Assembly: GCF_900114355.1 (NCBI RefSeq)
Contig: NZ_FOSS01000001.1
Coordinates: 707,386 to 771,385 of the forward strand
DNA: 64,000 nucleotides
Origin: Lysobacter sp. cf310
Lineage (GTDB): Bacteria; Pseudomonadota; Gammaproteobacteria; Xanthomonadales; Xanthomonadaceae
Direction: 5' to 3'
Part shown: one piece after another, positions 1 through 64,000 of the stretch
Position numbering within the stretch: position 1 is the first letter of the stretch
Layout: each line of letters starts with the position of its first letter
Notes under the pieces: generated by a model
Databases searched by the model: none
Seen by the model: the letters and a program-made list of their open reading frames with translations, nothing else
What the model was told of the DNA's origin: nothing
Made by a program: the position numbers and the translations under genes

Positions 1-240
1 GTCGTGCCGCTGGCGGTCAACCTGGCATTGGCGGCGGGCGGCAACCCGACCGCGTTCGCGCTGATCGTGGCGCTGTCGGCCTCGAACAATTTCATGACCG
101 CGTCCAATCCGGTGATCTCGATGATCACCGGCCCGGCCGGCTACACCGGCAAGGAGCTGTGGAAGATCGGCGCGCCGCTGTCGCTGATCTACACGGTGAT
201 CGCGGTGCTGATGGTGAATCTGCTGTTCTGGGGCAAGTGA
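1..240 (+). CDS. SLC13/DASS-family permease, C-terminal fragment
   Basis: The gene enters from outside the window; only the last 79 residues are visible, in frame from base 1 to the TGA at 238-240. They hold two hydrophobic stretches and the motif run SNNFMTASNP followed by GPAGYTGKELWKIGAPL. This is the usual end of SLC13/DASS divalent-anion:sodium symporters, where a Ser/Asn-rich hairpin precedes the last membrane helix. The protein would sit in the inner membrane and import dicarboxylates, citrate or sulfate. The substrate cannot be told from this fragment. It converges on the Rieske gene across a palindromic repeat. Confidence 0.75.
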   Translation, partial: VVPLAVNLALAAGGNPTAFALIVALSASNNFMTASNPVISMITGPAGYTGKELWKIGAPLSLIYTVIAVLMVNLLFWGK

Positions 241-279
241 GCCGCTGCGCTGCTTGGATGCAAGCAGGAGCAAAGCAGA

Positions 280-398
280 AGCAAATCCCCCTAGCCCCCC
301 TTTTGCAAAGGGGGGAACTGATTCGCAGCGAAATGAGCGTGCGTTCGGGCAGCGGCTGTTTATTCCCCCTTTTAGAAAGGGGGGCTGGGGGATTTGCT
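280..398. repeat. Dispersed palindromic repeat, AAATCCCCC family (copy 1)
   Basis: Two inverted arms, 280-304 (AGCAAATCCCCC, then a C-run and TTTT) and 376-398 (ending GGGGGATTTGCT), can fold into one long hairpin. Each arm lies beside its own small C-run/G-run hairpin. Related copies occur at 5489-5691 and twice in 33004-33424. It lies between two convergent genes, so the RNA form could stop transcription from both sides; that role is inferred. Confidence 0.75.
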
Positions 399-414
399 CT
401 CAGCCCCGCAGCAC

Positions 415-795
415 CTAAGCCAACCAGACCGCCCCGTCGCGCACCACCACCGCGATCGCGCGCAGCGCTTCGCCGCGGCAGGGGCCGGCCACGCAGGTAC
501 CGCCGCCCAGCTCGAAGCTGGCGCCGTGCGCGGCGCATACCAGCAGGCCGTCCTTGCTTTTGAGGAACTGACCCGGCGCCCAGTCCAGGCGGCGGCCGGC
601 GTGCGGGCAGATGTTGAGCCAGGCGCGCACGCCGGTTTCGTCGCGGTACAGCAGCAGCGATTCGGCGTCGCCGGCTATGCTGGCCTCCGCCTCGGCGAAG
701 CCGCCCACGGCGATGCGCTCCAACGAAATCAAGGGCTGCGCCGCCGAACCGCCGGCTTCGGCATGGTTTAACGAAGTTCTCACACCCTCGTCCAT
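415..795 (-). CDS. Rieske [2Fe-2S] domain protein
   Basis: A small cytoplasmic protein of about 126 residues. The two Rieske cluster-binding boxes are present: CPHAG (Cys and His ligands) and, 21 residues after that His, CAAHG (Cys and His ligands). Stand-alone proteins of this size usually act as ferredoxin-like electron carriers or as the ferredoxin part of a dioxygenase or nitrite reductase; nothing nearby identifies a partner. The ATG at 795 was chosen (MDEGVRTS). An in-frame start at 843 would leave only 10 bp to the divergent gene, and starts nearer the domain are also possible. Confidence 0.8.
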   Translation of the reverse strand: MDEGVRTSLNHAEAGGSAAQPLISLERIAVGGFAEAEASIAGDAESLLLYRDETGVRAWLNICPHAGRRLDWAPGQFLKSKDGLLVCAAHGASFELGGGTCVAGPCRGEALRAIAVVVRDGAVWLA

Positions 796-853
796 CGCTG
801 GTCCGATACTCGTCCGTCCGGCCTTGTTGCCACATTGTGTCACGACACAAGAA

Positions 854-1165
854 ATGTTCGCCCACAGCTTCCGCTTCGACCATCACCAATTCCAGCAGCG
901 CATGCGCAACGCCTTCGAGCCGCGCAAGCCGCGCCACCCACTGCTGCGCTTCGCCGTCGGCGTGGTCGGCCTGGGCTTGCTGGCACTGCTGGTGATGTTC
1001 AGCGTCGTGATCGGCACGGCGATGATCGTCGCCGGCATCGTCTACAAACTGTGGAAGGGCCGCGGCAAGCCGATGGCGGCGCGCGACCCGCGCATCGTCG
1101 AAGGCGAGTACCGCGTCGTCGATGCCGCGCGCATCGAACGCGGCGATACCACCCGACCCCTGTAA
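854..1165 (+). CDS. Small membrane protein of unknown function
   Basis: 103 residues. The N-terminus is basic and rich in His, Phe and Arg. One strongly hydrophobic helix (about residues 31-63) follows, and then a short polar tail containing VEGEYRVVD. No catalytic motif is visible and I do not recognise a named family. It is probably a single-span inner-membrane protein with both ends polar. Its stop is 8 bp before the FAH-family gene, so the two are probably co-transcribed. The ATG at 854 is the first in frame that does not overlap the divergent Rieske gene. Confidence 0.65.
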   Translation: MFAHSFRFDHHQFQQRMRNAFEPRKPRHPLLRFAVGVVGLGLLALLVMFSVVIGTAMIVAGIVYKLWKGRGKPMAARDPRIVEGEYRVVDAARIERGDTTRPL

Positions 1166-1173
1166 GGCCCGCA

Positions 1174-1887
1174 ATGACCGATGTGATCGCGGCACCGCCG
1201 CAGCCCCGTATTCCGGTCCGCGGCGGCGGACAGTTCCCGGTCCGCCGCATCTACTGCGTCGGTCGAAATTTCGCCGAGCATGCGCGCGAAATGGGCGCCG
1301 CCGTCCCCACCTCGGCCGCCGATCGCGGCCGTCCGGTGTTTTTCCTAAAGCCCGCCGACGCGATCGTGCTGGACGAAGCCGTGCCCTACCCGCGCGGCAC
1401 CCAGGACCTGCACCACGAAGTCGAGCTGGTGGTGGCGCTGGGCCGCGACGCGCCCGCCGGCGAACTCGACCCGGCCCAGGCCGGCGCGCTGGTGTTCGGT
1501 TACGCGGTCGGCCTGGACCTGACCCGGCGCGACCTGCAGACCGCGGCCAAGGCCAAAGGCCTGCCCTGGGACACCGGCAAGGCCTTCGATCATTCCGCGC
1601 CGGTCAGCCCGATCGTGCCGGTGGCCGAGGTCGGCGAGCTCGGCGCGCGCGGGCTCAGCCTGGAGGTCAACGGCCAGCTGCGCCAGCGCGGCTCGCTCGA
1701 CGATCTGGTCTGGAACGTGCCGGAGATCCTGCACGAACTGTCGCGCCTGTACGCCCTGCGCGCGGGCGACCTGGTGTTCATGGGCACGCCGGCCGGCGTC
1801 GCCGCGCTGCAGCCCGGCGACCGCTACCACGCCGTGCTCGAAGGCGTGGCCGAACTGCACGGCCAGATCGCGCCCGCGACGGTATAG
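1174..1887 (+). CDS. Fumarylacetoacetate hydrolase family protein
   Basis: 237 residues, a single FAH fold. The divalent-metal ligands typical of the family can be placed: [11 protein letters not shown] supplies the paired Glu residues and [14 protein letters not shown] the Asp. The early segment [17 protein letters not shown] and the FMGTPAG motif near the C-terminus match the short bacterial members, which act as acylpyruvases, oxaloacetate decarboxylases or tautomerases, or on catechol-pathway keto acids. The exact substrate cannot be decided. It sits 8 bp after a small membrane protein and 46 bp before mscL. Confidence 0.9.
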
Positions 1888-1933
1888 TCGGGCGTTAGGC
1901 ACCCCCGTGCCGTTCAATCCAGGGAGACCCGCC

Positions 1934-2341
1934 ATGGGCATGATCAGCGAGTTCAAGGAATTCATTTCGCGCGGCAACGTCGTCGACCTCGCGGTCGGCG
2001 TGGTGATCGGCGCCGCGTTCGGCAAGATCGTCACCGCGCTGGTCGACGGCATCGTGATGCCGGTGATCGGCTTCTTCAGCGGCGGCGTCAGCGTCAGCGA
2101 CTGGAAGTACGTGCTCAAGCCCTCGCAGCTGGACGCGGCGGGCAAGGAAGTCGCGGCCGAGGTCGCGATCAAGTACGGCCTGTTCCTGCAGACCGCGATC
2201 GATTTCCTGCTGATCGCGCTGGTGATCTTCCTGGTGCTGAAGGCCTACAACAAGGTGCGCAAGCCGGCCGAGGCGGCCGCCCCGGCCACGCCGGAGGACG
2301 TGCTGCTGCTGCGCGAGATCCGCGACTCGCTGAAGAAGTAA
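1934..2341 (+). CDS. mscL: Large-conductance mechanosensitive channel MscL
   Basis: 135 residues, the normal MscL length. It forms the homopentameric inner-membrane pore that opens under membrane tension to release solutes on osmotic downshock. Visible features are the amphipathic N-terminal helix ([12 protein letters not shown]), TM1 with the conserved [16 protein letters not shown] pore segment, a periplasmic loop, TM2 (about residues 77-99) and the C-terminal cytoplasmic helix ending [11 protein letters not shown]. The ATG at 1934 follows an AGGGAGA ribosome-binding site. A strong hairpin follows the stop. Confidence 0.97.
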
Positions 2342-2361
2342 GCGGTTCGCCGCGACGCCCC

Positions 2362-2388
2362 GCAACGGCCGCCTAGTGCGGCCGTTGC
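2362..2388 (+). terminator. Hairpin after mscL, probable terminator
   Basis: A perfect 11-bp stem (GCAACGGCCGC / GCGGCCGTTGC) with a 5-nt loop begins 20 bp after the mscL stop. There is no run of T after it, so it is either a weak intrinsic terminator or a 3'-end stabilising hairpin. Confidence 0.6.
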
Positions 2389-2411
2389 GCTGTCTGGGCT
2401 CGCTCTGCTGT

Positions 2412-2558
2412 GGGGTAGGAGCGGCGTGAGCCGCGACCACGCATCCCATTGACGACGCAAGGTGGACAAAGCAGGTCTGTTGCAATCGAAAGCCGAGACG
2501 AGCCGCAGCTTTCGTCTACGCCGATTGCCGCGATCGCGGCTTACGCCGCTCCTACCCC
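2412..2558. repeat. Inverted pair of GGGGTAGGAGCGGCGTGAGC repeats
   Basis: Arms 2412-2436 and 2534-2558 are 25-nt reverse complements with a single difference (a G-T wobble in RNA). Each arm is itself palindromic (GCGGCGTGAGCCGC). This is a REP-like dispersed element of the type common in xanthomonads. Together with the mscL hairpin it fills most of the 427-bp gap between mscL and the M28 peptidase; I see no gene there. Confidence 0.7.
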
Positions 2559-2768
2559 GAAGCTGGCTTATGGGGTTGTGGCGCCATAGGACGGCAAGGA
2601 GCATTTCCAGCCCCGAAACGACAACTTCGGCAAACGCAGGAGCCAGCCTCAAGCGCCGCGATAGTCAGCGACAAAAAACGCTCAAGTCCGACGTGACTTG
2701 AGGCATGCAAGCCGCGCGCCGCGGGTTGCTAAGCTCGACGCTTCGTCTTTGCAGCCGGGGAGTTGGGA

Positions 2769-4193
2769 ATGCGTGCACCGTTGTGGGCGGCCATGGCCGT
2801 CGTCTTGTCCGTCGCCACGCTGAGCGGCCCCGCGTACGCGGCCGAGCGCGAAACCCGCATCCCCGAGTCCGCCCTGGCCAACGTCGCCCAGCTGCGCGAA
2901 CGCGCGCTGGCCAGCGACCTGGGCTATCGCATCACCGAATCGCTGACCACCGAGGTCGGTCCGCGCCTGGCCGGCAGCGAAGCCGATGCGCGCGCGGTCG
3001 CCTGGGCGCAGGCCAAGTTCCGCGAACTGGGCTTCGACAAGGTCTGGCTGGAACCGGTGAGCTTCCCGAAGTGGGAGCGCCGCAGCGAGCATGCCGAGGT
3101 GCTGGGCGCGCATCGCCAGCCGCTGACCCTGACCGCGCTGGGCGGCAGCCCGGGCGGCACGGTCGAGGCCGAGGTCGTGCGCTTCGCCGACCTGGCCGCG
3201 CTGGAAGCCGCGCCGGCCGGCTCGCTGGCCGGCAAGATCGCCTTCGTCGACTACCGCATGCAGCGCGCCCGCGACGGCGCCGGTTACGGCCCCGGCTCGC
3301 GCGTGCGCAGCCGCGCGCCCTCGGCGGCGATCCGCGCCGGCGCGGCCGCCATGCTGATGCGCTCGGCCGGCACCGACTCGCACCGAGCCCCGCACACCGG
3401 CATCACCCGCTTCGACGAGGGCCTGACCCCGATCCCGTCCGCCGCGCTGGCCGCGCCCGACGCCGACCAGCTCGCGCGCCTGGTCGCCAAGGGTCCGGTC
3501 AAGGTCCGCGTCGCCCTGGACTGCGGCTGGGACGGCACCGCCACCTCGCACAACGTGATCGGCGAAATCCGCGGCAGCAAGAAGCCCGACGAGGTCGTCA
3601 TCATCGGCGGCCACCTGGATTCCTGGGACCTGGGCACCGGCGCGATCGACGACGGCGCCGGCGTCGGCCTGACCATGGCCGCCGGCAAGCTGATCGGCGA
3701 GATGAAGCAGCGCCCCGCGCGCAGCGTGCGCGTGATCGCCTACGCCAACGAGGAGCAGGGCCTGTACGGCGGCAAGGCCTACGCGGCCGCGCACGCCAAC
3801 GCCGTCGCCAAGCACCAGATCGGCGCCGAGAGCGACTTCGGCGCGGGCCGCATCTACGCCTACTCCAGTTCGGCGCCCGCGCACGCGCAGGCCGCCGACA
3901 AGCAGATCGCCGAAGCGCTGGCACCGCTGGGCATCGAGTACACGCCGGGCAAGGGCGGCCCGGGTCCGGACATCGGGCCGATCGCCGAGCGCGGCATGGC
4001 CTGGGCGCGCCTGGCCCAGGACGGCAGCGATTACTTCGACCTGCACCACACGCCCGACGACACCTTCGACAAGATCGATCCCAAGGCGCTGGCGCAGAAC
4101 GTCGCCGCCTACGCGGTGTTCGCCTATCTGGCCGCCTCCGCCGACGGCGACTTCGGCAGCCAGCCCAAGGCCGCGCCGGTTCCGGAAGAGTAA
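2769..4193 (+). CDS. Secreted M28-family metallopeptidase
   Basis: 474 residues with an N-terminal signal peptide (cut near AYA-AE, about residue 24). It is a zinc aminopeptidase or carboxypeptidase of clan MH. The di-zinc ligands can be read in order: GGHLDSWD (His, with the supporting Asp), DDGAG (bridging Asp), NEEQG (general-base Glu and ligand Glu), ESD (Asp) and HHTPDD (last His). A PA-like insert lies at about residues 110-230. It resembles bacterial homologues of plasma glutamate carboxypeptidase. The ATG at 2769 was taken over the TTG six bases upstream. It probably acts in the periplasm or outside the cell on peptides. Confidence 0.92.
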   Translation: MRAPLWAAMAVVLSVATLSGPAYAAERETRIPESALANVAQLRERALASDLGYRITESLTTEVGPRLAGSEADARAVAWAQAKFRELGFDKVWLEPVSFPKWERRSEHAEVLGAHRQPLTLTALGGSPGGTVEAEVVRFADLAALEAAPAGSLAGKIAFVDYRMQRARDGAGYGPGSRVRSRAPSAAIRAGAAAMLMRSAGTDSHRAPHTGITRFDEGLTPIPSAALAAPDADQLARLVAKGPVKVRVALDCGWDGTATSHNVIGEIRGSKKPDEVVIIGGHLDSWDLGTGAIDDGAGVGLTMAAGKLIGEMKQRPARSVRVIAYANEEQGLYGGKAYAAAHANAVAKHQIGAESDFGAGRIYAYSSSAPAHAQAADKQIAEALAPLGIEYTPGKGGPGPDIGPIAERGMAWARLAQDGSDYFDLHHTPDDTFDKIDPKALAQNVAAYAVFAYLAASADGDFGSQPKAAPVPEE

Positions 4194-4233
4194 GCGCCGC
4201 ACGCGAGCCCTAACGCCCCCCGTTTCAACGACA

Positions 4234-4256
4234 GGGCGCCGGCATCCCCGGCGCCC
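4234..4256 (+). terminator. Hairpin after the M28 peptidase gene
   Basis: A perfect 9-bp stem (GGGCGCCGG / CCGGCGCCC) with a 5-nt loop lies 40 bp after the peptidase stop and just before the next start. No T-run follows; it is a probable attenuating or terminating hairpin. Confidence 0.5.
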
Positions 4257-4272
4257 GCTTGCCGAGGTCGCC

Positions 4273-4722
4273 ATGCACGTCGCTGCGTCGCCGTACCGCT
4301 GCATCCTCGCTGTCGCGCTGCTGCTGGGCGGCCTGGCGCCGCCATCTGCGGCGCGGGCCGAAGTCGAAGCCGCCGCGCCCGCGCCGCTGCACCAGCTGCG
4401 CATCTACCGCGTGCATCCGGGCAACGAACGCGCCTTCCACGAACGCTTCCGCGATCACGCCCTGCGCATCATGGACCGCCACGGTTTCGAGGTAATTGCG
4501 ACCTGGCAGGCGCAGGCCGAGGGCCGCAGCGAATTCGTCTACCTGCTGCAGTGGCCGGACGAGGCCGCGATGAAGCGCGCCTGGGCCGGCTTCATGGCCG
4601 ACGCCGAGTGGAGCGCGATCAAGCAGCGCACCGGCGCCGAGTACGGCCGTTTCGTGGACGGCATCGAAGACCGCAGCCTGCGCCTGACCGACTACTCGCC
4701 GCGCCGCCGCCTGGCCGATTGA
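4273..4722 (+). CDS. Secreted NIPSNAP-family protein
   Basis: 149 residues. A signal peptide (about residues 1-29) precedes one NIPSNAP/dimeric alpha-beta barrel domain. The hallmarks are the opening LHQLRIYRVHPGNERAFHERF, the central beta strand FEVIATWQAQ and the EFVYLLQWPDEAAMKRAWAGF segment. Family members are small ferredoxin-like-fold proteins of unclear activity, often near monooxygenases or hydrolases. The export signal suggests a periplasmic role, which is less usual for the family. It lies 79 bp after the M28 peptidase on the same strand and may share its transcript. Confidence 0.85.
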   Translation: MHVAASPYRCILAVALLLGGLAPPSAARAEVEAAAPAPLHQLRIYRVHPGNERAFHERFRDHALRIMDRHGFEVIATWQAQAEGRSEFVYLLQWPDEAAMKRAWAGFMADAEWSAIKQRTGAEYGRFVDGIEDRSLRLTDYSPRRRLAD

Positions 4723-4867
4723 ACCGCCCGGCCAAGCGTGGCCGCGACCGTTCGTCGCTCGCGCCGGGCCCGATCGTCGCATCGCTTCACAGCCGTCCCC
4801 CAGCGTCGTTGCGCGGGCTTAGACTGGCCGCGCAAGGAACGCCCATCCACCGACCAGGAACGCCGCC

Positions 4868-5440
4868 ATGTCCTTCCCGACCGCCGTCAACGATCAGATC
4901 ACCGATGCCGTCACCCAGAGCAACGTCAAAGTCATCGGCGAAGCGCCGGCTTTCGCGATGGGCTCGATCTACCAGAGCATGGCCCACTCGACCGGCATCC
5001 TGTTTCAGAATGCCGTCGCCGCGCAGCAGCAGCAGAACATCCTGATGCAGGCCGCGGTCAACCAGGGCGTGATGCAGATCTACTCGATCGACACGATGGC
5101 GGCGGCCGGCGCGGAGCAGTTGCAGGCGACGGCCGAGCACAGCGCCGCCGGCCTCAAGAACACGGCCAGCAGCGCCGGCGTGAGTTCGCAGATCGTCGAC
5201 GCGGTGAAGCAGAGCCTGCACGACGTGCTCGGCAGCGCCGGCGACTTTTCCTACGCGGTGCGCTGCGCGGCCGAAGCCATGCAGGCCGCGCTGGACGACA
5301 TCAACGAAAGCGCACAGCACGAAAGCATGCGCACCCTGCAGTTGGCCGCAACCGCGGCCTGCCTGCGCGCGATGATCGCCGATCCGGACAAGGCCGACGC
5401 CTACGCGGGCGTGCTGGATACGATCCGTCGTCTGAGCTGA
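4868..5440 (+). CDS. RebB-family R-body protein homologue
   Basis: 190 residues. The first ~75 match the RebB/'killing trait' family: AVNDQITDAVTQSNVKVIGE, then APAFAMGSIYQSMAHSTG, a NAVAAQQQQN segment and a short hydrophobic helix. RebB-type proteins polymerise into R-bodies, coiled protein ribbons that unroll and rupture cells. Here the domain is followed by an unfamiliar ~110-residue helical C-terminal extension with three Cys. No rebA, rebC or rebD homologue is next to it, so it is an orphan copy. The ATG at 4868 follows an AGGAA site. Family assignment is from sequence; polymer formation is inferred. Confidence 0.85.
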   Translation: MSFPTAVNDQITDAVTQSNVKVIGEAPAFAMGSIYQSMAHSTGILFQNAVAAQQQQNILMQAAVNQGVMQIYSIDTMAAAGAEQLQATAEHSAAGLKNTASSAGVSSQIVDAVKQSLHDVLGSAGDFSYAVRCAAEAMQAALDDINESAQHESMRTLQLAATAACLRAMIADPDKADAYAGVLDTIRRLS

Positions 5441-5488
5441 GCGGCGGCGGCCGTTTGAGCGCGGCAGCATCAACAACAGCAAGAACAA

Positions 5489-5691
5489 CAGCAAATTCCC
5501 CAACGCCCGCTGCGCGGGCGTTCGCCCCCTTCTCAAAGGGGGCTGGTGGGCGACCGGCCGTATCGAATTCGCCGGCAGGGGCTCACGGTTTCGAGAATGC
5601 CCGCCCCTTTAGAAGCCCGCGTGCCGACGCCGACCCAATCGCCCGCAAGCATTCCCCCCTTTGAAAAAGGGGGGCCAGGGGGGATTTGCTT
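5489..5691. repeat. Dispersed palindromic repeat, AAATCCCCC family (copy 2)
   Basis: The left end reads AGCAAATTCCCC (5490-5501) and the right end GGGGGGATTTGCT (to about 5691), with internal C-run/G-run hairpins at 5525-5542 and 5652-5674. It fills the 272-bp gap between the convergent RebB and RNA methyltransferase genes. No other feature is seen in that gap. Confidence 0.7.
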
Positions 5692-5712
5692 CCAACGCGC
5701 AGCGACGCCGGA

Positions 5713-6876
5713 TCAAGCGCGCTGTCGCGACGCCCAGGCCGCCAGGAACACCGCAGTCGCCGAAGCCACGTTGAGGCTTTCGACCGCGCCGCTGCCGGGA
5801 ATCGACAGGCGCAGGTCGCAGCTGGCCGCAAGCTCGCGGTCCATGCCCTCGCCTTCGGCGCCGATCACGTAGACCACGCGCTCGGGCAAGGCGGTGGCGA
5901 ACAGATCGGAGCCGCCGCGCACCAGGGTCGCGGCCAGCGCGAAGCCGGCGCCGCGCAACTGGGCGATGGCGTTGTCGCCGCGGCCCAGGCGCACCATCGG
6001 CACCGCCTCGGCGCCGCCTTCGGCCACGCGCGCGGCCGCGCCGGACAGGGCCAGGGTGGAATGCTTGGGCAACAGCACCGCCGAGACGCCGAAATGCGCG
6101 GCGGCGCGCAGGATCGCGCCCAGGTTGTGCGGGTTGCCCACGCCGTCCAGCCACAGCGCGGCCTGCGGGCCGGCCGGCAGATCGCGCAGCCAGGTCGACA
6201 GCGACAGGTTTTCCTCGCGCAGCACGTCGGCCACCACGCCTTCGTGGTGGCTGCTGGCGGCCAGCTTGTCCAGATCGGCGTCCTCGACCACGCGATAGCC
6301 GACGCGATGGGCCACGCACCAGGCCAGCAAGGGCTGCAGGGCCGGAATGCGCGCCTCGCTCAGATACAGCTTGCGGATCGCCTGCGGCCGGCGCGCGAAG
6401 GCCGCGCGCACCGCGTTGAGGCCGTACAGACGCAGCTCGAGATCGCGCGCGCGACGCGGCGCGGCCTCGCCCTGCAATTGCGCCTCGTCCAGACGCTCGC
6501 CGACCTGGAAACCTTGCGCGGGTTCGCGCGGCGGACGCGGCGGACGCGGGCGCTCGCCGTGCGCGGGCGCGGGGCGTTCGCCGCCGCGTGCCGGCTGCGG
6601 CGCGCGTTCGCGCCAGGGCGTGTCGCGCCCGCGCGGCGCATCGCCGCTGCGTTCGCGTTCGCCGTCGCGCGGCCTGTCGTCGCCACGACCGGCCCAGGGA
6701 CCGCCCGCGCGCGGCGGCCGCTCGGCGCCGGCGCGTTCGGGGCCCCCGCGATCGGAGCCGGAACGCTCTTGCCCCGGCCGCTCGCGGCCTGGCGCGCGCT
6801 CGTCGCGGCCGCCCTCGCGCCGCCAGGGATCGCCGCCGCCGGGCGGGCGCGGACCACGGGGAGGATCACGGCGCAT
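5713..6876 (-). CDS. TrmH/SpoU-family RNA 2'-O-methyltransferase with a long Arg-rich N-terminus
   Basis: 387 residues. Residues ~1-130 are low-complexity Arg, Gly and Pro. A substrate-binding L30e-like domain follows (YGLNAVRAAFARRP onward) and then the SPOUT catalytic domain. The three SpoU motifs are clear: GVGNPHNLGAILRAA (motif 1), YVIGAEGEGM (motif 2) and LSIPGSGAVESLNVASATAV (motif 3, AdoMet knot). It methylates a ribose in rRNA or tRNA; the site is unknown. The basic tail probably binds RNA. The ATG at 6876 follows AAGGAG and overlaps the end of the GNAT gene by 11 bp, which suggests coupled translation. Confidence 0.92.
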   Translation of the reverse strand: MRRDPPRGPRPPGGGDPWRREGGRDERAPGRERPGQERSGSDRGGPERAGAERPPRAGGPWAGRGDDRPRDGERERSGDAPRGRDTPWRERAPQPARGGERPAPAHGERPRPPRPPREPAQGFQVGERLDEAQLQGEAAPRRARDLELRLYGLNAVRAAFARRPQAIRKLYLSEARIPALQPLLAWCVAHRVGYRVVEDADLDKLAASSHHEGVVADVLREENLSLSTWLRDLPAGPQAALWLDGVGNPHNLGAILRAAAHFGVSAVLLPKHSTLALSGAAARVAEGGAEAVPMVRLGRGDNAIAQLRGAGFALAATLVRGGSDLFATALPERVVYVIGAEGEGMDRELAASCDLRLSIPGSGAVESLNVASATAVFLAAWASRQRA

Positions 6877-7426
6877 CTTGCAGACTCCTTCTTACCTTGG
6901 CGAACACGCGCAGATCGTGCAGTTCGCCGTACTTGACCACGGCGCCGCGTTGCGCGCCCTCTTCGATGAAACCGTTCTTCAACAACACCTGCGCCGAAGC
7001 GGGGTTGCTGTCGAGCACGGTCGCGTACAAACGATGCAGCTCCAGCTCGCGCATGACCCAGGGCGCGAACGCGCCGACCACGCGCGTCATCAGGCCCCGG
7101 CTCCAATGCGCGCGGCCCAGCCAGTAACCGAACTCGGCGCCGTGACGGCGCTCGCCCTGCCCCGGGCGCGCGCCGATGCCGCCGCAGGCCTGGCCTTCGA
7201 CTTCGATCGCGTAGACCGGATCGGCGAAGCTCACGACCTCGCCGGCCAGGAAACGCTCGCCGTCGTCGCGCGTGTACGGATGCGGAAAGCGGTCGCTGAC
7301 GCCGCGCGCGACCAGAGCGTCGTCGGCGTGCGCGATCAGGCTGGCGAGGTCGTCGCCGCGCCACGGGCGCAGGACGTAGCCCTCGCCCGCCGGTGGCAGG
7401 CGGGCGGCGATGGCGGTGGGGTTCAT
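6866..7426 (-). CDS. GNAT-family N-acetyltransferase (RimJ/RimL type)
   Basis: 186 residues with one acetyltransferase domain. Typical elements are the early YVLRPWRGDDLASLIAHADD, the FGYWLGRAHWSRGLMTRVVG acetyl-CoA segment and the C-terminal LDSNPASAQVLLKNGF motif shared by RimJ/RimL-like enzymes. These transfer an acetyl group from acetyl-CoA to the N-terminus of a ribosomal protein, or to other small or protein substrates. It is the first gene of a two-gene unit with the RNA methyltransferase; both may modify translation components, but that link is inferred. Confidence 0.9.
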   Translation of the reverse strand: MNPTAIAARLPPAGEGYVLRPWRGDDLASLIAHADDALVARGVSDRFPHPYTRDDGERFLAGEVVSFADPVYAIEVEGQACGGIGARPGQGERRHGAEFGYWLGRAHWSRGLMTRVVGAFAPWVMRELELHRLYATVLDSNPASAQVLLKNGFIEEGAQRGAVVKYGELHDLRVFAKVRRSLQDAP

Positions 7427-7483
7427 GCAACTAGCCTAAATGTGCGACCGTCGCGCTGCAAACGGTGCGTGAAAGGAGCAGCG

Positions 7484-7873
7484 GTGAAGACCTATCCGAT
7501 CGAGGAAGTGCATTCCGGCGAGGACGACTGCCTGTGGGTCAGCCTGGGCTTCGCCTCCGAACACGAACCGCTGGACGTGCTGCATATCGTCTGCGCCTAC
7601 GAAGTCGAGCCGCAGGACCGCGAACACGGCATGGACGCGATCTGCCTGGAGCGCGACGACCAGAGCCGCGGCGGCTACGGCGGCGCCGAGCGCATCCTCG
7701 TCGGCGAACGCGCGGTCGAGGTCCGATTGAACGACGCCGGGCGCGCGCACCTCGAACTCGAGGACGGCTTGTGCCTGCTCTGGCCCGCCGAATTGGCGGG
7801 CAAGACCGAAGCGCTGCGGATCCTGGGCCGCATGCGCGAGCGCGAAAGCGGCCGCGTGGTCGAACTGGCCTGA
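7484..7873 (+). CDS. Imm10-family immunity-like protein
   Basis: 129 residues, acidic and cytoplasmic. The pattern of an early GEDDCLWVSLGFA, the central EHGMDAICLERDDQSRGGYGG and the late LRILGRMRE region resembles Imm10 immunity proteins, which neutralise polymorphic or contact-delivered toxins. The GTG at 7484 follows AAAGGAG at 7473-7478. Longer in-frame starts run into the divergent GNAT gene. No toxin gene is adjacent, so this is an orphan immunity gene or a member with another role. Assignment is from family resemblance only. Confidence 0.65.
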   Translation: MKTYPIEEVHSGEDDCLWVSLGFASEHEPLDVLHIVCAYEVEPQDREHGMDAICLERDDQSRGGYGGAERILVGERAVEVRLNDAGRAHLELEDGLCLLWPAELAGKTEALRILGRMRERESGRVVELA

Positions 7874-7903
7874 GTGCGGGAGCGGCGCCTGCCACTCCCG
7901 CAC
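7874..7903. terminator. Bidirectional hairpin between convergent genes
   Basis: A perfect 9-bp stem (GTGCGGGAG / CTCCCGCAC) with a 12-nt loop occupies nearly all of the 34 bp between the Imm10-like gene and the convergent RND permease gene. There is no T-run on either side. Confidence 0.55.
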
Positions 7904-7907
7904 CGGC

Positions 7908-10900
7908 TCAGGCGTGGCCGCCGGCCTGCGGGGTTTCGCGCTCCAGCTTCTCCAGCTCGTGCGCGACCGCTTCGGGCGACTTGGTGTACTTGGCCAGCAG
8001 CACGTAGAACGCGGGCACGATGAACAGCGACAGCAGGGTCGAGAACGACACGCCGAAGATCACCACCACGCCGATGGTCGCGCGGCTGGCCGAGCCCGGG
8101 CCGCCGGCCAGCACCAGCGGAATCGCGCCGACCACGGTGGCGATCGAGGTCATCAGGATCGGGCGCAGGCGCACCGCCGAGGACTCGACGATGGCCTCGT
8201 GGATGGCGCGGCCTTCGTCGCGCAGCTGGTTGGCGAACTCGACGATCAGGATGCCGTTCTTGGCCGCCAGGCCGACCAGCATGACGATGCCGATCTGACT
8301 GAACAGATTCAGCGTGCCGCCGGTGAGGGCCAGGCCGATCAGGGCGCCGAGCACGCCCAAGGGCACGGTCAGCATGATCACGAACGGATGGATGAAGCTT
8401 TCGAACTGCGCCGCCAGCACCAGGTACACCACCAGCAAGGCGAGCGCGAAGGTCAGCAGCACGGCGCCGCCGGCGGCCTGGTATTCGCGCGACTCGCCCT
8501 TCCAGTCGATCTGGGCCTGGTCCGGCAACTCCTCGTGCACGACCTGGTTGAGCCAGGTGATCGCGTCGCCCATGCGATAGCCCGGCGACAGGCCGGCGCT
8601 GATGGTGATCGAGCGCAGGCGGTTGAAGCGGTTGAGGCTGCCGGGCTCGGCCAGCTCCTGCAGGGTCACCAGGTTGGACAGCGGCACCAGCCCGCCGTCG
8701 CGCGCGCGCACCTGGATCGCGGCCAGATCGGCCGGCGAGGCGCGCAGGGCCTTGTCCGACTGCACCACCACGTCGTATTCCTCGCCGTTCTGCACGAAGG
8801 TGGTGACGCGGCGCGAGCCCATCATGGTTTCCAGGGCATGGCCGATGTCGGTCACGCTCACGCCCAGGTCGGCGGCGCGCTGGCGGTCGATTTCGACCCG
8901 CATCTGCGGCCGGGTTTCCTTGTAGTCGGAATCGGCGGAGAAGAAACCGGGGTTCTTCTCGATGCGCGCGAGCAGCTTGTCGCGCCACTGCGCGAGCTCG
9001 GCGTACTCGGGGCCGCCGAGCACGATCTGGATCGGCTGGCCGCGCGTGCGCACCAGGCCGCCGCTGACCTGCGGCAGCGCGCGCACGCCCGTGAGCTGGC
9101 CGAGTTCGGCGCGCAGGCCGTCGGCGACGTCGGCGGTGCTGATGTCGCGCTTGTCCCAATCCTGCAGGAACACCGCGATGCGGCCGGTGTGCATTTCCTC
9201 GCTGGCGCCGAAACCGCCGGGCACGCGCGGGTTGTAGCGCTGGATGGTCTTGTCCGGGCCGACGTGCGCAGCCACGATTTTCTCGACCTGCTGGACCTGC
9301 TTGACCGTGTAGTCGAAGCCGGCACCCTCCGGGCCGATGATGGAGATCTGGAACGAACCGCGGTCTTCCGGCGGCGCGAGTTCGGAGGGCACGTAGCGGA
9401 ACAGGCCGTAACTGAGACCGATCGCGACCAGCATCAGGATGCCGAACAGCCAGGGCCGCTCGACGCTGCGGTCGAGCCAGCGCCGGTAGCGGCGGCTCAC
9501 CCCGTCCAGGCGCGCGTTGACCCAGCGGTTGATCGGGTTGGATTTTTCCTCGCTGTGCGGACGCACCAGCTTGGAGGACATCATCGGCGTCAGGGTCAGC
9601 GCCACGAACGCCGAGATCGCGACCGCGCCGGCCAGGGCCACCGACAACTCGCGGAACAGGCGCCCGGTGTTGCCTTCCATGAAGCCCACCGGCAGGAACA
9701 CCGCCACCAGCACCGCGGTGGTGGCGATCACCGCGAACGCGACCTGCTTGGTGCCGCGCGCGGCCGCGACCAGTTTGGGCTCGCCCAGGTCGGCGCGGCG
9801 CTGGATGTTCTCCAGCACCACGATGGCGTCGTCGACCACCAGGCCGATACACAAGACCAGGGCGAGCAGGGTCAGCAGGTTGATCGAGAAGCCGAACAGG
9901 TACAGCGGAATGAAGGCGGCGATCAGGCACACCGGCACCGTCACCGCCGGAATCAGGGCGGCGCGGAAGCTGCCCAGGAACAGCCAGATCACGATCAGCA
10001 CCAGCACGATCGCCTCGGCCAGCGTGTGGTACACGCGCTCCACCGCCGATTCGATGAACACCGTGGTGTCGAAGGCGACGAAGATGTCGGTGCCCTGCGG
10101 CAGCGAGGGCCGGATGGTGTCGGCGGCCTTGCGCACGGCCAGGGCCACGTCGAGGCTGTTGGCGGTGGAGGTCTTGACGATGCCCAGGCCGATGTTGGGC
10201 TCGCCGTTGCTGCGGTAGTAGGCGCGGCGCTCGGCCGAATCCAGCTGGATCTTGGCGACGTCGCCCAGGCGCACCACGTAGCCGTCGACGCCTTTGCGCA
10301 GCGGAATCTGGGCGAAGTCCTCGGGCTTCTGGTAGCTGCGCGCCACGCGCAGGGTGAAATCGCGGGTTTCCGATTCGATGCGGCCGGCCGGCAGTTCGAC
10401 GTTCTCGGCGCGCAGCGCGGCCTCGACTTCGTTGACGGTGATGTCGCGCGCGGCCAGGGCGTCGCGGTCCAGCCAGATCCGCATCGCGTAGCGCTGCTGG
10501 CCGCCGATGCGGACCTGGGCCACGCCGTCCACCGAGGACAGGCGGTCGACCACGTAACGCTCCGCATAATCGGACAGCTGCAGCGTGTCCATCTGCTTGG
10601 AGCTCATGTTGAGCCAGATGATCGGGTCGGCGTCGCTTTCGACCTTTTCGATCTGCGGCGGATCGGCCTCCTCGGGCAGACGGTTGGTGACCCGGCTGAC
10701 CGCGTCGCGCACGTCGTTGGCGGCGGCTTCGATCTCGCGCTGCAGGGTGAACTCGATGCTGATCGAGGCGCGGCCGTTGACGCTGCGCGACTCGATGGTC
10801 TCGATGCCTTCGATGCCGGCCAAGGCATCCTCCAGCACCTGGGTGATGCGGGTTTCGACCACCGCGGCCGAAGCGCCCGGATAGGTCACGTCGACCGAGA

Positions 10901-11033
10901 CGATGGGCGGATCGATCGCCGGCAGTTCGCGCAGGGTCAGGCGCGAAAACGCCATCACGCCCAGGGTGATCAGCAGCAGGCTCATCACGGTGGCGAACAC
11001 CGGACGGCGGATCGAGAGGTCGGAGATATTCAT
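7908..11033 (-). CDS. RND efflux transporter permease subunit (HAE1 type)
   Basis: 1041 residues, the standard length for a hydrophobe/amphiphile efflux RND pump. It is a proton-driven inner-membrane trimer that extrudes drugs through an adaptor and an outer-membrane channel. Seen: N-terminal DLSIRRPVFATVMSL, TM4 with the proton-relay pair in GLVVDDAIVVLENI, twelve membrane spans in two sets, two large periplasmic porter loops, and the late LVGLAAKNGILIVEFAN motif. It follows its adaptor gene by 49 bp and ends at a shared hairpin. No outer-membrane factor is encoded nearby, so a TolC-like partner must come from elsewhere. Confidence 0.96.
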   Translation of the reverse strand: MNISDLSIRRPVFATVMSLLLITLGVMAFSRLTLRELPAIDPPIVSVDVTYPGASAAVVETRITQVLEDALAGIEGIETIESRSVNGRASISIEFTLQREIEAAANDVRDAVSRVTNRLPEEADPPQIEKVESDADPIIWLNMSSKQMDTLQLSDYAERYVVDRLSSVDGVAQVRIGGQQRYAMRIWLDRDALAARDITVNEVEAALRAENVELPAGRIESETRDFTLRVARSYQKPEDFAQIPLRKGVDGYVVRLGDVAKIQLDSAERRAYYRSNGEPNIGLGIVKTSTANSLDVALAVRKAADTIRPSLPQGTDIFVAFDTTVFIESAVERVYHTLAEAIVLVLIVIWLFLGSFRAALIPAVTVPVCLIAAFIPLYLFGFSINLLTLLALVLCIGLVVDDAIVVLENIQRRADLGEPKLVAAARGTKQVAFAVIATTAVLVAVFLPVGFMEGNTGRLFRELSVALAGAVAISAFVALTLTPMMSSKLVRPHSEEKSNPINRWVNARLDGVSRRYRRWLDRSVERPWLFGILMLVAIGLSYGLFRYVPSELAPPEDRGSFQISIIGPEGAGFDYTVKQVQQVEKIVAAHVGPDKTIQRYNPRVPGGFGASEEMHTGRIAVFLQDWDKRDISTADVADGLRAELGQLTGVRALPQVSGGLVRTRGQPIQIVLGGPEYAELAQWRDKLLARIEKNPGFFSADSDYKETRPQMRVEIDRQRAADLGVSVTDIGHALETMMGSRRVTTFVQNGEEYDVVVQSDKALRASPADLAAIQVRARDGGLVPLSNLVTLQELAEPGSLNRFNRLRSITISAGLSPGYRMGDAITWLNQVVHEELPDQAQIDWKGESREYQAAGGAVLLTFALALLVVYLVLAAQFESFIHPFVIMLTVPLGVLGALIGLALTGGTLNLFSQIGIVMLVGLAAKNGILIVEFANQLRDEGRAIHEAIVESSAVRLRPILMTSIATVVGAIPLVLAGGPGSASRATIGVVVIFGVSFSTLLSLFIVPAFYVLLAKYTKSPEAVAHELEKLERETPQAGGHA

Positions 11034-11082
11034 CGTCGCTCAGCCCCGTGGCGCGCTGACGTTGCACGGCATGCGCAGGCGC

Positions 11083-12183
11083 TCAACCATTGCCGGCGCC
11101 CTTCGCGGCCGCGGCGGGCTTGGCGCCGCCCTCGACCACCTTGCTGCCCACGCGCAGCTTGCCGGTGCCGTCCACCACCACGCGCTCGCCGGCCTTGAGG
11201 CCTTCGACGATCTCGGCCAAGCCTTCGCGGCGCGTACCGATCTTGACGTCGGCGCGCTCGACCGTGCCGTCGGGCTTGACCCGATACACGAAGGAATCGT
11301 TGCCGACCTGGACCACCGCGATCTCCGGAATCAGCAGGGCCTGGCGCTGCGGACGTTCCAGGGTGATCTGGACCAGCATGCCCGGACGCAGCACGCGGTC
11401 GTCGTTGGCGAAGTCGCCGCGCACGGTGATCGCGCGCGTGGTCGGATCGACGCGCGCGTCGACGGTGCTGACCTGGCCTTCGAAGACGCGGCCCGGATAG
11501 GCCGCGCTGGTGCCGCTGACGTGCTGGCCCGGCGCGATGTCGGCCAACAGGGTCTCCGGCACCGGGAAATCGACGTAGACGCGCGCGGTGTCGTCCAGGG
11601 TCGCGATCGGCGTGCCCGGCGTGACCAGCGAGCCCGGACTGACCTGGCGGATGCCGAGCACGCCGCTGAACGGCGCGCGGATCACGCGGTTGTCGAGATC
11701 GGCGGCCATCTGCGCCACGCGCGCGCGCGCCGCGTCGCGGGTCGCGCGCTGGGTGTCCAGGGCCGAGCGCGCGATCAGCTGCTGCCCGGCCAGTTCGGTC
11801 TGGCGCTGGTACAGGCTGTCGGCTTCCTTGGCGGTGGCCTGGGCCTGCTCCAGCGCGGCCTGCTGGACCTGGCCGGTCAGGGTGATCAGCGGCGCGCCGG
11901 CGGCGACCACGTCGCCGCTGTCGAAATGCACGCGCTGCACGGTCTCGCTGACCTTGGCGGTCACGGTCACCGATTCGCGCGCCTTGACGTTGCCCAGCGC
12001 CTGCACGGTGTCGTTCCAGGGCCGCATCGCGGCGGCCTGGATGGTCACGGGCACCGGCCGGTCGCCGCCGCCACCACCTGGTTGGCGTTCCTCGCCCTTG
12101 CTGCAGGCCGCCATGGCCAGTACGACAACGAGCGCGCAGCCGACGCGGGAGCTAGCTGCACGGAATCCGGGGGCAAGGCGCAT
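11083..12183 (-). CDS. RND efflux periplasmic adaptor lipoprotein
   Basis: 366 residues, membrane-fusion-protein family. An N-terminal signal ends at a lipobox-like MAAC followed by SKGEE, so it should be lipid-anchored in the inner membrane facing the periplasm. Domains run barrel-sandwich (RESVTVTAKVSETVQRVHFD, VIRAPFSGVLGIRQV), helical hairpin (Ala/Gln-rich, about residues 105-155), beta-barrel and membrane-proximal (LLIPEIAVVQVGNDSFVYRV). It bridges the RND permease to an outer-membrane channel and is first in the operon. The ATG at 12183 was chosen because the longer frame upstream has no signal sequence at its start and runs through the divergent cysteine synthase gene. Confidence 0.95.
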   Translation of the reverse strand: MRLAPGFRAASSRVGCALVVVLAMAACSKGEERQPGGGGGDRPVPVTIQAAAMRPWNDTVQALGNVKARESVTVTAKVSETVQRVHFDSGDVVAAGAPLITLTGQVQQAALEQAQATAKEADSLYQRQTELAGQQLIARSALDTQRATRDAARARVAQMAADLDNRVIRAPFSGVLGIRQVSPGSLVTPGTPIATLDDTARVYVDFPVPETLLADIAPGQHVSGTSAAYPGRVFEGQVSTVDARVDPTTRAITVRGDFANDDRVLRPGMLVQITLERPQRQALLIPEIAVVQVGNDSFVYRVKPDGTVERADVKIGTRREGLAEIVEGLKAGERVVVDGTGKLRVGSKVVEGGAKPAAAAKGAGNG

Positions 12184-12471
12184 GCGGTTCTCTGAACGGG
12201 GAACACGGGAGGGAGGCTGGACGCAGCGCCGCAACAGGCGCGTGCAGACCCAACCGGGCGATTCTAGCGGCCCTGCGTTAACGTTCGCGTGGGCCATTGG
12301 TTGACGCTGCCTGGCCCGCGTGGCCGGATGATGCCGCTCAGCGCGTGTAAGGTTTGCCGAATGTGGCGGGTCGCCCGCGGCCGCGCATCGGGCCGGTGCC
12401 CGCCGCGGCGGCGGCCTGCCCCGTTCGCCTCCCCACTCCCCTCTTGTTCCCCCGCCCAGGAGCCGTACGCC

Positions 12472-13428
12472 ATGATCCACGACAGCATTCTCGACACGAT
12501 AGGCCGCACGCCGATCGTGCGCCTGCACCGCATCGCCCCCTCGCACGTGACCTTGTACGCCAAGGTCGAGTCCTTCAATCCCGGCGGCTCGGTCAAGGAC
12601 CGCCTGGCGATCGCGATCATCCTCGACGCCGAAGCGCGCGGCCTGCTCAAGCCCGGCGACACCGTGGTCGAGGCGACCTCGGGCAACACCGGCGTGGCCC
12701 TGGCGATGGTGTGCGCGGCGCGCGGTTACAAATTCGTGGCGACGATGGCGGAAACCTTCTCGATCGAACGCCGCAAGCTGATGCGCGCCTACGGCGCCAA
12801 AGTGATCCTGACCCCGGCCGCCGAGCGCGGCAGCGGCATGGTCCGGCGCGCCGAAGAACTGGCCAAGCAGCACGGCTGGTTCCTCGCCCGCCAGTTCCAG
12901 AACCCGGCCAATCCGGCGTATCACCGCCAGACCACGGCGGCGGAAATCCTGCAGGACTTCGCCGGTCGCAGGCTGGATCATTTCGTCACCGGCTGGGGCA
13001 CCGGCGGCACCCTCACCGGCGTCGGCGAAATGCTGAAACTGGCGCGGCCGGAGGTGCGCGTGACCGTGTCCGAACCGGCCGGCGCATCATTGCTCAGCGG
13101 CAAGGAATGGCAGCCGCACAAGATCCAGGGCTGGACTCCGGACTTCATCCCCGAGGTGCTCAACCCGCAGGCCGCCGACGCGATCCTGCCGATCGACGAC
13201 CTGCTCGCGCGCGACACCGCGCGCCGGCTCGCGTCCGAGGAAGGCGTGTTCGTCGGCATCTCGGCCGGCGCCACCGTGGCCGCAGCGCTGGAAGTCGCGC
13301 AAGGCGCGGCGCCGGGCTCGGCGATCCTGGCCATGCTGCCCGACACCGGCGAGCGCTACCTCAGCACCATCCTGTTCGAAGGCGTCAACGAAGGCTCCGA
13401 CGACGAATGGCTGGCCAGTCTGTCCTGA
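12472..13428 (+). CDS. cysK: Cysteine synthase (O-acetylserine sulfhydrylase)
   Basis: 318 residues, PLP fold-type II. It makes L-cysteine from O-acetylserine and sulfide. The PLP Schiff-base lysine is in FNPGGSVKDRLA. The substrate loop TSGNTGVALA and the phosphate-binding GWGTGGTLTGVG are intact, and the ISAGATVAAA segment near the C-terminus also fits. Length and the DSILDTIGRTPIVRL start match CysK; CysM is not excluded. The ATG at 12472 was preferred over a 61-residue in-frame extension of no family similarity. A divergent 288-bp gap separates it from the efflux adaptor. Confidence 0.95.
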   Translation: MIHDSILDTIGRTPIVRLHRIAPSHVTLYAKVESFNPGGSVKDRLAIAIILDAEARGLLKPGDTVVEATSGNTGVALAMVCAARGYKFVATMAETFSIERRKLMRAYGAKVILTPAAERGSGMVRRAEELAKQHGWFLARQFQNPANPAYHRQTTAAEILQDFAGRRLDHFVTGWGTGGTLTGVGEMLKLARPEVRVTVSEPAGASLLSGKEWQPHKIQGWTPDFIPEVLNPQAADAILPIDDLLARDTARRLASEEGVFVGISAGATVAAALEVAQGAAPGSAILAMLPDTGERYLSTILFEGVNEGSDDEWLASLS

Positions 13429-13453
13429 GCCCCACGCGCTGAGCCGCGCACGC

Positions 13454-14083
13454 ATGCAGCCTTCGGCGCGCAACCTGCTGCTGTCCAACGCCGCGACCCT
13501 GGTCGCGGCGTTGGCGCTGGATTGGAATGTGGGCTGGCTGTTGTGGGCGTACTGGATCCAGAGCGTGATCGTCGGCTACTACGCGCGCGAACGCATGCTG
13601 TCCCTGCGCGAATTCAGCACCGAGGGCTTCACTTCCGGCGGCCAGCGCGTGCCGGAGAACGAGGACGGCAAGCGCTCGACCGCGCGCTTCTTCGTCTTCC
13701 ACTACGGCTTCTTCCACCTGGGCTATCTGGTGTTCCTGTTCGCCCAGCACCGCGTATCCGGCATGTTCGACTGGCTGGTGCTGGTGGCCTGCGGCGTCTC
13801 GTTCGCGCTGTCGCAGCGCAAGACCTACGAGGTCCAGCACGCGGCCGATCTGCGCGGCCGGCCCAACCTGGGCGCGCTGATGTTCACGCCCTACCTGCGC
13901 GTGCTGCCGATGCACCTGACCATCCTGTTCGGCGCCGGCGGCCACGGCACCTTCGCGCTGCTGGTGTTCTGCGCGCTCAAGACCGCCTCGGACCTGGGCC
14001 TGGACGCGATCGACCGGCGCATGGCCGAACGCGCCGCGCTCAAGCGGCCGGCAACGCGCGGCGACGCCGCGCGCGAGGAATAG
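13454..14083 (+). CDS. DUF6498-like integral membrane protein
   Basis: 209 residues with about five or six hydrophobic segments. The opening LLLSNAATLVAALALDWNVGWLLWAYWIQS and the FFVFHYGFFHLGYLVFL segment with paired aromatics are typical of the DUF6498 group, whose function is unknown. The C-terminus is basic and cytoplasmic. It starts 25 bp after cysK and may share its transcript, but no functional link is evident. Confidence 0.75.
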   Translation: MQPSARNLLLSNAATLVAALALDWNVGWLLWAYWIQSVIVGYYARERMLSLREFSTEGFTSGGQRVPENEDGKRSTARFFVFHYGFFHLGYLVFLFAQHRVSGMFDWLVLVACGVSFALSQRKTYEVQHAADLRGRPNLGALMFTPYLRVLPMHLTILFGAGGHGTFALLVFCALKTASDLGLDAIDRRMAERAALKRPATRGDAAREE

Positions 14084-14106
14084 GCTTTCGACTCGTAGGA
14101 TGCGAT

Positions 14107-14163
14107 GAGCGCAGCGAACCGCATCGCCGCGATGCCGCGGCAGCGGTGCGGTTCGCTGCGCTC
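14107..14163. repeat. Palindromic repeat, GATGCGGTGAGC-related family
   Basis: Perfect 17-bp inverted arms at 14107-14123 (GAGCGCAGCGAACCGCA) and 14147-14163. The element is embedded in a longer imperfect palindrome that begins with the GTAGGATGCG sequence also found at 18297-18713. It lies between two convergent genes. Confidence 0.75.
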
Positions 14164-14199
14164 GCCACCCTTGCGGTCGAGTCCGAGCTTCGCGGCCGA

Positions 14200-14724
14200 C
14201 TAAAGCCAGCCCGCTTCCCACAGATAGCCGACCGTCGCGATCGCGACCGCCAGCAGCGCGTACACCACCAGCTTGCGGTCGCTCTCGTCGTGCTGCACGG
14301 TCGGCGTGCGCACCGAAGTCACGCTGGGGCGCGAGCTTGCCGCATTGTGCGCCACCGTCGCGGTCCTGGTATGCGCGTGCAGATGCGCTTCGACGCGCTC
14401 CTTGGCGGTGCGCAGGTCCATGCCGGTCTGGTGCAGGACCTTGATCGCCTCGATGGTCTTGCCCTGCGACAAGGCCAGCAGCGCCGCCGCCGGCAGGCCG
14501 CCGTGCGCGCCCGTCGCGGCCTTGGCGTTGGTGCTGGTGTGGGACGAACTGCCCGCATGCGGCAAGGGCCGGCTGTTGCGCCAGGCCTCGACCGCTTCCT
14601 TGGCCAGGCGCAGTTCGATCCGGCCGTTGGCGTCGCGCACCAGCTTGATCGCGGTGATCAGATCGCCGCGCGCGACCGCCGCGGCGGCCTCCGGGGAGAT
14701 CGCGACCTTCTTGGGATCCGCCAT
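14200..14724 (-). CDS. Membrane-anchored protein with two ribosomal L7/L12 C-terminal-like repeats
   Basis: 174 residues. Two copies of a ~32-residue motif resemble the L7/L12 C-terminal domain core: residues ~17-48 (AVARGDLITAIKLVRD, LRLAKEAVEAW) and ~84-115 (ALSQGKTIEAIKVLHQTG, LRTAKERVEAHL). A Ser/Thr/His-rich linker follows each copy. One transmembrane helix (about 151-168) ends the protein, which is therefore probably tail-anchored with the repeats in the cytoplasm. In ribosomes this fold recruits translation GTPases; a similar partner here is speculation. The ATG at 14724 has AGGAGG upstream. Confidence 0.7.
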   Translation of the reverse strand: MADPKKVAISPEAAAAVARGDLITAIKLVRDANGRIELRLAKEAVEAWRNSRPLPHAGSSSHTSTNAKAATGAHGGLPAAALLALSQGKTIEAIKVLHQTGMDLRTAKERVEAHLHAHTRTATVAHNAASSRPSVTSVRTPTVQHDESDRKLVVYALLAVAIATVGYLWEAGWL

Positions 14725-14923
14725 GCGCTGCCTCCTGCATCGACTGCGGCCAGTCTAACCGCCTTTGCGGTGCGGCCGGATTAGCTAAATAGCGCTAGGC
14801 GCGGCGATGGGGCGCGGCCGACGCGAACCGCCCGCCCTCCTCCGGCGCGGCGCTGCCTTCTCGGCCGGGCACCGCCTTCGGTCGCCGCTGGCGGCGGCAG
14901 GACAAGCCAAAAGGCGGCGCGAC

Positions 14924-14955
14924 AAACAAAAACGCCGGCACTGGGCCGGCGTTTT
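14924..14955 (-). terminator. Intrinsic terminator of the aldolase gene
   Basis: Stem AACGCCGGC (14931-14939) / GCCGGCGTT (14945-14953) with a 5-nt loop. Read on the minus strand it is followed by TTTTTGTTTG. It lies 22 bp after the fba stop. The rest of the 250-bp gap holds no recognised feature. Confidence 0.85.
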
Positions 14956-14975
14956 CGCTGCAGCGGGCGGCGCAG

Positions 14976-15986
14976 TTAGGCGGCCGACTGCCACTGGCCC
15001 AGGGCGGCCAGGCCGTTGTCGCGCGCACGCGCGAACACGGTCTGCTGCGCCGAGGCGACGTTGTTGACCAGGTCCTGCGACCACAACTTGAGCGCGGCCG
15101 ACTGCATGGCGCGGCCGTAGGAGAACGACAGCGGCCACGGGTTCGGGCCCATGCGGTTCATCGCGTCCAGGTGCGCGGTCGCGGCTTCGTCGGACTGGCC
15201 GCCGGACAGGAACACGATGCCCGGCAGGGTCGCCGGCACGGTCGACTTCAGGCACTGCAGGGTGGCGGCGGCGACTTCCTCGACGCTGGCCTGCTCGTCG
15301 CAGGTCGAACCCGGCAGCACCATCGAGGCCTTCAGGATGGTGCCTTCCAGCATCACGCTCTGCTCGTACAGCGCGCCGAACAGCGAGCGCAGCACGACCT
15401 CGGTGACTTCGAAGCAGGTGTCGATGTCGTGGCTGCCGTCCATGATCACTTCCGGCTCGACCATCGGCACCAGGCCCTGCTCCTGGCAGAGCGCGGCGTA
15501 GCGCGCCAGGGCATGGCTGTTGGCTTCGATGCAGGTGCCCGACGGGATGTCGTCGCCGATGTTGATGACCGCACGCCACTTGGCGAAACGCGCGCCGAGC
15601 TTGTAGTACTCCTCCAGGCGAGCGCGCAGGCCGTCCAGGCCCTCGGTAACCACTTCGCCGGGGAAGCCGGCCAACGGCTGCGGGCCCTTGTCGACCTTGA
15701 TGCCCGGAATGATGCCGTTGTCGGCCATCAGCTTGGTGAACGGCACGCCGGCTTTGGTCGACTGGCGGATGGTTTCGTCGTACAGGATCGCGCCGGAGAT
15801 GTAGTCGCCCAGCTTGGGCGTGCTCAGCAGCAGCTCGCGGTAGGCGCGGCGCTGTTCTTCGCTGTTCTCGATGCCGACGCCGGCGAAACGCTTGGCGATG
15901 GTGGCGTTGGACTCATCGATGGCGATGATGCCCTTGCCCGCGGCGACCATGGCCTGGGCGGTTTCGGCAAGCTGTTCGATGCTCAT
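14976..15986 (-). CDS. Class I fructose-bisphosphate aldolase
   Basis: 336 residues, the Schiff-base (class I) aldolase type also found in xanthomonads. It cleaves fructose-1,6-bisphosphate to dihydroxyacetone phosphate and glyceraldehyde-3-phosphate. Seen: AGKGIIAIDESNATIAKRF near the N-terminus, the GIKVDKG segment, the Schiff-base lysine in GTILKASMVLPGS, and the FLSGGQSDEAAT phosphate-binding region. The ATG at 15986 (MSIEQLAETAQ) matches the usual start. It lies 172 bp downstream of pyk on the same strand and belongs to the dispersed carbon-metabolism set tkt, gapA, pgk, pyk, fba. Confidence 0.96.
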   Translation of the reverse strand: MSIEQLAETAQAMVAAGKGIIAIDESNATIAKRFAGVGIENSEEQRRAYRELLLSTPKLGDYISGAILYDETIRQSTKAGVPFTKLMADNGIIPGIKVDKGPQPLAGFPGEVVTEGLDGLRARLEEYYKLGARFAKWRAVINIGDDIPSGTCIEANSHALARYAALCQEQGLVPMVEPEVIMDGSHDIDTCFEVTEVVLRSLFGALYEQSVMLEGTILKASMVLPGSTCDEQASVEEVAAATLQCLKSTVPATLPGIVFLSGGQSDEAATAHLDAMNRMGPNPWPLSFSYGRAMQSAALKLWSQDLVNNVASAQQTVFARARDNGLAALGQWQSAA

Positions 15987-16158
15987 GGACGTCCTGGGGA
16001 GCGGTGGGAAGCCCGCAATTATAGCGGCTGGCGACGACAGCCGCCCCCGCGCGCCGTTCAGACGCGCCAGTCCGTTGCAGGGCCTGGCGGTAACCGTTTT
16101 CAAGTCGAGCCGCGCAGCACCGGAAAGCTGCACCGCAGGCCGGGACGCCGGGCCAGGC

Positions 16159-17625
16159 TCAGAGCTCGCCCAGACCCTCGGCGCAGCCGCTGGCGCCGAC
16201 CTGGAGCAGGCGCAGGGTGTTGGTGGCGCCGTGCTGTTCCATGGTGTCGCCGCTGGTGAAGATCACGCGCTCGCCGATCGCCAGCTTGCCGGTGTCGAAC
16301 AACTGCTTGACCGCGCTGCGCGCGGCGTCGCGCGAGGCCAGGCCGCGGCTGTCGAAATCGATCGGGTAGACGTCGCGCATCAGGGCCATGCGCCGGCGCG
16401 CGCCGTCGTGGCGCGAGAACGCGTAGATCGGCGAGTTGGAACGGAACCGCGACAGGAAGCGCGCGGTGCCGCCGGACTCGGTCATGGCCACGATCGCGCG
16501 CACGCCGATGTGCTCGGATACGAACATCGCCGCCATCGCGATGGCCTGGTCGGCGCGTTCGAGGTTGCGCGGCGCGGCTTCGAAATCGGTGTCGTGATCG
16601 AACTGGCGCTCGGCGCCCAGGCAGATGCGCGCCATCGCCTCGACCGCCTTGACCGGGTAGCGGCCGGCCGCGGATTCCTGCGACAGCATCACCGCGTCGG
16701 TGCCGTCGATCACGGCGTTGGCCACGTCCAGCACTTCGGCGCGGGTCGGGATCGGGCTGTCGACCATCGACTGCAGCATCTGGGTGGCGGTGATGACCAC
16801 GCGGTTGCGCGCCAGCGATTCGCGGATGATCTTCTTCTGCAGGCCGGGCAGTTCGGCGTCGCCGATCTCCACGCCCAGGTCGCCGCGCGCGACCATCACC
16901 ACGTCGCTGGCCTCGACGATCTCGGCCAGGTTCTCGATCGCCTCGGCGCGCTCGATCTTGGACACCAGCGCGGCATCGCTGCCGGCGGCGCGCGCGATCC
17001 GGCGGGCCTCGTTCATGTCCTCGGCGTTGCGGCAGAACGAGACCGCGATGAAGTCGGCGCCGAGCTCGGCCGCGACCGCGATCAATTCCTTGTCGCGCTC
17101 GGTCAGCGCGCCCAGCGACAGGCCGCCGCCCTGCTTGTTCAGACCCTTGCGGTCGGAGAGCGCGCCATCGTTGAGCACGGTGTTGACGATGCGCTGGCCC
17201 TCGACCGCGTCCACGCGCAACTGCAGCAGGCCGTCGTCGAGCAGCAGCACGTCGCCGGGTTCGACGTCGTTGGGCAGGCCCAGATAGCTCACCCCGACCT
17301 CGCGCAGGCTGCCGGGCGGCGCGTCGACGCTGGCGACCAGATCGAAGCGGTCGCCGGCCTTGAGCAAGACCTTGCCGTCGGCGAAACGCTCGATGCGGAT
17401 CTTCGGGCCCGGCAGGTCGGCCAGGATGCCGACCTCCACCCCGACCCGTTGCGCGGCTTCGCGCACCGCGGTCGCGCGCGCGATCTGCGAGGACGGATCG
17501 CCGTGCGAGAAATTGAGTCGGACCACGTCGACGCCGGCGGTCAGCAGCGCGTCGAGCACGCCCGGCGGATCGGTGGCCGGGCCGAGGGTGGCGAGGATCT
17601 TGGTGCGACGAGGATTGGCGGGCAT
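16159..17625 (-). CDS. pyk: Pyruvate kinase
   Basis: 488 residues, full length. It converts phosphoenolpyruvate and ADP to pyruvate and ATP, the last step of glycolysis. Seen: RTKILATLGPATD, GVDVVRLNFSHGD, DLPGPKIRIERF, the catalytic lysine in LVSKIERAEAIENL, VARGDLGVEIG, and TATQMLQSMVDSPIPTRAEV. A C-terminal regulatory domain follows. The ATG at 17625 is preceded by a 71-bp gap to the divergent GNAT gene. Confidence 0.97.
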   Translation of the reverse strand: MPANPRRTKILATLGPATDPPGVLDALLTAGVDVVRLNFSHGDPSSQIARATAVREAAQRVGVEVGILADLPGPKIRIERFADGKVLLKAGDRFDLVASVDAPPGSLREVGVSYLGLPNDVEPGDVLLLDDGLLQLRVDAVEGQRIVNTVLNDGALSDRKGLNKQGGGLSLGALTERDKELIAVAAELGADFIAVSFCRNAEDMNEARRIARAAGSDAALVSKIERAEAIENLAEIVEASDVVMVARGDLGVEIGDAELPGLQKKIIRESLARNRVVITATQMLQSMVDSPIPTRAEVLDVANAVIDGTDAVMLSQESAAGRYPVKAVEAMARICLGAERQFDHDTDFEAAPRNLERADQAIAMAAMFVSEHIGVRAIVAMTESGGTARFLSRFRSNSPIYAFSRHDGARRRMALMRDVYPIDFDSRGLASRDAARSAVKQLFDTGKLAIGERVIFTSGDTMEQHGATNTLRLLQVGASGCAEGLGEL

Positions 17626-17696
17626 GGCAGACTGCGGTTCCGTGACTGCGGGCCACGCTAGCACAGCTGCCGCGTCCTTCCATCGGTTCCGCCCGC

Positions 17697-18284
17697 ATGT
17701 CCGCTCCGATCCGAGACGAATCCGCCGAACGCGACGACCTGCCCCTGCTGCGCGGCGAGCGTCTGCGCCTGCGCGGCTTCCGCAGCGACGACCTGGGCGA
17801 CTACTACGCCCTGCATGCCGATCCGGCGGTGATGCGCTACTGGAGCTTTCCGGCCTGGACCCAGCGCAGCCAGGCCGAGGACTACCTGGCCCGCGCGATC
17901 GCCGCGCGCTGCAACCAGAGCATGCTGTGCTGGGCGATCGCGCTGCGCGACAGCGACCGCCTGATCGGCGCGGCGACCCTGTTCGATATCCATCGCGAGC
18001 AGGGCCGGGCCGAGCTCGGCTATGCGCTGCAATCGGCGCATTGGGGCCGCGGCTATGCGCAGGAAGCCCTGTCGCTGGTGATGGAGCATGCCTACGACCG
18101 GCTGGGACTGCGCCGCCTCGAGGCCGACATCGACCCACGCAACCAGGCCTCCTGCCGGCTGGTGGAGCGCCTGGGCTTCCGCCGCGAGGGCGTGCTGCGC
18201 GAACGCTGGCAGGTCGCCGGCGAATGCCAGGACTCGGCGATCTATGGGCTGCTGGCGCGCGAGTGGCAGGCCCGCGGCGATTGA
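17697..18284 (+). CDS. GNAT-family N-acetyltransferase
   Basis: 195 residues of RimJ/RimL type. GERLRLRGFRSDDLGDYYAL opens the fold, and AELGYALQSAHWGRGYAQEA carries the acetyl-CoA pyrophosphate loop. IDPRNQASCRLVERLGFRRE is the conserved C-terminal segment, and the late VAGECQDSAIYGLL is also typical. The substrate is unknown; ribosomal-protein N-termini are one possibility. The ATG at 17697 is the best supported; the gene is divergent from pyk and is followed by a large repeat block. Confidence 0.92.
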   Translation: MSAPIRDESAERDDLPLLRGERLRLRGFRSDDLGDYYALHADPAVMRYWSFPAWTQRSQAEDYLARAIAARCNQSMLCWAIALRDSDRLIGAATLFDIHREQGRAELGYALQSAHWGRGYAQEALSLVMEHAYDRLGLRRLEADIDPRNQASCRLVERLGFRREGVLRERWQVAGECQDSAIYGLLAREWQARGD

Positions 18285-18296
18285 GCAGGCGCCGCA

Positions 18297-18713
18297 GGAT
18301 GCGGTGAGCCGCCAGGCGAACCGCGTCGGCGCGAAGCTACGGTGCGCGGCGCTCGGGTTGGATATCGGTAAAGATGCGGTTCGCCGCGCTCACCGCATCC
18401 TACGAGACGAAGTCACACACACGACACCGCAAGATGCGGTGAGCCGCCAGGCGAACCGCATCGTCGCGAAGCTATGGGGCGCGGCGCTCGGGCTGGATAT
18501 CCGCAACGATGCGGTTCGCTGCGCTCACCGCATCCTACGAGGGGCCGGCACGAGGCGCCGGTATAGCGTGCGGGTGCGAGCCGGGATGGCGCATTGCGAG
18601 ACCGCAGGATGCGGTGAGTCCTGCCACGAAGCGCGGCGTCGTCGCAGGCCGGCACCCAGCGCGCGCGCCGACCGTGCTCGATGACCGGGATTCGCTGGAC
18701 TCACCGCATCCTA
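18297..18713. repeat. Three consecutive palindromic elements, AGGATGCGGTGAGC family
   Basis: Element 1 has arms 18297-18326 and 18374-18401. Element 2 has arms 18431-18461 and 18509-18537. Element 3 has perfect 15-bp arms 18606-18620 and 18698-18712. Elements 1 and 2 also share their ~50-bp centre (for example GCGCGGCGCTCGGG), so they are ~110-bp duplicates; element 3 shares only the arms. They take up most of the 529-bp gap between two convergent genes; no gene is seen there. Confidence 0.8.
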
Positions 18714-18813
18714 CGTGGGAGAGGAAGCGGCGCGGCATGCGGCCTTCGCGCTCACGGTGGCGCGAACGTCGCGCGATGCCGCGCGCGGCTGCGGGACCAA
18801 CGCGACGCTGGCG

Positions 18814-19044
18814 TCAGTCGCAGATCCAGGTGTTGCGGGTGTAGTGGGCGGTGCGCTGGCCCCAGGACACGTACTGGCCGCCGCAGTTGGCGGTGGCGCC
18901 GCCGACCTCGTTGCCGGCGTCGTCGAAGTAGATCACCGAATAGCCTTCGCCCGCGCGTCCGGCCACGGCTGCGCCGGCCATCAGCAGCGCCAGCAGGGCG
19001 ACGGCGATCGAGGTATTCCGGAACACACTGCCCTTGCGACCCAT
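18814..19044 (-). CDS. Small secreted DUF6289-like protein
   Basis: 76 residues. A signal peptide ends near VAGRAGEG (about residue 29). The mature part is ~47 residues, opening YSVIYFDDAGNEVGGA with two Cys (in NCGG and at the penultimate position, WICD), which probably form a disulfide. This layout, an aromatic start, a Gly-rich turn, CGG and a terminal Cys, resembles the DUF6289 family of small exported proteins common in Xanthomonadaceae; their function is unknown. The ATG at 19044 has a good basic signal start. The 226-bp region upstream shows no other feature. Confidence 0.6.
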   Translation of the reverse strand: MGRKGSVFRNTSIAVALLALLMAGAAVAGRAGEGYSVIYFDDAGNEVGGATANCGGQYVSWGQRTAHYTRNTWICD

Positions 19045-19270
19045 GGTGCGGACTCCGTGTCTGCGCGGCCGGTCGACCGCAGCCGGACGCTACCTCCGAC
19101 GGCCGCCGCAAACCTTGACCCGCTTCACAGCAGGGCACGTGAATGGCACAAATTGCGTGCATCGGCACATCCGCAGCCGCGCGCGCCGACGCGCGGCGCG
19201 GTCGGCGGGTCCGGAATGCTGCGCCACGGGAGGCGCTGGCGCGGCTCGCTGTCGCGAATGCCGCGCGGGC

Positions 19271-19921
19271 TCAGGCCGCGAGCAGCGCCGGCAGTTGCTG
19301 CGGCGTCGTCGCCAACTGCTGCGCGCCGGCCTGGCGCAGTTCCTGCTCGCCGCCGAAGCCCCAAAGCACGCCGATGTTGCGCATGCCGTGGTGACGCGCG
19401 CCTTCGATGTCCATGCGCCGGTCGCCGATCATCCAACAGTCCTGCGGCGTCAGCGCGAAGCGCCGCAGCGCTTCGCCGATCAGCTCGGGCTTGTCGCTGA
19501 GGCTGCCGTCCATGGTCGACCCGATCACGTCGTCGAAGCGGTGCCCGAACGGCAGGTGCTGGATGATCTTGCGCGCATGCGGCTCGTTCTTGGCGGTCAC
19601 GATCGCCAGGCGATGGCCGGCCGCGTGCAGCGATTCCACGGTCTGTTCGATGCCGGCGTAAACCTCGTGCTCAGCCCAGCCGTGGCTCTCGAAACGTTCG
19701 CGGTAATGCTCGACCGCGCGCTCGACCTGCGCGGGCTCGGCGAACAACGGCCCGAAGCTGGTGCGCAGCGAGGGACCGATCCAGCGCCGCAGCTCCGACT
19801 CCGGCGGCACCGGCTGGTCCATCCGGGTCAACGCATGGGCGACACAGCGGGTGATGCCGACCGCCGAGTCGATCAGGGTGCCGTCGAGGTCGAAGAACAG
19901 CGTCGGCGTGGCCGCGGCCAC
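19271..19921 (-). CDS. HAD-superfamily phosphatase, phosphoglycolate-phosphatase-like
   Basis: 216 residues. HAD motif I is FFDLDGTLIDS (nucleophile and acid Asp), motif II is IVTAKN, and motif IV is MIGDRRMDIEGA. A helical cap lies between motifs I and II, as in Gph/PpaX-type enzymes. It hydrolyses a phosphomonoester, with 2-phosphoglycolate the likely but unproven substrate. The start is GTG at 19921, 2 bp after the pgk stop, so translation is probably coupled to pgk. The long ORF reading upstream through pgk is an out-of-frame overlap, not a fusion. Confidence 0.88.
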   Translation of the reverse strand: MAAATPTLFFDLDGTLIDSAVGITRCVAHALTRMDQPVPPESELRRWIGPSLRTSFGPLFAEPAQVERAVEHYRERFESHGWAEHEVYAGIEQTVESLHAAGHRLAIVTAKNEPHARKIIQHLPFGHRFDDVIGSTMDGSLSDKPELIGEALRRFALTPQDCWMIGDRRMDIEGARHHGMRNIGVLWGFGGEQELRQAGAQQLATTPQQLPALLAA

Positions 19922-19923
19922 GC

Positions 19924-21099
19924 TCAGGCGCCCGCCTGCTTGAGCGCGGCGACCGCCGGCAGTTCCTTGCCTTCCAGGAACTCGAGGAAGGCGCCGCCGC
20001 CGGTGGAGATGTAGCTGACGTCGTCGCCGATGCCGTACTTGTCGACCGCGGCCAGGGTGTCGCCGCCGCCGGCGATCGAGAACGCCTTGGACGCGGCGAT
20101 CGCGCGCGCCAGGGCCTGCGTGCCGTGACCGAAAGCGTCGAATTCGAACACGCCGACCGGGCCGTTCCAGACCACGGTGCCGGCGTTCTTGATCAGTTCG
20201 GCGTAGCGCGCGGCGGTGTCCGGGCCGATGTCGAGGATCATGTCGTCCTCGCCCACCGCGTCCACCGCCTTGACCGTGGCCGGGGCGTCGGCGGCGAAGG
20301 CCGGCGCCACCACCACGTCGGTGGGCACCGGGATATCGGCGCCGCGCGCCTTGGCGTCGGCCATGATTTGAGTGGCGGTGCCGATCAGATCGGTTTCGAC
20401 CAGCGATTTGCCGACCTTGTGGCCGAGCGCGGCGATGAAGGTGTTGGCGATGCCGCCGCCGACGATCAGCTGATCGACCTTGCCGACCAGCGAGGACAGC
20501 AGCTCCAGCTTGGTCGAGACCTTGGAGCCGGCGACGATCGCCAGCAGCGGGCGCGCCGGGTTGTCCAGGGCCTTGGCCAGCGCGTCCAGCTCCGCCATCA
20601 GCAGCGGGCCGCCGGCGGCGAGCTTGGCCTGGCGGATCACGCCGTGGGTCGAGGCCTGAGCGCGGTGCGCGGTACCGAAGGCGTCCATCACGAACACGTC
20701 GCACAGCGCGGCGTAGCGCTTGGACAGGGCCTCGTCGTCCTTGCCCTCGCCCACGTTCATGCGGCAGTTCTCCAGCAGCACCAACTGGCCTGGCTGCACG
20801 TCCACGCCTTCGACCCAGTCCTTGATCAGCGGCACGTCGATGCCCAGCAGCTGCGACAGGCGCGCGGCCACCGGCGCCAGCGAATCGGCCTCGCTCCACA
20901 CGCCTTCCTGGGGCCGGCCCAGGTGCGAGGTCACCATCACCGCGGCGCCTTTTTCCAGCGCCAACTTCAGGGTCGGCAGCGCCGCCAGGATGCGTTGCTC
21001 GGACGTGATGCGGCCGGCGTCGATCGGCACGTTGAGATCTTCTCGGATCAGCACGCGCTTGCCGGCGAGATCGAGATCGGTCATGCGGACGATGGACAC
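19924..21099 (-). CDS. pgk: Phosphoglycerate kinase
   Basis: 391 residues. It interconverts 1,3-bisphosphoglycerate and ADP with 3-phosphoglycerate and ATP. Seen: [19 protein letters not shown] at the N-domain, [56 protein letters not shown] and the C-terminal [14 protein letters not shown] / [12 protein letters not shown] nucleotide site. The start is GTG at 21099 (VSIVRMTDL), with AGGAGG just upstream; an in-frame ATG 8 codons earlier lacks such a site. It shares a probable transcript with the HAD phosphatase. Confidence 0.97.
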
Positions 21100-21208
21100 G
21101 TAAGGCCTCCTGGGCACGGACATAAGGGGGAAGGCGGCGCGCGCAGGGTCGGCTGCCGTAGCCGGATATTGTAAGGGCCGGGCCTGGGAACGCGGGCCCC
21201 GGAACGCG

Positions 21209-21233
21209 AAAGGCCCGCCGGTGGCGGGCCTTT
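21209..21233 (-). terminator. Terminator after the DUF3999 gene
   Basis: An 11-bp inverted repeat AAAGGCCCGCC / GGCGGGCCTTT with a 3-nt loop lies 42 bp after the DUF3999 stop. Symmetry means it could work in either direction, but the upstream gene on the minus strand is the clear client. Confidence 0.75.
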
Positions 21234-21274
21234 GCGCGGTTGCGGCAACGTCGCCGGATCCCGGAGACCGGCCT

Positions 21275-22657
21275 TCACGCCGCCGGCGGCGCGCTCCCGC
21301 GCAACAGACTGAAAGCGAAGCCGGCGACCACCAGCGCGCCCACCACCAGCACCGCCCATAGCAGCCAGGTGCGCCAGTTGCGCTCGGGCTCCGGCGCCTG
21401 CAGCGCGGCCGCGCCGGCCAGGGCCTTCATCGCGCCCAGGCTGGCCTCGGCCGGTCGCCAATCGGCGCCGCGGCCCTGCTGCAGCGCCATCATCGCCTGC
21501 GGCAACGGCAGGTCGTCGCGCGCGGTGCGCGCGCTGCCGGCGACCAGGGCGTAAGGCGGCGCGCCCTGGGCGATGAACACCACCATCTCCGGCTGATAAC
21601 CCAGGCGCAGGGTCGGCTCGGCCGGCACCGCGCCATCGGCGCGCAGGCGCCAATAGCGGTCGTCGGTGCGCGCCGACAGGGCGCGCGAGGACGAGCGGCC
21701 GTCGGCGCCGACGCGGTAGGCGGTCCAGGTATCCAGGCGCCGCTGCCAGGGCGCATCGGCCTGGTCGCGGCTTTCCAGCATCCAGCGCACCGCGTAATTG
21801 CCGGGCAGCGCGACGTCGATGCGCTGGATCGGGAAGCGGCCGTCGAGCTCGAATTCGAAACGCGCGCCCTTGTCCTTGGCGCCCTCGGCGGCCAGGCGCC
21901 GGCCCTTGAGCTGGCGCCAACGCAGCGGCGCGGGATCGGCGCCCGCGCTGAGCTCGGCGCTGACCGCGCGGATCGGCGCCACCGCATCGGGATTGATCGG
22001 GCTCAGGCGCAGATAGCGCGCGCGCAGGCCGGCGGCTTCGAACGCGATCCGGCGCTGCAGCAGGCGGCGGCCGCCCTGCTCCAGATCGACCAGGCGCCCA
22101 TTGGCGGCAACTTCGCGCCAGCGTTCGAGATCGTCGCTGGCCTCGACCCGGTAGGCCGCGTCCAGCGCGGTGCCCGGCGCCCAATCCAGTTCCAGCGCGC
22201 GGATCGGCGTGCGCACGGTGCTGGCGTCGATCAGCAAGGCGGTCTGCGGGCCGGTCGCGGTGCTGCGGCCGATGCCGCGCGCCTCGACCCGGCGCAGGCG
22301 TCCGTCGGCTTCCACTTCGCTGACCAACTGCCAGTCCTGCCCAGCGCCGGCCGCGCGCGCCGGCAAGGCGAACCAGGGCAGGCTGACTTTGGTGGTCGCG
22401 CGCACGTCGTTGGCGCCGGGCCGGTAGATCGCCGCCGGCACCGGATTGCCGGTGCCGTCGATCACGTCGACGTCGCGCAGGCCGGACTGACGCGCCTGCA
22501 GATAAACCGAATCGTCTAGCACGACGCGGTACGCGCCCGCGTTGGCGCTGCTCAGTTGCAGCGGCCACTGCTGGGCGTAGTCGTCGCGCGGCCCGGCCAG
22601 GCCCAGTGCCGGCCACAAGACGAAGGCGATGCTCGCTACCGCGCGGACCAGGCTCAT
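21275..22657 (-). CDS. DUF3999-family exported protein
   Basis: 460 residues. A signal peptide (cut near LGLAGP, about residue 22) is followed by a long beta-rich periplasmic region and one C-terminal membrane helix in a Trp-rich segment ([20 protein letters not shown]). This is the layout of DUF3999, a family of unknown role found beside DUF2339 membrane proteins. Repeated [11 protein letters not shown]-like and beta-sandwich segments suggest carbohydrate-binding-like domains (inference). Its ATG overlaps the DUF2339 stop by 4 bp (ATGA), so the two proteins are translationally coupled and probably form a complex. Confidence 0.85.
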
Positions 22658-25440
22658 GCCGACATCTCCGATGGGGGCTCTGCAGGTGCATCGCTCGTCG
22701 CCGGCGGCGCCGGCGCGAGATAACCGACCAGGGTGCACAACAGGCCGTAAGCGATGAAGGACGCGATCCCGAGCAGGTTGCCCAGGTGGGTGCGGTCGAC
22801 GAATACCAGCTTGGCCAGCACCACCGCCATCAGCACCGCGCCGGTCAGCCACAGCCCACGCTGGCCGCGGCGCGAACCGATCACCCAACCCAGCACGCCG
22901 AGCAGGCTCCAGACCACGGTCAGGCTGGTCTGGACCAGGCCGGTGCGGTACATCGACCCATCCCAAGGCACGCCGCCCCAATGATGGGTCGCGCGCAGGG
23001 TGATCGCCGTGATCAGGGCGAAGCCCGCGGCCGCCAACAGCGGCACCCGGCGCGCGCGCAGATCGTCCGGCGCCGACGGCGACGCCAGCCAGAACGCGAA
23101 CAGCGCCAGCACCGCGAGCTGGCTCAGATCCAACGGATTGAGCAGCGGCACCCAGGGCAGCGGCGCGCTGCTGCCGGGCTGGCCCAGCACGACGATGGCG
23201 CCCAGTGCCAGGGCGAACACGAAGCTGCCCTGGACCACGCCGCGCCATTGCCGGAAGCGTTCGCCCACCGGCAGCGCGACCCACTCGGGGCGCCATTGCA
23301 GGGCCGCGGCCATCAGCAGGAACGGCAGCGCCAGCGCCCCCCAGGTCCAGCCATCGCCGACGGTGGCGCGGCCCGCGAACTCGTGCAGCGACAGGCTGGC
23401 CGCCAGCGGCCAGGCCCACAGCCAGGTCGAGTGCGCGAACGCGAGCGCGGCGCCGGCCTGATCGCGCAGGCAACGCAAGGCGCGCAAGCCCGCGATCGCG
23501 TACACCAGCCAAGCCGCGAGTCCGTAGCCGCCGAAGGGATGCAGATGCGCGGTCTCCTGCGCGATCGCCAGCGGCAGCGCGGACGCCAGGCCGAGCGCGG
23601 CCGTCCACGACAACGCGCGCGTGGGCAGGCGGCGGTAGGTCTCGGCGGCCAGCCAGGCGCTGAGCGCGACGAAGGCCAGGCTGGCATCGGCGCGCAGGTC
23701 GGACAGCAGGAAGCGATCGAACTCGCCCCAGGCGTTGCCGCACCACCAGGCCAGACCCCAGAGGTAGTACAACAAAGCCGGATTGCGCTGCTCGGCGCGA
23801 CGGTAGCTCCAGGCGCTGGCGAAACCGGCCAGTGCGATCAGCAAGGCGCCCATGAAGCGCGCGTTGAGCACCGCGGTCAGCGGCTCGGGGCCGTCGCTGA
23901 TGCCGATCAGGAAACCGCCGGCGGCGAACACTTGCAGGGCCAGACCGGCCAGCTGCGGCAGGATCCGCTGCTGACGCAGGCCCAGCCACACCAGCGCCGC
24001 GCCTTCGACCGCGAACACGCAGGCGGTGGTTTGCGCCGACAGCGCCAAGGGCACGGCCAGGGTCGCGAAACCGACCGCGAGCAAGGCATAGGGCGTGGCC
24101 AGCGCAACGAAGTGCTCGCGGCGCTTGAGCCACCAGGCCAGCGCCGCATACAGCACGGCCAGGCCCAGTGCGCAGAACGCCAGCGGCATGCGCTCGCCTT
24201 CGAGCAGACCGGCCTGCAGCGAGAACGCGACCAACGGCGTGCCGAACACCAGGCAGCCGTCGATGAAATCGCGTCGTCCCGCGGCCTGACGCCAGGCGTA
24301 GAGGATGGGAATCAGCAGATAGAAGGCGAAGAACAGCAGCAGGAAGGGTTCGGTGCTGGCGAAATCCGCGCTGCGATAGCGCAGCACGCCCCAGGCGGTG
24401 CCGATGCCGAAGGTGAACACGAAGCCGAGCAGGTTGAGCGCGCGCCACGGCCGCCACCAGGCGATCACGAAGATCGCCGCGTTGAGCACCGCGTAATAAC
24501 TGAACAAGGCGACGTGATTGCCCTGCCCGGTCGACAGCCAGATCGGCGCCATGAAGCCGGCGAAGATGCCCAGCAGCGCCAGCGCGATCGCGTTCTGACG
24601 CACCGCCAGCACGCCGGCACCGGCGACCAGCACGATGCTGAGCGCGAACGCCGGCCCCGCCTCGATCAGTCCGTAGCGCTTGAACGCCGCGAACACCACC
24701 AGCAGCAGCACGCCGATCGCGCCGCCCTGCAAGCTCAGCGCGAAGCTGCGCTTGCGTTCGCGCTGGCGCCAGCCGAACACCAGCCCGGCCAGCGCGGCCA
24801 GGGCGATGCCGGCCAGGCGGAACTCGATCGGGAAGCGCATCCAACCCTGATCGGTGGCGTACTTGAGCAGCGCGGCCACGCCCGCGAACAGCACCAGCAT
24901 GCCGACCTTGACCGGCACGTTGCCTTCGGTGAACCAGCGCTTGACCGCGCCGACCATGCGCTCGATCGGATCCGGCTGCGCGGGCGCGCGCACCTGGGCG
25001 CGCGCGGCGCGCGCGGGCTCGGCGCGCGGCGCCTCCGGGAAGATCGGGCGCGGCGCCGAGGCGGGCAACGGCGGCGGCATCGCGGCGGCCGGTTCGGCGG
25101 CGCGCGGCGGGGCGGGCGGTGCGCTCGGGGGCGGGCCCGCATCGGGGCTGGGCGGCGATCCCGGCGATGCGGTCGCGGACGCTGGCGGCTGCGCGGACGC
25201 CGCAGGCGCGCCGCGCATGAGCTCGCCCAGGGTCGGTTCGCGCTCGTCGGCCTCGTCGTCGGCGACGTCCGCGGCCGCGGCTGCGGACGGTCGCGCGTCG
25301 GCGCGTCGCGCGAGTTCGGCGATGCGCGCCTCCAACAGCCCGACCCGGGCCTTGAGCCCGGAGATCGAAACCAAGGCGATGATCAACAGCACCGGCACGG
25401 CCAGCAGCACCAGCACCAACAACGCCAACAGACCCTCCAT
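22654..25440 (-). CDS. DUF2339-family polytopic membrane protein
   Basis: 928 residues. An N-terminal helix (VLVLLAVPVLLIIALVSI) leads into a short coiled-coil and a ~100-residue Pro/Ala-rich linker. About 24 or more membrane segments then fill the rest. The segment MVGAVKRWFTEGNVPVKVGM just before the first main helix is typical of DUF2339. Function is unknown. A cell-envelope role is suggested by the size, the topology and the coupled DUF3999 partner downstream. The ATG at 25440 faces the nrdA regulatory region. Confidence 0.88.
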   Translation of the reverse strand: MEGLLALLVLVLLAVPVLLIIALVSISGLKARVGLLEARIAELARRADARPSAAAAADVADDEADEREPTLGELMRGAPAASAQPPASATASPGSPPSPDAGPPPSAPPAPPRAAEPAAAMPPPLPASAPRPIFPEAPRAEPARAARAQVRAPAQPDPIERMVGAVKRWFTEGNVPVKVGMLVLFAGVAALLKYATDQGWMRFPIEFRLAGIALAALAGLVFGWRQRERKRSFALSLQGGAIGVLLLVVFAAFKRYGLIEAGPAFALSIVLVAGAGVLAVRQNAIALALLGIFAGFMAPIWLSTGQGNHVALFSYYAVLNAAIFVIAWWRPWRALNLLGFVFTFGIGTAWGVLRYRSADFASTEPFLLLFFAFYLLIPILYAWRQAAGRRDFIDGCLVFGTPLVAFSLQAGLLEGERMPLAFCALGLAVLYAALAWWLKRREHFVALATPYALLAVGFATLAVPLALSAQTTACVFAVEGAALVWLGLRQQRILPQLAGLALQVFAAGGFLIGISDGPEPLTAVLNARFMGALLIALAGFASAWSYRRAEQRNPALLYYLWGLAWWCGNAWGEFDRFLLSDLRADASLAFVALSAWLAAETYRRLPTRALSWTAALGLASALPLAIAQETAHLHPFGGYGLAAWLVYAIAGLRALRCLRDQAGAALAFAHSTWLWAWPLAASLSLHEFAGRATVGDGWTWGALALPFLLMAAALQWRPEWVALPVGERFRQWRGVVQGSFVFALALGAIVVLGQPGSSAPLPWVPLLNPLDLSQLAVLALFAFWLASPSAPDDLRARRVPLLAAAGFALITAITLRATHHWGGVPWDGSMYRTGLVQTSLTVVWSLLGVLGWVIGSRRGQRGLWLTGAVLMAVVLAKLVFVDRTHLGNLLGIASFIAYGLLCTLVGYLAPAPPATSDAPAEPPSEMSA

Positions 25441-25532
25441 CGCGCCCCATCCCTGTCCTTGTCGCCACGCACGTTAACACCAAGCGCGGCGCCGCAACGG
25501 CGCCGAAGTTTTTGTTGCGAATCTGCGGTCGT

Positions 25533-25548
25533 TCACCACATATCGTGT
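25533..25548 (+). promoter_or_regulatory. NrdR-like box 1
   Basis: The 16-mer TCACCACATATCGTGT matches the NrdR palindrome ACACWATATATWGTGT at 12 of 16 positions by eye. It ends on the first base of the -35 element (TTGACG). NrdR represses ribonucleotide reductase genes when dATP is high. Its partner box starts 32 bp downstream, the usual NrdR spacing. Confidence 0.7.
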
Positions 25549-25576
25549 TGACGGATCGGGGCACCCCTAATATGTT
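25548..25576 (+). promoter_or_regulatory. Probable sigma-70 promoter of nrdAB
   Basis: TTGACG (25548-25553) and TATGTT (25571-25576) are separated by 17 bp, an optimal spacing. Transcription would start near 25583, directly before the cobalamin riboswitch. Both hexamers lie within or touch the NrdR-like boxes. Confidence 0.6.
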
Positions 25577-25580
25577 GTGC
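25565..25580 (+). promoter_or_regulatory. NrdR-like box 2
   Basis: CCCTAATATGTTGTGC matches the NrdR consensus at about 11 of 16 positions and covers the -10 hexamer. Exactly 16 bp separate it from box 1 (32 bp start to start, about three helical turns), which fits cooperative NrdR binding. Confidence 0.6.
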
Positions 25581-25581
25581 C

Positions 25582-25850
25582 CGTCGGTGCCGATCGCGAG
25601 ATCGGCTTAAAAGGGAAGCCGGTGCGGACCCGCCCCGAAAGGGCGGCGACAAAGCCGGCGCTGCCCCGCAGCGGTATGGGAAACGAACGCGGTCATTGCA
25701 CTGGGCGCCCTGCGCCTGGGAAGCGGCCGCCAGTAGGAGAAGCAGGAGTGAGCGGAGAGAAGTGAGTGGTGAGCGGTTCGGTACTCGCTCCTCACTTCTC
25801 CCCGCTCACTTCTGGCTTCAAGTCCCGAGCCCGAAGACCTGCCGACAGCC
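25582..25850 (+). ncRNA. Cobalamin riboswitch upstream of nrdAB
   Basis: The conserved AdoCbl aptamer blocks appear in order: AAAAGGGAAGCCGGTG, GCCGGCGCTGCCCCGCAGCGG, GGGAAACGAA, CACTG, GGGAAG, CCAGTAGG, and the B12 box AGCCCGAAGACCTGCC (25828-25843). Between CCAGTAGGAGA and the B12 box sits an enlarged ~75-nt hairpin arm derived from a dispersed repeat. Binding of adenosylcobalamin should lower expression of the B12-independent class Ia ribonucleotide reductase. The remaining ~250-nt leader to the nrdA ATG holds hairpins (for example perfect 10-bp stem 26009-26018/26022-26031). Confidence 0.92.
25741..25813. repeat. Palindromic repeat (GAGAAGTGAGCG family) inside the riboswitch arm
   Basis: Nested perfect stems: 25747-25755/25802-25810 (9 bp), 25757-25766/25791-25800 (10 bp) and 25771-25775/25786-25790 (5 bp). 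The sequence words (AGAAGTGAG, GGAGTGAGCG, CGCTCCTCACTTCT) are those of the palindromes at 29742-29839 and 37683-37772. It replaces the short arm seen at the same place in the metE riboswitch. Confidence 0.8.
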
Positions 25851-26101
25851 GCGCGTCGCACACCGCGCGGTACCGGCTCAGGAGTCTTCGGGGGAAGACG
25901 GCCGGTGTCGCCCCGCCACGGTTCGCCGTCGCGGTCCGCGGGCCGTCTCGGCCTGCGCGACACCCTGTCGTCATCCTCGAACACTTCGCGCCCGCGGGGG
26001 CGCAAGCCGCAACGCCGACCCTCGGCGTTGCGTCCTGCGTCCGCGCACGTCGGCCCTCGTGGGAAGGCCGGCGACCCGTGCGCCCACGCATCGGAGCCCC
26101 T

Positions 26102-28570
26102 ATGACCACTACCACCGAAGCGCCCGCCGTTGCGAGCACCTCCCCCGCCCCCGCCCAGGCGCCCGCGCGCCAGCCCGACGCCACGCCCGGCTTCGCCCTG
26201 ACCCCGCCGGCCGCCAACCTCACCATGAGCGTGACCAAGCGCAGCGGACGCCGCGAACCGGTCGACCTCAACAAGATCGTGCGCGCGGTCACCCGCTGCG
26301 GCGAGGACCTGTACGCGGTCGATCCGATGCGCGTGGCCACCCGCACCATCTCCGGCCTGTACGACGGCGCGACCACGCGCGAGCTGGACGAACTGTCGAT
26401 CCGCACCGCCGCCCTGCTCACCGCCGAGGAGCCCGAGTACGGCCGCCTCGCCGCGCGCCTGCTCAGCAACGTGATCGAGAAGGAAGTCGCCGGCATCGAG
26501 ATCCACGCGTTCTCGCAGTCGGTCGTGCGCGGCCACGAGCTGGGCCTGATCAACGACCGCCTGCTGACTTTCGTGCAAGCCAACGCGCGCAAGCTCAACG
26601 ACGCCATCGACCGCAGCCTGGACGCGCGCTTCGACTACTTCGGCCTGCGCACCCTGTACGACCGCTACCTGCTGCGCCACCCGACCGCGCGCACCGTGAT
26701 CGAGACCCCGCAGCAGTTCTTCCTGCGCATCGCCTGCGCCCTCAGCGAAGACGTCGGCGACGCGCTCGCGCTGTACCGCCGCATGGCCCAGCTCGACTAC
26801 ATCCCGTCCTCGCCGACCCTGTTCAACGCCGGCACCACCCACGAGCAGCTGTCGAGCTGCTTCCTGCTCGATTCGCCCGACGATTCGCTGGAAGCGATCT
26901 ACAAGCGCTACATGGACGTGGCCAAGCTCAGCAAGTTCAGCGGCGGCATCGGCCTGAGCTACACGCGCATCCGCTCGCGCGGCTCGCTGATCCGTTCCAC
27001 CAACGGCCTCAGCAACGGCATCGTGCCCTGGCTGAAGACGCTGGATGCGTCGGTGGCGGCGGTCAATCAGGGCGGCAAGCGCAAGGGCGCGGCCTGCGTG
27101 TACCTGGAGCCCTGGCACGCCGACGTCGAGGAGTTCCTGGAACTGCGCGACAACACCGGCGACGAAGCGCGCCGCACCCACAACCTCAACCTGGCCAACT
27201 GGATTCCCGACGAATTCATGCGCCGCGTCGAAGCCGACGCCGAGTGGTCGCTGTTCGACCCGGCCAAGGTGCCGCAGCTGACCGACCTGTGGGGCGAGTC
27301 CTTCGACCGCGCCTACCACGCCGCCGAAGCGGCCGGCCTTGCGGTCAAGAAGGTCAAGGCGCGCGACATCTACGGCCGGATGATGCGCACCCTGGCGCAG
27401 ACCGGCAACGGCTGGATGAACTTCAAGGACAAGTCCAACCGCGCGTCCAACCAGACCCTGCGCGACGGTAACGTCATCCACCTGTCCAACCTGTGCACCG
27501 AGATCCTCGAGGTCACCTCGCAGGACGAGACCGCGGTGTGCAACCTGGGCTCGATCAATCTCTCGCACCATGTCGAGATGTACGAAGACGGCAAGGGCGC
27601 CTTCGATTTCGACAAGCTGGCCGAAACCGTGCGCCTGGCCGTGCGCCAGCTCGACCGCGTGATCGATCTGAACTTCTACCCGATCGAGACCGCGCGCCGC
27701 GCCAATCTGAAGTGGCGCCCGGTCGGCCTGGGCACCATGGGCCTGCAGGACGTGTTCTTCAAGCTGCGCCTGGCCTTCGACTCCGAGCCGGCGCGCAAGC
27801 TGGCCCAGGAAATCGCCGAGGCGATCTACTTCCACGCCCTGTCGGCCTCGAACGAACTGGCGATGGAGCACGGCAGGCACCCGTCCTTCGACGACACCCG
27901 CGCCTCGATCGGCGAGCTGCAGTTCGAAGCCTGGGGCGTGACCCCGTCGCAGCCCGAGCGCTGGGACGGCCTGCGCCAGCGCATCGCCGAGCACGGCTTG
28001 CGCAACTCGCTGCTGATCGCGATCGCGCCGACCGCGACCATCGCCTCGATCGCCGGCTGCTACGAATGCATCGAGCCGCAGGTGTCCAACCTGTTCAAGC
28101 GCGAGACCCTGTCGGGCGACTTCCTGGTGGTCAACAAGTACCTGGTCGAGGAGCTCAAGAAGCTCGGCCTGTGGACCGCCGAGATGCGCGACCGCATCAA
28201 GATGGCCGAGGGTTCGATCCAGTCCGTGCACGAGGTGCCCGAGTCGCTGCGCCAGATCTACCGCACCGCCTGGGAACTGCCGATGCGCTCGCTGATCGAC
28301 ATGGCCGCCGAACGCGGCGCCTACATCGACCAGAGCCAGTCGCTGAACCTGTTCATCGAGAGCCCGAACATCGGCCAGCTCAGCTCGATGTACATGTACG
28401 CCTGGAAGAAGGGCCTGAAGACCACCTACTACCTGCGTTCGCGCCCGGCCACCAAGATCGCCAAGAGCACGGTCAGCGCGCCGGTCGCGGCGCCCAAGCC
28501 GGAGTACACCCAGGACGAGGCGATCGCCTGTTCGCTGGAAAACCCCGAATCCTGCGAAGCCTGCCAGTAA
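26102..28570 (+). CDS. nrdA: Class Ia ribonucleoside-diphosphate reductase, alpha subunit
   Basis: 822 residues. It reduces ribonucleoside diphosphates to deoxyribonucleotides with the NrdB radical subunit. An N-terminal ATP-cone (about residues 45-135, MSVTKRSGRREPVDLNKIVR) gives dATP feedback. Active-site cysteines are visible: C253 (LSSCFLL) and C480 (AVCNLGSINL) as the redox pair, and C465 (NLCTEI) as the thiyl radical site. The C-terminal swinging pair is C818/C821 (SCEACQ). A ~40-residue Ala/Pro-rich extension precedes the cone. The ATG at 26102 ends the riboswitch leader; nrdB follows 153 bp on. Confidence 0.96.
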   Translation: MTTTTEAPAVASTSPAPAQAPARQPDATPGFALTPPAANLTMSVTKRSGRREPVDLNKIVRAVTRCGEDLYAVDPMRVATRTISGLYDGATTRELDELSIRTAALLTAEEPEYGRLAARLLSNVIEKEVAGIEIHAFSQSVVRGHELGLINDRLLTFVQANARKLNDAIDRSLDARFDYFGLRTLYDRYLLRHPTARTVIETPQQFFLRIACALSEDVGDALALYRRMAQLDYIPSSPTLFNAGTTHEQLSSCFLLDSPDDSLEAIYKRYMDVAKLSKFSGGIGLSYTRIRSRGSLIRSTNGLSNGIVPWLKTLDASVAAVNQGGKRKGAACVYLEPWHADVEEFLELRDNTGDEARRTHNLNLANWIPDEFMRRVEADAEWSLFDPAKVPQLTDLWGESFDRAYHAAEAAGLAVKKVKARDIYGRMMRTLAQTGNGWMNFKDKSNRASNQTLRDGNVIHLSNLCTEILEVTSQDETAVCNLGSINLSHHVEMYEDGKGAFDFDKLAETVRLAVRQLDRVIDLNFYPIETARRANLKWRPVGLGTMGLQDVFFKLRLAFDSEPARKLAQEIAEAIYFHALSASNELAMEHGRHPSFDDTRASIGELQFEAWGVTPSQPERWDGLRQRIAEHGLRNSLLIAIAPTATIASIAGCYECIEPQVSNLFKRETLSGDFLVVNKYLVEELKKLGLWTAEMRDRIKMAEGSIQSVHEVPESLRQIYRTAWELPMRSLIDMAAERGAYIDQSQSLNLFIESPNIGQLSSMYMYAWKKGLKTTYYLRSRPATKIAKSTVSAPVAAPKPEYTQDEAIACSLENPESCEACQ

Positions 28571-28579
28571 ACCCGCTTT

Positions 28580-28702
28580 AGCCCCTCTCCCGCCGCGCGG
28601 GAGAGGGGTTGGGGTGAGGGCCGCCCCGCGACTCGCGCCGTAACCGATTCTCGAGCGCTCCCATCCGCCCTCCGGGCACCTACTCCCGCTCGCGGGAGTA
28701 GG
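28580..28702. repeat. Two hairpin repeats between nrdA and nrdB
   Basis: The first reads CCCCTCTCCC / GGGAGAGGGG (28580-28606), followed by the GTTGGGGTGAGGGC tail of a repeat common in xanthomonads. The second is CCTACTCCCGC / GCGGGAGTAGG (about 28679-28702), 21 bp before the nrdB start. They may tune the nrdA:nrdB transcript ratio; that is inference. Confidence 0.6.
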
Positions 28703-28723
28703 AAAGCAATTCAAGGAAATCCC

Positions 28724-29740
28724 ATGTCCCTCGCCACGCCCCGCCTGCTCGACCCCGGTTTCGATCTCACCCTGCGGCCGATGCGCTATCCGCATTTCTA
28801 CGAGATGTACCGCGACGCGATCCGCAACACCTGGACCGTCGAAGAGGTCGATTTCTCGCAGGACGTCAACGACCTCAAGCACAAGTTCGGTCCGGCCGAG
28901 CGCCACCTGGTCGAACGCCTGGTCGCGTTCTTCGCCACCGGCGACAGCATCGTCGCCAACAACCTGGTGCTGAACCTGTACCAGCACATCAACGCGCCCG
29001 AGGCGCGCATGTACCTGTCGAGGCAGCTGTACGAGGAAGCGCTGCACGTGCAGTTCTACCTGACCCTGCTCGATACCTACCTGCCCGACCCGAACGAGCG
29101 CGCCAAGGCCTTCGACGCGGTCGAGAATATCCCCTCGATCCGGGCCAAGGCCGAGTTCTGCTTCCGCTGGATCGACTCGGTGCAGGACATCAAGCGCATC
29201 GAGACGCGCGAACAGCGCCGCCAGTTCCTGCTCAACCTGATCTGCTTCGCCGGCTGCATCGAGGGCCTGTTCTTCTTCGCCGCCTTCGCCTACGTCTATT
29301 ACCTGCGCTCGCGCGGTCTGCTCAACGGCCTGGCCTCGGGCACCAACTGGGTGTTCCGCGACGAAAGCTGCCACATGGCGTTCGCGTTCGAGGTGATCCG
29401 CACCGCGCGCGAGGAAGAGCCGGACCTGTTCGACGCCGACCTGCGTGCGCAGGTGGTCAGGATGTTCGAGGACGCGGTGGATTGCGAACTCCAGTTCGCC
29501 CAGGACGTGCTGTCCGGCGGCGTGGTCGGCCTGTCGCTGAAGGACATGCGCCAGTACCTGGAGTACTGCGCCGACCAGCGCATGGCCCAGCTGGGCATGC
29601 CCAAGCATTTCGGCGCCACCAACCCCTTCGGCTTCATGGACCTGCAGGACGTGCAGGAAGTGACCAACTTCTTCGAGCGCCGGGTCTCGGCGTATCAGGT
29701 CGGCGTGCAGGGCGAAGTGGCGTTCGACGAGGCATTTTGA
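28724..29740 (+). CDS. nrdB: Class Ia ribonucleoside-diphosphate reductase, beta subunit
   Basis: 338 residues, the metallo-radical R2 subunit that supplies the tyrosyl radical to NrdA. Ferritin-like helices with metal ligands can be seen in YEEALHVQFY (Glu, His), FCFRWIDSVQ, GCIEGLFFFAAFAYVYYL (Glu) and FRDESCHMAFAFEV (Glu, His). The C-terminal tail that docks on NrdA ends GEVAFDEAF. The ATG at 28724 follows CAAGGAAAT. It shares the riboswitch/NrdR-controlled transcript with nrdA. Confidence 0.95.
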   Translation: MSLATPRLLDPGFDLTLRPMRYPHFYEMYRDAIRNTWTVEEVDFSQDVNDLKHKFGPAERHLVERLVAFFATGDSIVANNLVLNLYQHINAPEARMYLSRQLYEEALHVQFYLTLLDTYLPDPNERAKAFDAVENIPSIRAKAEFCFRWIDSVQDIKRIETREQRRQFLLNLICFAGCIEGLFFFAAFAYVYYLRSRGLLNGLASGTNWVFRDESCHMAFAFEVIRTAREEEPDLFDADLRAQVVRMFEDAVDCELQFAQDVLSGGVVGLSLKDMRQYLEYCADQRMAQLGMPKHFGATNPFGFMDLQDVQEVTNFFERRVSAYQVGVQGEVAFDEAF

Positions 29741-29741
29741 A

Positions 29742-29839
29742 GCAGAAGTGAGAAGCGAGAAGCGAGGAGCCAGCAAGAGCGCCTCATCCCCTCCCTCCTG
29801 CCTTCGCTCACTCCTCACTCCTCCACGCTCACTCCTAGC
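29742..29839. repeat. Palindromic repeat, GAGAAGTGAGCG family
   Basis: The left part reads AGAAGTGAGAAGCGAGAAGC and the right part CTCACTCCTCACTCCTCCAC, matching the arms of the 37683-37772 element. It fills the gap between nrdB and the thioesterase gene and ends 4 bp before the latter's ATG, so it replaces any normal ribosome-binding site there. Confidence 0.7.
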
Positions 29840-29842
29840 CCC

Positions 29843-30223
29843 ATGACCGAAGCCCGCATCATCGAGATCGTCTTCCCCGATCACACCAACCATCTAGGCA
29901 CCCTGTTCGGCGGCCAGGCCCTGGCCTGGATGGACAAGGCCGCCTTCGTCGCCGCCTCGCGCTACGCCCGCCGCACGGTGGTGACCGCGCGCTCGGAACA
30001 GATCGACTTCCACACCGCGGTGCCCAAGGGCGCGCTGGTGGAGCTGATCGCACGCGTGGTCTCGGTGGGCCGCACCTCGATGCAAGTCGAAGTCGAGATG
30101 CATTGCGAGGACCTGCTCAGCGGCGAATCGCAGCTGGCCACGCGCGGGCGCTTCACCATGATCGCGCTCGACCGCGAGGGCGTGCCGACGCCGGTGCCCG
30201 CGCTGGATTCCGCCGCGGCCTGA
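29843..30223 (+). CDS. Acyl-CoA thioesterase (hotdog fold, YciA-like)
   Basis: 126 residues with one hotdog domain. The characteristic start is EIVFPDHTNHLGTLFGGQAL, with the catalytic Asn/Asp region, followed by WMDKAAFVAA and SEQIDFHTAVPKG. It hydrolyses acyl-CoAs to free acid and CoA. The preferred chain length is unknown. No Shine-Dalgarno sequence is visible because a palindromic repeat abuts the start. It lies between the nrdAB and metE regulatory units. Confidence 0.92.
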   Translation: MTEARIIEIVFPDHTNHLGTLFGGQALAWMDKAAFVAASRYARRTVVTARSEQIDFHTAVPKGALVELIARVVSVGRTSMQVEVEMHCEDLLSGESQLATRGRFTMIALDREGVPTPVPALDSAAA

Positions 30224-30238
30224 ACCCGCGGACGTCGA

Positions 30239-30267
30239 TTGACGGGCCCCGCTCCGAGGCGTACTTT
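30239..30267 (+). promoter_or_regulatory. Candidate promoter of metE
   Basis: TTGACG (30239-30244) and TACTTT (30262-30267) with a 17-bp spacer; transcription would begin near 30274, upstream of the riboswitch. The -35 is strong and the -10 poor. Confidence 0.45.
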
Positions 30268-30285
30268 GGCAGCCGTCATGGTGAC

Positions 30286-30311
30286 CATCGCTTCATAAAG
30301 ATAAAGCGATG
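30286..30311. promoter_or_regulatory. Inverted repeat in the metE 5' region
   Basis: Perfect 8-bp arms CATCGCTT (30286-30293) and AAGCGATG (30304-30311) around an A/T-rich centre. It could be an operator for a methionine-cycle regulator or an RNA hairpin before the aptamer; I cannot tell which. Confidence 0.35.
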
Positions 30312-30317
30312 TGACAA

Positions 30318-30508
30318 GACGCCGCCGGTTCGCGCCGGCGACGGCTAGAGGGAATCCGGTACGGACTCGCGTCCAATTCCGGAGCTGCCCCGCAGCGGTG
30401 TAGGGAACGACCTCCGTCAGGCACTGGGTGCGAGCCCGGGAAGCGACGGACAGTAGGCGGCGTCGAACGGCGCCATGCCCCAAGCCCGAAGACCTGCCAT
30501 GACCGGAG
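30318..30508 (+). ncRNA. Cobalamin riboswitch upstream of metE
   Basis: Conserved blocks in order: AGAGGGAATCCGGTACGG, GGAGCTGCCCCGCAGCGG, AGGGAACGA, GGCACTGG, GGGAAGC, ACAGTAGG, a short variable arm (GGCGTCGAACGGCGCC) and the B12 box AAGCCCGAAGACCTGCC (to 30498). When cobalamin is present it should shut off the B12-independent methionine synthase. In the leader, GGCAGGTC (30618-30625) is the exact complement of GACCTGCC in the B12 box, a candidate alternative pairing. Confidence 0.95.
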
Positions 30509-30723
30509 GGTTCGCCCTCCGTCCGACTCCGGCCCGCTGGCCGGCGCCGGCGCGCGGCTGCGGCCGCCCGTCGCGCCTGTTGGTGGAGCCGGTTCGCCCG
30601 CGGGGGCGAAGGTCGAAGGCAGGTCGTGCTCCGGCGTCGCCGCATCCGCGGCGGGCGGTCGCGCGTGCGTACCCGCCTTCCTTCGTTGCCCTGCTCATGC
30701 CCACACGCATCGCAGGAGACATC

Positions 30724-33003
30724 ATGATCAGCGTTACCCACCTCGGCTTCCCGCGCATCGGCGCGCGACGCGAGCTCAAGCAGGCCCTGGAATCGTTCTG
30801 GAAAGGCGAGACCGCGGCCGGCGATCTGCACGACACCGCACGCACGCTGCGCGCCCGGCACTGGACGCTGGCGCGCGACGCCGGCGCCGACGTCGTGCCT
30901 TGCAACGACTTCTCGCTCTACGACCACGTGCTGGACACCGCCGTCCTGTTCGACGCGGTGCCCGCGCCCTACCGCGAGACGCTCGACGCCGATCCGCTGG
31001 CCGGCTACTTCGCGCTCGCGCGCGGCCTGCAGGACGCGCGCCACGATCTGCGCGCCCTGGAAATGACCAAGTGGTTCGACACCAACTACCACTACCTGGT
31101 GCCGCAGTTCGAACCCGATCAGCGCTTCGCGCTGCGCGGCGACAAGCCGCTGGCCGAACTCGCCGAAGCGCAGGCGCTGGGCCTGCAGGCACGACCGGTG
31201 CTGCTGGGGCCGGTGTCGCTGCTCAAGCTCGGCAAGCGCCGCGACGGCGGCGATCCGCGCGCGCTGCTGGACGCGCTGCTGCCGGCCTACGCCGAACTGC
31301 TGACGCGGCTGAAGGCGGCCGGCGCGCAATGGGTGCAATTGGACGAGCCCTGCCTCGCGCTGGATCTCGATGACGACGATCGCAAGGCCTATCGTCGCGC
31401 CTACGACGCGCTGGCCGGCGTCGACGCGCCCGCGCGCCTGCTCGCCAGCTACTTCGGCGGGCTAGGCGACAACGCCGAACTGGCCGCCGCCCTGCCCGTG
31501 CAGGCCCTGCACCTGGACCTGGTGCGCGCGCCCGGCCAGCTCGAAGCGCTGCTGCCCAAGCTGCCCGAAGACCGCGCGCTCAGTCTGGGCGTGGTCGACG
31601 GCCGCAACATCTGGCGCGCCGATCTCGACGCCGCGCTCAGTCTGGCGCGCCGCGCCGGCACGCGCGCGCAGTGGCTGGCGCCGTCGTGCTCGCTGCTGCA
31701 CGTGCCGATCGACCTGGGCCTGGAACGCAAGCTGCCGCCGCCCTTGCAGCAGTGGATGGCCTACGCCAGGCAGAAGATCGAGGAACTGCGTCTGCTCGCC
31801 GACACCCTGGCCGACGACGGCCGCGCCGCGGGCGCTTTGAGCGCGGCCGCGAGCGCGCGCGCCGCGCGCCTGGCCTCGCCGCTGCTGCGCGACGCCCAGG
31901 TGCGCGCCAAGCTGGCTGCGGTGGTGCCGGCGATGACCCAGCGCGATTCGGCGTATGCGCGGCGCGCGCAGGTGCAGGCGCAACGTCTGAAGCTGCCCGA
32001 CTTCCCGACCACCACGATCGGCTCGTTCCCACAGACCTCGCAGGTGCGCCAGGCGCGCGCCGAGCACAAGGCCGGGCGCCTGGACGACGCCGGGTATCGG
32101 ACCTTCCTCGAGCGCGAGACCGAGCTGTGCCTGCGCGAACAGGAAGCGCTGGGCCTGGACGTGCTGGTGCACGGCGAGTTCGAGCGCAACGACATGGTCG
32201 AGTACTTCGGCGAGCAGCTGTCCGGCTTCGCCTTTACCGCCCACGGCTGGGTGCAGAGCTACGGCTCGCGCTGCGTGAAGCCGCCGGTGCTGTACGGCGA
32301 CGTCGCCCGCCCGCGCGCAATGACGGTGGACTGGGCGCGCTACGCGCAGTCGCTGACGCCGCGCCCGGTCAAGGGCATGCTCACCGGGCCGGTCACGATC
32401 CTGCAGTGGTCGTTCGTGCGCGACGACCAGCCGCGCGCCGACACCTGCCGTCAGATCGCCCTGGCCCTGCGCGAGGAAGTGCTGGACCTGGAGGCGGCCG
32501 GCATCGCGGTGATCCAGATCGACGAACCGGCGCTGCGCGAAGGCCTGCCGCTGCGCCGCGCCGACTGGCCGGCCTACCTGGCCTGGGCCGGCGAAGCCTT
32601 CCGCCTGGCTGCCAGCGGCGTCGACGACGCCACTCAGATCCACACCCACATGTGCTACGCCGAGTTCAACGACATCATCGAGGCGGTCGCCGCATTGGAC
32701 GCCGACGTGATCTCGATCGAGACCTCGCGCTCGCGCATGGAGCTGCTGGACGCGTTCGTGCGCTACCGCTATCCCAACGGCATCGGCCCCGGCGTCTACG
32801 ACATCCACTCGCCGCGCGTGCCCAGCGTGGACGAGATGCGCGAACTGCTGGACAAGGCCCTGGACGTGCTCACGCCCGCGCAGTTGTGGGTCAATCCGGA
32901 CTGCGGCCTCAAGACCCGCGGTTGGCCGGAGGTGCGCACCGCGCTGAAGGCGATGGTGCAGGCGGCGCAGGGTTTGCGCGAGTCGGCGACTGCGGCGGTT
33001 TGA
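30724..33003 (+). CDS. metE: B12-independent methionine synthase
   Basis: 759 residues, the normal MetE size. It transfers a methyl group from methyl-tetrahydropteroyltriglutamate to homocysteine. Two barrel halves are visible, the N-terminal opening with THLGFPRIGARRELKQALE. Zinc/homocysteine ligands in the C-terminal half include H642 and C644 (THTHMCYAEF) and C727 (NPDCGLKTRGW). FPTTTIGSFPQT starts the catalytic barrel. The ATG at 30724 follows AGGAGA. Control is by the cobalamin riboswitch. Its last 33 bases are copied in a tandem duplication downstream. Confidence 0.97.
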   Translation: MISVTHLGFPRIGARRELKQALESFWKGETAAGDLHDTARTLRARHWTLARDAGADVVPCNDFSLYDHVLDTAVLFDAVPAPYRETLDADPLAGYFALARGLQDARHDLRALEMTKWFDTNYHYLVPQFEPDQRFALRGDKPLAELAEAQALGLQARPVLLGPVSLLKLGKRRDGGDPRALLDALLPAYAELLTRLKAAGAQWVQLDEPCLALDLDDDDRKAYRRAYDALAGVDAPARLLASYFGGLGDNAELAAALPVQALHLDLVRAPGQLEALLPKLPEDRALSLGVVDGRNIWRADLDAALSLARRAGTRAQWLAPSCSLLHVPIDLGLERKLPPPLQQWMAYARQKIEELRLLADTLADDGRAAGALSAAASARAARLASPLLRDAQVRAKLAAVVPAMTQRDSAYARRAQVQAQRLKLPDFPTTTIGSFPQTSQVRQARAEHKAGRLDDAGYRTFLERETELCLREQEALGLDVLVHGEFERNDMVEYFGEQLSGFAFTAHGWVQSYGSRCVKPPVLYGDVARPRAMTVDWARYAQSLTPRPVKGMLTGPVTILQWSFVRDDQPRADTCRQIALALREEVLDLEAAGIAVIQIDEPALREGLPLRRADWPAYLAWAGEAFRLAASGVDDATQIHTHMCYAEFNDIIEAVAALDADVISIETSRSRMELLDAFVRYRYPNGIGPGVYDIHSPRVPSVDEMRELLDKALDVLTPAQLWVNPDCGLKTRGWPEVRTALKAMVQAAQGLRESATAAV

Positions 33004-33424
33004 CGTCGAGCTCGAAAGCAGCCCCTCATCAGGTTCCCCCCTTTGAAAAAGGGGGGCCAGGGGGGGATTTGCTTTTGGCCGGTGCCAACAGCAACAGCAA
33101 ATCCCCCGGCGCCGCTGGCCACGAATCGACATCGACTGACATGAGGCGCCCGCCCCCTTTTGCAAAGGGGGCGATGGGGATGGGGTAGGCAGTGCAAGGT
33201 TTGCGCGAGTCGGCGACTGCGGCGGTTTGACGTCGAGCTCGAAAGCAGCCCCTCATCAGGTTCCCCCCCTTTGAAAAAGGGGGGCCAGGGGGGGGATTTG
33301 CTTTTGGCCGGTGCCAACAGCAACAGCAAATCCCCCGGCGCCGCTAGTAACGAATCGACATCGACTCGCACAGGGCGCCCGCCTCCTTTTGCAAAGGGGC
33401 GATGGGGAACGGGCTAGAGAAATC
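32971..33424. repeat. 227-bp tandem duplication including the metE 3' end and AAATCCCCC palindromes
   Basis: GGTTTGCGCGAGTCGGCGAC begins at 32971 (inside metE) and again at 33198, an offset of 227 bp. The copies run through the metE stop, a TCAGGTTCCCCC/GGGGGGCCAGG hairpin, the CAACAGCAAATCCCC segment and a CTTTTGCAAAGG hairpin. Divergence is low and mostly near the far end. It fills the 483-bp gap before the convergent gapA. Confidence 0.85.
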
Positions 33425-33432
33425 GCGCGCCC

Positions 33433-33460
33433 AAAAGAAAAGCCCCGCATACGCGGGGCT
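33433..33460 (-). terminator. Intrinsic terminator of gapA
   Basis: Stem AGCCCCGC (33441-33448) / GCGGGGCT (33453-33460), 4-nt loop, followed on the minus strand by TTTTCTTTTGG. It lies 27 bp after the gapA stop. Confidence 0.9.
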
Positions 33461-33486
33461 CTTCGTATCGCAACGATCGCCGCGGC

Positions 33487-35301
<1,815 letters not shown>

Positions 35302-35309
35302 GACGCCTG

Positions 35310-35337
35310 CCCCGGCGCCGCGATCGCGACGCCGGGG
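35310..35337 (+). terminator. Hairpin after the OmpW-like gene
   Basis: Stem CCCCGGCG (35310-35317) / CGCCGGGG (35330-35337), 9 bp after the stop. No T-run follows closely; probable terminator. Confidence 0.55.
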
Positions 35338-35415
35338 TGCGAAACGACAAGAGCGGCATCGTCCGCGCGCGACTGCGCGGCGCGGCAACGCCGTCGCCTC
35401 TAGTAAAGTGACGGG

Positions 35416-36210
35416 ATGATCCGCGCCCTCCTCATCGCCCTGCTCCTGCTGCTGCCGTTCGACGCCCTGGCCTGGGGCACGCTCGGCCATCGCCTGGTCG
35501 CGCTACTGGCCTGGGACGAACTCGATCCGGCCGTGCGTGGCGACATCGACGCCCTGCTCGCGGGCGAGCCCGACCCGACCCTGGCCGGTATCGCCAACTG
35601 GGCCGACGATTTGCGCAGCAACGACCCCGACCTGGGCAAGAAGAGCGCGAAGTGGCACTACGTCAACCTCGGCGAGGACGACTGCGTCTACGAGGCCGCG
35701 CGCAACTGTCCCAAGGGCGATTGCGTGGTCGAGGCGATCCGCGCCCAGACCCTGATCCTGGGCGACCGCGCGCGACCGCGCGACCAGCGCCTGCAGGCGT
35801 TGAAGTTCGTGGTCCATTTCGTCGGCGACGTGCATCAGCCGCTGCACGCCGGCTACAGCCACGACAAGGGCGGCAACGACGTCCAGATCAACCTCAACGG
35901 CCGCGGCAGCAACCTGCATCAGTTGTGGGACAGCGGCATGCTCAACGCCGCCCATCTGGACGAGAACGCCTGGCTGCAGCGCCTGCGCGCGCTGCCGCTG
36001 GCGGTCAGCGTGGCCAAGCCCGCGCTGCCGCCGGATGCGGCCGCCTGGGCGCAGGCCTCGTGCCGGATCGCCCTGCAGCCGGGCCTGTATCCGGCCAAGG
36101 CGACGATCGACGAAAATTACGTGCAGACTTGGCGTCCCGAGGCCGAGGCGCAGTTGCGCCGCGGCGGCAGCCATCTGGCCGCCGTGCTCAACGCCGCGCT
36201 GAAGCGCTGA
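35416..36210 (+). CDS. Secreted S1/P1-type nuclease
   Basis: 264 residues. After the signal peptide the mature protein begins at W20, as in all S1/P1 enzymes, where the N-terminal Trp binds zinc. Ligands can be read through the sequence: WGTLGHRLV, NWADDLR, KWHYVN, HFVGDVHQPLH, GGNDVQI and NLHQLWDSGML. The enzyme is a tri-zinc phospholipase C-like fold that degrades single-stranded nucleic acids, probably in the periplasm or outside the cell for phosphate or nucleotide scavenging. All key residues appear intact. Confidence 0.95.
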   Translation: MIRALLIALLLLLPFDALAWGTLGHRLVALLAWDELDPAVRGDIDALLAGEPDPTLAGIANWADDLRSNDPDLGKKSAKWHYVNLGEDDCVYEAARNCPKGDCVVEAIRAQTLILGDRARPRDQRLQALKFVVHFVGDVHQPLHAGYSHDKGGNDVQINLNGRGSNLHQLWDSGMLNAAHLDENAWLQRLRALPLAVSVAKPALPPDAAAWAQASCRIALQPGLYPAKATIDENYVQTWRPEAEAQLRRGGSHLAAVLNAALKR

Positions 36211-36286
36211 GCGCAAACCACACCGCCGCGCGCCGAGCCCGGCGCGGGCGCACGAATCGCACGGACGCCCCAGCAAGAGGAATCCG

Positions 36287-37150
36287 ATGTCCCCGCAGGT
36301 GCAGTCTTTCCATCATGCCGACACCGGGACCTGGAGCTACCTGGTGGTCGATCCCGCGACCGCGCAGGCCGCGATCGTCGACCCGGTGCTCGACTACGAC
36401 GCCCGCGCCGGCCGCACCGGCGGCGCCTCCGCGCAGGCGATCCTGGACGCCGCCGAGGCCTGCGGCGCGCAGGTGCGCTGGCTGCTGGAAACGCATGCGC
36501 ATGCGGACCACCTCAGCGCCGCGCACTGGCTGAAGCAGCGCCTGCCGCAGGCGCGCATCGCGATCGGTCGGCGCATCCGCGAGGTGCAGCGCACCTTCGT
36601 TCCGGTGCTGGGCCTGGACGCCAAGGTCGAGGCCGACGGCAGCCAGTTCGATCATCTGTTCGAGGACGAGGAAGAGTTCGCGATCGGCGAGTTGCGCGCG
36701 CATACCATCGCCGTGCCCGGCCACACCCTGGACAGTCTGGCCTACCTGATCGGCGACGCCGTGTTCGTGGGCGACTCGCTGTTCATGCCCGACAGCGGCA
36801 CCGCGCGCTGCGACTTCCCCGGCGGCGACGCGGCCATGCTCTATGCCTCGATCCGGCACCTGTACGAACTGCCCGACAGCACCCGCGTCTACGTCTGCCA
36901 CGACTACGGCCCCGAAGGCCGCGCACCGCGCTGCGAGACCAGCATCGGCGAGCAGAAGCGCGCCAACATCCACCTGCGCGCCGATACCGCCGAAGCCGAG
37001 TTCGTGCGCATGCGCGAGGCGCGCGACGCGACCCTGGCGGTACCGGCGCTGATCCTGCCGGCGCTGCAGATCAACCTGCGCGCGGGCGCCCTGCCCGAGG
37101 CCGAGGACAACGGCGTACGCTACCTCAAGATTCCGCTCAACCAACTCTGA
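36287..37150 (+). CDS. MBL-fold persulfide dioxygenase-like (ETHE1-type) enzyme
   Basis: 287 residues, metallo-beta-lactamase fold. The metal site is in ETHAHADHLSA; further ligands are in AVPGHTLDS and VFVGDSLFMPDSGTARCDFP. The D-x-G-T-x-R-x-D-F-P signature separates ETHE1/Blh-type persulfide dioxygenases from glyoxalase II. It would oxidise glutathione persulfide to sulfite. It lies 7 bp before a molybdopterin-domain protein gene and upstream of molybdate transport genes; molybdenum sulfite oxidation would be a logical next step, but that is inference. Confidence 0.88.
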   Translation: MSPQVQSFHHADTGTWSYLVVDPATAQAAIVDPVLDYDARAGRTGGASAQAILDAAEACGAQVRWLLETHAHADHLSAAHWLKQRLPQARIAIGRRIREVQRTFVPVLGLDAKVEADGSQFDHLFEDEEEFAIGELRAHTIAVPGHTLDSLAYLIGDAVFVGDSLFMPDSGTARCDFPGGDAAMLYASIRHLYELPDSTRVYVCHDYGPEGRAPRCETSIGEQKRANIHLRADTAEAEFVRMREARDATLAVPALILPALQINLRAGALPEAEDNGVRYLKIPLNQL

Positions 37151-37157
37151 GGCCGCC

Positions 37158-37682
37158 ATGCATCCGACCCGCTCCCTGCTCGCGATCGCCTGCCTGAGCC
37201 TGAGCCTGTCCTTGGGCCTGGGCTTGGCCGCCGCCGCGGAGCCCGAAAAGAGCGCGCACGCGCATGCCTCCGACCCGCCGCAGCGCATGGCGCCGGTGGA
37301 CGTCGCCCTGGACGCGGCGCGCATCGCCGGCCTGCCGCGCGTGACCGCCACCGGCACCGCCCACGGCAAGACCCTGAGCTGCGAGGGCGTGTCGCTGGCG
37401 GCCTTGCTGCGCGCGTCCGGCGCGATGCCGGAAGAACCGCTGCGCGGCGCGCAGCTGGCGCGCGTGGTGGTGATCTCCGCGCGCGACGGTTACCGCGCCG
37501 CCTATTCGCTGGCCGAACTCGACCCCAGCCTGGGCGCACGCGAGGTGGTGCTGACCGACCGCTGCGACGGCGCCGCCCTGGACGCCGACGACGGCCCCTG
37601 GCGCCTGATCGCGCCGGGTGAATCGCGGCCCGCGCGCTGGGTGCGTCAGGTCGAATCGATCCGGGTGATCGATGCGCCCTAG
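37158..37682 (+). CDS. Exported molybdopterin-dependent oxidoreductase-domain protein
   Basis: 174 residues. A signal peptide (cut near AAA-AE, about residue 27) is followed by a short version of the sulfite-oxidase-type molybdopterin-binding domain. Segments such as GKTLSCEGVSLAALLRASG, VVISARDGYRAAYSLAELDP and GPWRLIAPGESRPARWVRQV match the C-terminal half of that domain. It is much shorter than a complete SUOX domain, and the usual cofactor-ligating Cys context cannot be assigned with certainty. It is probably periplasmic and may not itself hold molybdenum. It follows the MBL gene by 7 bp. Confidence 0.75.
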   Translation: MHPTRSLLAIACLSLSLSLGLGLAAAAEPEKSAHAHASDPPQRMAPVDVALDAARIAGLPRVTATGTAHGKTLSCEGVSLAALLRASGAMPEEPLRGAQLARVVVISARDGYRAAYSLAELDPSLGAREVVLTDRCDGAALDADDGPWRLIAPGESRPARWVRQVESIRVIDAP

Positions 37683-37772
37683 AGCGAGAAGTGAGCGTGG
37701 AGGAGTGAGGAGCGAGTAAGTGCAATGCTTGCTTACGCTCACTCCTCACTCCTCCACGCTCACCCCTCGCTT
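37683..37772. repeat. Long palindromic repeat, GAGAAGTGAGCG family
   Basis: The arm at about 37684-37720 (GCGAGAAGTGAGCGTGGAGG, then AGTGAGGAGCGAGTAAG) is nearly the reverse complement of 37728-37771 (CTTGCTTACGCTCACTCC, then TCACTCCTCCACGCTCACCC). The hairpin would have ~35 bp with a ~7-nt loop. It separates the molybdopterin-domain gene from modA and could attenuate read-through. Confidence 0.8.
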
Positions 37773-37812
37773 TTCGCGTTACGCTGCTGCCATCGTCCAT
37801 CGGAGTTCCGCC

Positions 37813-38601
37813 ATGCTGCTGACGCGTCGTCGCTGGCTCAGCGCGCTGTGCGTGCTGTCCTTGTCCTGGTCCGGCGCCATGGCCGCGCCGCCCAAGCCCG
37901 CACCGATCACGGTGTTCGCCGCCGCCAGCCTGAAGGAATCGCTGGACAAGGCCGCGGTCGCCTACGAGGCCGCGACCGGCCAGCCGGTGCGGGTGTCGTA
38001 TGCCGCCAGTTCGGCCTTGGCGCGGCAGATAGAACAGGGTGCGCCCGCCGACGTGTTTCTGTCCGCCGACCTGGACTGGATGGACTACCTGCAGCAGCGC
38101 AATCGCATCGACGTAGGCAGCCGCCGCAACCTGCTCGGCAACACCCTGGTGCTGATCGCGCCCAAGACCAGCCAGGCCCAGCCGCTGACGCTGAAGCCCG
38201 GCGTCGATCTGCGTCCGCTGATCGGCGACGGTCGCCTGGCCCTGGCAATGACCGAAAGCGTGCCGGCCGGCAAGTACGCGCGCGCCGCGTTCGAATCGCT
38301 GGGCGTGTGGACGCAGTTGCAACCCCATGTGGTCGAAGCCGAGAACGTGCGTGCAGCGCTGATGCTGGTCGCGCGCGGCGAGGCGCCGCTGGGCGTGGTG
38401 TACGGCAGCGATGCGCGCGTCGAACGGGACGTGCGCGTGCTCGCGACCTTCCCCGCCGATACCCATCCGACGATCATCTATCCGGTCGCGCGCATTCGCG
38501 CGAGCCACCATCCGCAGGCGGCCGCGTTCATGCGCTGGCTGGCGACGTCGGCGCCTGCGGCGAGCTTGTTCCGCCGCGCCGGTTTCAGCCTGCTGAAGTA
38601 A
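37813..38601 (+). CDS. modA: Molybdate ABC transporter, periplasmic binding protein
   Basis: 262 residues. A signal peptide (about residues 1-24, with RRRW near the start) precedes the two-lobed binding fold. The oxyanion-binding serines lie in [14 protein letters not shown] and [14 protein letters not shown], as in Mod[30 protein letters not shown] and LGVVYGSDA are further family segments. It delivers molybdate (or tungstate) to ModBC. The ATG at 37813 follows GGAGT. modB starts 13 bp after its stop. Confidence 0.95.
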
Positions 38602-38614
38602 GCGCGAACGGCGC

Positions 38615-39307
38615 ATGTTCGATTTCAGCCCGGCCGAACTGACCGCGATCGCGCTCAGCCTCAAGGTCGCCAGCGTGGCGGTGTTGTGCAGTCTGCCGCT
38701 GGGCGTGGCGATGGGCTGGCTGCTCGCGCGCAAGAACTTCCCGGGCAAGCTGCTGTTCGACGCGCTGCTGTATCTGCCGCTGGTGCTGCCGCCGGTGGTC
38801 ACCGGCTATGTGCTGCTGATCCTGTTCGGCAACCAGGGGCCGATCGGCCGCTTCCTGTCCGACAGCTTCGGCCTGAGCTTCGCGTTCCGCTGGACCGGCG
38901 CCGCGCTGGCCTGCGCGATCATGGGCTTTCCGCTGATGGTGCGCGCGATCCGGCTGTCGATCGAAGCCGTGGACCAGCGCCTGGAGCAGGCCGCGGCCAC
39001 CCTGGGTGCGAATCCGTGGCGGGTGTTCTTCGGCATGACCCTGCCGCTGGCGCTACCCGGCGTGATCGCCGGCGCAGTGCTGGCCTTCGCCAAGGCGCTG
39101 GGCGAGTTCGGCGCCACCATCACCTTCGTGTCGAACATCCCCGGCGAGACCCAGACCCTGTCCTCGGCGATCTACGGCATGTTGCAGGTGCCCGGCGCCG
39201 AGTCCGGCCTGTGGCGGCTGACCGTGGTCGCGGTCGCGATCTCGTTCGGCGCGGTGCTGTTGTCGGAATGGCTGGTGCAGCGCCAGCGTCGCGAGCGCGC
39301 CGCGTGA
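38615..39307 (+). CDS. modB: Molybdate ABC transporter, permease
   Basis: 230 residues with five or six membrane helices. It is the channel subunit. The EAA-type coupling motif reads LEQAAATLGANPWRVFFGMT. The N-terminal LTAIALSLKVASVAV and the late ALGEFGATITFVSNIPGETQ segment are characteristic of ModB. It overlaps modC by 4 bp, a sign of translational coupling. Confidence 0.96.
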   Translation: MFDFSPAELTAIALSLKVASVAVLCSLPLGVAMGWLLARKNFPGKLLFDALLYLPLVLPPVVTGYVLLILFGNQGPIGRFLSDSFGLSFAFRWTGAALACAIMGFPLMVRAIRLSIEAVDQRLEQAAATLGANPWRVFFGMTLPLALPGVIAGAVLAFAKALGEFGATITFVSNIPGETQTLSSAIYGMLQVPGAESGLWRLTVVAVAISFGAVLLSEWLVQRQRRERAA

Positions 39308-39939
39308 GCGCGACGCCACTGCACGTGCTGGATTTCACGCTACGCCGGGGCGTGTTCGAGCGCAGCGTGAGCATCCGCAGCCAACAGCGCGTGATCGCCC
39401 TGGTCGGCGATTCGGGCGCGGGCAAGACCTCGCTGCTGCACGCCATCGCCGGCCTGCTGCGGCCGCAGCGCGGCCGCATCGAGATCGGCGGGCGCTGCCT
39501 GTTCGATGCCCAGGCCGGCATAGACCTGCCCGCGCATCGGCGCCGGATCGGCTACGTGTTCCAGGACGCGCGCCTGTTCCCGCATCTGGATGTGCGCCGC
39601 AACCTGCTCTATGGGCTGCGCGGCGAGGCGCGCGTCGCCCCGCGCTTCCAGCTGCAGGCGATCGTCGAACTGCTGGGCATAGGCGCGTTGCTGCCGCGCT
39701 CCACCGCCGGACTGTCCGGCGGCGAGATGCAACGCGTGGCCCTGGGCCGCGCGCTGCTGTCGCAGCCGCAGATTCTGCTGCTGGACGAACCGCTGTCGAT
39801 GCTGGACATGAACCGTCGCGACGAATTGCTGCCTTACCTGCAGCGCGTGCGCGACGAGGTCGCCCTGCCGATGATCTACGTCAGCCACTACCCCGACGAA
39901 GTGCGCCGCATCGCCGACGAAGTCCACATCGTCGGCTAA
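39304..39939 (+). CDS. modC: Molybdate ABC transporter ATPase lacking the TOBE domain
   Basis: 211 residues. It drives molybdate import. Walker A is GDSGAGKT (35-42), the Q-loop is in YVFQDARLFPHL, the signature is LSGGEMQRVALGRALL, Walker B is ILLLDEPLSML, and the H-loop is in YVSHYPDE. It stops just after the nucleotide-binding domain. Typical ModC is ~350 residues with a C-terminal TOBE domain that senses molybdate. The start is GTG at 39304, overlapping the modB stop. The reading frame ends cleanly and the downstream 33 bp hold no remnant, so the short form looks genuine. Confidence 0.92.
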   Translation: MSATPLHVLDFTLRRGVFERSVSIRSQQRVIALVGDSGAGKTSLLHAIAGLLRPQRGRIEIGGRCLFDAQAGIDLPAHRRRIGYVFQDARLFPHLDVRRNLLYGLRGEARVAPRFQLQAIVELLGIGALLPRSTAGLSGGEMQRVALGRALLSQPQILLLDEPLSMLDMNRRDELLPYLQRVRDEVALPMIYVSHYPDEVRRIADEVHIVG

Positions 39940-39972
39940 GCCGCTTCGACGCGCGTCGCTACGCGGCCGCGA

Positions 39973-41655
39973 TCATTCGTCCGTCACCTGGATCGGATCC
40001 AGGGCGACCGTCGCCGCGTCGAACGGCGCCGCCGCGGTCGGACCGGACGTGGCGGCGAAATCGACCGGCACCTGCACCCACGAGGCCACCGGCCGGCCGT
40101 CCTGGGTCGCGGGCTGGAAGCGCCACTTGCGCGCGGCCTCGACGGTGCTGGCATCGAGCTCGGCATCGCCCGAGCTTTGCGCCAGCCGAACCTGCTGCGC
40201 GCCGCCATCGCTGCCGACCTGGATTTCCAGCAGCACGCGCCCGTTGACCTTGCGGCCCTTCGGGTACGGCGGCGGCGACAGCGCGCCATAGGCCGCGGCG
40301 GTCAGCTCGATGGTCTGCGCGCGCGGGTTGGCGACCGGCGTCGGCGCGGGCTTGGCCGCGGGCCGCGGTTCGGCCATCGGTCGCGGCTGGACCACGGGCC
40401 GCGCGTCTGCCGCGGCGCTCACGGTCACCGTCATGTCGATGCCTTGCAGCACTTCGGCGTTGCTCGATCCGCGCACGCTGCCGATGCTGATGCGCGCCGG
40501 TTGCCCGTTGCGCACCGTCAAGCGCGGTTGTCCGACAGGCTTGCCGTCGCGTTGCAGCGAGGCCACCAGCAGCGACTGCCCTTCGCCCAGCGGGGATACC
40601 CGGCCCTGCAGCGACCACGTCGAACCGCCTTCTTCGCCGCTCACGCCGAAGGATTCGCCGTAGCGTTCGAGCACACGGAAGCTGCTGGGGTCGCCGCCGT
40701 CCAGGCTCACCTCGAACTTCAGCAGGGCATAGCCGTCGGGCAACGCGGCCGCGGCGGCCGGCGCGCGTTGCGGCTGCGCCGACCAGGCGGCCGCGCCGGT
40801 GGCTGCCGCCAGCAGAGCCACCAGGGCGCCGCCCGAGATCCAGCGCTTCGACGATACGTTGGCGTGCTTGAGCATTTCGATTCTCTCCTTGAGCGGATGG
40901 CTGTGGCCCCAATGGCAGCCCAGGGGCACGGGGCGCGAGGCCAGCTGGGTCTTGAGCATGGCTTCGCCATAGGCGCGACGCGCCTGCGGGTGGCGGCGAA
41001 TCACGCGTTGATCGCAGGACAGTTCCTGGTCGTGGCGGTAATGGCGCACGGCGTAGTGCAGCAGCGGGTTGAACCAGTAGACGCAGCGCAGCGCAGCGAC
41101 CGCCGCGTTGAGCGCCAGGTCGCCGCGCGCGATGTGCTCGCGCTCGTGGGCACGCATCAGCGCCTGCTGTTCGACGCTGTAGCGCCGCTCGAAATCCTCT
41201 GGCACGACGATGATCGGCCGCAGCAAACCGATCGCCGCCGGCAGACCGGCCACCGCATCGGCCTGGCGCAGTCCGTCGGCGCGCGGGCGCAGCACGCCCA
41301 GCGCGCGTACGAAACGGCGCTGCTGCCAAGCCAGCGCGGCCAGGGCCAACAGCGCGCCGGCCAGCCAGATCGCCAGGGCCGTGTCGGCCGGCGCGATGCC
41401 GGGCGCCTGCGGCGCGGCCACCGTCAACGGGGCCTGGACCATGGCCTGCACCGGCAAGGCCAGCGGCATGCGCGCGGGCGCGGCCGGCAACAGCACCGCC
41501 ACGACCGCCGCCGGCACCAGCGCCCACAGCGCGTACGCGGCGGCCGCGCCGAAGCCGCGCCGCAGCGGGCGCCGCAACAGCAGCACCACGGCGATCGCGA
41601 AACTGCTCGCCAGTGCGGTTTCCCACAGGACGGCGGCGATATCAACGCTGCTCAT
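39973..41655 (-). CDS. BlaR1/MecR1-type M56 metallopeptidase with a C-terminal TonB-like domain
   Basis: 560 residues. N-terminal membrane helices surround a cytoplasmic zinc peptidase with HEREH (170-174). A further helix (about residues 271-290) leads to a periplasmic part with a Pro-rich linker. The end is a TonB C-terminal-like domain (GRVLLEIQVGSDGGAQQVRL, DASTVEAARKWRFQPA). Classic BlaR1 has a penicillin-binding sensor there instead. It probably senses an envelope signal and inactivates the BlaI-type repressor encoded just upstream, whose gene it overlaps by 14 bp. Its start ATG is at 41655. Confidence 0.9.
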   Translation of the reverse strand: MSSVDIAAVLWETALASSFAIAVVLLLRRPLRRGFGAAAAYALWALVPAAVVAVLLPAAPARMPLALPVQAMVQAPLTVAAPQAPGIAPADTALAIWLAGALLALAALAWQQRRFVRALGVLRPRADGLRQADAVAGLPAAIGLLRPIIVVPEDFERRYSVEQQALMRAHEREHIARGDLALNAAVAALRCVYWFNPLLHYAVRHYRHDQELSCDQRVIRRHPQARRAYGEAMLKTQLASRPVPLGCHWGHSHPLKERIEMLKHANVSSKRWISGGALVALLAAATGAAAWSAQPQRAPAAAAALPDGYALLKFEVSLDGGDPSSFRVLERYGESFGVSGEEGGSTWSLQGRVSPLGEGQSLLVASLQRDGKPVGQPRLTVRNGQPARISIGSVRGSSNAEVLQGIDMTVTVSAAADARPVVQPRPMAEPRPAAKPAPTPVANPRAQTIELTAAAYGALSPPPYPKGRKVNGRVLLEIQVGSDGGAQQVRLAQSSGDAELDASTVEAARKWRFQPATQDGRPVASWVQVPVDFAATSGPTAAAPFDAATVALDPIQVTDE

Positions 41656-42013
41656 CGTCGAGCTCCTCCAGCAACTTGCGCAGTTCGGCGATGTCCTTGC
41701 GGCTGAGCTTGCGCTGCTCGCTGAAGTGCGCGACCAGCGGCGCGACCCGGCCGTCGAACAGACGCTGCAACAGACCCTGGCTCTCCTCCAGCACCCAGTC
41801 CTCGCGCTTGAGCACCGGCGCGTAGAGATAGCGCCGGCCCTGCTTCTCGGCGCGCACGGCGCCTTTGTTCAAGAGCCGGTTGAGCAGGGTCTTGATGGTC
41901 GCCTCCTGCCAGTCCTGGCGCTGGGCCAGGGCCGCGACCACGTCCTCGGCGGCGAGCGGATGCTCGCGCCAGAGCACGTCCATCACCACCGATTCGGCTT
42001 CGCTGATCTGCAT
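41642..42013 (-). CDS. BlaI/MecI/CopY-family transcriptional repressor
   Basis: 123 residues. A winged helix-turn-helix (about residues 5-70: SEAESVVMDVLWREHPLAAE, WQEATIKTLLNRLLNKGAV) is followed by a helical dimerisation domain. These repressors dimerise on dyad operators and are cut or released by their M56 partner. Two dyads lie directly upstream, the nearest only 3 bp from the ATG. No Shine-Dalgarno sequence is visible, so the mRNA may be leaderless. It should repress its own operon and perhaps other loci. Confidence 0.93.
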   Translation of the reverse strand: MQISEAESVVMDVLWREHPLAAEDVVAALAQRQDWQEATIKTLLNRLLNKGAVRAEKQGRRYLYAPVLKREDWVLEESQGLLQRLFDGRVAPLVAHFSEQRKLSRKDIAELRKLLEELDDEQR

Positions 42014-42016
42014 CGT

Positions 42017-42052
42017 TTACATCCGTAATTTTTCTTGAGATTACACCCGTAA
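42017..42052. promoter_or_regulatory. Paired BlaI-type operators
   Basis: Two dyads, TTACATCCGTAA (42017-42028) and TTACACCCGTAA (42041-42052), start 24 bp apart and follow the pattern TTAC-N4-GTAA. They lie between the divergent BlaI-type and CoA-transferase genes, so both could be regulated. BlaI-family operators have the related form TACA-N-TGTA. Confidence 0.7.
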
Positions 42053-42098
42053 TCGAAGTTGTCAAGCCGGCCACCGCGGCGATGCGATACTCCGGGCC

Positions 42099-44036
42099 AT
42101 GACCGCACCCGCCCATTACGAACGCCTCGACGACGCCGTCGATTTTCTCTACGCCCGCATCCAGGGCCCGCTGCATCTGGGCGCGCCCCTGGGCCTGGGC
42201 AAGCCGCACCGCTTGTTGAACGCGATCTACGCGCGCGCCGAAGCCGACCCCTCGCGGCCGCTGCATCTGTACACCGCGCTGTCGCTGGATCCGCCCGGCG
42301 CCGGCCAAGGCCTGGAGGGCCGCTTCATCGGCCCGTTCGCGAGCCGCCACTTCGGCGACGACTTTCCGCGCCTGAGCTATGTGCGCGCGCTCAAGCGCGA
42401 CGCCTTGCCCGCGCATATCGAGATCGAGGAGTTCTATCTGCAGTCCGGCGCGCTGCTGCATTCGCCGCCGGCGCAGCAACGCTACGCCAGCCTCAACTAC
42501 ACCCACGTCGCGCGCGCGCTGGCCGACCGCGGCGTCAACGCGATCGTGCAGAAGGTCGCGCGCCGCGACGGCGACAGCCGCCTGTCGCTGTCGTGCAACA
42601 CCGACCTGACCCAGGACGCGGTGGATGCGATCGTCGCGCGCGGCCTGCCGCGGCCGCTGCTGATCGCCGAGGTCGACCCGGAACTGCCCTGGCTGGGCGG
42701 CAGCGCCACCGTCGCCGAGGACTACTTCGACGTGGTGCTGACCCCGCCCGGCCCGCATCCCAGGCTGTTCGGCCTGCCGCGCCAGCCGGTCACCGACGCC
42801 GACTACGCGATCGGCTTCTACGCCAGCACCCTGGTGCGCGACGGCGGCACCCTGCAGATCGGCATCGGCGCGCTCGCCGACGCGCTCTGCCACGCGCTGG
42901 CGCTGCGCCACGCCGACAACGCCGGCTACCGGCGCGTGCTGGCCGCGCTGGATCCGGCCCTGGCCGCGCGCGCCGATCTGGCTCCGTTCGCGATCGGCCT
43001 GTACGGCTGCAGCGAGATGATCAACGAGGGCTTCCGGCGCCTGGTCGAGGTCGGCGTGATCCGACGCAAGGTGGTCGACGACGAAGCGCTGATGCTCCGC
43101 CTCGCCGACGGCAGCGCCGACGAGGCCGACCGTGCCGCGCTGGAACGCGACGGCGAATACCTGCACGGCGGCTTCTATCTGGGCTCGCCCGAGTTCTACG
43201 ACTGGCTGCGCCGGCTGCCCGACGAGCAGCGCCGCGGCATCGGCATGCGCCGGATCAGCGAGGTCAACGAGCTCTACGGCGGTCACGAGGCGCTGGAGCG
43301 CCTGCAACGCCGCGATGCGCGCTTCTTCAACACCTGCATGATGGCGACCGCGCTGGGCGCGGCGGTGTCCGACGGGCTCGCCGACGGCCGTGTGGTCTCG
43401 GGCGTGGGCGGCCAGTACAACTTCGTCGCCATGGCGCACGCGCTGCCCGATGCGCGCTCGGTGCTGATGCTGCGCGCGACCCGCGAGGCCGGCGGCCAGG
43501 TCAGCTCGAATATCGTCTGGAACTACGGCCACACCACCATCCCGCGCCACTTGCGCGATATCTACATCAGCGAGTACGGCATCGCCGACCTGCGCGGCCG
43601 CGCCGACGAGGACTGCGTGCTGGCCATGGCCGCGATCGCCGACGCGCGCTACCGCGGCGGTCTGCTCGACACCGCGCGCCGCGAGGGCAAGCTGCGCGCC
43701 GATTACGCCATGGCCGCGCCGGCGCGGCACAACACGCCCGAGCACCTGCGCGCGGCGCTGGCGCCGCTGCGCCGCGACGGCCTGCTGCCCGACTATCCGC
43801 TGGGCAGCGATTTCAGCGCGGTCGAACAGCGCCTGGTGCGTGCGTTGGGCTGGCTCAAAACCGCCACCGCCAGCCGTAGCGGCAAGCTGGCCACGATCGC
43901 GCGCGCCTTGACCGGCGCGCGCAGCGACGACGCCGAGGCGCTGGCGCGCATGGACCTGGCCGCGCCCTCGGGCCTGGGCGAACGCCTGCTGGCACGGCTG
44001 CTGGCGCTGGGCCTGCGCGAGACGCGCGCGCCCTGA
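42099..44036 (+). CDS. Acetyl-CoA hydrolase/transferase family protein
   Basis: 645 residues. The C-terminal two-thirds carry the family I CoA-transferase fold, with FNTCMMATALGAAVSDGLAD, VVSGVGGQYNFVAMAHALPD and SSNIVWNYGHTTIPRHLRDI. The catalytic Glu is probably in the ISEVNELYGG or YGCSEMINEGF region. An N-terminal domain (from YARIQGPLHLGAPLGLGKPH) completes the subunit. It exchanges or hydrolyses CoA on short acyl-CoAs such as acetyl- or succinyl-CoA; the exact reaction is unknown. A ~75-residue C-terminal extension goes past the fold. It is divergent from the BlaI-type gene. Confidence 0.88.
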   Translation: MTAPAHYERLDDAVDFLYARIQGPLHLGAPLGLGKPHRLLNAIYARAEADPSRPLHLYTALSLDPPGAGQGLEGRFIGPFASRHFGDDFPRLSYVRALKRDALPAHIEIEEFYLQSGALLHSPPAQQRYASLNYTHVARALADRGVNAIVQKVARRDGDSRLSLSCNTDLTQDAVDAIVARGLPRPLLIAEVDPELPWLGGSATVAEDYFDVVLTPPGPHPRLFGLPRQPVTDADYAIGFYASTLVRDGGTLQIGIGALADALCHALALRHADNAGYRRVLAALDPALAARADLAPFAIGLYGCSEMINEGFRRLVEVGVIRRKVVDDEALMLRLADGSADEADRAALERDGEYLHGGFYLGSPEFYDWLRRLPDEQRRGIGMRRISEVNELYGGHEALERLQRRDARFFNTCMMATALGAAVSDGLADGRVVSGVGGQYNFVAMAHALPDARSVLMLRATREAGGQVSSNIVWNYGHTTIPRHLRDIYISEYGIADLRGRADEDCVLAMAAIADARYRGGLLDTARREGKLRADYAMAAPARHNTPEHLRAALAPLRRDGLLPDYPLGSDFSAVEQRLVRALGWLKTATASRSGKLATIARALTGARSDDAEALARMDLAAPSGLGERLLARLLALGLRETRAP

Positions 44037-44195
44037 GCGGTCGGGCGCACGCCAGGGAACGCATGCCGGCGCTGGTCGTGGCGGGCGCGGCCAGGGTCGG
44101 CTTCGCGATCGCGGCTGCCGCCGCTCGCACAGGAAGCGGGGGCGGACGCCGCATATACTTCGGTCACTGACCGTGTTTCAGGGAGCGCCTCGCGG

Positions 44196-44888
44196 ATGTC
44201 GTCGGATAACGTCTACAAGCATTTCTACCGCACCATGCGCCTGGGCGCGGCCGAGCTCAGCGACGACGGCGGGCCGTTCGGCTTCGACATCACCACCGCG
44301 CTGGAATTCGACTATCTGATCGAACGCTACCAGTGCGACGCCATCATCGAGACCGGCTCCAACGTCGGCGACACCACCGAGTATCTGGCGCGCGCCTACC
44401 CGCACCTCAACATCGTCACTTGCGACGTGGTCGACCGCTACGTCGATCTGGTCAAGCGCCGGGTCGGCTTCATGCCGCATACGCACGTGGAGAAGCTGGA
44501 CTCGCCGGAGCTGATCGCCAAGTTCCGCGACCAGTTCCGCTGCCCGCTGTATTACCTGGACGCGCATTGGTACGACGCCTGGCCGCTGGAACACGAGCTG
44601 TCGCTGATCGAGAACGGCGTGGTCTGCGTGGACGACTTCAACATCGGTCATCCGCGCTTCGGCTTCGACAGCTACGACGGCGTGGAATGCGGCCCGCAGA
44701 TGCTCAGCCGCTTCGTCGACAAGATCCCGGCCTACTACACCAACAACCCCGACGCGCAACACGAACTGCCCTGCCTGCAGCCCGGGCGCCGCGGCGGCAA
44801 GGCCTATTTCGGGATCGGCCAGCAGCACGACCATCTGCGCCACCATCGTTACTTCAAGCGCTACGACACGCCGCGACCGGCGGCCTGA
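44196..44888 (+). CDS. Methyltransferase-like protein of unknown substrate
   Basis: 230 residues. A Rossmann-like AdoMet motif I can be seen in DAIIETGSNVGDTTEYLA, with an acidic end of strand 2 in LNIVTCDVVDRY. The segment YLDAHWYDAWPLEHEL and the VCVDDFNIGHPRFGFD segment resemble class I methyltransferases found near glycan or capsule genes. Several His and Asp could bind a metal. No neighbour gives a pathway. It is cytoplasmic. The 159-bp gap upstream shows no distinct feature. Confidence 0.65.
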   Translation: MSSDNVYKHFYRTMRLGAAELSDDGGPFGFDITTALEFDYLIERYQCDAIIETGSNVGDTTEYLARAYPHLNIVTCDVVDRYVDLVKRRVGFMPHTHVEKLDSPELIAKFRDQFRCPLYYLDAHWYDAWPLEHELSLIENGVVCVDDFNIGHPRFGFDSYDGVECGPQMLSRFVDKIPAYYTNNPDAQHELPCLQPGRRGGKAYFGIGQQHDHLRHHRYFKRYDTPRPAA

Positions 44889-45060
44889 GGCGACACACCG
44901 GGCGCCGCCGTCCACGCCACCCGGAATCACGCTCGCGTTCATCCGGCGCGCGCGATCATGAGCGGGTCGGCCGCCGAAACTCGGCGCCGGCCGCGCGGTC
45001 CAATCCCGTGCCGACCGCCGCGCGGGCGCCGGCCGCAACCGTAACCAGGACGAGCAAGGC

Positions 45061-46170
45061 ATGTCGAAGAGGTGGCTGTTCGCATCGGGTCTGCTGGCAC
45101 TGAGCCTGTTGGCCACGGCCTGCCAGCGGCCGGCGAACGGCGACGATGCGACGGCCCGCGCCGAGGCGGTCACCATCGGCGACCAGTCCGGCGACCGCTC
45201 CGCCGCTCCCGCCGACGACCAGGCGCCGGCCAAGGCCGACGCGCTCAAGGGCACCTACTGGCCGCCGGCCAAGCTCGATTCCGGCGAGGCCTCGATCAGC
45301 TGCGAGTACGACTACGCCCAGCACGGCGACGGCGAGGCGCTGACCTCGCTGGAGTTCTTCAGCCTGGTCGATGCGTTGCGCGCGTGCCAGCCGCAGGGCA
45401 TGGTGCGGGTGCGCTACCGCGGCAAGATCGGCGCCGGCTTCACCGCCCTGGTCCAGCGCGTGGCGGCGATGGCCGATCGCATGGAAATCCCGACCCGCAT
45501 CCTCGACCTGGATTCCACCGGCGGCCATGTCGAAGAGGCGATCCGCGCCGGCGACTCGATCGCCGAATCGCGCTGGGCGATCTGGATCCGCGAGGATTCG
45601 CAGTGCCACAGCGCCTGCGTGCTGGTGCTGGCGGCGGGCGATACCCGTTCGATCTCGGGCAAGGTCGGCATCCACCGTCTGATCCGCGATCGCTCCACCG
45701 CGACCTCGCGCGCCGAACTCAGCGCCGAGCTCAAGGCCATCAACACCCAGGTGCGCGATTATCTGGAGCGCAACGGCGTGGCCACCGCGGTCGCCGATCA
45801 GATGATGACGGTGGCCAACCGCGACCTGCGCATCCTCAGCGAGGCCGAGCTCAAGGAGTACGGCCTGGCCGGCACCAACGCGGCCCAGGACGATCTCGAC
45901 CGGATCCGGGTGGGACGCAAGTGCGGCGAGGACTTCATGCGTCGGCGCGACGCGTTCCGGCGCGATTTCGACAAGCAGTGCATGCAGGTCGGCCAGGCCT
46001 TCCAGGCCATGGCCGAATGCGGGCTGGCGCTGCGCCAGCGCTACGGCTTCCCCGACGCGCGCTGCGCGCAGGACAGCCCCATGTCCGAGTACGACCGGTA
46101 TCCGGGCCGCCTCGAGACCGACGAGCCGCCGACACGCGTCACCGTGCGCGGCGAACGACCCGCCGGCTGA
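45061..46170 (+). CDS. ClpP/crotonase-fold periplasmic lipoprotein
   Basis: 369 residues. A lipoprotein signal (LLATAC, Cys21) anchors it outside the cytoplasmic membrane. A low-complexity linker (22-75) precedes a ClpP-like fold: LDSTGGHVEEAIRAGDSI forms the oxyanion-strand region, and the probable catalytic Ser184 (CHSACVLVLAAG) and His205 (KVGIHR) follow. A C-terminal ~100-residue region has several Cys. It resembles the COG3904-type predicted periplasmic ClpP-like proteins, whose substrates are unknown. The third triad residue cannot be assigned. The ATG at 45061 has AAGGC upstream. Confidence 0.8.
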   Translation: MSKRWLFASGLLALSLLATACQRPANGDDATARAEAVTIGDQSGDRSAAPADDQAPAKADALKGTYWPPAKLDSGEASISCEYDYAQHGDGEALTSLEFFSLVDALRACQPQGMVRVRYRGKIGAGFTALVQRVAAMADRMEIPTRILDLDSTGGHVEEAIRAGDSIAESRWAIWIREDSQCHSACVLVLAAGDTRSISGKVGIHRLIRDRSTATSRAELSAELKAINTQVRDYLERNGVATAVADQMMTVANRDLRILSEAELKEYGLAGTNAAQDDLDRIRVGRKCGEDFMRRRDAFRRDFDKQCMQVGQAFQAMAECGLALRQRYGFPDARCAQDSPMSEYDRYPGRLETDEPPTRVTVRGERPAG

Positions 46171-46221
46171 TCGCGGCCGCGGGGACGGCGCGCGATCCCC
46201 CGAGACGATCCCCCAAAACGG

Positions 46222-46560
46222 TTACAGCGGCGAGCAGTCGGTCCAGCCGGCCACGCCGCCGACGGCGTTCATTTCGGCGACCAGGGCGTTGTGGCAACTC
46301 TGGTACGAGTTGCCGAAGACCTCGTGCCCGGTGCGGAAGGTGGTGCCGATCTCGCCGATGTGTTCGATGCCGTCGCCCCACACGGTGTACTGGGTGTAGT
46401 AGCTGCCGCGCCAGGTGCCGGTGCTAGGGCCGACCGGATCGTCGCGGTCGTGGATGACCCGGCCCGGCACGCCGTTGGCGGCGCCGGCGGGATCGGAGGC
46501 GAGGCTGGCGCCGAGCAGCACGGTCGTCATCAGGGCCAGGTTGAACAGCTTGAGCTTCAT
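46222..46560 (-). CDS. Small secreted protein of unknown function
   Basis: 112 residues. A signal peptide ends near AGAANG (about residue 28). The mature ~85 residues are rich in Gly, Tyr and Thr, with two Cys (YQSCHNA and WTDCSPL) that probably form a disulfide. I do not recognise the family. The ATG at 46560 has a GGAG site upstream; an in-frame earlier start would place charged residues before the signal. It converges on the ClpP-like lipoprotein gene, 51 bp apart. The 303-bp region to the divergent gene at 46864 shows no distinct element. Confidence 0.65.
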   Translation of the reverse strand: MKLKLFNLALMTTVLLGASLASDPAGAANGVPGRVIHDRDDPVGPSTGTWRGSYYTQYTVWGDGIEHIGEIGTTFRTGHEVFGNSYQSCHNALVAEMNAVGGVAGWTDCSPL

Positions 46561-46863
46561 AGCGATCTCCAGGTGGGACCGCCGTGGCGACGGCGGCATT
46601 GGACGGTTGCGGGTCCCGGGGCCGGCCCTGCGATCGCGTGATCGGCGGCCGACCGGGTCCGATCACGCTAGGAGCGGGGCCGCCCGGCGGCCAGTACGCG
46701 CACGGGACCAAACCGGACCGCGGCGGGAACGAATCGCGCCGATGCTTCGAAGAATCAATCGCTTGGCGCGGATTCGTACCCCGTTTGTGCCCCCGAAACC
46801 GTTGGAGCCGCGGGCGCGGCGGCGCCTACACTGAGCGGGCCATCCACCTACCGTGACCGAGCC

Positions 46864-47340
46864 ATGACGCGCCAACCGCTGCTCTGCCTGCTCAGCCTCA
46901 GCCTGCTGTTTGCCACCGGCGCCCACGCCCACGACCCCCTGGCCAAGAACAAGAAGTGGTGCCTGGACCCGAACACCTCGCCCAAGATCGTCAGCACCTT
47001 CAGCATCACGCCCGCGGCGCTGGCGCAGTACCGCACCGAGCACGCGCCGCTGCTGGGCACGGCCGGCGCGACCTACTGCGTGCCGGAGAAGACCTGCGGC
47101 ATCGTCGACGAGTGGTATTGGGCCAACGAGGCCGCGCACGACCAATGCTCGGCGCTGGGCGTCAAATCCGCCGATCCCGCGGCGCAGGCGGTGCCCTTCG
47201 TGCAGGGGCCGGTCGATTTCAGCCCCGACAACGGCGACCACCACGACCTCTACCGCTTCAAGGACGGCAATCTGCAGGGCGTGTGCGTGGTCTGCGTCGA
47301 CAACCGCGTCGAGGCCGAGCCGCTGTTGCCCGACCGCTGA
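46864..47340 (+). CDS. Secreted Cys-rich protein of unknown function
   Basis: 158 residues. A signal peptide ends near HAHDPL (about residue 22). Mature cysteines occur in KWCLDP, TYCVPEKTCG, DQCSALG and QGVCVVCVD, an even number that suggests three disulfides or a metal site. Paired His residues (GDHHDLYRF) could also bind metal. I do not recognise a named domain. It converges with the TPR-PAS gene, with only 9 bp between stops. Confidence 0.7.
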   Translation: MTRQPLLCLLSLSLLFATGAHAHDPLAKNKKWCLDPNTSPKIVSTFSITPAALAQYRTEHAPLLGTAGATYCVPEKTCGIVDEWYWANEAAHDQCSALGVKSADPAAQAVPFVQGPVDFSPDNGDHHDLYRFKDGNLQGVCVVCVDNRVEAEPLLPDR

Positions 47341-47349
47341 GGCGGGGCC

Positions 47350-49527
47350 TCAGACCAGGGCGCGGCGCCGGGTGTAGGCCAGCGCCGCGTCGACGCGGCG
47401 CTGCAGGTCCTCGCGTTCCTGGGCCGTCATCGTGCAGTGGCTGAGCACGTAGTAGGCCGAGCGCAGCACGTCGCGCCAGCGCGGCCGCCGCGGCAGCCGC
47501 GACAGGCTCAGATAACGCTCCATCGCGCGCACCCGCAGGCGGCCGTCGTCGACGGTCACCCGCCAGATGCGGCTGCGCTCGGCCAGCTCCAGGCGGCTGC
47601 TGCCGGTGCTGCGCTCCCAGGTCTCGACCACGGCCAGCATCAGCTCGACCAGGGTGCGGCGGAAGTCCTCGCGCAGGTGCGCGTCGTGATCGGAATCGTC
47701 GGCGTTCGCCGCGACCTCGGACAAACCCGTCATGGCGGCCGCGCTCGCGCAATCCTCGCGCAGCCCGAGCACGATCAGACCGTCGCCGCGCAGCCAGGGC
47801 GTGAGCCGGGCCTGCAGGCGGATCGCGCCGTCGCGGCGCGCGCAGGCCAGGGTCTGCTCGCTGGCGTCCTCCATGCCTTCCAGCGCCGCCGTCCAGGCCT
47901 CGCGATCGGCCTCGCCCAGATAATCGCCCAGCGCCTGGCCCACCGGCGACGCGGCATCGGCATCGAGCAGTTCACAGGCGGCGCGATTGGCGGCCAGCAC
48001 CTGGCCCTCGGCATCGATCAGGCAGACCGCGTCCTGGCGACTGTCGAGCAGGGCCTGCAGCAGGCTGCGGTCCTCGGCCAGCGCCTCCGTCTCGCGCCGG
48101 TAGCGCGCCAAGGCCTCCTCTTCGCGCACCTCGCGCTCGGCCTCGAGCAGGCGCGCGCGTTGGCGCCGGCGCATCCATAGCAGGCCCAGCGCCAGCGCCG
48201 CGGCCAGGCTCGCGGCCAGGGTCAGCCACAACAGCAGGGTGCGCTGGCGCAGTTCGCCGCGCCGCAACCGGTTCTCGGTTTCCAGCGCGGCGATGGTGCG
48301 GTCGCGTTCGGCGGTTTCGAAGCGCGTGCGCAGCCAGCCCAGTTGGCGATCCTGCTGCGCGCGGCTGAGCACGCGTTCCTGCTCGTGGGCGTCGCGCAGG
48401 GTGGCGATCGCTGCGCCGCGATCGCCCGCGGCCTCCTGCGCCAGCGACCGCTCTTCCAGCAGCGCGATGCGTTCCACACCGCTTTCGGGCAGCGCCGCGA
48501 TCGCCGCGCGCAGGCGTTCGGCGGCCGCATCGGCGCGGCCCTCCAGGCGCTCGCTGCGCGCGATCTGCAGTTGCAGGCTGGCCGGCAGGCTCAACTTGTG
48601 TTCGCCCGCGATCGCGAACGCGGCCTGCCGCCACTGCCGCGCCTGGGCCAGATCGGCGCGCGACAAGGCGGTGCGCATCAGGCCGGCGTACACGCGCAGC
48701 TCGTAGGCGCGGTTGCCTGCCTCGCGATACGTCTGCAACGCTTCCTGCAGCCAGCGCTGAGCCTGCGCCGCGTCGCCGCGGTCCAGGCTGAGCTCGCTCA
48801 GGCTTTCCAGCACGTGCCCGGCTTCGACGCGGTTGTTCTGGGCGCGGAACGCGACCAGGGCCTCGCGGTAATGGCGGGTCGCCTCGTCGGGCTCGTCGAG
48901 TTCGCGGTAGACGTCGGCGATGTTGTTGAGCACCGCGCCGCCGACCTCGCCCTGGGCGCGCTGCATCTGCAGGCTGGCGGTGAGCGTGCGCAGGGCGCCG
49001 CGGAAATCGCCGAGCCGGCGCAGCGCGCTGCCGACGTTCTTGAGATCGCGCGCGACCGCGCTGCGATCCTCGTGCGCGGTCGAGAGCTTGAGCGCGCATT
49101 CGAAACGGCTCAGCGCCTCGGGGATGAGCTCGCGCCGATAGGCGAGGATGCCGCGCTGGCGCACCAGTTCGTAGTGCAAGGACCAATCGGCGTCGCGGCC
49201 CAGGCTGGCCTCCGCGCAATCCAGCGCCTGCGCGGCCTCGTCGAAGCGCCCGCCGCCGATGCGCTCGCGCGCCTGCGCGAGCAAGCCCGTGGCGGTGGAT
49301 GCGGCGGTCGGCGCGACGGCGCCGACGGGCAGGCCGAGCCGGCGCGGGCAGGTGGCGGGATCCGGCAGCGGCCGCGGTGTCGGCGCGGCGTCGCACAGCA
49401 CCCGCGGCGGCGCGGCCGACGCGGCGCCGACGAGGATCAGAAACAGCGCGGAACAGATCGCGGCCAGCGCGTAAGGCCGGCGCCGCGCTTGCGGCCAGCG
49501 GGGCGTGCGGGCCGGGGCCGCGGTCAA
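47350..49527 (-). CDS. TPR-PAS membrane protein with an uncharacterised C-terminal domain
   Basis: 725 residues. An N-terminal signal or anchor is followed by about six tetratricopeptide repeats (about residues 80-340), a coiled coil, a transmembrane helix (LLLWLTLAASLAAALALGLL, ~425-445), a second coiled coil and a PAS domain (~490-590, SRQDAVCLIDAEGQVLAANR). A ~100-residue domain (VELMLAVVETWERSTG onward) ends the protein. No kinase, GGDEF or EAL is present. This resembles periplasmic-TPR signalling proteins of xanthomonads. The output domain may bind DNA or a partner (inference). The only start in the signal region is TTG at 49527, so the start is tentative. Confidence 0.75.
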   Translation of the reverse strand: MTAAPARTPRWPQARRRPYALAAICSALFLILVGAASAAPPRVLCDAAPTPRPLPDPATCPRRLGLPVGAVAPTAASTATGLLAQARERIGGGRFDEAAQALDCAEASLGRDADWSLHYELVRQRGILAYRRELIPEALSRFECALKLSTAHEDRSAVARDLKNVGSALRRLGDFRGALRTLTASLQMQRAQGEVGGAVLNNIADVYRELDEPDEATRHYREALVAFRAQNNRVEAGHVLESLSELSLDRGDAAQAQRWLQEALQTYREAGNRAYELRVYAGLMRTALSRADLAQARQWRQAAFAIAGEHKLSLPASLQLQIARSERLEGRADAAAERLRAAIAALPESGVERIALLEERSLAQEAAGDRGAAIATLRDAHEQERVLSRAQQDRQLGWLRTRFETAERDRTIAALETENRLRRGELRQRTLLLWLTLAASLAAALALGLLWMRRRQRARLLEAEREVREEEALARYRRETEALAEDRSLLQALLDSRQDAVCLIDAEGQVLAANRAACELLDADAASPVGQALGDYLGEADREAWTAALEGMEDASEQTLACARRDGAIRLQARLTPWLRGDGLIVLGLREDCASAAAMTGLSEVAANADDSDHDAHLREDFRRTLVELMLAVVETWERSTGSSRLELAERSRIWRVTVDDGRLRVRAMERYLSLSRLPRRPRWRDVLRSAYYVLSHCTMTAQEREDLQRRVDAALAYTRRRALV

Positions 49528-49627
49528 CCGCCGCGCCTTTGCGGAACATCGGCCCGCGCGGGTCGCGTTGCGCGACCCGCGTTCGACAGCATCGGTGCCG
49601 GCAGCCTCATCGGCGCGGCCCCTGAGC

Positions 49628-51628
49628 TCAGACCAGCGCCTTCGCCGCCGCGACCACGCGCTCGACCGTGAAGCCGAAGTGCGGGAACAGCGCCTCGGCC
49701 GGCGCCGACGCGCCGAAGCTGTCGATGCCGATCACGGCGCCGTCCAGGCCGACGTACTTGCGCCAGAAATCGCTGACGCCGGCTTCGATCGCCACGCGCT
49801 TGCGCACCGCGTTGGGCAGCACGGATTCGCGGTAGGCGGCGTCCTGGCGGTCGAACACGTCGCTGGACGGCATCGACACCACGCGCACCTTGACCCCGTC
49901 GGCGGCCAACGCGTCGGCGGCCTGGGTGGCCAGACCGACCTCGGAACCGGTGGCGATCAGGATCAGCTCGGGCGCGCCCTCGCTGTCGCGCAGCACGTAG
50001 CCGCCGCGCGCGATCTGCTTGAGCTGTTCGTCGCTGCGCGGCTGATGGGTGAGGTTCTGGCGCGAGAAGATCAGGCAGCTCGGACCGTCCTTGCGCTCGA
50101 TCGCGGCGCGCCACGAGGTCGCCGATTCGACCGCGTCGCAGGGACGCCAGACGTCGTTGTGCGGGATGTAACGCAGGCTGGCCAGATGCTCGATCGGCTG
50201 GTGGGTGGGGCCGTCCTCGCCCAGGCCGATCGAATCGTGGGTGTAGACGTGGATCGCGTGCGCGCCCATCAAAGCGCTCATGCGCACGGCGTTGCGCGCG
50301 TAGTCGCTGAACACCAGGAAGGTGGCGTCGTAGGGAATGAAGCCGCCGTGCAGGCTGAGGCCGTTGCTGATCGCGGTCATCGCGAACTCGCGCACGCCGA
50401 AGTAGATGTAGTTGGCGTTCGGGTCGTCGCTGGCGACCGACTTGCTGCCCTTCCACAGGGTCAGGTTGGAATGGGCGAGGTCGGCCGAGCCGCCGATCAG
50501 TTCCGGCAGCAGCGGCGCGAAGGTCTCGATCGCCATCTGCGAGGCCTTGCGCGAGGCGATGGTCTGACCGTCGGCCTGCAGCTTGGCGATGTAGGCGTCG
50601 GCATCGGCGGCGAAGGTCTGCGGCAGTTCGGCGTGCGAGCGGCGCACAAGTTCGGCCGATTCGTTCGGGTACTGCGCGGCGTAGGCGTCGAACAGACGGT
50701 TCCACTGGTCCTCGCGCACCTGGCCGGTGCTGCGCGCGCGCCAGCCGTCGTAGATCGGCTCGGGAATCTCGAACGCCGGGTGCGGCCACTGCAGGGCCTC
50801 GCGGGTGGCGACCACTTCGTCCTTGCCCAGCGGCGCGCCGTGCGAGGACTCCTTGCCCGCCTTGGCCGGCGAACCGAAACCGATGGTGGTGCGGCAGCAG
50901 ATCAGGGTCGGCTTGTCGGTCTTGGCCATCGCGGTGTCGATGGCGGTCTTGATCTCGACCGGATCGTGGCCGTCGACGTTGCGGATCACGCGCCAGCCGT
51001 AGGCCTCGAAGCGGGCCGGGGTGTCGTCGGTGAACCAGCCGTCGGTGTTGCCGTCGATCGAGATCTTGTTGTCGTCCCAGAACGCGACCAGCTTGCCCAG
51101 GCCCCAGGTGCCGGCCAGCGACGCGGCTTCGTGCGAGATGCCTTCCATCAGGCAGCCGTCGCCCATGAACACCCAGGTGCGGTGATCGACCACGGCCAGC
51201 TCGGGACGGTTGAAGCGCTGCGCGAGCAGCTTCTCGGCCAGCGCCATGCCGACGGCGTTGGCGAAGCCCTGACCGAGCGGACCGGTGGTGGTTTCCACGC
51301 CCGGGGTCATGAAGTTTTCCGGGTGGCCCGGCGTCTTGGACTCGAGCTGACGGAAGCGCTTGAGCTCTTCGATCGACAGGTCGTAGCCGGCCAGGTGCAG
51401 CAGCGCGTACTGCAGCATCGAACCGTGACCGTTGGAGAGAATGAAGCGGTCGCGGTTGAACCACTTCGGATTGTTCGGATTGTGGTTGAGGTAATCGTTC
51501 CAGAGCACTTCGGCGATGTCGGCCATGCCCATCGGCATGCCCGGATGACCGGAGTTGGCGGCCTGCACCGCGTCGATGGCGAGGAATCGGATGGCGTTGG
51601 CGAGGTCGCGGCGGCTGGGCGTCGTCAT
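49628..51628 (-). CDS. tkt: Transketolase
   Basis: 666 residues, full length. It moves two-carbon units between sugar phosphates in the pentose-phosphate pathway with thiamine diphosphate. Seen: the opening [20 protein letters not shown], the [16 protein letters not shown] cofactor region, the ThDP-binding [20 protein letters not shown] with DDNKISIDG, the pyrimidine domain ([14 protein letters not shown]) and the C-terminal domain with [11 protein letters not shown]. The ATG at 51628 was chosen over a long upstream extension in the same frame that has no transketolase similarity. First of the dispersed tkt-gapA-pgk-pyk-fba set. Confidence 0.97.
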
Positions 51629-51761
51629 GGCGTCGGGCACGGGGTCTTCTGGAGGCGGGAGGCGCCCGCGCGAGCGGCTGGACCAGCCGGGCGGACCGGC
51701 CATTGTCCCATCCGCGCGCCGCCCTGTCGCGCCGGATCGGCGCGGACCGGGCCCGAAAACG

Positions 51762-51787
51762 GCAAAGCCCGCCGTAGCGGGCTTTGC
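51762..51787 (-). terminator. Terminator of the DAACS symporter gene
   Basis: A perfect 11-bp stem GCAAAGCCCGC (51762-51772) / GCGGGCTTTGC (51777-51787) with a 4-nt loop, 39 bp after the stop, followed on the minus strand by CGTTTTC. Confidence 0.8.
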
Positions 51788-51825
51788 GCATCCTGGCTGA
51801 ACGCCGCCGGACGGCGGCGCCGGGC

Positions 51826-53157
51826 TCAGGCGACGGTTTCGGGCGCTTCCGGCGCCTCGTCGGCGAGTTCGCCGCTGCGATTGGCCACCACCACCGCGGT
51901 CGCCAGATCGCCGGTGACGTTGAGGGCGGTGCGGCACATGTCGAGGAAGCGGTCGACGCCGAGGATGATGCCCACGCCCTCGGGCGGGATGCCGAGCACG
52001 CCGCAGATCATCGCGATCACCGGCAGCGAACCGGCCGGCACGCCGGCCGTGCCGATGCCGCCGAGCAGGCACAGGCCCAGCACCATGACCTGGTGGACCA
52101 GGGTCAGCTCGATCTGGAAGGCCTGGGCCAGGAACAGCACGGTGATGCCCTCGAACAGCGCGGTGCCGTGGTGATTGGCCGAGGCGCCCACGGTCAGCAC
52201 GAAGCGCGAGACCTTGCGCGGCAGGTGCAGGTTCTGCTCGGCCACGCGCAGGGTGATCGGCAGGGTACCGGTCGAGGACGCGGTCGCGAACGCGGTCAGC
52301 AGGGCTTCCTCGCTGCCGCGGAAGAACGCGCGCGGGCTCATGCCACCGGCGAACTTCACCCACAGCGGCAGCACGATGAACATGTGCACCGCGATCGCCA
52401 GGATCACGGTCAGGGCGAACTTGCCCAGCACCAGCAGCAGCTCCCAGCCGAACTGCGCGCACAGGGCGAACATCAGGCAGGCCACCGCGTACGGGGCCAG
52501 CTTGATGATCATGCCGATCAGGCGCATGCAGATCTCGAACAGGCCCTGCAGCGCGGTCTTGAAGGCCTTGGTGGCCGGCGTCGGCGTCATCACCAGGCCG
52601 ATGCCGATCATCAGGGCGAAGAACATCACGCCCAGCTTCTGCTTGTCGTCGACCGCGGCGGCGACCACGTTCTTGGGCACGATGCCCAGCAGCAGCTTCA
52701 TGAAATCCATCTGCTGGCCGGTGGCGGCGATCTCGCCGGCCTTCTGCGCGCCCTGGGCCATGGCCTGGTCGAGCATGGCGCGGTCCAGGCCGTGGCCGGG
52801 TCCGATCAGGTTCACCATCAGCAGGCCGATCGCGACCGCGATCAGGGTCACCACCGCGGTGTACAGCAGGGTGCGCCAGCCGAGCCGGCCGAGACTGGCG
52901 ACGTCGCCCAGTTCGGCCACGCCCAGCACCAGCGCCGAGAACATCAGCGGCAGCACCAGCATGAACAGCAGCGCCAGGAAGATCTGGCCGATCGGCTGCG
53001 CGACGTAGCCGACCAGTCCCAGCACCAGCGGCGAGCCCGGCGCGACGAAGTGCGCGACCAGGCCGATCACGGCGCCCAGGATGAAACCGATCAACACCTT
53101 GATGTGCAGGGGGATGCCCTTGGACGGCGTGGCGTCAGGCAGGCTGGCGTGGCTCAT
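51826..53157 (-). CDS. Dicarboxylate/amino acid:cation symporter (DAACS family)
   Basis: 443 residues with eight membrane helices and two re-entrant hairpins. HP1 carries [14 protein letters not shown]2 carries [12 protein letters not shown], and TM8 carries [16 protein letters not shown] with the substrate-binding Asp, Arg and Asn. TM7 has [11 protein letters not shown] where the family usually shows an NMDGT-type cation site, so coupling may differ. A long periplasmic or cytosolic insert with [14 protein letters not shown] lies between TM3 and TM4. It takes up C4-dicarboxylates or acidic amino acids. The ATG at 53157 was chosen. Confidence 0.92.
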
Positions 53158-53202
53158 GCGGTACTCCCGGGTGCGTCAGCCGGAAAGAGTACACCAGCCC
53201 GG

Positions 53203-54912
53203 TCACCGTCCCGGCGGGTACAGCGGCGGCAAGGGCGAGGCGAGGTGCGTGGCTGTGGCGCGCCAGCGCGGGCCCTGCGCGAACGCGGCACGCAATTGCG
53301 CACGCGCAGCCGGGCCGTCGCCACCGGCCCAACGCGCGCGTTGCATGGCCTGCAGAGCGGCGCGCTGAGCGGGATCGTCCAGGCGCTGGATCAGTTCGTC
53401 GACGTCGGCCGCCGGCGGCTGCGCGAGCGCGCACAGCGCGGCCGCGACCTCGCCGAAATCGCCGCTGTCCAGCACCTGCTTGAGCGAGCCGCGCCGGCCC
53501 GAGCTCGGTATCGGCGGCGCGGCGCCCTCCCCCGTGGCCGCGGGCAAGGCCGCCGCGCCGGTGCGTGCCGGCGCCGGATGCGCGCGTCGCTGCAGCGCCC
53601 AGACCAGGGTCGCCAGCCACAGCGCCGCGAACACCAGCGCCGCCAGCGCCCACCAGCGCGCGGCCGGATCCTGGGCGATCGCCGCGATCGGCGAGGCGGT
53701 CGAGGCGGCTTTGGCATCGGCGGCCGGCGTCGGCAGCGGTGCCGGCTTCGAGCCGTCGGCGGCCGCGATCTTCCAGCTCAGCGCCGGCAACTGCGCGGTG
53801 CGCGCCGTGCCGCTGCCCACGTCCCACCAACTCAGGCGCAGTCCGTCCAGGCGCGCGTCGCCGGTGCGCGAGGGCACCAGCGAGAACTTGCGCGTGAGCT
53901 TGACCCGCGGGCGGCCGTTGACGAAGTTCTCGTCCGACTGCAGCGGTTCGGCGAACACCTGCACGCCGTCGATCGGCGGCAGTTGCAGCTCCGGCAGCTG
54001 CGCGGCGGTGGCGCCGTCGGCGCTGGCCTCGATGGTCAGGGTCGCGGCGCTGCCCGCGCGCAGGTCCTGCGGCGCGGATTGGTAGCGCAGTTGCAGATCG
54101 CGCAACGGCAGCCACGGCTGCGGCGCGTTGGCCGGCATCGCGCGCACCTGCAGGCGCTTGGCCGCCGCGGCGGTGCGCAGACTGTCGCCGTTGCTGCCGA
54201 ACATGTCATCGAAGAAGCTGGGCGCGCCGCGGCCCTCGAAACGCGCGCCCGGCACCGTGACCTCGCCGCTGCGTTCGGGCACCAGCAGATAGCGGCGCTC
54301 GACCACGTTGTAGCGGCGCCCGCCGAGCTCGCGCGAGTACTGAGCGTCGTCGCCGACGCGCTGGAACGAGGCGCCTTCCGGCGCCGGCTGGTCGAGCTGG
54401 CCGGCCACGATCGGCACCGCCGAGTACAGCCGCACCACCCAGCCCACCGCCTGCTGCACATAGGGATCGGCGTCGTCGGCTTCGCTCTCGATGAACACGT
54501 CGTCGCCCGCGCGCGCCGGCGCGCGCGCGGCCACCGGCGCGACCACCAAGGTCAGCGGCGAAGTGCGCTCGCCGCCCACGCTCAGCGCCGGCACGGTCAG
54601 GCGCCCGTCGCGACGCGGACGCAGCGCCACGCCGTACAGCGAGCGGGTGACGAATTGGCCGTTGCTGCGCTCGAAGGAGCGCCGGCTGGTGTTGTTGCTG
54701 ACCTCGAAGTCCTTGGCCAGCGGCGCGTAGTCCGGGCCGGCACCGCTGAGCGAGGTGGTCTCGATGTTGAGCGTGACCGTCTCGCCGGCGTTCATGCTGT
54801 CGCGATCCAGCCAGGCGCGCGGCTGCGCCATCGCGCCGAAACTGACGGCGCACAGCAGCCACAGCGCGAGCGCGGCGGCGGTGCGGACGTGGAAGGACGG
54901 CATGCGCGGCAT
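53203..54912 (-). CDS. batD: BatD-family exported protein
   Basis: 569 residues. A signal peptide (cut near AMA-QP, about residue 29) is followed by several beta-sandwich oxygen-tolerance domains. Typical BatD segments are the opening RAWLDRDSMNAGETVTLNIE and TVPALSVGGERTSPLTLVV. One membrane helix (about residues 420-440) and a cytoplasmic tail end the protein. BatD is part of the aerotolerance complex with BatA/B/C and MoxR. It is the last gene of the operon. The ATG at 54912 follows AAGGAG; the upstream gene ends 5 bp earlier. Confidence 0.92.
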   Translation of the reverse strand: MPRMPSFHVRTAAALALWLLCAVSFGAMAQPRAWLDRDSMNAGETVTLNIETTSLSGAGPDYAPLAKDFEVSNNTSRRSFERSNGQFVTRSLYGVALRPRRDGRLTVPALSVGGERTSPLTLVVAPVAARAPARAGDDVFIESEADDADPYVQQAVGWVVRLYSAVPIVAGQLDQPAPEGASFQRVGDDAQYSRELGGRRYNVVERRYLLVPERSGEVTVPGARFEGRGAPSFFDDMFGSNGDSLRTAAAAKRLQVRAMPANAPQPWLPLRDLQLRYQSAPQDLRAGSAATLTIEASADGATAAQLPELQLPPIDGVQVFAEPLQSDENFVNGRPRVKLTRKFSLVPSRTGDARLDGLRLSWWDVGSGTARTAQLPALSWKIAAADGSKPAPLPTPAADAKAASTASPIAAIAQDPAARWWALAALVFAALWLATLVWALQRRAHPAPARTGAAALPAATGEGAAPPIPSSGRRGSLKQVLDSGDFGEVAAALCALAQPPAADVDELIQRLDDPAQRAALQAMQRARWAGGDGPAARAQLRAAFAQGPRWRATATHLASPLPPLYPPGR

Positions 54913-54917
54913 CGCGG

Positions 54918-56642
54918 TCAATCTCCTTGCTCGCCCAGGACCTGGCGGCGTTCGTGCTCGATACGGAACTTCTCGCGCAGCAGCCCGCCCGGATCGTCGG
55001 GCACGCGCTTGAGCCAGGCTTCGTTGGCGATGCGGATCTCGCGCTGCTGCGGCGTTTCCTTGCCGCGCGCGCGCGCCTGCGGCGGTTGCTCGCCGCGCGG
55101 CCGTTGCTGCAGCGCGCGCTGCATGCGCTCGCGCTGGGCGCGGTCGGCCTGCTCCTGGGCCTTGGCCGCGGCAGCCGGATCCTGCTCGGGTTTGGAGGCG
55201 GACTCGTCGCGCTCGGGTTTCTGCTGGCCCGGGGCCGGCTTCTGCGGTTTCTGCTGACCCTGCTGCGGATCCTGCTGCGGCTGCTGGGGCTGGCCCTTGC
55301 CGCCCTGCGAGGACTGGTTCTGCTTGGACTTGTCCTGCGGCGGCAGCTTGCGCTTCATCGCCGCCTCGACCGCGCGCTTGTTGGCCAGGGCGTCGGGCAT
55401 GCCCGGCTGCAGGCGCAGCGCGCGATCGTAGGCCGCGATCGCCTGCGGGTACTGCCCGGCCTTGGCCAGCGCATTGCCGAGGTTGTAGTGCGCGTCGGCC
55501 GTGTCGGAACCGCGGAACAGCTGCGCCGCGCGCGGGTAGTCGCCGCCGCGGTAGGCGCGGCTGCCTTCCTGCATGCGCTTGTGCTCGACCTGATCGGGGC
55601 GCTGCCACAGATCGGCGGCGCGCGCCGGCTGCAGCGGCCACCACACGCACAGCAGCAGCACCGCGAGCGCGCCGCGGCGGCGGAACGCGAACAGCGCGAG
55701 CAGCAGCAGCGGCGGCAACAGCCAATAACCTTCGTCCTGCCAGATCCGCCCCTTCTCGCCCTTGGCCGCGGTGGCGTCGGTGGGCTTGGGCTTGAGTACG
55801 CCCAGCGCCTGCAGGTCCTCGTCGCCGCCGGTCACGGCCGCATAGGCGCCGCCGCCGGCCGCGGCCAGATCGCGCAGCGAGCCGGGATCGAGCTTGACCC
55901 CGACGATGCTGCCGTCGCCGCGCCGGATCGCCGCGCCGGCGACGCTGCCCAGGCCGAGCGCGGACACGCGATAGCCCTCGCCCGCCGCTTCCGCCGCGGC
56001 CGCGCGGGTGCGCGCATCGCTGTGGTCGCTGAGCAGCAGGATGTCGCCGCGCTCGAAGCCGGCACGCCGCAACAGCCGCGCCGACCAGGCGATCGCGCGG
56101 TCGCCGCGTTGACCATCGACCGGCATCACATCGGGACTGAGCGCGTCCAGGAACAGCGCCACGTTGGCGGCGTCGTCGGTAAGCGGAGCAACCGTGAAAG
56201 CGTCGCCAGCGTAAGCGACCAGGCCGACCTGCCCGCCGTCGCGCTCGCGCAGCAGGGCCGCGATCTTGGCGCGCGCCTGGGCCAGGCGCGACGGCGGCAG
56301 ATCCGCCGCGAGCGCCGCGCTGGACAGGTCCAGCGCGATCACCAGCGGCGCGCGGCTCTGCCACAAGGCCTGTTCGGTCTGGCGCCAGCTCGGGCCGGCC
56401 AGCGCGAGCACGGCCAGCGCCCCGCCGAGCATCGCCAGCCACAGGCCGTAGCGCGTGCGGCGGTCCTGCCCGGACTCGAGCAGGTGCGGCAACAGATGCG
56501 GATCGACCGCGTCGCGCCAAGCATTGGCGCGACGCCGGCGCGCGCGCCACCACACGGCCAGCACCGGCAGCGCCAGCAAGGCCCACAGCCAATGCGGCCG
56601 CAGCAGATGCAACTGCGAGAACGCGCTCAGCCACTCGCTCAT
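54918..56642 (-). CDS. VWA-TPR protein, BatB/BatC fusion
   Basis: 574 residues combining BatB and BatC. Two N-terminal helices lead to a VWA domain (about residues 85-270), then another two helices. A TPR pair follows (YRGGDYPRAAQLF; DAHYNLGNALAKAGQYPQAI), and a Gln/Lys/Pro-rich cytoplasmic or periplasmic tail completes it. The VWA MIDAS reads DLSSA in place of DxSxS, so metal binding is doubtful. It overlaps batA by 4 bp (ATGA). The tail's low complexity (QQDPQQGQQKPQKP) suggests a flexible tether. Confidence 0.9.
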   Translation of the reverse strand: MSEWLSAFSQLHLLRPHWLWALLALPVLAVWWRARRRRANAWRDAVDPHLLPHLLESGQDRRTRYGLWLAMLGGALAVLALAGPSWRQTEQALWQSRAPLVIALDLSSAALAADLPPSRLAQARAKIAALLRERDGGQVGLVAYAGDAFTVAPLTDDAANVALFLDALSPDVMPVDGQRGDRAIAWSARLLRRAGFERGDILLLSDHSDARTRAAAAEAAGEGYRVSALGLGSVAGAAIRRGDGSIVGVKLDPGSLRDLAAAGGGAYAAVTGGDEDLQALGVLKPKPTDATAAKGEKGRIWQDEGYWLLPPLLLLALFAFRRRGALAVLLLCVWWPLQPARAADLWQRPDQVEHKRMQEGSRAYRGGDYPRAAQLFRGSDTADAHYNLGNALAKAGQYPQAIAAYDRALRLQPGMPDALANKRAVEAAMKRKLPPQDKSKQNQSSQGGKGQPQQPQQDPQQGQQKPQKPAPGQQKPERDESASKPEQDPAAAAKAQEQADRAQRERMQRALQQRPRGEQPPQARARGKETPQQREIRIANEAWLKRVPDDPGGLLREKFRIEHERRQVLGEQGD

Positions 56643-57655
56643 GCGCGTCGCCTCCCTTGCAGCGCGAACGCCAGCAGCGCCAGCACGAACGCGCCCGCGA
56701 GCGGCCAGGCGTAACGTTCGATGCGCGGACGCACCGCCTGGCCCGGACGCCGGATCGGTTCCAGGCGATCGATCTCGGCGTAGATGCCGGCCAGCTCGGA
56801 GGTATCGCGGGCGCGGAAGAAGCGGCCGCCGGTCTGCTTGGCGACCGCGCGCAAGGTGGTCTCGTCGATGTCGTCGCCAGCGCCGGGCATCGGCAGCTTG
56901 ATGCCGAACAGGGACAGCGCGCCGTCGCCGCCGAAGGCGATGGTGTGCACGCGCACCTGGTCGGCCAGTGCGAGTTCGGCGGCTTTCTTGGGCTCGATCG
57001 CGCCGGCGGTGTTGACGCCGTCGGTGAGCAGGATCAGCACGCGCTGTTCGGCCGGCTGGGTGCGCAGGCGTTTGACCGCCAGCGCGATCGCATCGCCGAT
57101 CGCGGTCTCCTGCCCGGCCAGGCCGACCACGCTGTCGGCGAGCTGGTCGCGCACCGTCGCGCGGTCCAGGGTGAGTGGCGCCAACGCGTAGGCGCGCCGG
57201 CCGAACACCAGCAGGCCGACGCGGTCGCCGACGCGGCGGTCGAGGAAGTCCGACAGCACCGCCTTGGCCGCGGTCAGGCGGTCCACCGGTTGCCCGCCCA
57301 GCTCCATGTCCGGCTCGCGCATGCTGCCCGACAGGTCCAGCGCCAGCATCAGATCGCGTCCCACCTGCGGCGGCTGCACGGCGTCGCCGAGCTGCTGCGG
57401 GCGCGCGGCGGCCACACACAGCAGGATCCACGTCGCCCACATCAGCCAGCCCGGGCCGCGCCCGCGCAGGCCGTGGCCGCCGACCGCGGCGACCGCGTCC
57501 AGGCGCTCTCCGAACGGCACCTTCAAAGCCGCCGAGCCGTCGCGCGCGACCGGCAGCAGCCAGCGCGCCAGCCACGGCAAGGGCAGCGCGAGCAGCCACC
57601 ACGGCCAGGCGAACACATCGCGCGCATCGCTCAGCGCTCGCATCAGCGCGTCCAT
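56639..57655 (-). CDS. batA: VWA-domain protein BatA
   Basis: 338 residues. Two N-terminal membrane helices flank the VWA domain, and one more helix ends it (AGAFVLALLAFAL). The MIDAS is intact: DLSGSM, then TAIGDAIALAV and LLTDGVNTAG. BatA is the metal-binding core of the aerotolerance complex. The ATG at 57655 overlaps the DUF4381 stop by one base (TGATG). An in-frame ATG 12 bp later (57643) is an alternative. Confidence 0.93.
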   Translation of the reverse strand: MDALMRALSDARDVFAWPWWLLALPLPWLARWLLPVARDGSAALKVPFGERLDAVAAVGGHGLRGRGPGWLMWATWILLCVAAARPQQLGDAVQPPQVGRDLMLALDLSGSMREPDMELGGQPVDRLTAAKAVLSDFLDRRVGDRVGLLVFGRRAYALAPLTLDRATVRDQLADSVVGLAGQETAIGDAIALAVKRLRTQPAEQRVLILLTDGVNTAGAIEPKKAAELALADQVRVHTIAFGGDGALSLFGIKLPMPGAGDDIDETTLRAVAKQTGGRFFRARDTSELAGIYAEIDRLEPIRRPGQAVRPRIERYAWPLAGAFVLALLAFALQGRRRA

Positions 57656-58110
57656 CAGCGCACGCCCATCAGTTCGAGGAAGCGCGCGCGCACCGGCTCG
57701 CGCAGGGCCTCGACGTGCAAGGGATCGACGTCGCGGCGGAAACCGCCGTCCAGCAGCAGCCGGCCCGCGGCCTCGACGAATTGCGCCGACTTCGCACCGC
57801 GGTCGAGAAAGGCCAGCCAGTCCTCGCCCTGCAGACGATCGGCCGCGCCGTCGCGCCGGCGCGCGGCGCGGCGCAGCAGCTCCGACATCGCCGCGACCTG
57901 CGCCGCCGGTGTGACCGCGGCGGCGATCGCGTCGTCGAACAAACGCTCGGCCGTGCGCCGCTTGCGCAGGCGGCGCGCGCGCAGGAACCACACCGCAGCG
58001 GCGATCAGCGCCACCGCGGCGAACACCATCCACCAGCCGGGCGCCGGCGGCCACCACGAGGGCGCCGCGCTGTCGTGCACATCGCGCAGCAGCAGGGTCG
58101 GGTCGGCCAT
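57655..58110 (-). CDS. DUF4381-family membrane protein
   Basis: 151 residues. A Trp/Pro-rich N-terminus (APSWWPPAPGWW) and one membrane helix (about residues 27-43) are followed by a basic coiled segment and a helical tail with LQGEDWLAFLDRG. This is the layout of DUF4381, found between DUF58 and VWA genes in Bat operons. Its part in the complex is unknown. One-base overlaps join it to both the DUF58 gene and batA. Confidence 0.9.
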   Translation of the reverse strand: MADPTLLLRDVHDSAAPSWWPPAPGWWMVFAAVALIAAAVWFLRARRLRKRRTAERLFDDAIAAAVTPAAQVAAMSELLRRAARRRDGAADRLQGEDWLAFLDRGAKSAQFVEAAGRLLLDGGFRRDVDPLHVEALREPVRARFLELMGVR

Positions 58111-59006
58111 CACGCCACCAGCGGCCGGGCCCGGCCCAGCAGGGGCAGCCAGGATTCGCTGGGCGCGTCGCTGGACAGGGCCTGTGCGCGCACGCCGCGC
58201 AGCGGCAGTTTTTCCAGCGCCGCCGCGACCGGCGCGACGAACTCCTGGGACCAGCGCTGGCGCTGCGCGGACACGCCCAGGTCCAGTTCGATCCGGCGTT
58301 CGCCGCTGCGGAAGGCCAGAGCGGACGACGGCGGCGCGTGTTCCAGCGGATCGGTCAGCAGCAGCACGATCACTTCGTGGTGTTGGGCCAGCGCCGGCCA
58401 GCGCCGTTCCGGCACCAGCGCGAGGCTGCGCGGGTCGGCCAGCACCACCAGGCGCGAACCCGGCCGCAGCAGGCGCTCGGCGTGATCCAGCGCGACCGCG
58501 AGCCCGGCGTCGTCCTCGGGCGGACGCGCGTACCAGCGCACCAGCGCGTCCAGCGCGCGCAAGGCGCCGCGCGGGCCCGAGGCCGGCGGCACCGGCGCCT
58601 CGCGCAGACTGCCGCGCAAGGCCGCGATGCGGTCGCCGTCGCGCGCCGCGGCCCAGGCCGCGATCGCACCCGCGCGCGCAGCCTGCACCGACTTGAAGCG
58701 CACGCGCGTGCCGAAATACAAGGCCGGCGAGGTATCGGCGACGATCAGGCTCAGGCGCTCGCGCTCGGCCTGGAACAATTTGGTGTGGGCGCGTCCGGTG
58801 CGCGCGGTCAGGCGCCAATCGATGTGGCGGGCGTCGTCGCCGTTGGAGTATTCGCGCGACTCGGCGTATTCCATGCCGCGCCCGCGCAGGGGCGACAGCG
58901 CATGCCCGCTCACGCCGTGCCGGCCCAGGCGGGCGCCGCGGCGCCCGCCGACGGCGGCGCGCAAGGCGACCAGCTCGGCCAGGCTGGGGACGATGCCGTC
59001 GCTCAT
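58110..59006 (-). CDS. DUF58-domain protein
   Basis: 298 residues, cytoplasmic or membrane associated. The DUF58 signature MEYAESREYSNGDDARHIDW with RLTARTGRAHTKLF is clear, followed by a VWA-like fold (LIVADTSPALYFG). DUF58 proteins act with a MoxR AAA+ ATPase, perhaps as its adaptor. No signal or helix is present at the N-terminus, in contrast to longer DUF58 forms. Its stop overlaps the DUF4381 start. Confidence 0.93.
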   Translation of the reverse strand: MSDGIVPSLAELVALRAAVGGRRGARLGRHGVSGHALSPLRGRGMEYAESREYSNGDDARHIDWRLTARTGRAHTKLFQAERERLSLIVADTSPALYFGTRVRFKSVQAARAGAIAAWAAARDGDRIAALRGSLREAPVPPASGPRGALRALDALVRWYARPPEDDAGLAVALDHAERLLRPGSRLVVLADPRSLALVPERRWPALAQHHEVIVLLLTDPLEHAPPSSALAFRSGERRIELDLGVSAQRQRWSQEFVAPVAAALEKLPLRGVRAQALSSDAPSESWLPLLGRARPLVA

Positions 59007-59057
59007 GCGTCGCCCCGCAGGGCTCGATCGCGAATCACGAACGCGCGCTCCCGACCA

Positions 59058-60095
<1,038 letters not shown>

Positions 60096-60207
60096 CGATG
60101 TTCCGACGCGGGGCGAGGTCCGATTTTGACCGAACTTGGCGGCGCGGGTTCACCCAACCGATGGCACGTTCAGTTCCCGGCCGCCCCGCCCTGCCCCGTA
60201 AACGCGA

Positions 60208-60227
60208 AGAGGGCCCGTAGGCCCTCT
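60208..60227 (-). terminator. Hairpin after pilQ, probable terminator
   Basis: A perfect 8-bp stem AGAGGGCC (60208-60215) / GGCCCTCT (60220-60227) with a CGTA loop, 28 bp after the pilQ stop. The T-run is weak. The rest of the 160-bp gap before the MoxR gene holds its promoter region, which I cannot define. Confidence 0.65.
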
Positions 60228-60255
60228 CGCGTGCTGCGGCTGCGGTAACGGGCGC

Positions 60256-62253
60256 TTAGCGCTGCGTGACCTTGAGCACCTTCGGGGTGACGAAGATCAG
60301 CAGCTCGGCCTTTTCCTTGGAACGGCCCTTCTTCTTGAACAGATTGCCCAGGAAGGGGATGTCGCCCAGGAACGGCACCTTGGTGATGTCGCTGCGGTCG
60401 CGGAACTCGTACACGCCGCCGATCACCACGGTCTGGCCGTCTTCGACGAGCACGGCCGTGTTGACCGCGCGCTTGGCGATGATCGGCACCTGACCGATCG
60501 AGGTGTTGAGCTGGCCGTCGACCTCGTCCTTCTTGACCGCCATGTTCAGGAACACGCGGCCGTCGTTGGTGATGGTCGGGGTGACCTTGAGCTCCAGCAG
60601 CACGTCCTTGAACTGGACGTTCGGGATCGGCGTGTTGTTGCCGCCCTGCTGCGGGGAGATCGTCACGTAGCCCACTTCCTGGCCCTGGCTGATCACCGCT
60701 TCGCGCTGGTTGCTGGTGACCACGCGCGGGTTGGAGATGACTTCGCCGCGGCCTTCTTCCTGGATCGCCGACAACTCGATGTCGAGCAGGTAGCCGGCGT
60801 TGAGGATCGACAGCGCCAGCGAACCGGCCGGGTTGTCGACGCCCAGGTTGGTCATCAGACCGCGGGTGATCGAACCCAGGGTGCGCACCGGCGGAGAGCC
60901 GACCGAGCCGCCGTTGAGCCAGTCGCGGAAGGCGTTGGCGTAAGCGGTATCGGCGGCGACCTGCGAGTTGCGGGTCGCGGTGTTGGCGTCGAGGTTGCCG
61001 CTGAAGTAGGAATTGTCCTTGTTGCCGCTGATGCCGAACTTGGCGCCGAGCTCGCGCGAGACCGATTCGGTCGCGATCACGATGCGGGCCTCGATCACGA
61101 CCTGGTCGACCGGGCGATCGATCACCCGAACCAGTTCGCGCATCTGCGCAACCTTCTTCGGGATGTCGCTGATCATCAGCGTGTTGGTGCGCTCGTCGGC
61201 GACCAGGCGGCCGCGCTGCGAGAGGAAGCCGTTCTCGTTCTGCGATTGACCGCCACTGCCGCCGCCACCGCTGCCGCCGACGCCCTTGGCATCGGTCAGC
61301 GCTTTGAAGATCGCGCTGGCATTGTGGTAGTTGACCTGGATGTACTCGGTGACCAGATCCACGCGGTTGTCGAGCGCGATGCGCGCGTCTTCCTTGTCCT
61401 GCTCGTACTTGGCGATTTCGGCCTGCGGCGCGATCCACACCACGTTGCCGCTGCGGCGCTTATCCAGGCCCTTGGCCTGCAGGACGATGTCCAGGGCCTG
61501 GTCCCAGGGCACGTTGACCAGGCGCAGGGTGACGTTGCCCTGGACCGTGTCGGCGGCGACCACGTTGAGGTTGGACTCCTCGGCGATCAACTGCAGCACG
61601 GTGCGCACCGGCACGTCCTGGAAGTTGAAGGTCACCGGGCGGCCGCTGTAGCCGCGCTTGCTGGCGTCGGTGGTGCTGCTGATGGTGCTGGCGCCGACCG
61701 CACGGCTGGACGCCGCGGCCGCCGACTTGGGCACGATCTCGACGATGTACTCGCGACCGGTCTGGTAGGCCAACGACTCGAAACCGCCGCTGGTGTTGAG
61801 CACCAGCTGGGTGCCGTTGCCGCTGGCGCGCGCATCGATGCGCTGGACCGGCGTGGCGAAGTCGGTGACGTTGAGCGGCCGTTGCAGCGCGGCCGGCAAC
61901 TGGGCGTTGCCGACATTGATGACCACGCTCGAACCCTGACTGCGCAGGTCGGGCGCGGCACCGTCGCCGCTGAACTTCAGGATCAGCTTGCCGGAGCCGC
62001 CGTCGCCGCGCTTGAAGTCGATGTTCGCGACCGAGATCGCGCCCGGCAGCTGCTTGGCCGGATCGAGGCTGTGGGCGGGAGCGACCACGGGCGCGGCGGG
62101 AGCCGCGACCGGTGCCGCGGCTTCGGACGCCGGCGTCGCGGCGTGCGCGGCGCTGAGTCCCGCGAGCAGGCCGACCACCAGGCCGGCGCCACGCGTGCTG
62201 AAAGCCAAGGGGCGCCGGGCCGGCCGCGAGCATTTGGCGTTGAATACGGTCAT
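60256..62253 (-). CDS. pilQ: Type IV pilus secretin PilQ
   Basis: 665 residues. It forms the outer-membrane pore for the type IV pilus. A signal peptide is followed by AMIN domains (DFKRGDGGSGKLILKF), the secretin/TonB short N-domain (RPVTFNFQDVPVRTVLQLIA), an N1 domain, a Gly/Ser-rich loop (about 330-345) and the C-terminal secretin domain with RVVTSNQREAVISQGQEVGY and the final KVPFLGDIPFLGNLFKKK, ELLIFVTPKVL. One AMIN domain is seen; some homologues have two. The ATG at 62253 was chosen over a TTG five codons earlier. Confidence 0.96.
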   Translation of the reverse strand: MTVFNAKCSRPARRPLAFSTRGAGLVVGLLAGLSAAHAATPASEAAAPVAAPAAPVVAPAHSLDPAKQLPGAISVANIDFKRGDGGSGKLILKFSGDGAAPDLRSQGSSVVINVGNAQLPAALQRPLNVTDFATPVQRIDARASGNGTQLVLNTSGGFESLAYQTGREYIVEIVPKSAAAASSRAVGASTISSTTDASKRGYSGRPVTFNFQDVPVRTVLQLIAEESNLNVVAADTVQGNVTLRLVNVPWDQALDIVLQAKGLDKRRSGNVVWIAPQAEIAKYEQDKEDARIALDNRVDLVTEYIQVNYHNASAIFKALTDAKGVGGSGGGGSGGQSQNENGFLSQRGRLVADERTNTLMISDIPKKVAQMRELVRVIDRPVDQVVIEARIVIATESVSRELGAKFGISGNKDNSYFSGNLDANTATRNSQVAADTAYANAFRDWLNGGSVGSPPVRTLGSITRGLMTNLGVDNPAGSLALSILNAGYLLDIELSAIQEEGRGEVISNPRVVTSNQREAVISQGQEVGYVTISPQQGGNNTPIPNVQFKDVLLELKVTPTITNDGRVFLNMAVKKDEVDGQLNTSIGQVPIIAKRAVNTAVLVEDGQTVVIGGVYEFRDRSDITKVPFLGDIPFLGNLFKKKGRSKEKAELLIFVTPKVLKVTQR

Positions 62254-62268
62254 CGTGCTATCCCCCAA

Positions 62269-62817
62269 TCAATTGTCTTCTAACGCCACGGTGGCCGGAC
62301 GTTCCAGCCAACCACCCGCGCCATCCGGCACCAGTTCCACCAGCTCGATCCGGTCTTCGGACACGCTGGTCACCCGGCCGTCGTTCTGGCCCATGTACGC
62401 GCCCGGCCGTACCCGATAGGTCACCTTGTCGGGCGCCATCACCAGGGCGATCACCCCAGGACCGCGGCCGAGCGTGCCGACCATGTCGAGACTGTCGAGC
62501 GGGAACTGCTCCAAGGTCTGCTTGCGACGCGTCGCGTCCGGACGCGGGCCGCTGCCCCCGCCCTGGTCGGTGAACGCGTTGCTGAACGGATCGCGCATTG
62601 CCTGCGCGGCGTATTCGAAGGTTTCGAACTGCTGCATCACCGGCAGCGGATCCAGCGGCGGCGCCGGACGCGCCTTGACTTCGGCGATCCACTTTTCCAG
62701 GTTCGGCGCGTCGCCCGGCGTGCTGGTGATGCCGCGCGAGCAGGCCGTGGCCGCCAGCAGCATCGTCGCCGCGATCAGGAGACGGCCACGAGCGCCCGCG
62801 TTGAATGTCGTACGCAT
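62269..62817 (-). CDS. pilP: Type IV pilus lipoprotein PilP
   Basis: 182 residues. The lipobox ends AATAC (about Cys26). A flexible Pro-rich segment is followed by a small beta domain beginning ETFEYAAQAMRDPFSNAF, in which RDPF is the family signature. RPDATRRKQTLEQFPLDSLD continues the typical pattern. PilP links the inner-membrane PilN/PilO pair to the PilQ secretin in the periplasm. Its ATG shares a base with the pilO stop, so the two are coupled; pilQ starts 15 bp after its stop. Confidence 0.95.
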   Translation of the reverse strand: MRTTFNAGARGRLLIAATMLLAATACSRGITSTPGDAPNLEKWIAEVKARPAPPLDPLPVMQQFETFEYAAQAMRDPFSNAFTDQGGGSGPRPDATRRKQTLEQFPLDSLDMVGTLGRGPGVIALVMAPDKVTYRVRPGAYMGQNDGRVTSVSEDRIELVELVPDGAGGWLERPATVALEDN

Positions 62818-63533
62818 CAGCCGCCCTCCTTCTTGTCGCCAGTGGGCGCGGCAGGTGCGGCCGCCGCGGCATTGGGATCGCCGTTGGCCTGTTCCTGCGC
62901 CGACACTTCTTCTTCGTCCAGGTAACGGTAGGTCTTGACCGTGCCGGCCAATTCCAGGGGACTGTTGGGCGTGATCACCGCGGACTTGTCGCCGGCCGCG
63001 GCGCCGCGCGGACGCAGCGAGATGTCGTGCATGGTCATGATGACCACGCGCGGCAGCGAGGCCACGCCGCTGACGAAACCGCCGAACTGGTGGTAGGTGC
63101 CCACCATGCGCAGCGCGATCGGCTTCTCGGCGTAGAAGTCCTTGGGCTGCTCCGGACCGGGCTGGAACAGTTCGTTGGTGATGCCGGTGGCGAGCGCGGT
63201 CTGGGAAATGTCGACGATCAGGTCGGGCATTTCGGTCTTGCTCGGCAGCTGACGCAGCATCTGCTGCAACTGCTGCTCCATCTGCACCAGTTGCTGCTTC
63301 AGCGGTTCCAGGTTGGCGGCGCGGCCTTGCTTGGTTTCGAACTCGGCGCGCAGGTCGTTCTCGGTACGCTCCAACCCTGCAAGCTGGGTGCGCTTATCGC
63401 TGACGAACAGGTACCAGGCGAGCCCCACGATCACCAGACCGATGATCACGCAGAAACCGATTTTGGCCTGCTGCGGCCACGACCCCATGTTGTTGAAGTC
63501 GAGGTCCTTGAGCGACATCTTCTTCTGGCTCAC
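62817..63533 (-). CDS. pilO: Type IV pilus inner-membrane protein PilO
   Basis: 238 residues. A short cytoplasmic start (LKDLDFNNMGSWPQQAKIG) leads to one membrane helix (about residues 22-42), a periplasmic coiled coil (LVQMEQQLQQMLRQLPSKTE) and a ferredoxin-like fold containing MVGTYHQFGGFVSGVASLPR. The Ala/Pro/Asp-rich tail is disordered. It pairs with PilN and PilP in the alignment complex. Start and stop overlap the neighbouring pil genes. Confidence 0.95.
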   Translation of the reverse strand: MSQKKMSLKDLDFNNMGSWPQQAKIGFCVIIGLVIVGLAWYLFVSDKRTQLAGLERTENDLRAEFETKQGRAANLEPLKQQLVQMEQQLQQMLRQLPSKTEMPDLIVDISQTALATGITNELFQPGPEQPKDFYAEKPIALRMVGTYHQFGGFVSGVASLPRVVIMTMHDISLRPRGAAAGDKSAVITPNSPLELAGTVKTYRYLDEEEVSAQEQANGDPNAAAAAPAAPTGDKKEGG

Positions 63534-64000
63534 GATTCGGCCCCCTTGTTGTTGCCTGCGGCCGGAGCCGCGGCGGGCTGCTCCTGGACCGGCGTCGGGA
63601 CGCCGCCCGGAGCGTTGCTCGGAGCCGGTGCGGCGGCGGGCGCGGCGGCCGGAGTCGCCGGCGCCACCGGGGCGATCGCGGCCGGCGCGGCGGCGCCGGC
63701 CGGTGCGTTCGCGGCCGGTGCGGCGGCGGCGGGTGCCGTAGCCGGAGCGGTCGCGTTGGCCGCGGCGGCGGCGGTCGCGGCATCGGCGCCAGCAGCCGGC
63801 GCGTCGGGCTGGCCGTCGCCGTTCTCGTCCTTGGGCGCGTTCGGGTTGGCCAGCTTGACCTGCAGCTTGAACTCGTACGGCAGGCCCTTGTCGGTGCCCT
63901 TGGCCTCGATGATCGACAGGTCCGGATTGGTCATCCAGCCCGAGCCTTCCAGGTTGCGCATGTAGGTACTGACGCGGGCGTTGGACTGCGCGCGGCCTTC
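63530..64000 (-). CDS. pilN: Type IV pilus protein PilN, C-terminal part
   Basis: The gene runs out of the window at 64000; about 156 residues are visible. The fold segment reads ARVSTYMRNLEGSGWM, then LSIIEAKG and PYEFKLQVKLANPN, which is the end of PilN's ferredoxin-like domain. An unusual ~115-residue tail follows, almost all Ala and Pro. It overlaps pilO by 4 bp. The N-terminal membrane helix and pilM lie outside the window. Confidence 0.88.
   Translation of the reverse strand, partial: EGRAQSNARVSTYMRNLEGSGWMTNPDLSIIEAKGTDKGLPYEFKLQVKLANPNAPKDENGDGQPDAPAAGADAATAAAAANATAPATAPAAAAPAANAPAGAAAPAAIAPVAPATPAAAPAAAPAPSNAPGGVPTPVQEQPAAAPAAGNNKGAES

Follow-up and report, generated by a model that had tools for sequence, protein, structure and literature searches.

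How does a riboswitch come to carry an arm that is spelled like palindromes scattered elsewhere in its genome? The question is raised by a stretch of 64,000 nucleotides from Lysobacter sp. cf310 (the window), where a cobalamin riboswitch aptamer occupies positions 25568–25860 of the forward strand. It lies 5′ of the predicted regulated gene, an open reading frame at 26102–28570 (chosen start ATG at 26102) for the large subunit of class Ia ribonucleotide reductase, which we take, following an earlier note on this DNA, to be nrdA. Further along the same strand follow the gene of the small subunit, presumably nrdB (28724–29740, an open reading frame of 338 amino acids), an intergenic repeat copy immediately 3′ of its stop codon (29742–29839), a second cobalamin riboswitch (30300–30515) 5′ of a gene whose name, metE, is taken from the earlier note, and another intergenic repeat copy immediately 3′ of a stop codon (37683–37772, matched by a covariance model at contig positions 745067–745158).

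The aptamer matches the Rfam model RF00174 over its full length (model positions 1–189) with 96.4 bits against a gathering score of 31.5 (cmscan), and the metE riboswitch reaches 68.1 bits with the same model. The placement upstream of nrdA, a B12-related gene, also fits a cobalamin riboswitch, which would bind cobalamin and control expression. A B12 riboswitch on class Ia genes is ordinary in a genome that also encodes the class II enzyme NrdJ, which requires B12, and NrdJ is found in this genome (582.5 bits against a curated cut-off of 399.95). In the cmscan alignment, model positions 151 and 152 flank the largest insertion of the nrdA riboswitch, which follows the P8 arm (J8/12) and precedes the B12 box; in the metE riboswitch, 16 nt are inserted at these positions and form a short hairpin. 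We call the hairpin at this place P12, a label that is our own reading and relies on how PMC5359240 describes btuB. That paper has P12 absent from the two crystallised AdoCbl riboswitches and its presence uncorrelated with affinity, and PMC2258182 describes riboswitches as tolerating variable insertions that form stem-loops. The insert of the nrdA riboswitch (25739–25819, 81 nt, with GAAGC...GCTTC ends) folds as a nested hairpin, with 0.9995 of the arm's pairing probability within the arm. The earlier note had placed a long hairpin here, where metE has a short one, and had proposed to fold the RNA; the arm does fold on itself, and is slightly wider than the 25741–25813 first given. A second variable stretch of this riboswitch is the P4 loop (about 25623–25652), whose length differs among species.

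The arm shares its words with the two intergenic palindromes, as the earlier note had claimed: positions 25782–25817 are 92% complementary to 37683–37718 over 36 nt. A BLAST search of the arm against its own genome finds nearly full-length copies at E 5e-12, and its 48 rows merge into 30 places, a few of which may be chance matches (the weakest has E 0.35). The copies have a common grammar, in which a GGAGTGA-like heptad and a GCGTGGA-like spacer precede two further heptads, and the complement follows after a loop. From 13 such copies, the riboswitch excluded, we built a sequence-only profile; both 29742–29839 (65.1 bits) and 37683–37772 are among these training copies. The window's arm scores 54.4 bits, and the best shuffled arm 8.6 bits (50 shuffles for each of 35 arms). 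The family's covariance model has matches in all 20 genomes of our genus set, from at least 2 rows (G012) to at least 148 (G019), both strands counted and up to 150 candidates scored in each genome.

Could the likeness be merely compositional, that is, the product of a purine-rich strand in a palindrome? The repeat is indeed low in complexity, with its GARGTGA-like heptads, and shuffles that preserve the palindrome (one strand is shuffled and the palindrome rebuilt) get up to 40.9 bits. The trimmed hairpin, however, scores 52.6 bits, which none of 1000 such shuffles reached, nor any of 1000 in which the strands were shuffled separately (maximum 25.4 bits). The shuffles thus reject this explanation, which the earlier note had named beforehand as its refutation and which we now regard as very improbable. 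The arm belongs to the heptad palindrome family of the genus, with a match to the other copies that goes beyond composition and palindromy.

As for the kind of repeat, a MITE would have terminal inverted repeats, target-site duplication, and a cognate transposase; the GAAGC/GCTTC ends of the copies are just loosely kept (by eye). Y1_Tnp matches were found in 19 of the 20 genus genomes and are absent from G009, which has at least 82 repeat rows. That the repeat is mobile is suggested by its pattern of presence and absence.

Long P12 arms are present in relatives both inside and outside the genus, and the idea that the arm is unique to this genome was rejected. Here and below, G and L labels denote the genomes and loci compared, and G000 is the window's genome. 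All 20 genus genomes have an nrdA orthologue with a riboswitch upstream. Its P12 is long in 17 of them; the three short ones belong to G001, G002, and G014. NrdA matches were also obtained in 95 of 119 genomes (5 of the genus, 90 outside), and 40 out-of-genus upstream stretches were compared. The riboswitch is above the cut-off in 37 of these, with P12 long in nine (that of G116 classed by eye) and short in 28. Among the best 80 of a larger number of named NrdA loci, 75 have both riboswitch halves according to core profiles; 15 of these carry a long arm, and nine of the 15 are new (i.e., absent from the G genomes); the gaps of L159, L171, and L186, where the 5′ match ended early, are left out of the count. 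Dyella, Rhodanobacter, and Luteibacter are absent from the record names of all 15. A borderline case is L182, from a Rhodanobacter MAG: at about 79 nt its arm is intermediate, yet longer than the 75 nt of L116, which is classed as long. NrdA and riboswitch of L127, from a record titled Tolypothrix campylonemoides VB511288, group with Lysobacter-like sequences; L127 is probably a contamination of the cyanobacterial assembly.

The earlier note had also proposed that the repeat entered or replaced the arm without harm to the core. All 20 genus riboswitches are above the 31.5-bit cut-off (63.8–97.5 bits with a long arm, n = 17; 100.4–107.2 bits with a short one, n = 3), and the sensing core seems to be unharmed by a repeat-filled P12. 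On the choice between insertion and replacement the answer appears to vary by case: judged by eye, REP-type inserts (see below) seem to keep the basal stem, and the heptad type seems often to replace most of the short hairpin.

Which sequences fill the arm in relatives? Besides the heptad repeat with its 'GAGTGAG' word, we find relatives of GGAACGAG (in G080, G132, L134, and L135) and unrelated REP-type sequences. On the 13-copy profile, 23 of the 35 long nrdA arms score above 8.6 bits, three further ones reach just 1.9–8.0 bits, and nine have no positive score (five of them REP-type, the others G070, G037, G115, and L139). In the case of G018, one of the 50 shuffles of its arm scores as well as the arm does. 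For the arm of G013, its own genome yields just three other matches, all weak (E 0.001–0.08), so not every P12 occupant is demonstrably a repeat copy. The arm of G080 has at least 97 matching rows in G080 and at least 37 in G132 (both strands and the arm itself counted, up to 40 candidates scored per genome).

The five REP-type arms comprise pairs in G066, G050, G039, and L129 and a partial sequence in L116. They are palindromes of the form GTAGGAGCGGCTT...AAGCCGC, which we take to be REP sequences with a link to RAYT. The REP core signature is of the GTAGGAGCGGC-type, and by eye no such core is seen in the window's arm. REP/BIME-type palindromes thus occupy P12 in relatives, and the window's arm represents a separate family. 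Counted in the same way, the REP-type arm of G066 matches at least 8 rows in G066, at least 87 in G050, and at least 98 in G039. When relatives are aligned, as the earlier note had suggested, the arm proves to be short in some, a different copy of the window's repeat in others, and an unrelated repeat in still others, not one unrelated sequence of constant length.

The window itself holds other repeats. A REP-like inverted pair GGTAGGAGCGGCGTGAGCCGCGA (2407–2441 with 2529–2563) resembles the P12 fillers of other genera. A second dispersed repeat of the form CCCCCCTTTGAAAAAGGGGGGCCAGGGGG is found at 287–318, 5652–5683, 33034–33065, and 33262–33293, partly inside larger direct repeats (32946–33417), and a further family, CCGCAGGATGCGGTGAGCC...CGCATCCTACG, has near-tandem and inverted copies at 18292–18719 and 14087–14131.

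The matches of the P12 arms bear on the possibility that no repeat came in at all, and that short hairpins lengthen in place by quasi-palindrome correction and slippage. Long arms are near-perfect palindromes that change with compensation, and those of G070, G037, and L139 match no repeat profile tried, both of which would fit such growth. It does not account for the window's arm, which matches copies elsewhere with its inter-heptad spacer word included, nor for REP-type arms, which recur at tens of other loci in G050 and G039. We hold growth in place to be quite unlikely.

How often the arm was filled or emptied can be read from a tree of NrdA proteins with 89 rows (20 from the genus, 37 from the family, and 32 of the 80 named loci). 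With 35 long and 54 short arms, at least 16 changes are required, and starred branches carry 10 path-disjoint contrasts. With L182 taken as long the figures become 17 changes and 11 contrasts, and with L116 taken as short they are 15 and 10; the coded arms of L182 and L126 are understated, as the anchor falls inside the arm. The tree is a quick one with poor support at 25 of its 86 inner branches, and the history of NrdA may be its own.

Close relatives show the turnover at a finer scale. G000 and G013 are identical at 206 of 209 core positions and at 52 of 73 tip positions, with 11 gap columns in the tip; the figures are 198/206, 55/73, and 20 gaps for G000 and G012, and 197/210, 62/80, and 28 gaps for G006 and G019. 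In five other pairs (G003/G004, G003/G009, G005/G018, G006/G016, and G007/G017) the tips are 92–100% identical with 0–4 gaps, at 93–99% core identity. In each diverged pair one arm is near the repeat consensus (G000 with 54.4 and G019 with 54.9 bits) and its partner is far from it (G013 13.2, G012 20.9, and G006 11.5 bits). We take these tips to have been replaced by a fresh copy or converted to one, or else to have been remodelled fast. Among the short arms, that of G014 has just GAAGC-TT-GGCTTC left and looks like a loss, and those of G001 and G002 resemble the short arm of the out-of-genus G024 and may be an ancestral or re-imported state. With about 30 copies and an assumed half megabase or so of intergenic DNA, a 20-base target is expected to be struck in about one of 1000 genomes. 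Either the site is favoured, therefore, or conversion, retention, or selection is at work.

Selection would mean that a long P12 has been recruited for a function (slower folding or pausing, RNA stability, or protection from RNase), with the repeats as a convenient supply of hairpins. The long arm in 17 of 20 genus members, its repeated gains, and the unrelated palindromes at the same place speak for recruitment, and so does the pairing, which is maintained with changes on both sides. In an alignment of 15 long genus arms (all 17 but the duplicates G008 and G011), 93.5% of the cells pair, and 14 of 22–25 hairpin pairs have changes on both sides; the covariation score was reached by none of 500 shuffles. 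One of the five covariation measures, the number of further pair types, is no better than shuffles (141 of 500). Covariation shows that the hairpin is kept; that it is kept by selection does not follow, because palindromes self-correct and replacement supplies new matched arms, and the paired changes may also be due to copying between arms or to replacement. Recruitment also has to face the short P12 of three genus members and of most out-of-genus riboswitches, the short one of this genome's own metE riboswitch, and a similar exchange outside any riboswitch (see below). All in all, we consider it unlikely, though less so than growth in place.

This similar exchange takes place in the spacer 3′ of nrdB (29742–29839 in the window; orthologous stretches L289–L306), where the repeat family varies by species or the spacer is nearly empty. 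In 19 genomes (G007 excluded), the heptad repeat is found by profile in seven and another palindromic repeat, CTCTCCCG...CGGGAGAGGGG, by eye in ten; the spacer of G010 is 11 nt long, and the remaining genome (G012) was left unclassified. Exchange is thus not peculiar to riboswitches, and P12 is probably one of several tolerant sites in transcripts.

The metE riboswitch, too, can be filled in other species. In relatives it was assigned putatively, by its proximity to nrdA (in 18 of the 20 genus genomes). Its P12 matches the profile in seven of the 18 (12–69 bits, with 69 in G019) and is short in six, this genome included; the arms of G006, G007, G008, and G018 are long without a profile match, and that of G015 is a shortened form of the G009 arm. 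Here, too, close relatives can differ, as G003 is filled and G011 short. A feature common to all cobalamin riboswitches was considered as well, and is unsupported by a scan of others in the genus. There are 98 RF00174 matches in the genus, 60 of which are neither the nrdA riboswitch nor the nearby one. We scanned 43 of these 60 (all of at least 238 nt and some shorter ones; the arms of L265, L266, and L002 were unparsed, yet their whole stretches were within the scan), and none has a profile match above 3 bits. Nor was a repeat found inside another Rfam RNA when 20 repeat-bearing loci of this genome were scanned, each with flanks of 1.5 kb: they contain only the metE riboswitch and an sX13 sRNA, both clear of the locus-defining copy.

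The observations are that the core is conserved, that the window's arm belongs to a dispersed repeat family of its genome, that unrelated families share the slot, and that filled and short states alternate on the tree. The account we favour, and think likely, is that the P12 tip of the nrdA and metE riboswitches is a tolerant slot in which dispersed palindromic repeats come, go, and displace one another. As every repeat is long and nearly a perfect palindrome, its transcript would form a hairpin that lengthens the short P12 or takes its place, and the core could still fold freely. The repeats would be inserted and excised, or copies would convert one another, and most occupants would be neutral for B12 sensing; the inserts are most likely tolerated passengers that extend P12. 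Against passengers it can be said that a long P12 persists in most of the genus, as a selected function would also give. More speculatively, P12 may be a docking site at which unrelated palindromic repeats swap hairpin for hairpin, perhaps on single-stranded or cruciform DNA, so that continuing turnover supplies the riboswitch with peripheral arms; we think this possible, but would not bet on it.

To our knowledge, the origin of 'variable insertions' in structured RNAs has seldom been traced. Compared with what has been described as P12 or as variable insertions under RF00174, the insert here is a member of a dispersed repeat family, and its occupants differ between close relatives. Rickettsia palindromic elements also occur in RNA genes; they and MITE-like repeats are likewise small palindromic repeats that enter functional sequence, and the accessible parts of the literature on both hold no repeat that forms an arm of a metabolite riboswitch. 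In the mostly open-access literature searched, as far as its text was available, we came upon no account of riboswitch arms that consist of dispersed palindromic repeats, or of a turnover of such repeats in them. That riboswitches have variable insertions is known; that these can derive from dispersed repeats was not found in that literature. Close relatives provide long, short, and swapped natural versions of the same riboswitch, and 18 of 20 genus genomes offer an internal control in the second riboswitch close by. Together, these make both the effect of a large peripheral hairpin on B12 sensing and the movement of small repeats directly testable.
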